A stretch of DNA of 32,962 bases from Chloroflexota bacterium. Its GTDB lineage: Bacteria > Chloroflexota > Anaerolineae > UBA1429. The stretch spans positions 1 through 32,962 of the forward strand of contig JAIOAW010000028.1 in assembly GCA_019873625.1 (NCBI GenBank), given 5' to 3'. Under the pieces are notes generated by a model, which was not told the DNA's origin, did no database searches, and saw only the letters and a list, made by a program, of their open reading frames with translations. This document shows, piece after piece, positions 1 to 32,962 of the stretch. The position numbers and the translations under genes were made by a program. Numbering within the stretch: the stretch's first letter is position 1; each line of letters begins with the position of its first letter.

Positions 1-96
1 CACAAAGGGGGTTAGGTCCTTCCACAGCAGGCGTTTGGTTCTCTCGCGTCCCTGTCACTCTTTAGTTGTTAAGGTGCGCCGTCTCTTGCACACAGG
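1..96 (-). other. Probable rRNA-operon leader with boxA-like site
   Basis: Downstream of the leftward promoter the minus strand reads CGCACCTTAACA at 78-67. This matches the rRNA antitermination boxA consensus TGCTCTTTAACA at 9 of 12 positions and is followed by AACTAAAGAGTG-like sequence, as in leaders before 16S genes of many Gram-positive-type bacteria. No 16S sequence itself is in the window, so the assignment is inference. No ORF in the 232 bp left of recR looks real, and no good terminator for recR is visible here. Confidence 0.4.
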
Positions 97-102
97 CTCG
101 GA

Positions 103-130
103 AGTATATCCGCCTTCCTCACCCTGTCAA
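103..130 (-). promoter_or_regulatory. Strong leftward sigma-70-type promoter
   Basis: Reading the minus strand, a perfect -35 TTGACA (130-125) is followed after 16 bp by TATACT (108-103), five of six matches to the -10 consensus. Transcription would begin near 96 and leave the window to the left, away from recR. The same -35/-10 pair and spacing occur at the ferredoxin promoter (21272-21299), so it is a form this genome uses. Confidence 0.6.
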
Positions 131-232
131 ATCCGCCCCCCAGCACCCCCGCACATCCTCTCCACTCCCCGCAGGGGCACCGCATACTATATCATACCCT
201 AGACAATCCGTCAAATCTGCGCAACGGGATTT

Positions 233-832
233 TTACAGCCTCTTTCTCCCCGCCAAAGCCTCCGAAAGGGTCATACGATCCGCATATTCCAAGTCGCCGC
301 CCCTTGGCAAGCCCAGGGCCAGGCGCGTAACCTCCACGCCAAAGGGCTGAAGGACTTGCGCCAAGTAAATCGCCGTGGCATCGCCCTCCAGCGTGGGGTT
401 CGTCGCCAAGATGACCTCGCGCACCTTTCCCTCGCCCAAGCGGCGCAACAGTTCCTTCACCCGCAATTCGTCGGGGCCGATGCGTTCCATAGGCGAGATG
501 TGCCCATGCAGGACGTGATACACCCCCTTGTAACGGCCCGTATCCTCGATGGCCAAGACGTCGAGCGGCGCCTCGACTACGCAGATCGTGCTTTGATCTC
601 GCCCCGGGTCGGCACAAATGGCGCACGGGCTTTGATCTGAGATATTGCAGCACACCTCACAGAACATGGTCTCGGCGTGCAGGGCGGCTAACGCCTGAGA
701 TAGGGCCAGGGCGTCCTCCCGGCCCGAACGCAAAAGGTGATACACCAGGCGAGAAGCCGTCTTGGGGCCAATGCCCGGCAGGCGGCAAAACGCATCAATC
801 AACCGACTCACGGCTTTGGGCGTCGCGGCCAT
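233..832 (-). CDS. recR: Recombination mediator protein RecR
   Basis: RecR works with RecO (and RecF) to load RecA at gapped or single-stranded DNA during recombinational repair in the cytoplasm. The 199-residue product has the normal family length and architecture: an N-terminal helix-hairpin-helix (LPGIGPKTASR, residues 18-28), a four-cysteine zinc finger (C58, C61, C70, C73) and a Toprim domain beginning near residue 81 with the acidic E87. The C-terminal region carries ATNPTLEGDATA, a typical RecR stretch. The ATG shares one base with the TGA stop of the ybaB-type gene upstream (TGATG), so it is probably translationally coupled as the last gene of dnaX-ybaB-recR, a classic bacterial order. 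Confidence 0.97.
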   Translation of the reverse strand: MAATPKAVSRLIDAFCRLPGIGPKTASRLVYHLLRSGREDALALSQALAALHAETMFCEVCCNISDQSPCAICADPGRDQSTICVVEAPLDVLAIEDTGRYKGVYHVLHGHISPMERIGPDELRVKELLRRLGEGKVREVILATNPTLEGDATAIYLAQVLQPFGVEVTRLALGLPRGGDLEYADRMTLSEALAGRKRL

Positions 833-1182
833 CAGAATAACCCAGGGATATCCAAACTGCCCGTCAAAGGCCCCATCCGCCGCTCGGCGAGTTCGGCGAC
901 CTTGGCCTGAGCGTCTTTGAAGGCGAGGAGGATCAGATCCTGCAGCATATCCACATCCTCAGGATCCACCACCTCCGGCGCGATGTGCACGGCGCGCACC
1001 TCTTGGGCGCCCGTCATCTCTACCTTGACGGCGCCCCCGCCGGCAGATCCCACGACGATTTCCTCAGCCAATTCCGCCTGAGCACGTTCTAACTGGGCCT
1101 GAAGGGCCTCGATCTGACGCATCATAGGCGGCGCGCCCCCGCCTGGGGCACCGCGAAAGCGCTTTTTCCCCTTGCTGGCCAT
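832..1182 (-). CDS. YbaB/EbfC-family nucleoid-associated protein
   Basis: Members of this family are small dimeric DNA-binding proteins that coat the nucleoid and are usually encoded between dnaX and recR. The 116-residue product has a basic, glycine-rich N-terminus (about residues 1-20), a coiled helix rich in Q, E and A (about 22-45), then the family beta-sheet with VGSAGGGAVKVEMTG and a C-terminal helix containing DLILLAFKDAQAK. The family's usual core is about 100-110 residues, so the length is normal with a slightly extended basic tail. The ATG overlaps the dnaX TAA (TAATG), and a GGGAGG Shine-Dalgarno lies inside the last dnaX codons, supporting this start and coupling. Confidence 0.93.
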   Translation of the reverse strand: MASKGKKRFRGAPGGGAPPMMRQIEALQAQLERAQAELAEEIVVGSAGGGAVKVEMTGAQEVRAVHIAPEVVDPEDVDMLQDLILLAFKDAQAKVAELAERRMGPLTGSLDIPGLF

Positions 1183-2951
1183 TATGTGCCTCCCTTTTTC
1201 TCCTGATCATACAGTTCAACCCGCGAAATGCGCCCGCCGCGCCGTTGGAGGTCTTTGACCACGGGGTGGTTCAGCAAACTTTGGCGGGCATCGAGCGCCT
1301 CATCGCTGGGCGAGCGCAGGTCCAGCGTGCCGCCGTTCGGCGGCGGGGCGGGCGCCGCGGCCTTTTGCTCCACCGCCTCGGGCTGGACGATGCATTGAAT
1401 GCGGCACGGCGTGCCCAGCGTGGTCGTGAGGACCTGCTCCACAAGGGCGCGTTTGTCATCCTGAGAGAGTTTGTCGCGGTGGAGCGCCCATTTGCACCCC
1501 AAGGTGATGACCTGCCCTTGCACGGCCACGGGATATGCATCGCGCAAGAGGGCCTGCACTTGCCGATCCAGGCTCCGCATCCGCAGGATGACGGCCTCCC
1601 AATGGCCCCGAACCCAATCGAGCGTGAGAGAAGGGGCCTCTCCCGCGCTCTCCACTCGAGATTCGGCAGGCGCCTTCTCAGCTGGCGGCCCCGAAGGCGC
1701 CGCTGCGGGCGCCTCGCTGGTAGGCGATGCCGCTGCAGCCACCTCGGGCGCCTCTTGCGCGGGGGGCGCCGCCTCTACCAAGGGCGTGCGCACAGGGGCT
1801 GGCTCGGGGCGTGTTCCCGTCGGCGCGCCCTTCCCTTCCGTTGCCTCTGGCATAGCCCCTTCGGAGGGCAGAAGGGCCTCTACCAAGGCGAGTTCAAGGG
1901 GCAGTTGTGGCCGCACAGCATTGCGCACCCGGGGGCCGGCATCGTTGAACAGGCGGATGGCCCGCACCAGGGCGCTCACGGGAAACCCCTCGCGCGAGGC
2001 CAACTCGCGCAAGGCGCGTACCGCCTCCGGTTCCAGGTTGGCGAGATGTTCCTCTCCCCCCACGCGCAATAGGAGCAGAGCGCGCAGGTACTCCAGCACC
2101 TCCCCCAGGAACTGCTGGGGTTCGGCCCCCTCGTCGAGGGCGTGGTTGATCGCCCGCAACCCCAAAGGGATGTCTCCTGTAGCCACGGCGCGCACCACAT
2201 CCAGCACCAGCGAGAGGGCCGGCGTGCCCAAAATCGCCTCCACCAAAGAGGCCGTGATCTCGCCCGTGCTGAACGAGGCGAGTTGATCGAGCAGGCTTTC
2301 GGCATCGCGAAAACTGCCGCCTGCACGCCGGGCAATGCGCTGAATGGCCTCCGGCGCGATCGAAAGCCCCTCTGCAGCGCAGATGCGGCGCAATTTGTCA
2401 GCGATGGCGTTCACCGAACCGCGCCGAAAATCGAACCGTTGGCAACGCGAGAGGATCGTATCGGGCAGGCGATGCGGCTCGGTGGTGCAAAGGATAAAGA
2501 TAACGTGCGATGGAGGCTCTTCGAGCGTCTTCAAGAGGGCGTTGAAGGCCTCCGTAGTGAGCATATGCACTTCGTCAATGACATAAACTTTGAAGCGGGA
2601 TTCCTGCGGCACAAAGGCCACCCGGTCGCGCAGGTCGCGGATTTCGTCAATGCCTCGGTTGGAGGCTGCATCAATCTCGATGAGGTCCAGCGAGCGCCCC
2701 TCGTTGATGTGCCGGCAGGTGGGGCACTGATTGCACGGGGGATTCTCCACGCCCCCGGTGCAATTGACGGCCTTGGCCAAAATGCGCGCCGTGGAGGTCT
2801 TGCCCGTGCCGCGCATCCCGGTGAACAGATAGGCATGCCCGATCCGCCCCGCCTTGATTTGATTTTGCAAGGTGCGGGTGATGTGCTCTTGGCCCAGGAT
2901 ATCTTCAAAGGTTTGCCCGCGCCACCGGTTGTAGAGCGCCTGCGTGGTCAT
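1182..2951 (-). CDS. dnaX: DNA polymerase III subunit gamma/tau
   Basis: This is the clamp-loader ATPase that loads the beta sliding clamp and bridges the replisome. Of 589 residues, 1-180 form the AAA+ core: Walker A GMRGTGKTS (45-53), zinc-binding cysteines C64, C73, C76 and C79, Walker B VIDEVHM (124-130), and the SRC arginine-finger motif (168-170). The clamp-loader collar follows to about 365. A long Pro/Ala/Glu linker (about 370-440) leads to a C-terminal tau-like domain. I see no A-rich slippery heptamer for programmed frameshifting, so gamma, if made, would need another mechanism. The start has GGAAAG about 8 nt upstream. It is the first gene of the dnaX-ybaB-recR operon. Confidence 0.97.
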   Translation of the reverse strand: MTTQALYNRWRGQTFEDILGQEHITRTLQNQIKAGRIGHAYLFTGMRGTGKTSTARILAKAVNCTGGVENPPCNQCPTCRHINEGRSLDLIEIDAASNRGIDEIRDLRDRVAFVPQESRFKVYVIDEVHMLTTEAFNALLKTLEEPPSHVIFILCTTEPHRLPDTILSRCQRFDFRRGSVNAIADKLRRICAAEGLSIAPEAIQRIARRAGGSFRDAESLLDQLASFSTGEITASLVEAILGTPALSLVLDVVRAVATGDIPLGLRAINHALDEGAEPQQFLGEVLEYLRALLLLRVGGEEHLANLEPEAVRALRELASREGFPVSALVRAIRLFNDAGPRVRNAVRPQLPLELALVEALLPSEGAMPEATEGKGAPTGTRPEPAPVRTPLVEAAPPAQEAPEVAAAASPTSEAPAAAPSGPPAEKAPAESRVESAGEAPSLTLDWVRGHWEAVILRMRSLDRQVQALLRDAYPVAVQGQVITLGCKWALHRDKLSQDDKRALVEQVLTTTLGTPCRIQCIVQPEAVEQKAAAPAPPPNGGTLDLRSPSDEALDARQSLLNHPVVKDLQRRGGRISRVELYDQEKKGGT

Positions 2952-3004
2952 AGGATCTTTCCATCGTGGGCGAATAGGACGGTTCGAGAGGCCCCGACAC
3001 GTCC

Positions 3005-3034
3005 ATTATGGGCACCCAAGGCCGAAAAGTCAAA
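3005..3034 (-). promoter_or_regulatory. Promoter of dnaX-ybaB-recR
   Basis: The minus strand has TTGACT (3034-3029), an 18-bp spacer, then CATAAT (3010-3005). Each box matches consensus at five of six positions. Predicted transcription start near 2998, about 47 nt before the dnaX ATG. Confidence 0.6.
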
Positions 3035-3094
3035 CGTCCTGGTCGCGCGGGCGATGAACCTTCCACCGTGCACCACTCATAGGGGATACGCGGG

Positions 3095-3122
3095 TTGGCC
3101 GCATAACGGATTGTGCTATAAT
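3095..3122 (+). promoter_or_regulatory. Promoter of the MFS transporter gene (extended -10)
   Basis: A perfect TATAAT (3117-3122) is preceded by TGC, giving an extended -10 TGnTATAAT. A weak TTGGCC -35 lies 16 bp upstream. The predicted start near 3129 is about 40 nt before the ATG at 3168. Confidence 0.6.
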
Positions 3123-3167
3123 CTCTCGGCCAAACGGTTTGAGCCATTTTTGCCAGCCCGGAGCGAG

Positions 3168-4493
3168 ATGAAGTCAGCACTTGCGGCCCATTGGGACCGA
3201 TTTTCGCGGCGCGTTTCGGCTAATCTAGAGGCCGTGGCCGAGCGCAATATCACGTTTCTTTACGTCGAGGTGGTGTTCGCCTCGATTTTGGCGGCGGCGA
3301 GTTCCTTCGATAGCGCCTACGTCCTGCGGCTGGGCGGTTCGAACCGCCTGGTGGGGCTTCTCGCCTCGCTGCCCGCGCTCATCGCCATCTTTGCCTATTT
3401 GCCTTCGGCGCGCATTTTGCAAAAGCAGAGGCACTATGCGCCTTGGGTGGTGGGGAGCCTGCTCCTCGCGCGCACGGGGTATGTGGCCATCTTGCTCCTG
3501 CCGTTCTTTCTCAAGCAGTTCCTGCCAGAGGCTACGGTCGGCATCCTCATCCTGATGACGCTCCCGTCGGTCTTTTTCTCCACGGGGTGGAGCCCCCTCT
3601 TGAGCGACGTCATCCCCGAACGGTCTCGCGCCACGGTCCTCGCCTGGCGCAGCATCCTGAGCAGCGCCACCGTTGCCTCGCTTACCTACTTGGCAGGGCG
3701 GATGCTGGATCGCGGCACCTTCCCGAGGAATTACCAATGGCTGTACGCTATTGGCTATGTGGGCGGGCTGATAAGCGTCCTCTTTGTGGCGCTGATTCGC
3801 GTGCCGGAACAGGCGGCAACGACCTTGCCGCTTACGGGGGAGCGGCAGGAATCGTTTGTGCACTCTGTCCTCTCGATGGTGCGCGAGAATAGGCGTTTTT
3901 CTTACCTCATCCTCAACACCTTTCTCTTTAACCTCGGCGCCTGGATGCTCGGGCCATTGTATATGATCTTTTTTGTGCGCCAGTTAAAGGCCACCGATAG
4001 TTGGGTAGGCCTGAACACGACCCTCGCGCACATTGGCGTGGTGGTGGGGTATTGGGTTTGGCGGCGCTTGACGCGCCGCTGGGGAGACGCCAAGACGCTT
4101 CTCATCGCCCTACCACTCACGGTAACGTATCCCTTTATGGTGTCGGCCTTTCCGCACCTCACGCCCATCCTCGTGGCCGGCTTCCTTATCAACGCGTTTG
4201 CGCCCGGGGTGAACCTCAGCCATAGCCTCATCTTCCTCGACCTCTTACCGAAAGGGCGCAAGCACGATGCGACAGCCCTCTATAGTATGGTGATGAACAT
4301 CGGGGCCTTTGCCTGCCCCCTCGTGGGCGTTGCGGTGGCTAACGCCATCGGCATCCTGCCGACGCTCCTCATCGGGGGGACGCTGCGCGTCTTGGGCGCG
4401 GCGATGTTTTACATTTTGCCCGTCAAAGGCGAAAGGCCCCCTTTCAACACACTCCTGCCCAAATTCCTGCGCCGCAGTTCCCCCAGCGCGTAA
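3168..4493 (+). CDS. Major facilitator superfamily transporter
   Basis: The 441-residue product is a polytopic inner-membrane protein with about twelve hydrophobic segments starting near residue 26, a central cytoplasmic loop (about 205-225), and short polar ends. This length and pattern fit MFS permeases; the LGGSNRLVGLLASLPAL region resembles the loop between the first two helices. Substrate cannot be inferred. An open frame runs upstream into dnaX territory, but the ATG at 3168 is chosen because GGAG precedes it by 6 nt and the extended -10 promoter lies at 3117-3122. It stands alone between the divergent dnaX operon and the amidohydrolase gene. A GC-rich inverted repeat (4510-4531) follows without a T-tract. 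Confidence 0.85.
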   Translation: MKSALAAHWDRFSRRVSANLEAVAERNITFLYVEVVFASILAAASSFDSAYVLRLGGSNRLVGLLASLPALIAIFAYLPSARILQKQRHYAPWVVGSLLLARTGYVAILLLPFFLKQFLPEATVGILILMTLPSVFFSTGWSPLLSDVIPERSRATVLAWRSILSSATVASLTYLAGRMLDRGTFPRNYQWLYAIGYVGGLISVLFVALIRVPEQAATTLPLTGERQESFVHSVLSMVRENRRFSYLILNTFLFNLGAWMLGPLYMIFFVRQLKATDSWVGLNTTLAHIGVVVGYWVWRRLTRRWGDAKTLLIALPLTVTYPFMVSAFPHLTPILVAGFLINAFAPGVNLSHSLIFLDLLPKGRKHDATALYSMVMNIGAFACPLVGVAVANAIGILPTLLIGGTLRVLGAAMFYILPVKGERPPFNTLLPKFLRRSSPSA

Positions 4494-4513
4494 CACGCCC
4501 CTACCGGAAGGCC

Positions 4514-4541
4514 TTGCCCTGGCCGAAGGCCCGCCTATAAT
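4514..4541 (+). promoter_or_regulatory. Promoter of the amidohydrolase-CYTH gene
   Basis: A perfect TATAAT (4536-4541) sits 16 bp downstream of TTGCCC (4514-4519). The -35 overlaps an inverted repeat GGCCTT-N10-AAGGCC (4510-4531) that could be a weak upstream terminator or an operator. Expected transcription start is near 4548. Confidence 0.5.
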
Positions 4542-4577
4542 GAGGGCATCCGCAGGCTCTGGTGGAAAGGAGAGGCC

Positions 4578-6584
4578 ATGGCAGAGACCCTTCCCCATCA
4601 AACCGTCGAACGCGCCGATATCCTCCTCAAAGGCGGCACGGTCATCACGATGGATAGCCAGCGGCGCATCGTTTCACCGGGGGCGGTCGCCATCCGTGGG
4701 CGAGATATCCTAGCCGTCGGCCCCGCAGCGGAGATAGAGGCTCGCTATGCGGCCGAGCAAACCCTGGATTGCCGCGATCACATCGTGATGCCGGGCCTCG
4801 TCAATACCCATACGCATTTGCCGATGAGCCTCCTGCGCGGCCTGGCGGATGACCTGCGGCTCGATGTGTGGCTGCATGGCTACATCCTCCCCGTGGAGCG
4901 CGAGTTCGTAACGCCCGAATTCTGCTTCTTGGGCACCCTTTTGGCCTGCGCCGAGATGCTCCGCGGCGGGGTAACCTGCTTTGCCGATATGTACTATCAC
5001 GAAGAAGAGGTCGCCTGGGCCGCCGTGCAGGCCGGGATGCGCGGCCTGTGCGGAGAGACGATCACCAAACTCCCCACGCCCGACGCCAAGACCTACGAGC
5101 AGAGCCTGCAATACTGCGCCGACTTCCTGGCCCATTGGGCGGCCCATGAGACTATCGTCGCCGTGCCGGCGCCGCACTCCATCTATATGTGCACGCCCGA
5201 AATCCTGCGCGAGACGACCCAACTGGCTCGCCAGGCCGGCGTCCTCCAGATGATGCACGTCTCCGAAACGGCGGATGAGGTGGAACACTGGGTAGCCCAG
5301 ACGGCGATGCGCCCCTTCCGTTGGCTGGAGGATCAGGGCCTGCTGGAATGGCCCTTATTGGCTGCCCATTGCGTGCACATCAACGAGGAGGAGATGGTCC
5401 TGATGGCGCGCCACGGCGTGGGCGTGGCACACAACCCCACGAGCAATCTGAAACTCGCCAGCGGGTTCGCCCCCGTGGCGGGGATGCTGGCCCAAGGGAT
5501 TGCCGTCGGCCTCGGCACCGACGGCTGCGCTAGCAACAATGACCTGGATATGTGGGAGGAAATGCGCCTCGCCGCGCTCCTCGCCAAAGGCGTAACGGGT
5601 AGCCCCTTGGCCCTCCCCGCCGCCCAGGCCGTGGCTATGGCGACGATCGAAGGGGCACGCGCCCTGCATCTCGATCATCTCATCGGTTCGCTGGAGGCGG
5701 GCAAACGCGCCGATATCATCGTGGCGCGGCTGGACGATACCTATGCCGTGCCCCGTTTTGAGACGACCGGCCAGAACATCTATTCTCACCTCGTCTATGC
5801 CGCCAAGGCCTGCGCCGTGCGCGACGTGTTCGTGAACGGCCGCCTCGTCCTCCGCGATGGCCATCTCCTCACGGTGGATGAGGCCGAAGTGCGGGAACAG
5901 GCCTGGGCCATGGCCCGGCGCATCAACCGCTTTTTCATCGAGCGCGAAAAGAGCGTGCTCGATAAACTGGTGGATATCGGCACGCTCGAACAGCAAGAGA
6001 CCTTCGAGGTGCAGGCCAAGGGCCTCCTGCACGACGTGCAAACCTTCGCGCGCGGCTTGGAGCACCCCGAAATCCACATCACCCAACACACCTCGCGCGA
6101 CCAGTACGATACGTATTTTCTCTTTGCCGATCCCTCGCAAGGGCGCCTGCGCTACCGCGAGGATCACATCATCCAACCGGGAGGGGGCGTCCAGCCCGTT
6201 TACACGTTGACGCTCCTCGGCCCCGCCGCGGAGGCCGAATATGCTCACAGTGTGGTCCTCACCCGCTCGCGGTACACGGCCCCCGCCGACCGCAGTTTGC
6301 GCTTCTATCGCGAGTACTTTCAGCCCAGGGCCATCCGGGAAATCTCCAAGCACCGCGAGCGGTACCACATCCGTTACAAGGGGCTGGATTTCGCCGTGAA
6401 CCTCGACCGCATCACCCATCCCCCGCGAGAGGGATATTATGTCGAGATCAAGAGCCGCACCTGGAGCCAGCAAGACGCCGTGCGGAAAGCGAGCCTCATC
6501 GCCGAATTGCTGACCATCCTCGGCGCCCAGCCGGAGGATATGCTCCCCTTGGATTATGTGGATCTTTTTGATGAGGCGAAATAA
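4578..6584 (+). CDS. MTA/SAH-deaminase-type amidohydrolase fused to a CYTH-like domain
   Basis: Residues 1 to about 455 form a complete metal-dependent amidohydrolase of the SsnA/MtaD group (5'-methylthioadenosine or S-adenosylhomocysteine deaminases and chlorohydrolase relatives). HTHLPMSLLRG (78-88) carries metal ligands H78 and H80, with H227, E230, H264 and D315 in the expected MHVSE, AHCVH and GTDG contexts. Stand-alone members are about 430-450 residues; this one has about 210 more. The extra C-terminus (about 475-668) looks CYTH/class IV adenylate-cyclase-like: paired basic segments around RLRYRE (523-528) and LTRSRYT (561-567), HIRYKG, then YVEIKSRTWS (621-630) and a final helix. CYTH enzymes act on triphosphates, but this domain's activity is unknown. 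AAGGAG lies about 8 nt before the ATG. Confidence 0.85.
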   Translation: MAETLPHQTVERADILLKGGTVITMDSQRRIVSPGAVAIRGRDILAVGPAAEIEARYAAEQTLDCRDHIVMPGLVNTHTHLPMSLLRGLADDLRLDVWLHGYILPVEREFVTPEFCFLGTLLACAEMLRGGVTCFADMYYHEEEVAWAAVQAGMRGLCGETITKLPTPDAKTYEQSLQYCADFLAHWAAHETIVAVPAPHSIYMCTPEILRETTQLARQAGVLQMMHVSETADEVEHWVAQTAMRPFRWLEDQGLLEWPLLAAHCVHINEEEMVLMARHGVGVAHNPTSNLKLASGFAPVAGMLAQGIAVGLGTDGCASNNDLDMWEEMRLAALLAKGVTGSPLALPAAQAVAMATIEGARALHLDHLIGSLEAGKRADIIVARLDDTYAVPRFETTGQNIYSHLVYAAKACAVRDVFVNGRLVLRDGHLLTVDEAEVREQAWAMARRINRFFIEREKSVLDKLVDIGTLEQQETFEVQAKGLLHDVQTFARGLEHPEIHITQHTSRDQYDTYFLFADPSQGRLRYREDHIIQPGGGVQPVYTLTLLGPAAEAEYAHSVVLTRSRYTAPADRSLRFYREYFQPRAIREISKHRERYHIRYKGLDFAVNLDRITHPPREGYYVEIKSRTWSQQDAVRKASLIAELLTILGAQPEDMLPLDYVDLFDEAK

Positions 6585-6609
6585 AAAGGGGCCGCAAGCG
6601 CGCAGCCCC
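6583..6609 (-). terminator. Rho-independent terminator of the DUF4405-like gene
   Basis: GGGGCcGC (6588-6595) pairs with GCaGCCCC (6602-6609) around a 6-nt loop, with one mismatch. Read on the minus strand the hairpin is followed by TTTTTAT. It lies just after the minus-strand gene and touches the amidohydrolase stop codon. Confidence 0.7.
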
Positions 6610-6619
6610 CTGCTTACCC

Positions 6620-6952
6620 CTATTCAGAGGGACACTCGGCAACAGCGACTTTTTCAGAGCGGCGGAAGGCCTGCCGCCACAGATCGCGCACTATGCAGAC
6701 GATCCAGCGCCAATGCAGCACGATGTGGAGAAGGACCCCCGCGGTCATCACGAGGGCGCCCCAATCGTGGAGGGTGAGCCAATCGCCGCGAGAAAGGAGG
6801 AACGTACGGGCAAAGGCGGGGTTTCTCCCTCCTTGAAAGCCCCCGTGCGGGAGGACGAGCCACAGCACAAAGCCTGAAACGGCCTCTACGATGAAGGCGA
6901 GACCGATGATGGCATCGAGAAACAGGTTGAGATGCGCCTTACGAAGTTTCAT
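6620..6952 (-). CDS. Small DUF4405-like membrane protein, possible heme binding
   Basis: The 110-residue product has two strong membrane segments (about 8-34 and 62-86). Histidines sit at membrane positions: H36 after the first segment, H62 at the start of the second (LTLHDWGALV) and H76 and H80 near its end (LLHIVLHW). This spacing is typical of DUF4405 and cytochrome b561-like proteins, in which paired histidines coordinate heme; heme binding is inference. A frame extends eight codons upstream, but AAAGGAG lies 7 nt before the ATG at 6952, which decides the start. It is a single-gene unit convergent with the amidohydrolase and closed by its own terminator. No partner reductase is adjacent. 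Confidence 0.75.
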   Translation of the reverse strand: MKLRKAHLNLFLDAIIGLAFIVEAVSGFVLWLVLPHGGFQGGRNPAFARTFLLSRGDWLTLHDWGALVMTAGVLLHIVLHWRWIVCIVRDLWRQAFRRSEKVAVAECPSE

Positions 6953-7083
6953 GGGATACTCCTTTGGATTGTTCAATCGCGATGAGCCTTCTGCTCACGC
7001 ATAAATAGCATAGCATAGAATGATGAAAAAAGTGTGAAGGAATTGTGGTCATTCTGTAATCTCTGCGGAAAGGAAAGCGGCCT
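6953..7083. other. Divergent intergenic region, DUF4405-like gene / transketolase
   Basis: About 130 AT-richer bases between divergent genes. Candidate boxes are weak. On the plus strand, TGTGAA (7033-7038), 16 bp, TGTAAT (7055-7060) could serve transketolase. On the minus strand, TTCACA (7038-7033) and TATGCT (7017-7012) are spaced 15 bp apart, shorter than usual. A short TAGCA tandem lies at 7006-7017. No confident promoter can be assigned. Confidence 0.35.
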
Positions 7084-7929
7084 ATGCGCATCGAAAATGT
7101 AAAGGCGCTGCAACGGCTGGCCTGGGAGTTGCGCCTCGATATCGTGCGGATGATGGGGCCGAACAAGGCGCATCATTTCGGCGGGTCCCTTTCGGCGGCC
7201 GATCTCGTAACGGCGATCTATTTCCACGCCCTGCGCTATGATCCCCAGAACCCCCGCTGGCCCGAGCGCGATCGCTTTGTGATGAGCAAGGGCCACTGCG
7301 TGCCCGCGCAATACGCGGCGCTCGCCCGGTTGGGGGTCTTCCCGCGCGAGGAACTGCCCACCCTCAAGACCTTGGGGAGCCGCCTACAAGGGCACCCGGC
7401 CGCCCATCTCTTACCGGGCATCGAGGCGTGCACGGGGTCGCTGGGCCAGGGGCTTTCCTTCGCCAATGGCATCGCCCTCGCCGGGCGGATGCAGGGGCTG
7501 GCCTTTCGCGTCTATTGCCTCCTCGGCGATGGCGAAACCCAAGAGGGGCAAGTGTGGGAGGCGGCCCGCACCACGGTGCGCCAATGCCTGACGAACGTCA
7601 TCGGCGTCATAGATTGCAACGGCCTCAAGGCGATGGACACCTCATACTGCGGGGCCGAAATCCCCGCCCTGGCGGAAAAGTGGCGCGCCTTTGGCTGGCG
7701 GGTGCGCGAGATAGATGGCCACGATATGGCGCAAATCTGCGCGGCGCTGGATTGGGCCATCGAGGAGCATCCCCAGCCGGCGATGATCATCGCCCGCACC
7801 GTCAAAGGCAAGGGCGTGCCCTTTATCGAGAACGAGCCGGATTATCACAACGCCGCGCTGACTCAGGAACAAATTGACCGTGCCATCCACGCCCTGCAAA
7901 TGCAGATGGCCCATATGGAGGAGGCCTGA
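7084..7929 (+). CDS. Transketolase, N-terminal (TPP-binding) subunit
   Basis: Transketolase moves two-carbon ketol units between sugar phosphates in the non-oxidative pentose phosphate pathway. This 281-residue protein is only the thiamine-pyrophosphate half. It shows SKGH (68-71), the GHP region near 103-105, TGSLGQGLS (117-125), and the diphosphate/Mg2+ motif beginning GDGETQEGQ (148-156) and ending at the DCN of IDCNG (176-180). The partner pyrimidine-binding half is encoded 3 bp downstream, so together they replace the single polypeptide of about 650 residues found in many bacteria. Split transketolases are common in archaea and several bacterial phyla. GGAAAGGA precedes the ATG. A related split dehydroxyacetone or 1-deoxyxylulose-type specificity cannot be excluded. 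Confidence 0.93.
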   Translation: MRIENVKALQRLAWELRLDIVRMMGPNKAHHFGGSLSAADLVTAIYFHALRYDPQNPRWPERDRFVMSKGHCVPAQYAALARLGVFPREELPTLKTLGSRLQGHPAAHLLPGIEACTGSLGQGLSFANGIALAGRMQGLAFRVYCLLGDGETQEGQVWEAARTTVRQCLTNVIGVIDCNGLKAMDTSYCGAEIPALAEKWRAFGWRVREIDGHDMAQICAALDWAIEEHPQPAMIIARTVKGKGVPFIENEPDYHNAALTQEQIDRAIHALQMQMAHMEEA

Positions 7930-7932
7930 CCG

Positions 7933-8880
7933 ATGGCCGAATGGAGACAGACGCGCTATGTCTATGGTGAGGCGCTCGTAGAGGCGGGCCGGCTGAACCC
8001 CCGCGTGGCCGTGCTGGATGCCGACCTGTACAAATCCACCCGCACCGTCCTCTTTCGCGAGGCCTTCCCCGAGCGGTTTGTGGATATCGGCATTGCGGAG
8101 ATGGATATGGTGAGCACGGCCGCCGGTATGGCCGCCACGGGGATGATCCCCTTTGCCAATTCGTTCGCCATCTTTATCACGGCGCACTGTTACGACCAGA
8201 TTCGCATCCAGATTTGCTACCCCGGTTTACACGTCATCTTGGCCGGGTCAAGCGCGGGCCTCACCCAAGGGCCAGACGGCGCCAGCCACCAATCCCTTGA
8301 AGATATCGCCCTGATGCGCGCCCTGCCCAAGATGCAGGTCCTGGTGCCGGCCGATGGCATCGAGACGCGCGCTATGACCTTGGCCGCGGCCAACGAACTC
8401 TCCGGCCCAATCTACCTGCGCTTGGGGCGCTACCCCGTGCCGGATATCCTCGATCCTTCCTATCGCTATCAGTTGGGCAAGGCGGCCATCCTACGGGAGG
8501 GGAAAGACGTAGCCCTCATCGCCTGCGGCCATATGGTCTACCCCGCCTTGCAGGCCGCGGAACGCCTGGCGGCGGAGGGAATCCAAGCCCTGGTGGTGAA
8601 TATGTCCACCATCAAGCCCCTCGATCGCGAGATCATCCTCCAAGCCCTGGGCGTGTGCGCCCTCGTGGTAACGGCCGAGGAACATAGCATCATCGGCGGC
8701 TTGGGGAGCGCCGTGGCGGAGGTGATGGCCGAGGAGGGCGCAGCGGTGCGCCTTGTGCGCTTGGGCACGCGGGATGTCTTTGGCGAATCGGCCACGGCCG
8801 ACGAACTCTTAGCCAAGCACGGCCTCACCGCCGAGGGCATCTCCCAAGCGGTGCGGAACAGCCTGCGCGCAAGGCCGTAA
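7933..8880 (+). CDS. Transketolase, C-terminal (pyrimidine-binding) subunit
   Basis: This 315-residue protein is the second half of a split transketolase. It contains the Pyr domain with the catalytic glutamate E56 in ERFVDIGIAEMD (about 47-58), the SSAGLTQGPDGASHQS segment and LEDIALMRALP. The C-terminal transketolase domain follows (about 190-305), including EEHSIIGGLGSAVAE and the GTRDVFGESA stretch. With the N-terminal subunit it would form an alpha2beta2 enzyme, with the TPP site at the subunit interface. Only 3 bp separate the genes, and a GGAGGAGG Shine-Dalgarno lies in the last codons of the upstream gene, so the two subunits should be made in step. The next gene, proB, has its own promoter. 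Confidence 0.93.
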   Translation: MAEWRQTRYVYGEALVEAGRLNPRVAVLDADLYKSTRTVLFREAFPERFVDIGIAEMDMVSTAAGMAATGMIPFANSFAIFITAHCYDQIRIQICYPGLHVILAGSSAGLTQGPDGASHQSLEDIALMRALPKMQVLVPADGIETRAMTLAAANELSGPIYLRLGRYPVPDILDPSYRYQLGKAAILREGKDVALIACGHMVYPALQAAERLAAEGIQALVVNMSTIKPLDREIILQALGVCALVVTAEEHSIIGGLGSAVAEVMAEEGAAVRLVRLGTRDVFGESATADELLAKHGLTAEGISQAVRNSLRARP

Positions 8881-8893
8881 GGACGGCGCCCAG

Positions 8894-8922
8894 TTGGTCG
8901 TGAGCCGTGCGCATGGTATAAT
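8894..8922 (+). promoter_or_regulatory. Promoter of proBA (extended -10)
   Basis: TGGTATAAT (8914-8922) is an extended -10 with a perfect hexamer. TTGGTC (8894-8899) lies 17 bp upstream. The predicted start near 8929 falls downstream of the longest in-frame start of proB, which supports the shorter GTG start at 8960. Confidence 0.6.
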
Positions 8923-8959
8923 CTCTCAAAAGGTTGACGAAGAGGAGGCCAGCCGCACC

Positions 8960-10090
8960 GTGCAAACGAAAGACAACGCCCCAACGCGCCCGTGGCAAAG
9001 GATCGTCGTCAAAGTGGGCACGAGCACCCTCACCGCAGGGGGCAACCGCCTCAGCCCGCCGCGTATGGTGGATCTCGTGCGGCAGATCAAGCGCTTGCGC
9101 GAGCATGGCGCGGACGTGGTGCTCGTTTCCTCGGGCGCCCAGCAGGCCGGCCGCGAGCGCCTGGGGAACCCGCCCGGCCAAAAGACGATTCCCTTCAAGC
9201 AGATGCTCGCCGCCGTGGGCCAGGGGCGCCTGATGCACCTGTGGGAGCAGTACTTTGAGTTGTATGATCTGATCGTAGCCCAGGTGCTCCTCACCCGCGA
9301 GGATATCGAAGATCGCCACCGTTACCTGAACATCCGCGATACGTTCGAGAGCCTCCTCCAGCGGGGCATCGTGCCCATCGTCAACGAGAACGACGCCGTG
9401 GCCACGGACGAAATCAAGGTGGGCGAGAACGACACGCTCGCCGCGATGGTGGCCAACGTGGTGGAGGCCGATCTCCTCGTCCTCCTCACCGATACGGACG
9501 GCCTCTACACCGCGGACCCCGCGAAGGACCCCACCGCCCGCCTCATCACCCAGGTAGATCACATTGACGAGACGATCTATGCCCTTGCCCAGGGGTCGCA
9601 TTCGGGCCTGGGCACAGGAGGGATGTATACCAAGATCGTCGCGGCGGATATGGCCATCCGCTGTGGCACATCGGTGGCCATCGCCAACGGCAGCCGCGAG
9701 AACGTGCTGGAGGGGATTTGGTCTCGCACCGTGCCGGCCACGTGGTTCCCGGCGCGCATCACCCCCTCCGAGGGACGCAAGCGCTGGATGCTGGCGCAGG
9801 CCATCACCGCCGGCGCCGTGGTGGTGGACGAGGGCGCTGCGACGGCGCTCACCCAGAAGGGGCGCAGCCTTTTGCCCGTGGGCATCAAAGAGGTGCGGGG
9901 CGAGTTTAACCGGGGGGCCATCGTTGCCATCCTAAGGAAAGATGGCCGTGAGATCGCCCGCGGCCTGGCGAACTATTCCGCCGCCGATTTACGCCGCCTC
10001 TTGGGCCAGCAATCCTCCGATATCGCCGATATCCTGGGCTATGACTACGGCCCGGAATTCATCCACCGCAACAAGATGGTGCTGCTATAA
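8960..10090 (+). CDS. proB: Glutamate 5-kinase
   Basis: ProB phosphorylates the gamma-carboxyl of L-glutamate with ATP, the first and usually proline-feedback-inhibited step of proline synthesis. The 376-residue product has the amino-acid-kinase fold, with VVKVGTSTL near residue 16, VLVSSGAQQAGRERL, VNENDAVATDEIKVGENDTL and LTDTDGLYTADP. A C-terminal PUA domain (about 285-370) begins near KRWMLAQAITAGA. Two-domain length matches E. coli and Bacillus enzymes (367-371 residues). The frame opens 22 codons earlier at a TTG, but that start would lie upstream of the predicted transcription start. GTG at 8960 has GAGGAGG about 11 nt upstream, so it is preferred. proA follows after 29 bp. Confidence 0.96.
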   Translation: MQTKDNAPTRPWQRIVVKVGTSTLTAGGNRLSPPRMVDLVRQIKRLREHGADVVLVSSGAQQAGRERLGNPPGQKTIPFKQMLAAVGQGRLMHLWEQYFELYDLIVAQVLLTREDIEDRHRYLNIRDTFESLLQRGIVPIVNENDAVATDEIKVGENDTLAAMVANVVEADLLVLLTDTDGLYTADPAKDPTARLITQVDHIDETIYALAQGSHSGLGTGGMYTKIVAADMAIRCGTSVAIANGSRENVLEGIWSRTVPATWFPARITPSEGRKRWMLAQAITAGAVVVDEGAATALTQKGRSLLPVGIKEVRGEFNRGAIVAILRKDGREIARGLANYSAADLRRLLGQQSSDIADILGYDYGPEFIHRNKMVLL

Positions 10091-10119
10091 CGCCGAGTTT
10101 CCATCAAGGAGGTAACCCA

Positions 10120-11397
10120 ATGGCCGAGGTCAACTTGCGCGCCATGGCCCTGAGCGCCCGCGCCGCCGGGCGCAAACTGGCCCTTCTCTCGACGGATCAG
10201 CGGAACGCCACCCTCCTCGAAATCGCCCGGCGGCTCGACGCCGTGGGCGAGGAACTGTGGGAGGCGAACCGCGCCGATTTGGAACAAGCCCGCGCGGAGG
10301 GCATTTCCCCCGCCCTTCTTGACCGTTCTACGCTCACCCCCAAGCGCGTCGCCGCGATGGCCCAGGGCTGCCGTGAGGTGGCCGCCTTGCCGGATCCCCT
10401 TGGCCAAGAGTTCGACGGGCGCCTCTTGCCCAACGGCCTGCGCCTCGCCAAGCGGCGCGTGCCCTTGGGCCTCATCGCCGTCATCTTTGAATCTCGGCCC
10501 AATGTAACCGCCGAGATCAGTTCCCTTTGCCTGAAGACGGGCAACGCCGTGATAATGCGCGGCGGGCGCGAGAGCCTACGCACGAACGGCGTGCTCATTG
10601 ATTTGATCCGTTCGGCCTGTGAGGCGACGGGCGTGCCGGCCGATGCCGTGCAACTTATCCGCTCCACCGACCGCGCCCTGGTGCCCGAACTCCTCGGGAT
10701 GGATGACCTCATTGATCTGGTCATTCCGCGCGGCGGGCAGGGTTTGCAGAACCTCGTGCGCCAGTATGCGCGAATGCCCGTCATCTACGGGGGCATCGGC
10801 GTGTGCCACCTGTTTGTGGATGCCTCGGCGGATATCGCGCGGAGCATCCCCGTCATCCACAACGCCAAGACGCAAGCCCCTTCCGTCTGCAACGCGCTCG
10901 ATACCGTCTTGGTGCACCGCGCCGTGGTCAAGGACCTCCTCCCGCCGATGGTCGCGGCCTTGAATGCCTCCGGCGTCAAAGTGTTGTGCGATCCACCTTC
11001 CCTCGCCGCTTTGGAGGGCGCTTCGGGCATCCAAAGCGACCTGGTAGCCCCCGCCACCGAAGAGGATTACGGCCGCGAGTTCCTGTCGCTCGTCCTTTCC
11101 GTCAAGGTGGTGGATTCGCTCGATGAGGCCATCGCCCACATCGCCCGCTATGGCACGAACCATTCGGATGGCATCCTCACGAACGACTATGCCAACGCCC
11201 AACGCTTCTTGAACGAGGTGGATTCGGCGGCGGTGTATGTGAACGCCTCCACGCGTTTTACCGATGGCGGACAGTTTGGCCTGGGGGCAGAGGTAGCCAT
11301 CTCTACCCAGCGGATGCATGCCCGTGGGCCATTGGGTTTGCAGGAATTGACCACCTACAAGTGGGTGGTGCAAGGCGATTATCACGTGCGAAAATAG
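10120..11397 (+). CDS. proA: Gamma-glutamyl phosphate reductase
   Basis: ProA reduces gamma-glutamyl phosphate to glutamate-5-semialdehyde with NADPH, the second proline-synthesis step, and commonly complexes with ProB. The 425-residue product is a full-length aldehyde-dehydrogenase-fold enzyme. The N-terminal helix region precedes the cofactor domain with PLGLIAVIFESRPNV (115-129), the catalytic cysteine is C257 in QAPSVCNALD (252-261), and the C-terminal part carries NHSDGI and FTDGGQFGLGAEVAISTQ. AAGGAGG lies just upstream of the ATG. It sits 29 bp after proB with no intervening promoter, and a strong terminator follows at 11408, defining a two-gene proBA operon. Confidence 0.97.
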   Translation: MAEVNLRAMALSARAAGRKLALLSTDQRNATLLEIARRLDAVGEELWEANRADLEQARAEGISPALLDRSTLTPKRVAAMAQGCREVAALPDPLGQEFDGRLLPNGLRLAKRRVPLGLIAVIFESRPNVTAEISSLCLKTGNAVIMRGGRESLRTNGVLIDLIRSACEATGVPADAVQLIRSTDRALVPELLGMDDLIDLVIPRGGQGLQNLVRQYARMPVIYGGIGVCHLFVDASADIARSIPVIHNAKTQAPSVCNALDTVLVHRAVVKDLLPPMVAALNASGVKVLCDPPSLAALEGASGIQSDLVAPATEEDYGREFLSLVLSVKVVDSLDEAIAHIARYGTNHSDGILTNDYANAQRFLNEVDSAAVYVNASTRFTDGGQFGLGAEVAISTQRMHARGPLGLQELTTYKWVVQGDYHVRK

Positions 11398-11407
11398 CCG
11401 CTGGCTC

Positions 11408-11440
11408 GGCGCACCCCATTGGGGGGGTGCGCCTATTTGT
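11408..11440 (+). terminator. Terminator of proBA
   Basis: GGCGCACCCC (11408-11417) pairs perfectly with GGGGTGCGCC (11424-11433) around a 6-nt loop. The tail is TATTTGT, so the U-tract is short but present. The next gene starts 21 bp later, so some readthrough may be its only source of transcription, as I see no promoter in between. Confidence 0.75.
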
Positions 11441-11460
11441 GGAAAACAAAAGGAGATCGC

Positions 11461-12630
11461 GTGGCATCATCTGCCCTGCATCGCTTGGCGGCGCTCCACC
11501 CCAAGGCGGAGATTTGGTGGGATTCCTCGCCCCTTATCTACCGGCACTGGCGGGAAGATACGCACTATGCCTGGCGAGAACACCCCGAACGGTGGGACCT
11601 GCTCGAGGCCCTCGGTATGTTGGGCGAGCCATCGGGCTTGTTTCGCGGCGCGACCACTAACCCGCCCCTGGCCTGGGGCGCCATCGAGGCGGAGCGCTTT
11701 ACCTGGGATGCCTGGGTGCGCAAACGGGCGCGCAGCGCGGCCTCTGCGGATGAACTCTTTTGGGCACTCTATGAAGAGGTGTGCCGCCAGGCTGCGGACG
11801 TCTTGATGCCGCTTTACCGCGCCTCGAGGGGGCGCTACGGGCATGTTTGTGCGCAGGTGGATCCGCGCCGCCTGACCGACCTCGAGGCGATGCTCGAGCA
11901 GGCTCGCCGCCTGCGCGCCCTCACCCCCAACTTAATGATCAAGATGCCGGCCACCCAAGAGGGCATCGCGGGCATTCGCCTACTCGCGAGCGAGGGCATC
12001 TCGACGACGGCCACGCTTTGCTTTTCTATCGCGCAGATGGTGGCCGTGGCCGAGGCGGCCCAGGCCGGCGCCAAGGTGGCGCGCGCCGCCGGAAAGGACC
12101 TCAGCGCCTGGCGTTCTTGCGCCGCGCTGATGATGGGCCGCTTTGAAGAGGCGCCCGATTTTGCCCAGCAGGCCCAGGCGCTGGGCGTCTCCCTCGATGA
12201 GGCCGATTTGCGCTGGGCCGGCATTGCCCTGGCCCGCAAGGCCTACCGCCTCTTTCGGGAGCGCGGCTATAGCACGTACGTCCTCTGCGCCTCGATGCGC
12301 CTGGGGCCGCAAGTGGATGGCCAAACGCGCGTTTGGCACCTGGAACAGTTAGCGGGGGGCGGCATCGTCTTGACCATCTTTCCGAACATCCTCGCGGCCT
12401 TCCTCGAGGCGTATGCCGACCGGCCCCTCGAGGCGCATATCGAGGACCCCGTGCCCGAGGACATTTTGGGGCGCCTCTTGCGCATCCCCTATTTTCGCCA
12501 AGCCTATGAGGAAGATGGCCTTCGGCCCGAGGCCTTCGGCCAGTTGCCCGGCGTGCGCCTCACCGCCGGGGCCTTTGCGGAGGCGATGCAAACCATCGAG
12601 CGCTATGCGCATTCCTTTTGGCCCCATTGA
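11461..12630 (+). CDS. Transaldolase-family protein
   Basis: Transaldolases move a three-carbon dihydroxyacetone unit between sugar phosphates through a lysine Schiff base. The 389-residue product has family landmarks: ATTNP (64-68), CAQVDPRRLTD with the conserved aspartate near 134, and NLMIKMPATQEGI in which K161 is the expected Schiff-base lysine. STTATLCFSIAQ follows. Classical enzymes are about 220 (short) or 315-350 residues, so this belongs to a long divergent subgroup and another aldol substrate is possible. The frame extends upstream through the proA terminator, but GTG at 11461 has AAAAGGAG 6 nt before it. The FAD oxidoreductase gene starts 22 bp downstream, suggesting joint expression. 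Together with the split transketolase it could support pentose phosphate interconversion. Confidence 0.8.
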   Translation: MASSALHRLAALHPKAEIWWDSSPLIYRHWREDTHYAWREHPERWDLLEALGMLGEPSGLFRGATTNPPLAWGAIEAERFTWDAWVRKRARSAASADELFWALYEEVCRQAADVLMPLYRASRGRYGHVCAQVDPRRLTDLEAMLEQARRLRALTPNLMIKMPATQEGIAGIRLLASEGISTTATLCFSIAQMVAVAEAAQAGAKVARAAGKDLSAWRSCAALMMGRFEEAPDFAQQAQALGVSLDEADLRWAGIALARKAYRLFRERGYSTYVLCASMRLGPQVDGQTRVWHLEQLAGGGIVLTIFPNILAAFLEAYADRPLEAHIEDPVPEDILGRLLRIPYFRQAYEEDGLRPEAFGQLPGVRLTAGAFAEAMQTIERYAHSFWPH

Positions 12631-12652
12631 CCACCTTGTTGAGGAGGAGCCG

Positions 12653-14035
12653 ATGCCCACGTTGACCGAACCTGCTCGTGAAATTCCCATCGTAACAGAG
12701 GCCGATGTCGTCGTCTGCGGAGGAGGGCCGGGGGGCTTCCCCGCGGCCATCGCCGCCGCGCGCCACGGCGCCAAGACGGTGCTCATCGAGCGCTATGGCT
12801 TCCTCGGGGGCTTGGCCACGGCGGGGTTGGTGGCGCCCATCTTGGGCCACACCGCCTCCGAAAGCCACATGCCCATCGTAGCCGGCATCCTGCGCGAAAT
12901 CACAGAGCGGATGCACGCCCTGGGTTGCGCCCCTTCCTATGAGGAGAGCCTGCAGGAATGGGGCATCCGTTTCGACGCCGAGGCGCTCAAGATCGTGCTC
13001 GACGAGATGTGCGCCGAGGCCGGCGTACAGGTGATGCTGCATACCTTTATTTGCGGCGTCATCAAAGAGGGCGCGCACATCAAGGCCGTAGTCGTGGAGA
13101 ACAAATCGGGCCGGCAAGCCGTAGTCGGCAAGGTCTTTATTGACGCGACGGGCGATGCGGATATCGCCTTCCGAGCGGGCGCGCGCACCACGCACGGCCG
13201 CGCCTTTGACGGAAAGGGCGAGTCTATGGGGTCATTCTTCCACCTGGCCGGTTTTGAAACGCCCTCTCCCGAACGCGCTGCCCAACTCGTCGAGATGATC
13301 CAGCGCGAGATGGAGGATGGGCGCTTCCACTTCTACAACCCCTATTTCCTGGGCAAGAACACCTTCCACCAGGATCATACCTCGGCGAATATGACGCGCT
13401 TTTCCGGCGATGGCGATTCCGCTCAAGATATGACCCGTGCCGAGATGACCGTTCGCCGAGACGTATGGGAACTCGTGCGTTACTTACGCGCCAATGTGCC
13501 GGGGTTCGAGAACGTCTACGTCCAGCAGAGTTCGCCGCAGGTGGGGCCGCGCGAGAGCCGCCAGATCGTCGGCCCCTATGCCTTGACGGGCGATGACATC
13601 CACCTGGGCCGCAAACATCCCGATGCCATCGCGCGCGGCTCGTGGTGGATAGACATCCACTGCCCCTTGGGGAACACCTATCCCGTCCACCTCTGCACGG
13701 TCGAGTGCCCGATGGGCGCCGATTGCCCCTATTGGGCCGCCGAGCACGGGCAGATGCGTTCCAAAGCGGAACTCTACCCACCCCAAGGCGATTGGTATGA
13801 CATCCCTTACCGCTGCCTCCTTTCGGTGGATGTGCCCAACCTCCTCGCCTCGGGGCGGTGCATCTCAGCCACGCACGAGGGGATGGCCGGCGCGCGGGTG
13901 ATGGGCACCTGCATCGCCATCGGCCAGGCAGCCGGCACGGCGGCGGCCCTGGCCGTGCGTGCGGGCCTTTTGCCCGCCCAGGTGGACGTGGCCCAACTGC
14001 AGGCCCTCCTGCGCAAAGATGGTCAACTCGTCTAG
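12653..14035 (+). CDS. FAD-dependent oxidoreductase (FAD_oxidored family)
   Basis: The 460-residue product begins with a Rossmann dinucleotide-binding motif, CGGGPGGFPAA (22-32), preceded by ADVVV and followed by acidic E46 (LIERYGFLGG), as in FAD-dependent dehydrogenases. FIDATGDADIAFRAGA is the second nucleotide-binding signature. The C-terminal region holds SVDVPNLLASGRCIS and TCIAIGQAAGTAAALA, characteristic of the PF12831-type oxidoreductases, many of which are unassigned and sit in sugar or polyol gene clusters. There is no signal peptide, so the protein is cytoplasmic. A GGAGGAG Shine-Dalgarno lies about 6 nt before the ATG. The frame is open well upstream, but that part overlaps the transaldolase-family gene. 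Substrate unknown; a sugar acid or polyol is a guess from neighbours. Confidence 0.85.
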   Translation: MPTLTEPAREIPIVTEADVVVCGGGPGGFPAAIAAARHGAKTVLIERYGFLGGLATAGLVAPILGHTASESHMPIVAGILREITERMHALGCAPSYEESLQEWGIRFDAEALKIVLDEMCAEAGVQVMLHTFICGVIKEGAHIKAVVVENKSGRQAVVGKVFIDATGDADIAFRAGARTTHGRAFDGKGESMGSFFHLAGFETPSPERAAQLVEMIQREMEDGRFHFYNPYFLGKNTFHQDHTSANMTRFSGDGDSAQDMTRAEMTVRRDVWELVRYLRANVPGFENVYVQQSSPQVGPRESRQIVGPYALTGDDIHLGRKHPDAIARGSWWIDIHCPLGNTYPVHLCTVECPMGADCPYWAAEHGQMRSKAELYPPQGDWYDIPYRCLLSVDVPNLLASGRCISATHEGMAGARVMGTCIAIGQAAGTAAALAVRAGLLPAQVDVAQLQALLRKDGQLV

Positions 14036-14057
14036 CCCATCTGGAATGCGAAAAGGC

Positions 14058-14086
14058 TTGACACGCCCCATTGGGGCGTAGAGAAT
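14058..14086 (+). promoter_or_regulatory. Promoter of the Gfo/Idh-isomerase genes with an operator-like palindrome in the spacer
   Basis: A perfect TTGACA (14058-14063) and GAGAAT (14081-14086) are 17 bp apart. The palindrome ACGCCCCATTGGGGCGT (14063-14079), eight base pairs around a single T, fills that spacer. It has no T-tract, so a terminator for the upstream gene is less likely, though a hairpin in readthrough RNA would form. Confidence 0.6.
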
Positions 14087-14137
14087 AGCGCCAAAGGGAA
14101 ACGTTTGCCGAGATCACACAGGTAAGGAGGGGGCACT

Positions 14138-15337
14138 ATGGTCATCAGTGGCAAAGAAGAAGAGGTCTTTTTCCCGCGCAAGTTGCGTATGGGCATGGTG
14201 GGCGGCGGGCGAGATGCCTTCATTGGCGCCGTGCACCGGCGCGCCGCGATGCTGGATGGCCAGGTGGAATTGGTGGCCGGCTGCTTTTCTTCCACGCCGG
14301 AGAAGAGCAAGGCCTCTGGGCGCGACCTATACCTCCCCGATGATCGCGTATACGGCACCTTCGAGGAGATGATCGCCGCCGAGAGCAAGATGCCCGAGGA
14401 TAAACGGCTCGATTTCGTCTCGGTGGTGGTGCCTAACCATATGCATTACCCCGTCATTATGGGCCTGGTCAAGGCGGGGTTCAACGTGGTGACGGATAAG
14501 CCCCTCTGCCTCGATATGGCCCAAGCGCGGGATATCGCCAAGGCCGTGAAGGAAGCGGGCATCCTCTTCGGCATCACCTACAACTACACAGGCTATCCTA
14601 TGGTCAAGCAGGCGCGCTACCTGGTGCGCTCGGGCGAGATCGGCGAAATCAAGAAGGTCATCGTGGAGTACCCGCAAGGGTGGCTCATCACCCGCCTGGA
14701 ACTCACCGGGCAGAAGCAGGCCGAATGGCGCACTGACCCGCTGCGCTGCGGCGTCTCCGGGGCCATTGGGGATATTGGCTCCCACGCCGAGAACCTGATG
14801 AGTTACGTAACGGGCTTGGAGATCAAAGAGATTTGCGCCGACCTGACGATCACCATCCCCGGCCGCAAGATTGACGACGATGGGAACATCCTCCTGCGCT
14901 TTACGAACGGCGCCAAGGGCCTCCTCACGGCCTCGCAGATCGCTACGGGCCAGCAGAACTCGCTTACGTTGCGCGTATGGGGCACCAAGGCGGGGCTGGA
15001 GTGGCGGCAGGAGACGCCGCAATTCTTGCGCGTCGTCTCTAACGATAAGCCGGATATGATCTACTCGCCCGGGATGCCGTATGACTGCCCCGAGGCCGCG
15101 CGCCACACGCGCCTGCCCGCCGGCCACCCGGAGGCCTACATCGAGGCCTTTGCCAACGTCTACCGCAACTATACGGATACGCTGCGCGCTCGCATCTTGG
15201 GCCTCGAGCCGGATGAGATGATGCTCGACTTCCCCGGCGTTTACGAGGGGGCCAGGGGCGTCTATTTCATCCATCTGGCCGTGGAAAGCAGCAATTCCGA
15301 CGCCAAGTGGACGCCTTTCAACTTCTCTTTGGACTAA
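14138..15337 (+). CDS. Gfo/Idh/MocA-family oxidoreductase
   Basis: The 399-residue product is an NAD(P)-dependent dehydrogenase of the glucose-fructose oxidoreductase/inositol dehydrogenase/MocA family, acting on sugars, sugar acids or polyols. The N-terminal Rossmann fold starts at [15 protein letters not shown] (16-30). [11 protein letters not shown] and the catalytic-lysine motif TDKPL (K121) follow. The C-terminal substrate domain carries [19 protein letters not shown], with the histidine expected in the active site. The family averages 330-390 residues, so this is full length. AAGGAGG precedes the ATG. The gene has its own promoter with a palindromic element and is followed 31 bp later by a TIM-barrel isomerase, a pairing typical of sugar or inositol catabolic clusters. 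Confidence 0.93.
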
Positions 15338-15368
15338 AGACCACCCGACAGCACAAGGAGGATGCGCT

Positions 15369-16367
15369 ATGCCAAGACCCGTTACCCTTTTCACCGGCCA
15401 ATGGGCCGATCTCCCTCTGGAAGTGCTCGCTCAAAAGGCGCGCGATTTCGGCTATGATGGCCTGGAACTCGCCTGCTGGGGCGACCACTTTGAGGTGGAT
15501 AAGGCCCTCTCGAGCGACGCCTACGTGCGCAGCCGCTGGGAAATCCTCGAAAAATACGGCCTCAAGTGCTGGGCCATCAGCGCGCATTTGGTGGGGCAAT
15601 GCGTCTGCGATGACCCCATTGACGAACGGCACAAGAGCATCTTGCCGCCTTACGTCTGGGGAGATGGCGACCCCGAAGGCGTGCGCCAGCGCGCCGCTGA
15701 AGAGATGAAGAACACGGCCCGCGCCGCCCGGTTGATGGGTGTGAGCGTGGTGAACGGCTTTGTCGGCTCGAGCATCTGGAAGTATTTCTACTTCTTCCCG
15801 CCCACGGGGCCGGACATCGTCGAAAAGGGCTTTGCCGATTTCGCCGCGCGCTGGAACCCCATCCTCGACGTGTTCGAGGAAGTGGGCGTGCGCTTTGCTT
15901 TGGAAGTGCACCCCACCGAAATCGCCTACGACATCGTGACGGCGAAAAAGGCGCTCGAGGCCATCAAGTTCCGCAAGGTGTTCGGCTTCAACTTTGACCC
16001 GAGCCACTTGCAGTGGCAAGGCGTCAGCCCGGCGCGGTTCATCCAAGAGTTCCCCGACCGCATCTACCACGTCCATATGAAGGACGCGGCCGTCACGCTG
16101 GATGGCTACAGCGGCATCTTGGGGTCTCACCTGGCCTTTGGGGCCGCGCATCGCGGGTGGGATTTCCGCTCTCTGGGCCACGGCGATGTGGATTTCGAGG
16201 AGATCATCCGCGAGTTGAACCGCATCAACTACCAGGGGCCGCTCTCCGTGGAGTGGGAAGACGCGGGGATGGATCGCGAGTACGGCGCCAAAGAGGCGGC
16301 GGAATTCGTCCGCAATGTGGATTTCGCCCCTTCGGCCACCGCGTTTGACGCGGCCTTTGCCCGGTAA
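15369..16367 (+). CDS. Xylose-isomerase-like TIM-barrel sugar isomerase/epimerase
   Basis: The 332-residue product belongs to the AP-endonuclease-2/xylose-isomerase-like TIM-barrel superfamily that includes IolE, IolI and various ketose epimerases. Metal-binding residues appear on the expected strands: E179 (FALEVHPTE), D210 and H213 ([10 protein letters not shown]), H236 (YHVHMKD) and E295 (LSVEWED). The metal is usually Mn2+, Mg2+ or Co2+. No signal peptide is present. AAGGAGGA lies upstream of the ATG, and the gene is 31 bp after the Gfo/Idh gene, with a strong terminator after it. The pair likely oxidises and isomerises one sugar or polyol; the identity cannot be read from sequence. Confidence 0.9.
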
Positions 16368-16375
16368 GGCGCTGC

Positions 16376-16406
16376 GGGGGCCGTTCCTCGGAACGGCCCC
16401 CTATTT
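16376..16406 (+). terminator. Terminator after the isomerase gene
   Basis: GGGGGCCGTTCC (16376-16387) and GGAACGGCCCCC (16390-16401) form a perfect long stem with a tight loop, followed by TATTTTCCCC. It closes the Gfo/Idh-isomerase unit 8 bp after the stop codon. Confidence 0.88.
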
Positions 16407-16430
16407 TCCCCTTGGGAAGATGGAGGTGGT

Positions 16431-17135
16431 ATGCCCTCCTTAGGCCAAACGAGGCCCTGGCTCGGCGTCGTTGCGGCGATCCTCGGCCTTTCGGTCCCCA
16501 TCATCCTGGCCGTTTCGCCGCTCTATGGGTTCATCCGCCCCGGATATGTGGAGGCGCAGTATCGGCGGCCCGCTTTTCCGCCTTCGTGGCGCTTTTCGCC
16601 CGAGGAACGCGCCCGCCTTTCGCGGCCCATCCTCCTCTACTTGCAGGGGCGCGCCACGGTCGAGGAGATGGCCGGGATGCGCACCGATTCCGGTCAAGTC
16701 GCCCTCCTCCCCGAGGAGGTCCAACACCTGGTGGATGTGCGCCGCGTGGTGGATGGCTTCTTTCTCGCCCATCGGGCGGCCTGCGCCATCGCCATCGTCG
16801 CTGGAGCCCTGTTGTGGGTTTTGGGGGCGAAACGGGCCTTTTTCCGCGCCTTGCGCGCCGGCGCCGGCGCGATGTTGGGGCTTATCTTGCTCATCCTGTT
16901 GAGCGCCCTGGTGGATTTCAACACCTTTTTCACGCGGTTTCACCAGGTCTTTTTCCGCGAGGGGTCGTGGATCTTCGCCGAGGAGGATACGCTCATCCAA
17001 CTCTATCCCCTGCCCTTCTGGGTGGATACAGTTACGAGGCTCGTGCTCGCCATCCTGGCTGAAGCGCTTATCCTCCTGATATTGGCGTGGTGGCTCGAGA
17101 GGCGCTTGCTCGGGCGAGGCACAGCGTATGATTGA
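16431..17135 (+). CDS. TIGR01906/DUF1461 membrane protein, Lit-like
   Basis: The 234-residue product has four membrane segments (about 10-30, 114-133, 140-161, 199-221) and a large loop between the first two. VQHLVDVR (97-104, with H99) and FTRFHQVFFREGSWIF (167-182, with H171) are hallmarks of the TIGR01906 family. Characterised members in Gram-positive bacteria (Lit) move a fatty acid from the lipoprotein diacylglyceryl group to the amino-terminal cysteine; two conserved histidines are required there, and H99 and H171 are the candidates here. That activity is inferred from the family. GGAGG lies before the ATG. The stop overlaps the HD-domain gene by 8 bases, so the two are coupled. Confidence 0.8.
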   Translation: MPSLGQTRPWLGVVAAILGLSVPIILAVSPLYGFIRPGYVEAQYRRPAFPPSWRFSPEERARLSRPILLYLQGRATVEEMAGMRTDSGQVALLPEEVQHLVDVRRVVDGFFLAHRAACAIAIVAGALLWVLGAKRAFFRALRAGAGAMLGLILLILLSALVDFNTFFTRFHQVFFREGSWIFAEEDTLIQLYPLPFWVDTVTRLVLAILAEALILLILAWWLERRLLGRGTAYD

Positions 17136-17766
17136 CGTCGAAACGGCCCGCCGCTATTACCAGGAGAGCGATTCTGCCCACGGCTTTGAGCACGTCCTGC
17201 GGGTGTGGCGGTTGGCTCAGCGCCTCGGCCCGCCGGAGGGCGCGGATATGGAGATCCTCCAGGCCGCCGCCCTCTTGCACGATGTAGGGCGCCCCGAGGA
17301 GGCGCGCACGGGGCGCTCGCACGCCGAAATCGGCGCGGAATGGGTGCGGCGCATTTTGGCGGGGCACCCGCCGGAAAAGGTCGAGGCCGTGGCGCGCGCC
17401 ATCCTCCAACACCGCTTTCGCGGCGGGGCCGCGCCAGAGGCGGTGGAGGCGCGCGTCTTGCACGATGCGGACAAATTGGATGCCCTCGGGGCCATCGGCA
17501 TCGCGCGGGCCTATGCCATCGCCGGCGCCTACCGCCAGCGCCTGTGGGCCGAGGTGCATGCGGACTATGCCGAGCGCCCGCCCGCCGAGGGGCAGAACGA
17601 TTTGGCCTCTTCGGAGCACACGCCCGTCCACGAATATCTATTCAAACTGCGCAAACTCGCCGGGCAAATGTACACCTCGGCGGGGCGCCGCATGGCGGAG
17701 GAGAGGGCGGCCTATATGGCGGCCTTTTTCGAACGTTTGGCGCGCGAGGTCGCAGGGGAAATCTAG
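17128..17766 (+). CDS. HD-domain phosphohydrolase
   Basis: The 212-residue cytoplasmic protein has an HD metal-binding constellation: H22 (HGFEHVLRV), H51-D52 (LLHDVGR), H95 (ILQHRF), and D113 and D115 in LHDADKLDALG (111-121). The last motif is typical of YedJ-like HD hydrolases that act on nucleotides or other phosphoesters; the substrate is not known. The domain takes up about residues 15-150. A mixed helical tail containing YLFKLRKLAGQMYTSAGR follows, as in relatives. The ATG lies inside the end of the DUF1461 gene. The TAG stop overlaps the TAG stop of the convergent Rrf2 gene (CTAG), leaving no space for a terminator between them. Confidence 0.9.
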   Translation: MIDVETARRYYQESDSAHGFEHVLRVWRLAQRLGPPEGADMEILQAAALLHDVGRPEEARTGRSHAEIGAEWVRRILAGHPPEKVEAVARAILQHRFRGGAAPEAVEARVLHDADKLDALGAIGIARAYAIAGAYRQRLWAEVHADYAERPPAEGQNDLASSEHTPVHEYLFKLRKLAGQMYTSAGRRMAEERAAYMAAFFERLAREVAGEI

Positions 17767-18206
17767 CCTTCTTTGTGAAGCGCCGCGACGTTTTCTTTTT
17801 CTCGCGCCGCCAACTGCGCAAAGGAGGTCTTGGCGAGGGTTTCGAGGATCATATCGCGGACGCCGAGCCACGTCTGCCGCACGGGGCAGTACTCACCAAA
17901 GGGGCAATCGTTCACCACGCCCTCTTGCGAGCACGACGTGGGCGATACGGGGCCTTCGAGCACGGCGACCGCATCGGCCAGGGTGATCTGCTCCGGAGGC
18001 CGGGCCAGCATATGCCCGCCCTGCGGCCCACGGCGGCTCTTGATGAGGCCGGCCTTGCGCAGAGTGATGAGCAATTGGTAGAGATAGTTCTCGGGGATAT
18101 TGCGGGCGGCGGCGATCTGCGCGCTCTGAATATAGCCCTCATGGTAACGCTGGGTGAGTTCCATCAGCGCGCGGATGCCATATTCGCCTTTAGTAGAAAT
18201 CCTCAT
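17763..18206 (-). CDS. Rrf2-family transcriptional regulator
   Basis: Rrf2 proteins such as IscR, NsrR and CymR are dimeric winged-helix regulators, many sensing redox state or NO through an Fe-S cluster. The 147-residue product begins MRISTKGEYGIRALMEL, the family start, with the DNA-reading helix around IPENYLYQLLITLRKAGL (37-54) and the wing SRRGPQGGH (57-65). Cysteines C92, C101 and C107 (spacing C-x8-C-x5-C) resemble the three cluster cysteines of IscR/NsrR, so a [2Fe-2S] or [4Fe-4S] cluster is plausible. A near-perfect promoter lies upstream, back to back with that of the DUF362 gene. Autoregulation and control of that gene are inferred. No isc or suf genes are nearby. Confidence 0.92.
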   Translation of the reverse strand: MRISTKGEYGIRALMELTQRYHEGYIQSAQIAAARNIPENYLYQLLITLRKAGLIKSRRGPQGGHMLARPPEQITLADAVAVLEGPVSPTSCSQEGVVNDCPFGEYCPVRQTWLGVRDMILETLAKTSFAQLAAREKENVAALHKEG

Positions 18207-18232
18207 CGGGAACCTCGGGGCATACTGACCTT

Positions 18233-18284
18233 TTCAATCAACTTACTTGAATTATAGAACATCCCAATAGGCTGTCAACATCCC
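18233..18284. repeat. Operator-like repeats at the Rrf2/DUF362 divergent promoters
   Basis: On the minus strand GGGATGTT occurs twice, 19 bp apart (18284-18277 and 18265-18258). One copy overlaps the Rrf2 -35 and lies between the two divergent -35 boxes; the other is in the Rrf2 spacer. An inverted repeat TTCAA-N9-TTGAA (18233-18251) covers the predicted Rrf2 start point. These are candidate binding sites, with Rrf2 itself the obvious candidate. Confidence 0.45.
18251..18278 (-). promoter_or_regulatory. Promoter of the Rrf2 gene
   Basis: On the minus strand a perfect TTGACA (18278-18273) and perfect TATAAT (18256-18251) are separated by 16 bp. Predicted start is near 18244, about 38 nt before the ATG. 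Such a strong promoter commonly needs repression. Confidence 0.75.
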
Positions 18285-18288
18285 GATT

Positions 18289-18316
18289 TTGACCCCTTCC
18301 CCCACTCTGCTAGAAT
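18289..18316 (+). promoter_or_regulatory. Promoter of the DUF362 gene
   Basis: TTGACC (18289-18294), 16 bp, then TAGAAT (18311-18316) preceded by TGC, giving an extended -10. The predicted start near 18323 is about 42 nt before the ATG. The two divergent -35 boxes are only 10 bp apart. Confidence 0.65.
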
Positions 18317-18364
18317 GGCACACAAGCGCTCGAAAAGGATGCATCAGAGAGTAAGGGAGGCCCT

Positions 18365-19468
18365 ATGTCAGCGCGCGCCAAGGTCGCCATTTTGAGGACG
18401 ACGCCCGAAACGGTCTTGGACGATTACGATCGGCTCTTGGCCCTGGCCGAGGTGGAGCGATATTTGCCCCAGGGCAAGACGGTCATCCTTAAAGATAACA
18501 TCTCGTGGCACTATCCCTTCCCCAGCGCGAACACCACGCCGTGGCAACTCGAGGGGACCATCTTGGCGCTTGCCAAGCGGGGCTATGAGCAGGTCTGCGT
18601 CCAGAACAAGACGGTGGTCATCAACACCTTCAAGGGCGAGGACCTGAACAACTATGTGCCCATCTTCCGGCGCTACAATATCCCCGTCCTCTACAACTTT
18701 CGCGATGAGGATATGGCTTGGATACCCTATGAGCCGAAAAAGCCCACGCGCGTCCTGAACCGCATCTACCCCGAGGGCATCCGCCTGCCCGACTACTTTT
18801 TCGATAAGAGCATCGTCCATCTCCCCACGGTCAAATGCCACATCTATACCACGACGACGGGCGCGATGAAGAACGCCTTCGGCGGCCTTTTGAACACCAA
18901 ACGGCACTACACGCACTCGTGGATCCACGAGACGTTGGTGGACCTTTTGCGCATCCAATACGAGATTCACACTGGCGTGTTCGCCGTGATGGATGGCACC
19001 ACGGCCGGCAATGGCACCGGCCCCCGCATTATGAAGCCCGAGGTCAAGAACGTCATCCTGGCCAGCGGCGACCAAGTGGCCATTGATGCCATCGCCGCCA
19101 AGATGATGGGGTTTGACCCTATGAGCATCGGCTACATCCGCATGGCGCACGAAGAGGGCCTGGGCGTGGGCGACCCGCGCGAAATCGAGGTGGTGGGCGA
19201 TGACCTCTCGAATGAGAACTGGCACTTTCACATCGGCGTGAACTTTCACCGCGTGCTGGGTTGGCTCTCGTGGTTCGGCCCGACCAAGGTCCTTCAGAAA
19301 CTCTTGTTCCACACGCCGTTCGTGCATGTGGCCGCCTTCATCTCCGAGGCCTATCATGACTATTACCGCTGGCCCTTGATCGAACGGCGCATCTACGAGC
19401 ATTGGCGGGCCACAACCCCTTGGGGGCAACTCTTTTCTCGCTACCTGGCCGAAGGGCACCTGCGCTGA
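18365..19468 (+). CDS. DUF362 domain-containing protein
   Basis: The 367-residue product matches DUF362, a family of uncharacterised proteins often linked to Fe-S proteins. The recognisable core is LPTVKCHIYTTTTGAMKNAFGG (about 154-175) with FAVMDGTTAGNGTGP and LASGDQVAIDAIAAKMMG downstream. Many DUF362 proteins carry a C-terminal 2[4Fe-4S] ferredoxin domain; this one does not. Only two cysteines are seen, near residues 77 and 157. No signal peptide or clear membrane segment is visible. GGGAGG sits about 6 nt before the ATG. It is a single-gene unit with its own promoter, divergent from the Rrf2 gene, and closed by a strong terminator. Function unknown. Confidence 0.87.
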   Translation: MSARAKVAILRTTPETVLDDYDRLLALAEVERYLPQGKTVILKDNISWHYPFPSANTTPWQLEGTILALAKRGYEQVCVQNKTVVINTFKGEDLNNYVPIFRRYNIPVLYNFRDEDMAWIPYEPKKPTRVLNRIYPEGIRLPDYFFDKSIVHLPTVKCHIYTTTTGAMKNAFGGLLNTKRHYTHSWIHETLVDLLRIQYEIHTGVFAVMDGTTAGNGTGPRIMKPEVKNVILASGDQVAIDAIAAKMMGFDPMSIGYIRMAHEEGLGVGDPREIEVVGDDLSNENWHFHIGVNFHRVLGWLSWFGPTKVLQKLLFHTPFVHVAAFISEAYHDYYRWPLIERRIYEHWRATTPWGQLFSRYLAEGHLR

Positions 19469-19471
19469 ACG

Positions 19472-19505
19472 AAAGGCCCCGCCGTGGATTGCGGCGGGGC
19501 CTTTT
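19472..19505. terminator. Bidirectional terminator between DUF362 and pyrG
   Basis: AAAGGCCCCGCCG (19472-19484) and CGGCGGGGCCTTT (19492-19504) form a perfect 13-bp stem with a 7-nt loop. The TTTT on the plus strand and the CCTTTCG tail on the minus strand allow use from either side, serving the two convergent genes. Confidence 0.9.
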
Positions 19506-19536
19506 GGTGTTCGCCGAATGGGGCGCGGCCAAGGGG

Positions 19537-21138
19537 CTAACGGCGGCGGCGCAGGGCCGCGCCGATGAACTCTCGGAAGAGCGGATGCGGCGCGTTGGGG
19601 CGTGAGTTGAACTCGGGGTGGAACTGGCTTCCCACCATCCAAGGGTGGTCGCGCAGTTCGGCGATCTCCACCAGCAGCCCATCGGGCGAGGTGCCGCTCC
19701 ACACCAGGCCTGCCTCGGCCAGGCGTTGGCGATAGGCGTTATTGATCTCATACCGATGGCGGTGCCGCTCGTTGACCATAGTGACCCCATAGGCCTGATG
19801 CGCCTTGGTGCCCTCGATGATTCGGCAGGGATAGTTGCCCAGGCGCATCGTGCCGCCCAAATCGCGGATGTTGCGCTGCTCGAGCATCAGGTCAATGACC
19901 GGCGCTGTGGTATGGGGGTCAAACTCGGAACTGTTGGCGCGTTCATCGCCCAGGGCCTCGCGCGCAAAGTCTATGATCATCACCTGTAGGCCCAGGCACA
20001 ACCCCAAATACGGGATCTGCCGCGTACGGGCCAAATGCGCCGCCCGAATCTTGCCCTCGATGCCGCGCGAGCCGAACCCGCCTGGCACCACGATGCCGTC
20101 GGCCTGCAAAAGGCGCTCATCCTCCTCGCCCCGTTCCACGGCCTCGGCATCCACCCAATCCAACACCAGACGGCTGTTGTGATAGGCCGCGGCGTGCACC
20201 AGGGCCTCGCGCACGCTGAGGTAGGCATCGTGCAATCCGACATATTTGCCCACCAGGGCGATGCGCACCTCATATTCCGGCTGCTGCAAGCGGTGCACGA
20301 GGTCTCGCCAGTCATCCAAATCGGCCTTGAGGGGCGGGAACCCCAGCCGCCGCATAAGGTAATCTCCTAAACCATAGTCTTCTAGGATGAGCGGCACCTG
20401 ATAGATGCAATCCGCCGTTTCGATGGGGATGACGGCCTCGCGATCCACGTCGCCAAAGAGGGCGATCTTGTCGAGCAAATCGGGCGTGATGGGATAATCG
20501 GCTCGGCAGGCCAACACATCCGGATGGATGCCGATGCTCCGCAACTCGCGCACGCTGTGCTGGGTGGGCTTGGTCTTGAGTTCGCCCGTGGCCTTGATGT
20601 ACGGCAGGAGCGTGACGTGGACGTAGCAGGTGTTCTGGTAACCCTCGTCTTTGCGCATCTGCCGGATGGCCTCGAGGAAGGGCAGGCTCTCGATATCGCC
20701 CACCGTGCCGCCAATTTCTACGATAACCACATCGGCGCCGCTTTCTTGCGCCACCAGGCGGATGCGGCGCTTGATCTCATCGGTAATATGCGGGATGACC
20801 TGCACCGTGCCGCCCAAAAAGTCGCCGTGGCGCTCGCGGGCGATGATCTCAGCATAGATTTGGCCGGTGGTTACGTTGGCGTGCCGCGAAAGCGAGACCC
20901 CTGTGAAGCGCTCATAATGGCCTAGGTCGAGATCTGTCTCGGTGCCATCTTCGAGGACGTACACCTCGCCGTGCTGGAACGGTGACATCGTGCCGGGGTC
21001 TACGTTGAGGTAAGGGTCCAATTTTTGGATGACGACGCTCAACCCGCGCGATTTGAGGATGCGCCCAATCGAAGCGGCCGTAACGCCCTTCCCCAAAGAT
21101 GAAACGACGCCGCCTGTGCAAAAAATATAACGGGTCAT
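19537..21138 (-). CDS. pyrG: CTP synthase
   Basis: PyrG aminates UTP to CTP using ATP and glutamine, the last step of de novo pyrimidine nucleotide synthesis. The 533-residue product has both expected domains. The amidoligase (1 to about 265) opens with [17 protein letters not shown] (7-23), including the P-loop. The glutamine amidotransferase (about 290-530) has PGGFGSRG, the nucleophile C381 in GLCLGLQ, and H507/E509 in QFHPEF. The frame extends 15 codons upstream, but ATG at 21138 has GGGAGG about 7 nt upstream and gives the normal MTRYIF start. It is a single-gene unit facing the DUF362 terminator, divergent from the ferredoxin gene. Confidence 0.98.
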
Positions 21139-21183
21139 ATGTGCCCTCCCAAGGATCGTGGGGCACTTACGGCCCGGGAACAT

Positions 21184-21212
21184 AGTATAGCCGGAGCATT
21201 CCCGGTGCGCAA
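21184..21212 (-). promoter_or_regulatory. Promoter of pyrG
   Basis: On the minus strand, TTGCGC (21212-21207), a 17-bp spacer and TATACT (21189-21184). The predicted start near 21177 gives a leader of about 40 nt. I see no CTP-attenuation terminator in it. Confidence 0.5.
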
Positions 21213-21271
21213 ATCATCCAAAGCGCGCTACGCCTTGGGCCAAAAGGGCTGGGGTTTCCCCTCACCCTCAC

Positions 21272-21299
21272 TTGACACCTCGCCTTAGGCGCTTATACT
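21272..21299 (+). promoter_or_regulatory. Promoter of the ferredoxin gene with small palindrome in spacer
   Basis: Perfect TTGACA (21272-21277), 16 bp, TATACT (21294-21299). The spacer contains the 11-bp palindrome CGCCTTAGGCG (21281-21291), a possible operator. The start near 21306 gives a leader of about 55 nt. Confidence 0.7.
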
Positions 21300-21360
21300 G
21301 TGAGCCAGCATCGGCCGGGTACGCTGACCTGCAAACGACTACCTGAAGGAGGACCCCACT

Positions 21361-21624
21361 ATGGCTTTCAAGATCAGTGACGAATGCATCGCCTGCGGCT
21401 CCTGCGAATCGGAATGCCCCAACGAGGCGATTTCGCCGGGGGATGGCATCTATGTGATTGACCCCGACAAGTGCACGGAATGCGTCGGCTTTTACGATAC
21501 GCAGCAGTGCCTGGATGTCTGCCCCGTGGAGGCGCCCGGCCCGGATCCGGATCGCCGCGAGACGCGCGAGCAGTTGTTGGAAAAGTTTGCCCGGCTCCAC
21601 CCCGGCAAGACGCCGGTGCTCTAG
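21361..21624 (+). CDS. 2[4Fe-4S] ferredoxin, Alvin/YfhL type
   Basis: The 87-residue product is a small cytoplasmic electron carrier with two [4Fe-4S] clusters. The first cysteine set is C9, C12, C15, C19 (CIACGSCESECP). The second is C38, C41, C50, C54, where the insertion of eight residues between C41 and C50 is the mark of the Allochromatium-vinosum/YfhL-type ferredoxins, known for unusually low and split reduction potentials. A short C-terminal helix (about 66-80) is also usual for this group. GAAGGAGGA lies about 8 nt before the ATG. It is a single-gene unit under a strong promoter; its redox partner is not evident nearby. Confidence 0.95.
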   Translation: MAFKISDECIACGSCESECPNEAISPGDGIYVIDPDKCTECVGFYDTQQCLDVCPVEAPGPDPDRRETREQLLEKFARLHPGKTPVL

Positions 21625-21631
21625 GCGAATC

Positions 21632-21717
21632 GCTCGCATAGCGAGCCAAATGCCCATAAGGCGGTAAAAGGAAGAGGGGATCAGCCGCATAGGACGTATG
21701 CTGATCCCCTCGGTGTT
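21632..21717. terminator. Hairpins between the ferredoxin and HTH genes
   Basis: A perfect 12-bp inverted repeat, GAGGGGATCAGC (21674-21685) with GCTGATCCCCTC (21700-21711), has a 14-nt loop. It is followed by GGTGTTTCT on plus and TTCCTTTT on minus, so it could end both convergent transcripts. A smaller hairpin GCTCGC-ATA-GCGAGC (21632-21646) lies just after the ferredoxin stop. T-tracts are weak. Confidence 0.6.
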
Positions 21718-21740
21718 TCTAGCTAGGGCGTTCGGCCGGA

Positions 21741-21956
21741 TTACTCTTCTGAGCCGGCAGATTGCTCCCAGCGGAGATGCTGCTCGAGCCAATCATCGAG
21801 ATCGGCGCGTCGGAACCTCCACGTGCGCCCGATCTTGATCGCGGGAATCTTGCCATCTTGCGCCCAGGAATAGATGGTGGATTCCTTCAATTGCAGGTAC
21901 TGAGCCACCTGCTTGACGGTGAGAAGCGTCTCTTTCATTCCGGTTTCCTCGGCCAT
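21741..21956 (-). CDS. Excisionase-family helix-turn-helix DNA-binding protein
   Basis: The 71-residue protein is almost entirely one MerR-like/excisionase helix-turn-helix domain: LLTVKQVAQYLQLKESTIY (11-29), followed by the wing GKIPAIKIGRTWRFRRADLDDWL (35-57). Such stand-alone domains are annotated as excisionase family but also occur as orphan chromosomal regulators. No integrase, attachment-site repeats or phage genes are nearby, so a regulatory role is likelier than excision; its target is unknown. Two starts are possible: ATG at 21956 with GGGGGG about 7 nt upstream, or ATG at 21938 with GAGG. The first is used here. It has its own promoter and is divergent from the glycosyltransferase gene. 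Confidence 0.88.
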   Translation of the reverse strand: MAEETGMKETLLTVKQVAQYLQLKESTIYSWAQDGKIPAIKIGRTWRFRRADLDDWLEQHLRWEQSAGSEE

Positions 21957-22206
21957 CTTTTAACCCCCCTTTCTTGCGATGGCGCGTTCGGCTTGCTGCC
22001 GTGCAATGGGCGAACCCACAACGCGCGGCTTTGCCCGTTTGAGCAAAAGTCTAAAAGATTCTACAATAATGGCGCGATAAAGTCAAATGCATATCTTGAA
22101 ATTCCGCGATAAGATGGCCTTTTTCGCTCAAGGGTGCACCAAGCAAGTATTTCGCGCCGCTTTGATGCAGAAAAACCCAAGGCATTTCACCTCGTAAAGG
22201 GGGCCG
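21957..22206. other. Divergent region between HTH gene and glycosyltransferase gene
   Basis: This 250-bp stretch is lower in GC than its surroundings. It holds a long leader and a clear promoter for the HTH gene, but I found no convincing promoter for the rightward glycosyltransferase gene. No repeat or RNA gene is evident. Confidence 0.5.
22058..22086 (-). promoter_or_regulatory. Promoter of the HTH-protein gene
   Basis: On the minus strand TTGACT (22086-22081) and TAGAAT (22063-22058), 17 bp apart, each match consensus at five of six positions. The predicted start near 22051 leaves a leader of about 95 nt, long for this window. Confidence 0.65.
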
Positions 22207-23316
22207 ATGCACATCCTGCACCTCTACAAAAACTATTGGCCCATCGTGGGGGGCATCGAGAATCACGTGCGGCTTCTCGCTGAGGAGCAAGCGAAGGCGG
22301 GGCACCGCGTCACGGTCTTGGTGGTGAACACGGCGCCTCGTACCGAGGTGGAGGAGATGAACGGCGTCCAAGTCATCAAGGCGGCCAGGGTGGCAACGGT
22401 TGCCTCCACGCCCATCAGCGCGATGCTCCCCTTGTGGCTGCGCCGCTTGCGGCCCGATGTGGCGCATTTGCACTTCCCCTACCCCCTTGGCGAGGTGGCG
22501 CAACTCTTTTTGGGGCGGGCCAAGGCGACCGTGCTCACCTACCATAGCGACATCATCCGCCAAAAGGTGCTCCTGCGCTTCTATCGGCCGCTTATGGAGC
22601 GCGTTTTGGGGGCCGTTCAACGCATCATCGTCACCAGCCCGCAATATGCCGCCTCCTCCGTGGTGCTTCAGCGCTTCCGCTCCAAATGCGTTGTGATCCC
22701 TTTCGGTATCGCGCAAGAGCGCTTCCGCGCCTTCGATGCCGCAGGGCGCCAGACCATCCTCGAGCGATACGGCCCGGAGCCGCTCATCCTTTTCGTGGGG
22801 GTGCTCCGTTACTACAAGGGGCTGACCTACCTCCTGCAAGCGATGCCGGAGATCAAAGCGCGGCTCCTCATCGTGGGCGACGGGCCGATGGCCCTTGCGC
22901 TTCGTGAACAGGCCCAAAGGCTCGGGCTGGAGGGTAAGGTCGTCTTCGTGGGGCGCGTGGAAGATGAGGCCCTGCCGGCCTATTACCAAGCCGCGCGGGC
23001 CTTCGTCCTACCCGCCTGCGAACGAAGCGAGGCCTTTGGCCTCGTCCTGCTCGAGGCCCTAGCCGCCGGCGTACCCATCGTGAGCACCGAACTGGGCACC
23101 GGGACGAGTTATGTCAACTCAAATGGCGAGAGTGGCCTCGTCGTGCCCCCGCGAGACCCCTCGGCCTTGGCCGAGGCCCTCAATCGCCTCATCGAAGACC
23201 AAGCCCTTCATGCGCGCCTCGCCGAGGGCGCGCGCCGGCGCGCCGCCCTCTTTGAGGCAGAGCGGATGCTTGCCCAAATCGAAACCCTCTACCGCGAGGT
23301 GCTCGCCCAAGCCTAG
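22207..23316 (+). CDS. GT4-family glycosyltransferase
   Basis: The 369-residue product is a retaining, GT-B-fold glycosyltransferase that would transfer a sugar from a nucleotide-sugar donor during envelope polysaccharide or glycolipid synthesis. The N-terminal acceptor domain starts MHILHLYKNYWPIVGGIENH (glycine-rich loop at 14-16), with H113 in TYHSD. The C-terminal donor domain has GVLRYYKGL (198-206), the LLIVGDGP strand and the EX7E motif E275...E283. There is no signal peptide, and the protein is probably peripheral at the inner membrane. AAAGGGGG precedes the ATG. It lies 66 bp before the O-antigen-ligase-like gene and near a WecA/TagO-like gene, which supports a polysaccharide role; sugar specificity cannot be inferred. 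Confidence 0.92.
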   Translation: MHILHLYKNYWPIVGGIENHVRLLAEEQAKAGHRVTVLVVNTAPRTEVEEMNGVQVIKAARVATVASTPISAMLPLWLRRLRPDVAHLHFPYPLGEVAQLFLGRAKATVLTYHSDIIRQKVLLRFYRPLMERVLGAVQRIIVTSPQYAASSVVLQRFRSKCVVIPFGIAQERFRAFDAAGRQTILERYGPEPLILFVGVLRYYKGLTYLLQAMPEIKARLLIVGDGPMALALREQAQRLGLEGKVVFVGRVEDEALPAYYQAARAFVLPACERSEAFGLVLLEALAAGVPIVSTELGTGTSYVNSNGESGLVVPPRDPSALAEALNRLIEDQALHARLAEGARRRAALFEAERMLAQIETLYREVLAQA

Positions 23317-23319
23317 CAT

Positions 23320-23348
23320 TTGCCCCTTCGCCCAGAGCGGGGTATGAT
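23320..23348 (+). promoter_or_regulatory. Promoter before the O-antigen-ligase-like gene
   Basis: TTGCCC (23320-23325), 17 bp, TATGAT (23343-23348). Predicted start is near 23355, 28 nt before the ATG. It may serve the following operon alone or supplement readthrough from the glycosyltransferase gene. Confidence 0.45.
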
Positions 23349-23382
23349 GGCGCTATACGAGGGAAGGCCCTAAGGAGCGAGA

Positions 23383-26300
23383 ATGCGCACCAAGATCAGC
23401 GTGTTCTGCGAGCAGATCATCGAAGTGGGTTGGCTGTTTGCGCTGATCATCACCCCGCTCTTTTTCAACATCTTTTCCAGCCGCGTCTTTGAGCCAGATA
23501 AACTCGCCCTCCTGAGGACGATTGCCTCCGTTCTCGCCGTTGCCTGGGTCGTCAAAACCGTAGAGACCTTTCGCGGCCTTCCCCAAGCGAACGCGCGCGA
23601 GGCGTTTTTAGCCTGGCTCAAACGGCCGCTAAGCGTGCCCATCCTCCTGACCGTCTTGGCCTATCTCGTCGCCACCGCCGCCTCCATCGCCCCCCGCATC
23701 AGCCTATGGGGGTCTTATCAGCGCTTGCAGGGCACCTATACAACCCTCAGTTACCTGGTGATTTGCGGCCTCCTCTTGGAGGGCCTGCGCACCCGTGCAC
23801 AACTCGAACGCCTCGTCACCGCGGTCATCCTCACGAGCCTGCCCATCGCCCTGTACGGCCTCGTTCAACATCATGCCTTGGACCTCCTCCCTTGGGGCGG
23901 AGATGTTACGAGCCGCGTCGCCTCAAATTTGGGCAACGCCATCTTTGTCTCTGCCTATCTCATTATGGTGATTCCCCTCACGGTGGCGCGTTGGCTTGCC
24001 TTGCAGCGCCGCGCGGTCGAGGATCAACCGCATACATCGCGAGGGTTTATCATCCTTTGTGTGTGGCTCCTGTGGCTGGGGCAGGCGATCGCTTGGTTTG
24101 CCTTGCCGATTGGCCAGGCGATGGCCGTGAACCTCCTGCTCATCGGGCTCCTCGTGCTTTTGGCGCGCTATGCGCGGGCGTCCCTCCGCCGGTTCGCCTT
24201 GATGGGGGTCTATGCGAGCATCTTGGCCCTCCAGTTGAGTTGCCTCATCTTCAGCCAGAGCCGAGGCCCGCTCCTTGGCCTCTTGGCGGGGCTGTTCTTG
24301 ATGGGGATCCTCTATCTCATCGTCTTTCGGCACCGCCGCGGCGCCCTTTTCCTCGCGCTTCTGGCCCTGGCAGGGCTTTTCTTCCTCGTCCTTTTCAATG
24401 TGCCCAAATCTCCCCTCGAACCTCTACGGCGTGTGCCCTATATCGGCCGCCTGGGGCGCGTGTTAGAGATGGAAAAGGGGTCTGGCCGGGTACGCGTGCT
24501 CATTTGGCAGGGGAATGTCGCGCTCCTCCGTTCGAACCCTCTGCGGATTTTGACGGGCTACGGGCCAGAGGCGATGTATGTGGCCTACAACCGCTTTTAC
24601 CCGCCGGAATTAGGGCACTATGAGGCGCGCAATGCCTCGCCAGATCGCTCGCATAACGAGACGTTTGATGCCCTCATTATGACCGGCCTTCTCGGCTTGG
24701 CGGCCTACCTCGCCCTCTTTGGGGCGCTTTTCTACTGGGGATTAAAGTGGTTGGGCCTGGTGCCCGGCCGTCGCGCGCGGAACCTCCTATGGCTTGCGCT
24801 GATCGGCGGGGGTCTGCTTGGCGTGTTGATTCCGCTCCTCATCACCAAAGGGTGGGTGTTCTTCGGCGTGGGCCTGCCTTTGGGGATGGTGGCCGGCTTG
24901 GGCCTTTATGTGCTGGGCCTGGCGATGCGAGGTGGCTTTGAGCCTTCGCCCTCAGAGGCCACGGCACAGCGAGATTTCTGGGTCCTCCTCGCGATGATGG
25001 GCCTTTTCGGCGCGCTCGTGGCCCATTTCGTCGAGATCAACGTGGGCATCTCCATCGCGGCCACGCGGACCTACCTCTGGGTTTACGCCGCCATCCTCGT
25101 CGTGTTGGGGAGCCGCGGCCTGGCCGAGGAAGCCGCAGCCCCTGCACCCGTGGTGGCCACAGCACCAGGGGCTTCTCGCCCTGCCGCACGCAAACGCCGG
25201 GGCAGGGCCAAGGCGCCCCCCCAAAGCCGCAAGCCAACCGCGCCCCCCGCGCCGAGCAAGGGGTGGGCGGTGGCCCTATGTTCCGGCCTCATCGGCGCCC
25301 TCATCCTGGGGACGATGGCCTACGACTATACCATCAACCCGCGCCTTGAGCGCAACCCGGTGGAGGTGATCATCGGGTCGCTCATCGCCCCGGCCTCGGC
25401 CGATCGGCCCACCAACGCGGCTATGGCGTTGCTGGTGCTCTTTGTATTTGGCGCGCTGACGTACATCTTGCTTGCCGAGCAGGCCGAAACATACCCCGAA
25501 AAGCGCGATGAGGCGGCCTGGTTGGGTTATGTCGCGCTATTTGTGCTCTCTGCGGGGGGCCTGGCGCTCATCTATGCGCTCATTCACGCCTCTCGCCTCA
25601 TCCCTGGGCCGGGCACGGCAGATCTCATCACCGAATACTATGTCTTTATCGCCCTCGTGGGGCTGGCGGCGGCGGGCGCCCTTTATGCTATGCAGGCCAA
25701 GCCGGCCGAGCCGCTCCCGGCGTGGCACGCCCTCGCCGATTTTGCGGCGGTCGTTGTGGTCATCGCCCTCGTTTCGCCGGTAAACATCGGGAGCGTCAAG
25801 GCGGATATCGTTTACAAGCAGGGCCTCAAGTATGATTCCGAACGCAACTGGGATGCGGCTATCCCCTATTACCAGCGCGCCACCGAGATGGCCCCCAAAG
25901 AGGATTACTATTATCTCTTCCTAGGCCGTGCCCTATTGGAGAAGGCCAAGGCTACGCCCGAAGGCCCCGCGCGAGAGACGCAATTCACGCAGGCCATCGC
26001 CGCGCTGGAACGCGCCCGCACCCTAAACCCCCTCAACACGGATCACACGGCGAACCTGGCGCGTGCCTATCGCAGTTGGGCAGACCTCACCACCGACCCC
26101 GCCCTGCGTCAAGCGCGGTTTGAGCAATCCCTCGCCTTTTACCAACGGGCCCTCACGCTCAGCCCGAACAACGCGCAACTGTGGAACGAGCAAGGGTTGG
26201 TCTATTTTATGACGGGCCAATATGACCAAGCGCTGGCCCTTTATGAGCACTCCCTTCGGCTTGACCCCGAATTTGCCCAGACTTATCTCCTCTTGGGCGA

Positions 26301-26640
26301 TGTGTACTTTGAGCAGAAGGCCTGGGATCGCGCCATCGAGGCCTATAGCCAAGCCGTGGCTTTGGAGAAAAAGGCGACGTATGCCTGGAGCCGTATGGCC
26401 TATGCCTATGTGCAATTGGGCGATCTTCAGAAAGGCATCGAGGCGAACCTGAAGGTGTTGAACGATGTGCCCGATGATTATGTGACCTTAGGGAACCTGG
26501 CCTATTTGTATGACCAGGTCGGCCGCCCGGCAGATGCCCTGCCCTATGCGGAAAAGGCCCTTGCCGTAGCCCCCGCGCAAGATAAGGCCCGTTGGGAATC
26601 CCTTGTCGAGGCGCTCAAGGCCAAACTTCAAAAGGGGTAA
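23383..26640 (+). CDS. O-antigen ligase/polymerase-like membrane protein with C-terminal TPRs
   Basis: This 1085-residue protein combines two parts. Residues about 15-580 form a polytopic Wzy_C/O-antigen-ligase-type region: many membrane helices, SQSRGP (291-296), and a large periplasm-facing loop (about 340-425) ending in PDRSHNETFDALIMTGLLGL (420-439), the usual ligase signature with H424. A basic, Pro/Ala-rich linker (about 582-626) leads to a second membrane block (about 627-800). Tetratricopeptide repeats run from about 806 to 1075, e.g. AIPYYQRATEMAP and ALALYEHSLRLDPEFAQTYLLLGDVYFEQ. Such proteins join or polymerise lipid-linked glycans; TPRs may bind partners outside the membrane. AAGGAG lies 6 nt before the ATG. 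The WecA-like gene follows after 6 bp. Confidence 0.88.
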   Translation: MRTKISVFCEQIIEVGWLFALIITPLFFNIFSSRVFEPDKLALLRTIASVLAVAWVVKTVETFRGLPQANAREAFLAWLKRPLSVPILLTVLAYLVATAASIAPRISLWGSYQRLQGTYTTLSYLVICGLLLEGLRTRAQLERLVTAVILTSLPIALYGLVQHHALDLLPWGGDVTSRVASNLGNAIFVSAYLIMVIPLTVARWLALQRRAVEDQPHTSRGFIILCVWLLWLGQAIAWFALPIGQAMAVNLLLIGLLVLLARYARASLRRFALMGVYASILALQLSCLIFSQSRGPLLGLLAGLFLMGILYLIVFRHRRGALFLALLALAGLFFLVLFNVPKSPLEPLRRVPYIGRLGRVLEMEKGSGRVRVLIWQGNVALLRSNPLRILTGYGPEAMYVAYNRFYPPELGHYEARNASPDRSHNETFDALIMTGLLGLAAYLALFGALFYWGLKWLGLVPGRRARNLLWLALIGGGLLGVLIPLLITKGWVFFGVGLPLGMVAGLGLYVLGLAMRGGFEPSPSEATAQRDFWVLLAMMGLFGALVAHFVEINVGISIAATRTYLWVYAAILVVLGSRGLAEEAAAPAPVVATAPGASRPAARKRRGRAKAPPQSRKPTAPPAPSKGWAVALCSGLIGALILGTMAYDYTINPRLERNPVEVIIGSLIAPASADRPTNAAMALLVLFVFGALTYILLAEQAETYPEKRDEAAWLGYVALFVLSAGGLALIYALIHASRLIPGPGTADLITEYYVFIALVGLAAAGALYAMQAKPAEPLPAWHALADFAAVVVVIALVSPVNIGSVKADIVYKQGLKYDSERNWDAAIPYYQRATEMAPKEDYYYLFLGRALLEKAKATPEGPARETQFTQAIAALERARTLNPLNTDHTANLARAYRSWADLTTDPALRQARFEQSLAFYQRALTLSPNNAQLWNEQGLVYFMTGQYDQALALYEHSLRLDPEFAQTYLLLGDVYFEQKAWDRAIEAYSQAVALEKKATYAWSRMAYAYVQLGDLQKGIEANLKVLNDVPDDYVTLGNLAYLYDQVGRPADALPYAEKALAVAPAQDKARWESLVEALKAKLQKG

Positions 26641-26646
26641 AGAGAG

Positions 26647-27702
26647 ATGATCATCCAATATCTCCTCCTTTTGTTGAGCGCGTTCCTCCTGGCCGCCTCG
26701 TTCACACCCCTGATGCGCCGCTGGGCGGTGCATTTGGGTATTGTGGATCGGCCGGCAGCGCGCAAAATCCATACGCGCCCCATCCCTTTGATGGGCGGCG
26801 TGGCCATCTATCTGGCCTTCGTCCTCAGCCTCGCCCTGTTGGGGAATCGCTTTTACGTGCGGGAGGTGGCGGGCATCTTTATCGGGGCGACGTTGTGCTC
26901 GCTGACCGGCTTGTTGGATGATCGCAAACCCCTCACGCCGCTTGCTAAATCCGGCGTGCAGGTGGCGGCTGCGGGCATCCTCATCGCCTCTGGGGTGCGC
27001 GTGCAGTTGAGCGTGCCGACGGCCGTCAACATCGGTCTATCCCTCCTATGGATTGTGGGCATCACGAACGCCACGAACCTGCTCGATAATATGGATGGCC
27101 TGGCCGCCGGCGTGGGCGTTACGGCCTCGGCCTTCTTTTTGCTATTGGCCGCAATGAACCGCCAATACCTCGTGGGGGCGCTGGCTGCCAGCCTGCTGGG
27201 GGCCTGTGTGGGGTTCCTCCTCTATAACGCCAACCCAGCGAGCATCTTTATGGGAGATAGCGGCAGCCAATTCCTCGGTTTTATGTTGGCCGCTGTCGGC
27301 ATCAAACTCCGCTTCCCGGCGAACGTGAACTTTGTTACGTGGATGGTGCCCGTGCTCGTGTTGGGGCTGCCCATCTTTGACACGACCCTGGTGACCATCA
27401 GCCGGCTCCGCCGTGGGTTGAACCCGTTCACCACCCCCGGCAAAGATCACCTCTCGCACCGTTTGGTCAAACTCGGCTACACCCAGCGCGAGGCGGTGCT
27501 GATCATCCACCTCATCTGCTGTGCATTGGGCGTCATCGCCATATACGTGATGCAGGCCACCATCCTCGAGGGGTATATCCTCGGCGGGCTTGTGGCCCTC
27601 ATCGGCCTGGGCGCCATCATCTGGCTGGAACGCGTCGCCCCCGCGGGGCTTGGGCAAAGCCCTGCTACTTCACCCGATGCCGTTCACACCGATACCACGT
27701 GA
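26647..27702 (+). CDS. WecA/TagO-like polyprenyl-phosphate sugar-1-phosphate transferase
   Basis: Enzymes of this family start lipid-linked glycan assembly by transferring HexNAc-1-phosphate from UDP-sugar to undecaprenyl phosphate. The 351-residue polytopic product has the family motifs: [13 protein letters not shown] (39-51), the metal-binding LLDD (89-92), [15 protein letters not shown] (141-155), FMGDSGS (201-207) and GKDHLSHRL (265-273). The last resembles the WecA/TagO HxxH loop rather than the MraY peptidoglycan branch. About ten membrane helices can be counted. It lies 6 bp after the O-antigen-ligase-like gene. Together with the GT4 enzyme this gives a start-elongate-ligate set for an envelope glycan. 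The exact sugar is not known. Confidence 0.92.
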
Positions 27703-27714
27703 GGTAAAAGACGT

Positions 27715-28023
27715 ATGGCCAAAAAGCGCGAAAAGATCAAACGCCGCAGAGTGGTAACCCGCGCCCGGCGCGGCACGCGCGCCGAACGCGCCGCACGGCC
27801 GCCCCGCCCATCGGCCGGGCGCCCCCAAGAGGAAAAGGCCTCGGCGCGAGACATCTGGATTGCGGGCGGGGCGATCGTCCTCATCATCGTCGCCTTGGTG
27901 ATCCTTTACCAAGTGAGCGTCAAGCACCCCCGGCAAAAGGCCCAACCGGTGCTCCTGCCCTCGCCGGGCATCACCCTCCTGGCCACGCCGGAGGGCACCC
28001 CTTCGCCCACGCCACAACAGTAG
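27715..28023 (+). CDS. Short basic single-pass membrane protein, in frame with the cyclophilin
   Basis: The 102-residue product has a strongly basic N-terminus (residues 1-40, rich in K and R), one membrane helix (about 46-66, DIWIAGGAIVLIIVALVILY) and a short Pro/Ser/Thr-rich outer segment ending TPSPTPQQ. Positive-inside charge predicts an inward N-terminus and outward C-terminus. It ends at TAG, and the next gene is in the same frame 12 bp later. The arrangement looks like the membrane-anchor half of a secreted peptidyl-prolyl isomerase separated from its catalytic half. GAGGTAAAAG precedes the ATG, and the gene is 12 bp after the WecA-like gene. I do not recognise the protein on its own. 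Confidence 0.75.
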   Translation: MAKKREKIKRRRVVTRARRGTRAERAARPPRPSAGRPQEEKASARDIWIAGGAIVLIIVALVILYQVSVKHPRQKAQPVLLPSPGITLLATPEGTPSPTPQQ

Positions 28024-28038
28024 GAGCAAGGCCCGATG
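28021..28038 (+). promoter_or_regulatory. Shine-Dalgarno overlapping the upstream TAG stop
   Basis: TAGGAG spans the amber stop of the anchor gene and forms AGGAG (28022-28026), with 9 nt to the cyclophilin ATG (28036). The ATG is in frame with the anchor gene. The site decides the cyclophilin start and suggests coupled reinitiation; readthrough of TAG would give one 276-residue fusion. Confidence 0.65.
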
Positions 28039-28545
28039 CGCTGGTCAGAACTGCCCCCTATGGAGATAGACCCCACAAAGGAATATGAGGCCCTTATCCG
28101 GACGGCGCGAGGCGTCATCCGCGTCAAACTCTTGGCGCAAGAGGCGCCGCGCACGGTGAACAATTTCGTCTTTCTTGCCAGACAAGGCTTCTATGACGGT
28201 GTAACCTTTCACCGGGTCATCCCTGGGTTCGTGGCCCAGGCAGGGGATCCCACCGGTACGGGCACGGGCGGGCCAGGTTACGAGTTCGAGGACGAATTCT
28301 CCCCCGCCCTGCGGCACGATGGGCCGGGGGTCGTTTCGATGGCCAACGCGGGGCCGAACACGAACGGGAGCCAGTTCTTTATCACCTATGTCGCCTTGCC
28401 GCACCTCGATGGGCAGCATACGGTGTTTGGCCGCGTCATCGAGGGGATGAACGTGCTGCGCCGCCTCACGCCGCGCGATCCCTCGCAGAACCCCTTTGCG
28501 CCGCCGGGCGATCGCATCGCCACCATTGAGATCGTCGAACGGTAG
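28036..28545 (+). CDS. Cyclophilin-type peptidyl-prolyl cis-trans isomerase
   Basis: The 169-residue product is a compact cyclophilin that isomerises Xaa-Pro peptide bonds. Active-site features are present: [11 protein letters not shown] (58-68; R60, F65, Q68), the [18 protein letters not shown] loop (70-87), [17 protein letters not shown] (102-118) and [12 protein letters not shown] (121-132, with the family's histidine near 128). Here the enzyme starts at [12 protein letters not shown] and has no signal peptide or anchor of its own. In related bacteria similar domains follow an N-terminal membrane segment; that segment is encoded immediately upstream, in frame but before a TAG. So the enzyme is cytoplasmic unless readthrough occurs. 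The VTT gene starts 4 bp after its stop. Confidence 0.95.
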
Positions 28546-28549
28546 TGTG

Positions 28550-29122
28550 ATGGGCACCACCGAAGCACGCGGGTTCCTCTCCTGGTGGCGTCGCTACGGT
28601 ATGCGACTGGCAGCGCTCGCCTTTTCGCTCCTCATCACCGCCCTCATCGTCCTTTTTCGGAATCAACTCCGCGCCCTCGCGCATTATGGCTATTTGGGCA
28701 TCTTTTTGATCAGCGCCCTGGGGAATGCGACGGTCGTTTTCCCCGTGCCGAGTTTGGCCGTCGTCTTTGCGGGCGGGGGTGTACTCAACCCCATCTTGGT
28801 GGGGCTGGTGGCCGGCCTGGGCGAGCCATTGGGCGAATTGACAGGTTACCTGGCGGGGTATGGCGGCGGTGCCGTGGTGGAAAACGGCCTGCGCTTTGCT
28901 GCCATCCGCTCGTGGATGGAACGGCGGGGGTTTTTAACCCTTTTTGTCCTTTCGGCCATCCCCAACCCGCTGTTTGACCTGGCCGGCATCGCTGCAGGAA
29001 TACTGCGCTACCCCATCGGCAAATTCCTCTTAGCGTGCTGGCTGGGGAAGACGGCCAAAGCGCTCATCATCGCCGCTTTGGGGTCCGTGTCACTCAACCT
29101 CCTCGCACCCTGGCTAAGATGA
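28550..29122 (+). CDS. VTT/DedA-like membrane protein
   Basis: The 190-residue product is an integral membrane protein of the VTT (SNARE-associated/DedA) group. Its core is AGLGEPLGELTGYLAGYGGG (about 86-105), the re-entrant loop sequence with conserved acidic and glycine residues, followed by AIPNPLFDLAGIAAG (about 139-153), which resembles the RFxPxxR/PNP region of this family. Membrane segments occur around 18-36, 46-90, 126-150 and 155-185. DedA proteins have been linked to lipid scrambling, proton-driven transport and membrane homeostasis; the role here is not known. Translation probably starts at ATG 28550, 4 bp after the cyclophilin stop, with only a weak Shine-Dalgarno; a GTG lies just before it. 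Confidence 0.82.
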   Translation: MGTTEARGFLSWWRRYGMRLAALAFSLLITALIVLFRNQLRALAHYGYLGIFLISALGNATVVFPVPSLAVVFAGGGVLNPILVGLVAGLGEPLGELTGYLAGYGGGAVVENGLRFAAIRSWMERRGFLTLFVLSAIPNPLFDLAGIAAGILRYPIGKFLLACWLGKTAKALIIAALGSVSLNLLAPWLR

Positions 29123-29137
29123 ATCGCTTGAGAAGGC

Positions 29138-29166
29138 TTGACACGGCGCTTCGGCCCATCTATCCT
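29138..29166 (+). promoter_or_regulatory. Promoter of the lipoprotein gene, apparently leaderless
   Basis: Perfect TTGACA (29138-29143), 17 bp, TATCCT (29161-29166). A start 6-8 bases after the -10 falls at or next to the ATG at 29173. No Shine-Dalgarno is visible, so the mRNA may be leaderless. Confidence 0.6.
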
Positions 29167-29172
29167 TGCGCT

Positions 29173-30183
29173 ATGGCGCCTTTGCGTTTTGCCCCCTCGA
29201 TATGCCCTGGGCGTTTGGCCCACATCCCTTGGCGGTGCGCGGCCGCTTTGGGCTTGCTCCTGGGCGCTTTGCTTTTGGCGGGCTGTGCGCAAGGCCCGCT
29301 CCCACCGACACAACCCCCATCGAGGCCCCCTACGCGGGTGGAGACGCCAGCGCCGCTCGAGTTCCAGTTGGCGCGGCCCATCGGCAGCCAAACCTCTTTA
29401 CAGGCCCAGGCGCCCTTTACGGTTACACTTGAGAACTGCGCGGGCGGTCAGCCGCGCACCCAAACGTTTACGGAGACGCTCTCCCTCCCTCTCGATGGCG
29501 CCGTGCGCCTCCCCAGCCCTCCGGAGGGCCTGCAGGCCGAGGCCGGGGTTATCGCCGCCGCCGCGCGCTCTTTGTATGGCCTGGATCGGGAACGCACCAT
29601 CGAGGAGCGCCTCGAGGCAGTCGCCCCGCCCGCTGGGCGCGCCGTCTATCGCGCCCATTGGGAAGAGGTATGGGATGAAAACACCCTTCAAGTGCACCGA
29701 GGCGAGGAGATCATCGAGACGATTCCGCTGAGCGCGCTCATCGGGGCGCGGCTCGTCACCGAGGCGGTGATCACCGAGACCTGCCCCTCGCGGGGAACGG
29801 GAGGAGCGGGCCTGGCGGGGGACGCCCAGACCGCGGCTGCGCTCGTGCGCGCCTATCTCGAACGGTTGAGCCAAGAGGATTACGAGGGGGCCTACACCCT
29901 CCTTGCGGCCGATTACCGCCGGCGCGTGCCGTTCGACCGCTACCTGGAGGGCTATGAGCCGGTGGCCGAGATCGCGGTAGAAGACGTGCAAACGACGCAC
30001 GTTGAGCCAACCTATGCCGTCGTCGAGGCGCATCTGACGGTGGGCCTGCGCCGCCAAGGCCAAATCGTCTCTGCGCCCTGGCTCGCCACATACTATCTCG
30101 TGCGCCAGATGGGGGGCGACCCTTGGGAGTGGGCCATCGCCGATGTCATTATGCTGCCCACCTCGCCTATGGGTATGCCCTGA
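29173..30183 (+). CDS. Predicted lipoprotein with C-terminal NTF2-like region
   Basis: The 336-residue product has a type II signal peptide: basic N-terminus, hydrophobic stretch (about 23-36) and lipobox LLLAGC with C38 as the lipidated residue. A proline-rich spacer (about 41-60) tethers the mature protein. Residues about 60-200 are of unknown fold with two further cysteines. The last third (about 215-330) begins [32 protein letters not shown], which looks like an NTF2-like/SnoaL cone fold. A frame reaches further upstream into the VTT gene, but ATG 29173 gives the signal peptide and lies exactly at the predicted transcription start. Function unknown. AICAR transformylase follows after 31 bp. 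Confidence 0.75.
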
Positions 30184-30214
30184 ACCGACTTTTCGTACCA
30201 AAGGAGGAAGCCCG

Positions 30215-31384
30215 ATGCGAGAGATGCCTTTGCGCTATGGTGTGAACCCCCATCAAAAGCCGGCCAGCGTGTCCATCGAGGGGCGAGATTTGCCCTTTGA
30301 GGTGCTGAACGGCAGCCCCGGTTACATCAACCTGCTCGATGCGCTGAACGGCTGGCAGTTGGTGCGCGAACTCAAGCAGGCCCTAGGCCTGCCAGCGGCC
30401 GCCTCGTTCAAGCACGTCAGCCCAGCGGGGGCCGCCGTCGCCATTCCGTTGAGCGCAGAGGAGGCCAAGGCCTGCTTTGTGGACGATATGGACCTCTCGC
30501 CCTTGGCTACGGCCTACGCCCGCGCGCGGGGGGCCGATCGCATGTCATCCTTTGGAGATTGGGTGGCCTTGAGCGACCCTTGCGATGTGCCCACAGCGCG
30601 CTTGATCAACCGCGAGGTGTCCGATGGGGTCATCGCGCCCGACTACGAACCGGAGGCCTTGGCCATCCTCCAGCGCAAGCGCGAGGGGACGTATCGCGTC
30701 TTGCGGATTGACCCGACCTATGAGCCGCCGGAGATGGAATCTCGCCAGGTGTTCGGCGTTACACTGCATCAGCGCCGTAATGACGCGCTCATCAGCCCCG
30801 CGCTCTTTACGAACATCGTCACCGAGAACCGCGAACTTGGCCCTACGGCCATCCGCGACCTCATCGTGGCCACGTTGACCATCAAGTACACCCAGTCAAA
30901 CTCGGTCTGTTTGGCTTACAATGGCCAGGTAACGGGCAACGGGGCCGGCCAGCAATCCCGCGTGCACTGCACGCGGCTGGCCGCTGGCAAGTCAGACCTG
31001 TGGTTCCTGCGCCAGCACCCGGCGGTGTTCGCTATGCGTTTTCGCAAGGGGGTGCCCCGTGCGACACGAAACAACGCCATTGACGTGTACTTTATGGAAG
31101 ACGTGTCGGATGCGGAACAGGCCGCGTGGGAAAGCGTCTTCGAGGTGGTGCCCAAACGGCTCACCCGCGAGGAAAAACGCGCTTGGCTCGATCGCGTTCG
31201 CGGTGTGGCCCTGAGTTCCGATGCCTTCTTCCCCTTCCGGGATTCGATTGACCGCGCCTCGCGAAGCGGTGTATCCTACGTGGCCCAGCCGGGCGGTTCG
31301 GTGAACGATGCCGAGGTCATCCAGGCCTGCAACGATTACGGCATAGTGATGTGCCTGACGAACCTGCGCCTCTTTCACCACTGA
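30215..31384 (+). CDS. Stand-alone AICAR transformylase (PurH C-terminal domain)
   Basis: The enzyme transfers a formyl group from 10-formyl-tetrahydrofolate to AICAR, the penultimate step of purine synthesis. The 389-residue product corresponds only to the C-terminal part of the bifunctional PurH (about 510-530 residues); the N-terminal IMP cyclohydrolase domain is absent. Family signatures are [11 protein letters not shown] (7-17), the catalytic [11 protein letters not shown] with K66 and H67, [29 protein letters not shown] and the C-terminal [11 protein letters not shown] and ACNDYGI segments. Single-domain versions are known in several bacterial lineages. AAAGGAGGA lies 5-7 nt before the ATG at 30215; a longer frame upstream overlaps the lipoprotein gene. 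A strong hairpin follows. IMP cyclohydrolase must be encoded elsewhere. Confidence 0.93.
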
Positions 31385-31394
31385 GAGGGACGAA

Positions 31395-31433
31395 AGGGCG
31401 GGCGCTTCTGCAAAAGGCGCCCGCCCTCAATTT
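31395..31433. terminator. Terminator between AICAR transformylase and hflX
   Basis: AGGGCGGGCGC (31395-31405) pairs perfectly with GCGCCCGCCCT (31417-31427), with an 11-nt loop. Plus-strand tail CAATTTCCC, minus-strand tail TTCGTC. The hairpin lies between convergent genes and may serve both. Confidence 0.75.
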
Positions 31434-31479
31434 CCCAAAGGTTATCCCAAATATCCCAAATGGGCGCTAGGCCCTAGCG
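31431..31479. repeat. Short TCCCAAA repeats and a 15-bp palindrome at the hflX end
   Basis: TCCCAAA occurs three times within 30 bp (31432-31460); the last two copies are parts of a tandem TATCCCAAA. A perfect palindrome CGCTAGG-C-CCTAGCG (31465-31479) overlaps the hflX stop codon. No function can be assigned. Confidence 0.45.
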
Positions 31480-32865
31480 ATAATCCTCCAAGCGGCTAGC
31501 CAGCCAGTGGGGCGCCTTGCCGCGCACGCGAACCCCTTTGGCGGTATAGCGTTCTTCCTCCACCACGCCTTGCTCATGCCAAAGGTTCAGGAGGTCCCCC
31601 GCGTTATAGGGCAAGGCGAGGTCAAGGCTCACCATACGCTCGACGAGGGCGCCCTCTACGGCCTTCAGAAGGTCCTCGATGCCCACTCCCTGTTCCGCCG
31701 AGATGGGGATGACGGCCTCATGGCCGGGCATAAGTTGAGAAATCAGCCCATCCTCGCTCGCAAAACGGCCGATGAGCATCCCCCCTGTGAGTATCTCTGG
31801 GTCGGCCAGGAGGTCCACTTTGTTTAGGGCTAGGATGGTCAGTTTATCCGCCGCGCCGATCTCGCTCAGCGTGCGGCGCACCACCTCCACTTTCGAAACG
31901 ACGTTTCGATCGCTGACATCTACAACGTGCACGAGAAGGTCCGCCTCCAGCACTTCTTCGAGCGTGGCGCGGAACGAGGCCACGAGTTGCGTGGGCAACT
32001 TTTGGATGAACCCCACCGTATCGGTAAAGAGCACCTCTTTGCCGCTGGGGAGCGCCACCCGCCGCGTGGTGGGGTCCAACGTGGCGAACAGTTTATCCTC
32101 TACCAACACGCCCGCGCCGGAGAGCCGGTTGAGCAAGGTGGATTTGCCCGCATTCGTATAGCCCACGATGGCCACCACCGGCAGCCCCTGCCGTCGCCGG
32201 CGGCGCCGTTGAAGGCTGCGCTGCTGGCGCACCTCTTCCAATTCGCGGCGAAGTTGGGCCATGCGTTGGGCGATCTCGCGCCGATCCGATTCGAGTTGCG
32301 TCTCGCCGGGGCCGCGCAAGCCCACGCCGCCCACGCCTTGGCGAGAAAGGTGCGTCCACTGCCGGGTGAGGCGCGGCAGCCGATAGACATATTGGGCCAA
32401 TTCCACCTGGAGCGCGCCCTCGCGCGTGCGCGCATGCTTGGCAAAGATATCCAAGATGAGCGCGGTGCGATCCAGCACCTTGACTTGCAAGGCCCGCTCC
32501 AAGTTGCGCAATTGGGCCGGCGAGAGTTCGTCGTCAAAGATGACGGCGTCGAACCCCAGTTCCTGGCGAGCCAGGGCCAACTCCTCGACCTTGCCCGCGC
32601 CGATATACGTGCCGGCGTGGATGGCACTGAGGCGCTGGGTTTCTTGCCCCACCACCTCCAGGCCCGCCGTGCGCGCCAACTGCGCCAACTCTTCGAGCGA
32701 ATCTTCGAGGGAAAATAGCCCCTCTCGGCCGCGCACCTGGGCCGCCATAAGAAAGACGCGCTCAGCCCTCTCGCTGAGGATCCGCGACCGCGTGCCGAAC
32801 GCCGAAACGTCTATACCCGTAGAACCCTCTCCCCCGCTTCTCGCAAACGTTCTTCGCTCACGCAT
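31474..32865 (-). CDS. hflX: GTPase HflX
   Basis: HflX is a ribosome-binding GTPase that splits stalled 70S ribosomes and helps rescue translation after heat stress. The 463-residue product (from the chosen start) has the N-terminal nucleotide-binding domain with TYIGAGKVEEL, LSPAQLRNLE and LDRTALILDIFA, and the family motif GPGETQLE (185-192). A basic coiled helix (about 195-226) follows. The GTPase domain has G1 GYTNAGKS (235-242), G3 DTVGF (282-286) and G4 NKVD (348-351). The start is uncertain. ATG 32865 (used here) overlaps the upstream aminotransferase gene by 55 bases and has no good Shine-Dalgarno; a GTG at 32925 and an ATG at 32748 are alternatives. Confidence 0.93.
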   Translation of the reverse strand: MRERRTFARSGGEGSTGIDVSAFGTRSRILSERAERVFLMAAQVRGREGLFSLEDSLEELAQLARTAGLEVVGQETQRLSAIHAGTYIGAGKVEELALARQELGFDAVIFDDELSPAQLRNLERALQVKVLDRTALILDIFAKHARTREGALQVELAQYVYRLPRLTRQWTHLSRQGVGGVGLRGPGETQLESDRREIAQRMAQLRRELEEVRQQRSLQRRRRRRQGLPVVAIVGYTNAGKSTLLNRLSGAGVLVEDKLFATLDPTTRRVALPSGKEVLFTDTVGFIQKLPTQLVASFRATLEEVLEADLLVHVVDVSDRNVVSKVEVVRRTLSEIGAADKLTILALNKVDLLADPEILTGGMLIGRFASEDGLISQLMPGHEAVIPISAEQGVGIEDLLKAVEGALVERMVSLDLALPYNAGDLLNLWHEQGVVEEERYTAKGVRVRGKAPHWLASRLEDYR

Positions 32866-32962
32866 AGCGAAAGGCGCAAATAGCCTCGCCCGTGCTCGCC
32901 AAAGGCCGTGCCGGGGGTCATCCACACGCCGGCCTTTTCGAGCATCTCGAGGGCGTACTGCT
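32811..32962 (-). CDS. PLP-dependent aminotransferase, C-terminal fragment cut by window edge
   Basis: The last 49 codons of a minus-strand gene enter from the right edge and end at TAG (32813-32811). The readable sequence includes MLEKAGVWMTPGTAFGEHG and RGYLRLSLCVSEERLREAG, the usual C-terminal pattern of class I/II aminotransferases: TPG.AFG with the conserved glycine, then RLSL with the arginine that binds the substrate carboxylate. An LL-diaminopimelate or aspartate aminotransferase-like enzyme is a fair guess but not decidable from this piece. The reading frame overlaps the chosen hflX start, so the two genes are probably co-transcribed, aminotransferase first. Confidence 0.85.
   Translation of the reverse strand, partial: QYALEMLEKAGVWMTPGTAFGEHGRGYLRLSLCVSEERLREAGERVLRV

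Follow-up and report, generated by a model that had tools for sequence, protein, structure and literature searches.

In the characterised CYTH triphosphatases, the metals of the tunnel are bound by acidic residues. In SaTTM, metal 2 is coordinated by E5, E7 and E137, and metal 1 by E7 and E135 (PMC8233210). The acidic patch of AtTTM3 is composed of Glu-2, Glu-4, Glu-90 and Glu-171, and mutation of AtTTM3 Glu-4 or Glu-169, or of ygiF Glu-6 or Glu-160, impairs activity (PMC4641920). CYTH lineages without complete motifs are still active (PMC8233210). As a rule, a CYTH domain receives the label of adenylate cyclase or triphosphatase on the strength of its fold only. A second group of interest is formed by the methylthioadenosine (MTA)/S-adenosylhomocysteine/adenosine deaminases, which are proteins of about 400-480 aa without a CYTH domain.

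The window analysed here, a stretch of 32,962 nucleotides from a Chloroflexota bacterium, carries a 668-aa open reading frame with an ATG start in which both kinds of domain are joined. Such an amidohydrolase-CYTH fusion had been proposed in a preliminary description, and profile searches bear it out: with hmmscan, Amidohydro_1 matches residues 69-424 (E 2e-70) and CYTH (PF01928) matches residues 496-644 (E 9.8e-7 when the full-length protein is searched), and residues 470-668 alone pass the PF01928 gathering cut-off (E 6.8e-8, 33.0 bits against 23.2). The AlphaFold2 model of the whole protein, built with an alignment from 29 orthologues, has a mean pLDDT of 89.2 and a pTM of 0.82. In the literature searched, whose coverage leaves out most subscription journals, no CYTH-amidohydrolase or CYTH-deaminase fusion was described, in agreement with the earlier remark that no function is described for one; the architecture itself will be visible in sequence databases. 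The features of the fusion are collected in Table 1.

Table 1. Positions in the window of the amidohydrolase-CYTH fusion, its domains and its motifs
Feature	Positions	Strand	Basis
Amidohydrolase-CYTH fusion, entire coding sequence, 668 aa	4578..6584	+	Single ~660-700 aa frame in almost all orthologues that no contig end truncates
Amidohydrolase (MTA/adenosine-type deaminase) domain, residues 11-453	4608..5936	+	Pfam Amidohydro_1 2e-70; Z 56.4 vs 4DZH, 55.9 vs 4DYK, 55.6 vs 4F0R
HxH metal motif, His78 and His80	4809..4817	+	Invariant, 51/51
HVSE, His227 (presumed metal ligand) and Glu230 (presumed catalytic)	5256..5267	+	Invariant in 51 aligned fusions
His264, strand 6	5367..5369	+	Invariant in 51 aligned fusions
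Asp315, strand 8, presumed metal ligand	5520..5522	+	Invariant in 51 aligned fusions
Predicted helical connector joining both domains, residues 435-467	5880..5978	+	Secondary structure of the model
CYTH/triphosphate-tunnel domain, residues 470-663	5985..6566	+	Pfam, AlphaFold2, structure matches, profile matches of orthologues
ExQxK at residues 477-481, where CYTH proteins have their hallmark ExExK	6006..6020	+	Invariant, 30/30 and 51/51; Q479 aligned with the second Glu
DxY (D511, Y513), phosphate-side motif, kept	6108..6116	+	Invariant; role of DxY from PMC8233210
RxR (R525, R527), putative phosphate-binding arginines, kept	6150..6158	+	Invariant; aligned with SaTTM LRLR
R563-x-R565, R565 at the acidic-patch Glu position (AtTTM3 Glu-90)	6264..6272	+	R565 in 49/51, Cys in 2; ygiF RPE alignment
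KxRxR (K591, R593, R595), basic tunnel strand	6348..6362	+	Invariant
NxD (N608, D610)	6399..6407	+	Invariant
ExK (E623, K625) in place of CYTH ExE; E623 at the metal-1 Glu, K625 at a metal-2 position	6444..6452	+	Invariant; aligned with SaTTM E135/E137

Several other features of the window were noted. Downstream of the fusion, a transketolase is split into two genes lying 3 bases apart, one for the thiamine-binding half (7084-7929) and one for the pyrimidine-binding and C-terminal half (7933-8880). The region 8894-11397 carries proB, encoding glutamate 5-kinase with a PUA domain, and then proA, both scoring over curated cut-offs. The 783-aa frame at 2142-4493 is over-extended: the start of the MFS transporter probably lies near 3111, and the upstream part is antisense to dnaX (1182-2951, minus strand). 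A 382-aa frame at 29035-30183 has no Pfam match at E 0.001.

Since the assembly of this genome consists of 47 contigs, a chance joining of genes, a misassembly or an annotation artefact has to be considered, but the distribution of the fusion leaves practically no room for it: the identical fused frame occurs in well over 100 genomes, among them the complete one of Herpetosiphon aurantiacus. The C-domain is present in 39 of 60 relatives. A survey of architectures across the Chloroflexota, an idea already put forward in the preliminary description, found the fusion in 118 of 399 genomes chosen to be at least 90% complete; the carriers span more than a single class and include Herpetosiphon. Nearly all matches sit in open frames of 650-750 aa, and three short or seemingly unfused frames that were followed up (G018, G187 and G365) each stop at a contig end; a few copies carry an internal stop or a frame shift. 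In the assembly of Herpetosiphonaceae KatS3mg057, the fused gene has lost its frame in the N-terminal part, probably because of a sequencing error or because it is a pseudogene. A scan of GTDB genomes returned at least 561 encoded relatives. Among the best 80 are those of the complete genome of Herpetosiphon aurantiacus DSM 785 and of two MAGs that bear the labels Deltaproteobacteria and Bdellovibrio. The copies of these two MAGs, with Gly/Cys at R563/R565, are nested among those of Chloroflexota, so that horizontal transfer is possible; in the class of these MAGs, two of the three genomes examined carry the fusion.

The tree built from the deaminase domain has all 51 fused rows on one side of a branch with an SH-aLRT of 96 and the unfused paralogues, whose branches are long, on the other. 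Compared pair by pair, N-domain and C-domain identities (means of 56% and 51%) correlate with an r of 0.73, as expected for one inherited unit. The joint deaminase-tunnel form is old and widespread in Chloroflexota, and we read it as vertically inherited. Ordinary stand-alone CYTH proteins are also encoded in several Chloroflexota genomes, and some that were inspected carry ExExK and ExE; the genome of the window encodes the fused CYTH protein only. In five of the Chloroflexota genomes (G203, G184, G196, G099 and G236) and in others, PF01928 matches fall in frames of 500-1270 aa unlike this fusion, and further CYTH architectures may thus exist in the phylum.

The N-domain is predicted to adopt the TIM barrel with composite domain of MTA/adenosine-type deaminases. 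Its nearest solved structures are 4F0R, 4DZH, 4DYK and 4GBD, the first three superimposing with Z-scores of 55-56 and an rmsd of 1.4-1.7 at 37-42% identity. Residues His 78, 80, 200, 227 and 264, Glu230 and Asp315 are identical across the 51 aligned fusions, and we take His78/His80, His227, Glu230, His264 and Asp315 to be metal or catalytic residues. The deaminase had been described as a complete enzyme of SsnA/MtaD type; its metal ligands are indeed complete, but the type is that of MTA/adenosine deaminases, and SsnA identity was rejected since the score against TIGR03314 is 183.3 bits for a cut-off of 455.5. No curated equivalog cut-off is reached by the domain, the best being NF006549 (TRZ/ATZ hydrolase, 466 against 540). 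The substrates are probably adenosine-like waste products of S-adenosylmethionine (SAM).

Among the open reading frame families around 81 loci, no gene partner is conserved throughout the phylum, and it was the genome search that brought up a link to MTA phosphorylase (TIGR01694). The gene of this enzyme lies less than 6 kb from the fusion in six relatives, each of another family (G015, G030, G032, G034, G035 and G040); in the first four of these, the two genes face each other convergently and the matches are separated by less than ~450 bases. It also adjoins the fusion or lies near it at loci L045, L046, L056 and L074. This proximity supports a role of the fusion close to MTA or similar nucleosides. 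At locus L070, the neighbouring phosphorylase carries TDYDVW (TDYDxW), passes the cut-off of the MTA model and stays short of that of the methylthioinosine model. It therefore probably cleaves MTA itself, without prior deamination, and the fused deaminase may then serve 5'-deoxyadenosine, S-adenosylhomocysteine or adenosine. AhcY was found in all 41 relatives searched, as a fragment in two; the presence of AhcY and MTA phosphorylase in the genome of the window and in most relatives counts against the reading that we favour below. As a separate observation, a gene resembling pyrimidine-nucleoside (thymidine) phosphorylase, named by sequence, is the immediate upstream neighbour, on the opposite strand, at six loci (L041, L044, L048, L080, L091 and L096). 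Replacement of the classical adenosine deaminase was also considered and rejected: ADA (PF00962) has no match in the genome of the window, and it occurs in about one third of the relatives with and without the fusion, hence without complementarity.

A sequence search of the PDB with the C-domain gave chance matches only and no CYTH protein, so its fold model was used for comparison. Modelled alone, the domain has a mean pLDDT of 88.6 and is closest to the archaeal CYTH protein 2EEN (Z 18.0, rmsd 2.5, 170 residues aligned), followed by the class IV cyclase 3N0Z (Z 16.5), SaTTM 7NS9 (Z 16.1), ThTPase 5A64 (Z 14.0), ygiF 5A60 (Z 13.8) and AtTTM3 (within 13-14). Vtc4 (Z 9.7) and plant TTM1 are present in the ranking below the archaeal and cyclase-type CYTH proteins. 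Among the orthologous C-domains, 26 of 30 match CYTH by themselves (E up to 1). By profile and by model, this region, at about residues 476-663, thus belongs to the CYTH superfamily, with the predicted eight-stranded barrel of triphosphate tunnels. The similarity suspected for residues 470-668 was therefore found, and a known unrelated C-terminal domain, which the preliminary description had considered as the alternative, did not turn up.

The C-domains of the fusions average 51% identity, yet E477, Q479, K481, D511, Y513, R525, R527, K591, R593, R595, D610, E623 and K625 are identical in all 51. This pattern bears on the idea that the CYTH domain is a ligand-free module for structure or oligomerisation, comparable to the same fold in the Mediator subunits Med18/Med20. 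Tunnel folds without enzymatic function are known, and the fold matches of the C-domain include some, but the invariant residues include charged tunnel residues and not a surface patch alone, and the closest deaminases function without such a domain, which makes this idea unlikely. The invariance of the tunnel residues at such a mean identity rather suggests a site that was selected and repurposed, not one that decayed.

Two hallmarks of the superfamily are altered in this invariant set, a feature that the preliminary description had missed. ExExK is changed to ExQxK (E477, Q479, K481) in every aligned fusion (30/30 and 51/51), and ExE to ExK (E623, K625; 51/51). ExQxK was also read at 79 of the 80 scanned loci, the remaining one being cut by a contig edge; this set was retrieved with a pattern including KSRTWS, which introduces a bias for Lys and none for Gln. 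Alignments of profiles (hhalign) with canonical CYTH sets gave E-values of 2.4e-6 and 7.7e-5, each for a single comparison. Q479 is aligned with the second Glu of ExExK in both the ygiF and the SaTTM-type alignments, and the SaTTM set pairs K625 with E137, the second Glu of ExE. L547 is aligned with the tunnel Lys (AtTTM3 K76), a position mostly occupied by Thr or hydrophobic residues in the fusions, and R565, which is Arg in 49 of 51 copies and Cys in two non-Chloroflexota MAGs, takes the position of the RxE Glu that belongs to the acidic patch. The acidic patch positions thus carry Gln, Arg and Lys at three of four, with Glu kept at one. In strand 8, E623/K625 are offset by two residues from the E160/E162 pair of ygiF when that protein is the reference; the SaTTM-type alignment was preferred because its GxFxExE spacing matches. 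The assignment of this strand carries some uncertainty, and the alternative register would additionally remove the metal-1 Glu.

The residues lost in the fusion tunnel correspond to metal site 2 of the characterised triphosphatases (PMC4641920, PMC8233210). Since this site is the catalytic one in the published mechanisms, canonical triphosphate hydrolysis by the tunnel appears unlikely, and the chemistry implied in the preliminary description, hydrolysis or cyclisation of a triphosphate, finds no support in the residues, with ExQxK and ExK in every aligned copy and no cyclase signature. Of the motifs that mark catalytic TTM triphosphatases and ThTPases, RxR and DxY are present, and ExExK and the strand-8 ExE are not. 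Judged by the published motif rules, the domain fits none of three named kinds: not a canonical TTM, given its ExQxK and ExK; not a thiamine triphosphatase, as W/YxRxR is missing and no conserved Trp/Tyr stands two residues ahead of R525 (rule from PMC8233210); and not a class IV adenylate cyclase, as the HFxxxxExExK signature is missing (no HF) and residue 525 is Arg in all copies, not a small residue.

Loss of metal site 2 is, however, no proof of lost catalysis, because class IV cyclases, whose ExE has no second Glu, plant TTM1/2, which have neither motif, and Vtc4, which has no acidic patch, are all catalytic. The fusion could then be a bifunctional enzyme, in which the tunnel still acts as triphosphatase or cyclase beside the deaminase, for instance on tripolyphosphate from SAM synthetase or cobalamin adenosyltransferase. 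The intact CYTH fold with most phosphate-binding residues invariant, the retention of E477 and of the metal-1 Glu E623, and the activity of other CYTH lineages without full motifs (PMC8233210) are consistent with such an enzyme. Nevertheless, we consider it rather unlikely, since both second Glu residues are replaced in all copies, the Glu-90 position is Arg in 49 of 51, the AtTTM3 and ygiF mutations cited above impair activity, the HF signature of cyclases is missing and the tunnel Lys is mostly Thr or hydrophobic.

The substitutions also recall Vtc4, and the tunnel might accordingly transfer or polymerise phosphate from ATP, or thread polyphosphate, with a basic patch and metal site 1 only. 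The positions changed to Gln, Arg and Lys are among the four that hold basic residues in Vtc4, a polymerase for which metal 1 has been shown (PMC4641920), and PPK1 and PPK2 have no match in the genome of the window. On the other hand, the fold resembles that of Vtc4 (Z 9.7) far less than that of CYTH enzymes (Z 18), membrane and SPX parts are absent, and relatives with the fusion may have or lack PPK genes with no pattern, for which reason a polyphosphate link through PPK1/PPK2 was rejected. A Vtc4-like activity is therefore very unlikely.

The reading that we favour, with a probability of about 45%, is that of an MTA/5'-deoxyadenosine/adenosine-type deaminase carrying a ligand-binding, possibly regulatory triphosphate tunnel that has lost hydrolysis. 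It builds on the fusion itself, the folds, the conservation, the altered motifs, the single fused clade and the adjacency of MTA phosphorylase in some lineages, and we infer from there the substrate, the ligand, the loss of hydrolysis and the regulation or coupling. The N-terminal domain would catalyse metal-dependent deamination of 6-aminopurine nucleosides derived from S-adenosylmethionine or adenosine, namely MTA, 5'-deoxyadenosine, S-adenosylhomocysteine and adenosine. The C-terminal tunnel appears to retain the residues that grip a phosphate chain and the metal-1 Glu, the acidic metal-2 site having been converted to Gln, Arg and Lys. It would probably bind a triphosphate-like or other polyanionic ligand, such as ATP or tripolyphosphate, without hydrolysing it, and the bound ligand could adjust the activity or assembly of the deaminase. 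Deamination and triphosphate level could possibly be linked in this way, by sensing or allostery.

A phosphate grip that is kept while the catalytic metal site is gone in all aligned copies points to sensing or to other chemistry. More speculatively, and as a proposal that we hold to be doubtful but worth stating, the tunnel could define a new CYTH subfamily: basic and with one metal, it would sense triphosphate or polyphosphate allosterically, or act as a new phosphotransferase, within an enzyme that clears SAM-derived nucleosides. If this is true, methionine/SAM recycling would be tied directly to the energy or phosphate state across Chloroflexota. The fusion thus offers a candidate link between the salvage of SAM by-products and a triphosphate signal, and Herpetosiphon is a culturable genus that carries it. 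It is also a warning against labelling this protein as cyclase or triphosphatase.

Compared with known systems, residues 11-453 of the fusion share the fold of the MTA/S-adenosylhomocysteine/adenosine deaminases from C. violaceum (4F0R/4F0S), P. aeruginosa (4DYK/4GBD), X. campestris (4DZH) and T. maritima (TM0936), with Z-scores of 49-56 and 35-42% identity, and keep their metal and catalytic residues; the difference lies in the additional CYTH domain. With the CYTH/triphosphate tunnel metalloenzymes (PH1819 2EEN, SaTTM 7NS9, CyaB 3N0Z, ThTPase, ygiF and AtTTM3), the fusion has in common the fold, the strand order, RxR, DxY, the metal-1 Glu and the first Glu and Lys of the hallmark, whereas ExExK and ExE are replaced by ExQxK and ExK, RxE has mostly become RxR, the tunnel Lys is gone and identity is only ~13-22%. 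Like the tunnel of the polyphosphate polymerase Vtc4, that of the fusion has non-acidic residues at most acidic-patch positions and keeps the metal-1 Glu, but the fold match is weak, SPX and membrane parts are absent and the context differs. Finally, the known CYTH fusions, with CHAD in ygiF, a phosphoribulokinase-type kinase in plant TTM1/2, an HD hydrolase or an exopolyphosphatase, likewise combine CYTH with a second domain, enzymatic or binding, of nucleotide or phosphate metabolism; here the partner is an amidohydrolase deaminase and the CYTH domain is C-terminal, an arrangement absent from the architectures in PMC8233210.

Follow-up and report, generated by a model that had tools for sequence, protein, structure and literature searches.

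The window, that is, the whole stretch of 32,962 nucleotides analysed here, is one contig (C28) of a 2.76-Mb assembly in 47 contigs. It contains a gene for an Rrf2-family regulator and, divergent from it, a gene for a DUF362 protein, each preceded by a promoter-like site (Table 1). A gene for an HD-domain protein converges on the Rrf2 gene, and one for a Lit-like membrane protein lies on its far side. Among the loci of 14 relatives from the same family, the HD gene adjoins Rrf2 in 11 and the Lit-like gene is close to it in all 14. No Fe-S assembly gene was seen among the gene neighbours of Rrf2 in the loci that were inspected. A gene for a YfhL-type 4Fe-4S ferredoxin lies in the window at 21361-21624, past the CTP synthase gene. 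In what follows, G, C and L denote genomes, contigs and loci, G000 being the window's own genome. Elsewhere in this assembly, the ends of two contigs carry an identical sequence (G000:C29:15-41 and G000:C40:13-39), which suggests a repeat that broke the assembly.

Table 1. Features of the Rrf2-DUF362 region (window positions).
Feature	Position	Strand	Remarks
Gene for Lit-like membrane protein	16431-17135	+	PF07314
Gene for HD-domain protein	17128-17766	+	PF01966; convergent with Rrf2
Gene for Rrf2-family regulator, 147 aa	17763-18206	-	PF02082, E 5.6e-37
Conserved block AGTAAnTTGATnGAnAAnnT	18222-18247	-	Probable autoregulatory operator; starts 3 nt after the Rrf2 -10
Inverted repeat TTCAA-N9-TTGAA	18233-18251		TTCAA 18233-18237, TTGAA 18247-18251
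Rrf2 -10, TATAAT	18251-18256	-	Promoter 12/12 matches
GGGATGTT, copy 1	18258-18265	-	Inside the Rrf2 promoter spacer; not conserved
Rrf2 -35, TTGACA	18273-18278	-	16-bp spacer to -10; promoter 12/12 matches
GGGATGTT, copy 2	18277-18284	-	Overlaps the Rrf2 -35 by 2 bp; not conserved
DUF362 -35, TTGACC	18289-18294	+	16-bp spacer; promoter 10/12 matches; similar sites in relatives
DUF362 -10, TAGAAT	18311-18316	+	Promoter 10/12 matches
Gene for DUF362 protein, 367 aa	18365-19468	+	PF04015, E 5.7e-23

An earlier note on this DNA, made from the sequence alone, had described a near-perfect promoter in front of Rrf2 and a second promoter in front of DUF362, with 10 bp between the two -35 boxes. Our data agreed with this description in coordinates and in quality of the sites. 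Two promoter-like sites were found where shuffled sequences gave a mean of 0.4 (sd 0.7). The site in front of Rrf2 recurred in relatives: a sigma-70 promoter with at least 10 of 12 matches was present in 15 of 16 orthologue upstreams, the window's own copy and one from another family included, as compared to 2% of resampled upstreams. For DUF362, 14 upstreams could be compared, namely the window's own and those of 13 of the 14 same-family genomes, the copy in G004 being cut at a contig end. All of them contained a promoter-like site with at least 9 of 12 matches and 12 reached at least 10, levels attained by 10% and 1% of resampled upstreams, respectively.

Alignment of the Rrf2 upstreams revealed a further conserved element, the block AGTAAnTTGATnGAnAAnnTnnnnTT, which begins 2-7 nt past the -10 box, a distance judged by eye. 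In the window this block is 26 bp long and, by usual spacing, presumably covers the Rrf2 transcription start. Since its sequence is kept while its distance from the -10 box varies, it is distinct from the promoter. With a matrix from which the window's own site was withheld, the block reached 25.7 bits, as compared to 5.9 for the second-best site of the window. In leave-one-out tests the chosen site ranked first in all 14 loci and scored at least 13 in 12 of them, the result being marginal at L006 (5.8 against 4.9) and L018 (3.5 against 3.3). A search of 15 genomes, the same 15 that an order-wide search returned, had the Rrf2 promoter as top site in 13 of them. The matrix used there was trained on 14 of these same promoter sites, so that the genome search is not independent and the leave-one-out test is the fairer one. 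The Rrf2 promoter of G008 (L016) showed no clear copy of the block and was omitted from the operator model; in G009, the matrix search gave no match at the Rrf2 promoter. From this conservation, we consider the block a probable autoregulatory operator of Rrf2, specific to this lineage.

The inverted repeat TTCAA-N9-TTGAA, which had been noticed previously over the Rrf2 start, has to be seen in the light of this block. Its position was confirmed and its centre is the centre of the 26-bp block. Taken alone, the repeat is at chance level: two five-base inverted repeats with gaps of 3-15 bp were seen, for a mean of 2.02 in 2000 resamples, and its best match in relatives reached 5-8 of 10 bases. 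Only the overlap with the conserved block makes it meaningful.

The Rrf2 protein itself is well conserved, with orthologues of 60-69% identity in all 14 same-family genomes; the 14 named copies of more than 59% identity are from Anaerolineae or Chloroflexi metagenome assemblies. It contains exactly three cysteines, C92, C101 and C107, already recognised in the earlier note as being of the cluster type. They were invariant in all 16 aligned orthologues; in a wider set of 22, C101 and C107 were invariant and C92 nearly so. This invariance makes Fe-S sensing by the Rrf2 protein plausible, and a ligand loop with three conserved cysteines is one of the traits of Fe-S-binding Rrf2 regulators. Characterised members of the IscR/RirA/NsrR/RsrR type are reported to use an Fe-S cluster (PMC9338935; PMC5411485; PMC5863699).

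Membership in the Rrf2 superfamily was clear from a PF02082 score of 127.3 bits, for a cut-off of 30, and from an Rrf2 fold, predicted with a mean pLDDT of 92.2, the best matches of which were CymR and TpIscR. The IscR equivalogs TIGR02010 and NF008110 scored 83.1 and 63.6 against cut-offs of 207.55 and 275 (values in the order of the models) and the CymR equivalog NF047409 scored 105.8 bits against 195, and we therefore refer to the protein as an Rrf2 regulator of the IscR/CymR type. CymR from B. subtilis (PDB 2y75) was both the top Foldseek match and the top NCBIfam equivalog match, but lacks the three cysteines in the alignment. The closest solved chain by sequence was T. potens IscR (PDB 4cic, E 1.5e-38), which has serines at the three cysteine positions, with the x8/x5 spacing of the window's Rrf2. 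E. coli IscR, NsrR and RsrR share the Rrf2 fold by structure match, whereas equivalog scores for IscR, RirA and NsrR were far under their cut-offs; RsrR was compared by structure alone. Our literature search found no paper combining Rrf2, Chloroflexi and a regulon.

Based on these data we favor, at a probability of about 70%, a self-regulated and probably Fe-S-binding Rrf2 located beside an unrelated DUF362 gene that has its own promoter. An Rrf2 dimer would most likely bind the element at 18222-18247, just downstream of the -10 box, and would in this way repress the strong promoter of its own gene; this repression would be lifted when the cluster is lost or altered. The DUF362 gene would have been set next to Rrf2 by a rearrangement in this lineage, in the place usual for a TtcA-like gene.

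This usual neighbour deserves closer attention. In 12 of the 14 same-family relatives, the gene divergent to Rrf2 codes for a TtcA-like PP-loop tRNA thiolase, at a distance of at most about 500 bp in 11 of them and of 1588 bp in G009; the gene in G001 is cut by the contig end. In all nine proteins that were aligned, both the PP-loop and the central CxxC of TtcA are present. Their best NCBIfam model is NF007972, but the five copies scanned scored 150-175 against its cut-off of 272 bits, and we therefore speak of a TtcA-like subfamily. In E. coli, TtcA requires a [4Fe-4S] cluster (PMC6082896). Rrf2 and the divergent thiolase may be the real functional pair in this clade, with a sensor of Fe-S next to a sulfur-transfer enzyme that needs Fe-S. 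This pair would have been split in the window's genome, where Rrf2 would act on ttcA in trans or would no longer act on it. We hold this to be possible, though clearly less probable than Rrf2 autoregulation on its own, with which it is compatible. The conserved block is at the start of Rrf2 and not at that of ttcA. The TtcA-like gene of the window's genome, located on C32 apart from Rrf2, has no operator in its locus (best score -0.3 bits), and no close orthologue was found in G002 and G004, assemblies that are 83% and 82% complete. Synteny alone, moreover, is no proof of regulation. In the three loci scanned for it (L100, L112 and the own locus L185), the gene next after the TtcA-like one is pyruvate-kinase-C-like. 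In L185, the region that separates the TtcA-like gene from a divergent glycosyltransferase gene contains, at about 2325-2395 (G000:C32), two near-identical stretches of ~22 bp, the core of which reads TGATAATTnTACCGG on one strand. They are possibly sites of a second regulator.

We also looked for operator copies beyond the Rrf2 promoter. With up to two mismatches, the operator occurred at eight sites in the own genome as compared to two for the control. Six loci from a pattern scan of the same-family genomes were inspected: four of the matches were inside long ORFs, L065 was ambiguous and L074 was intergenic. The latter (1501-1514; G005:C75:3339-3352) is an exact operator core between genes for DnaJ and Hsp20, found in this one genome only. 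The matrix gave nine weak matches away from Rrf2 promoters, at least four of which look intergenic (L168, L169, L172, L173). Two weak operator-like matches, at about 1501 in both L171 (G005) and L172 (G008), are near genes for M24 peptidases. Since these two M24 proteins align over 30 residues only (E 0.021), we do not take them for a common target. The genome search scored at most 150 candidates per genome, in nine of the 15 genomes 150 from a longer first-look list, and a weak target could be missed at this depth. Among the pattern matches inspected and the candidates scored there was no convincing further target, which is odd for a regulator. Fe-S assembly genes were considered as targets as well: there was no operator in the eight SUFBD loci searched, nor in the surroundings of either of the further two Rrf2 genes in the window's genome. 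SUFBD matches were obtained in eight of the 15 genomes, one per genome, and in all 14 control genomes; this clade may have a reduced or an unusual apparatus for Fe-S assembly.

The block at the Rrf2 start could also be an element of the 5'-leader or of the initial transcript, or else the site of another regulator. Its location just past the -10 box, from where it enters the presumed leader, would be in line with this, as would its weak symmetry: 42% of positions matched at its own centre, for 17-43% at other centres. Rrf2 dimers usually prefer dyads. We nevertheless judge this explanation unlikely. The best copy of the block is at the Rrf2 promoter in almost all genomes searched, as described above, and no Rfam family matches it. 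A further argument comes from the protein. All 15 family members have the recognition helix YLYQL / SRRGPQGGH, or a near form of it, whereas the more distant orthologues at L019, L114 and L115 have other residues in the helix and no clear copy of the block. This correlation fits with a protein helix and a DNA block that have changed together. Upstream of the orthologue at L115, the neighbour is an ATP-sulfurylase gene (2698-3873).

The TpIscR-like Rrf2 proteins of Firmicutes provide another point of comparison. At L116 and L118 the cysteines have the same C-x8-C-x5-C spacing as in the window's Rrf2, and the promoters contain a AGTAACTT core (reverse strand), with the same centre as our block, inside ACC-N13-GGT or ACC-N13-GGG. 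Unlike these promoters, the block in the window is without the ACC and GGT ends. The helices differ as well, being YLEQL / SVRGAQGGY in these Firmicutes and YLYQL / SRRGPQGGH here. The arrangement ACC-N13-GG(T/A/G) is common to the Rrf2 promoters of L116, L117 and L118.

The earlier note had put forward another model, an Fe-S or redox switch in which Rrf2 occupies repeats located between the two promoters and governs its own gene as well as DUF362. The two divergent promoter-like sites with closely spaced -35 boxes, the three cluster-type cysteines and a conserved element at 41 bp from the DUF362 -35 would all suit such a switch. Among the repeats of this model was the pair of GGGATGTT copies, 19 bp apart from start to start. 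The positions of both copies were correct. Their occurrence as a pair, however, is nothing unusual: of 5000 first-order resamples of the 158-bp spacer, 323 had at least one 8-mer repeated exactly at a distance of 8-30 bp, and 38 such pairs occur across the window. None of the 14 same-family upstreams (130 bp each, allowing matches of at least 6 of 8 bases at 8-32 bp from each other; L019, from another family, was omitted from this count) has the pair. In the own genome, the exact pair with 19-bp spacing is a single occurrence. With up to three mismatches, there were 29 sites for 14 with a reversed control; one of the other sites, on G000:C11, was inspected and is inside a long ORF. The note had itself stated that repeats lost from relatives, with the promoters retained, would refute its model, and for this pair that is what the relatives display. 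We rejected the pair as an operator; the two copies are probably coincidental.

The distribution of DUF362 argues in the same direction. Matches to this protein were obtained in 52 of 60 genomes, own and weak matches included, with E <= 1e-60 in 44 of the 60, and all 14 same-family genomes are among them. Identities of 73-84% were obtained for the ten full-length copies from the same family. In none of the 14 same-family relatives does DUF362 adjoin Rrf2, within 1.5-4 kb or up to the contig end. A search of 20 DUF362 loci, drawn from the 29 other than the window's own, gave no operator, and upstreams of relatives keep the promoter-like site without it. A divergon, for which adjacency would be conserved and an operator shared, is therefore not what we see here, and the claim that Rrf2 controls DUF362 is not supported. 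The switch as a whole appears quite improbable to us, and control of DUF362 by Rrf2 unlikely. The short distance between the block and the DUF362 -35 nevertheless leaves room for an incidental effect, and binding of Rrf2 to the block may have one on DUF362 in this genome.

Concerning the DUF362 protein, PF04015 (82.5 bits) was the sole Pfam match. This family is reported to be in clan CL0471 with DUF2088/LarA (PMC11770544) and often to co-occur with Fe-S domains (PMC5742341). Unlike many family members, the window's protein has no Fe-S motif, as had been observed before: a ferredoxin-type cysteine motif is absent and neither of its two cysteines (78 and 158) is invariant among the 24 copies aligned, out of 30 DUF362 loci. 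Sequence comparison with solved structures gave nothing convincing (best E 0.074), and a fold predicted from the single sequence, with a mean pLDDT of 33.3, was left out of the analysis. Downstream of DUF362 the window has the CTP synthase gene, which holds for G010 and G005 too; the remaining eight full-length loci from the same family have no CTP synthase gene within 1.5 kb of DUF362. That the junction between Rrf2 and DUF362 arose during assembly and not by a true rearrangement is very improbable: the adjacency is private to this one 47-contig assembly among the genomes examined, but the junction is located within a contig of 33 kb, with both promoter-like sites undamaged, and the CTP synthase neighbour of DUF362 is the one seen in G010 and G005.

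In conclusion, ordinary autoregulation of Rrf2 through a lineage-specific operator is the best reading of this locus. The comparison with relatives removes a regulatory story limited to one genome and gives a testable one in its place, with a definite candidate operator for a not yet characterised branch of Chloroflexota Rrf2 proteins and a conserved pairing of Rrf2 with a TtcA-like tRNA thiolase. A more far-reaching proposal, which we regard as rather doubtful for the time being, would be that this branch, at family or order level and recognisable by Tyr 43 and the SRRGPQGGH helix, uses its new 26-bp operator to couple cluster status to the divergent Fe-S-dependent tRNA thiolase. If this coupling were true, iron-sulfur supply would be linked to tRNA modification, and if the pairing is functional, it would connect Fe-S status with tRNA thiolation in a phylum that has been little studied.
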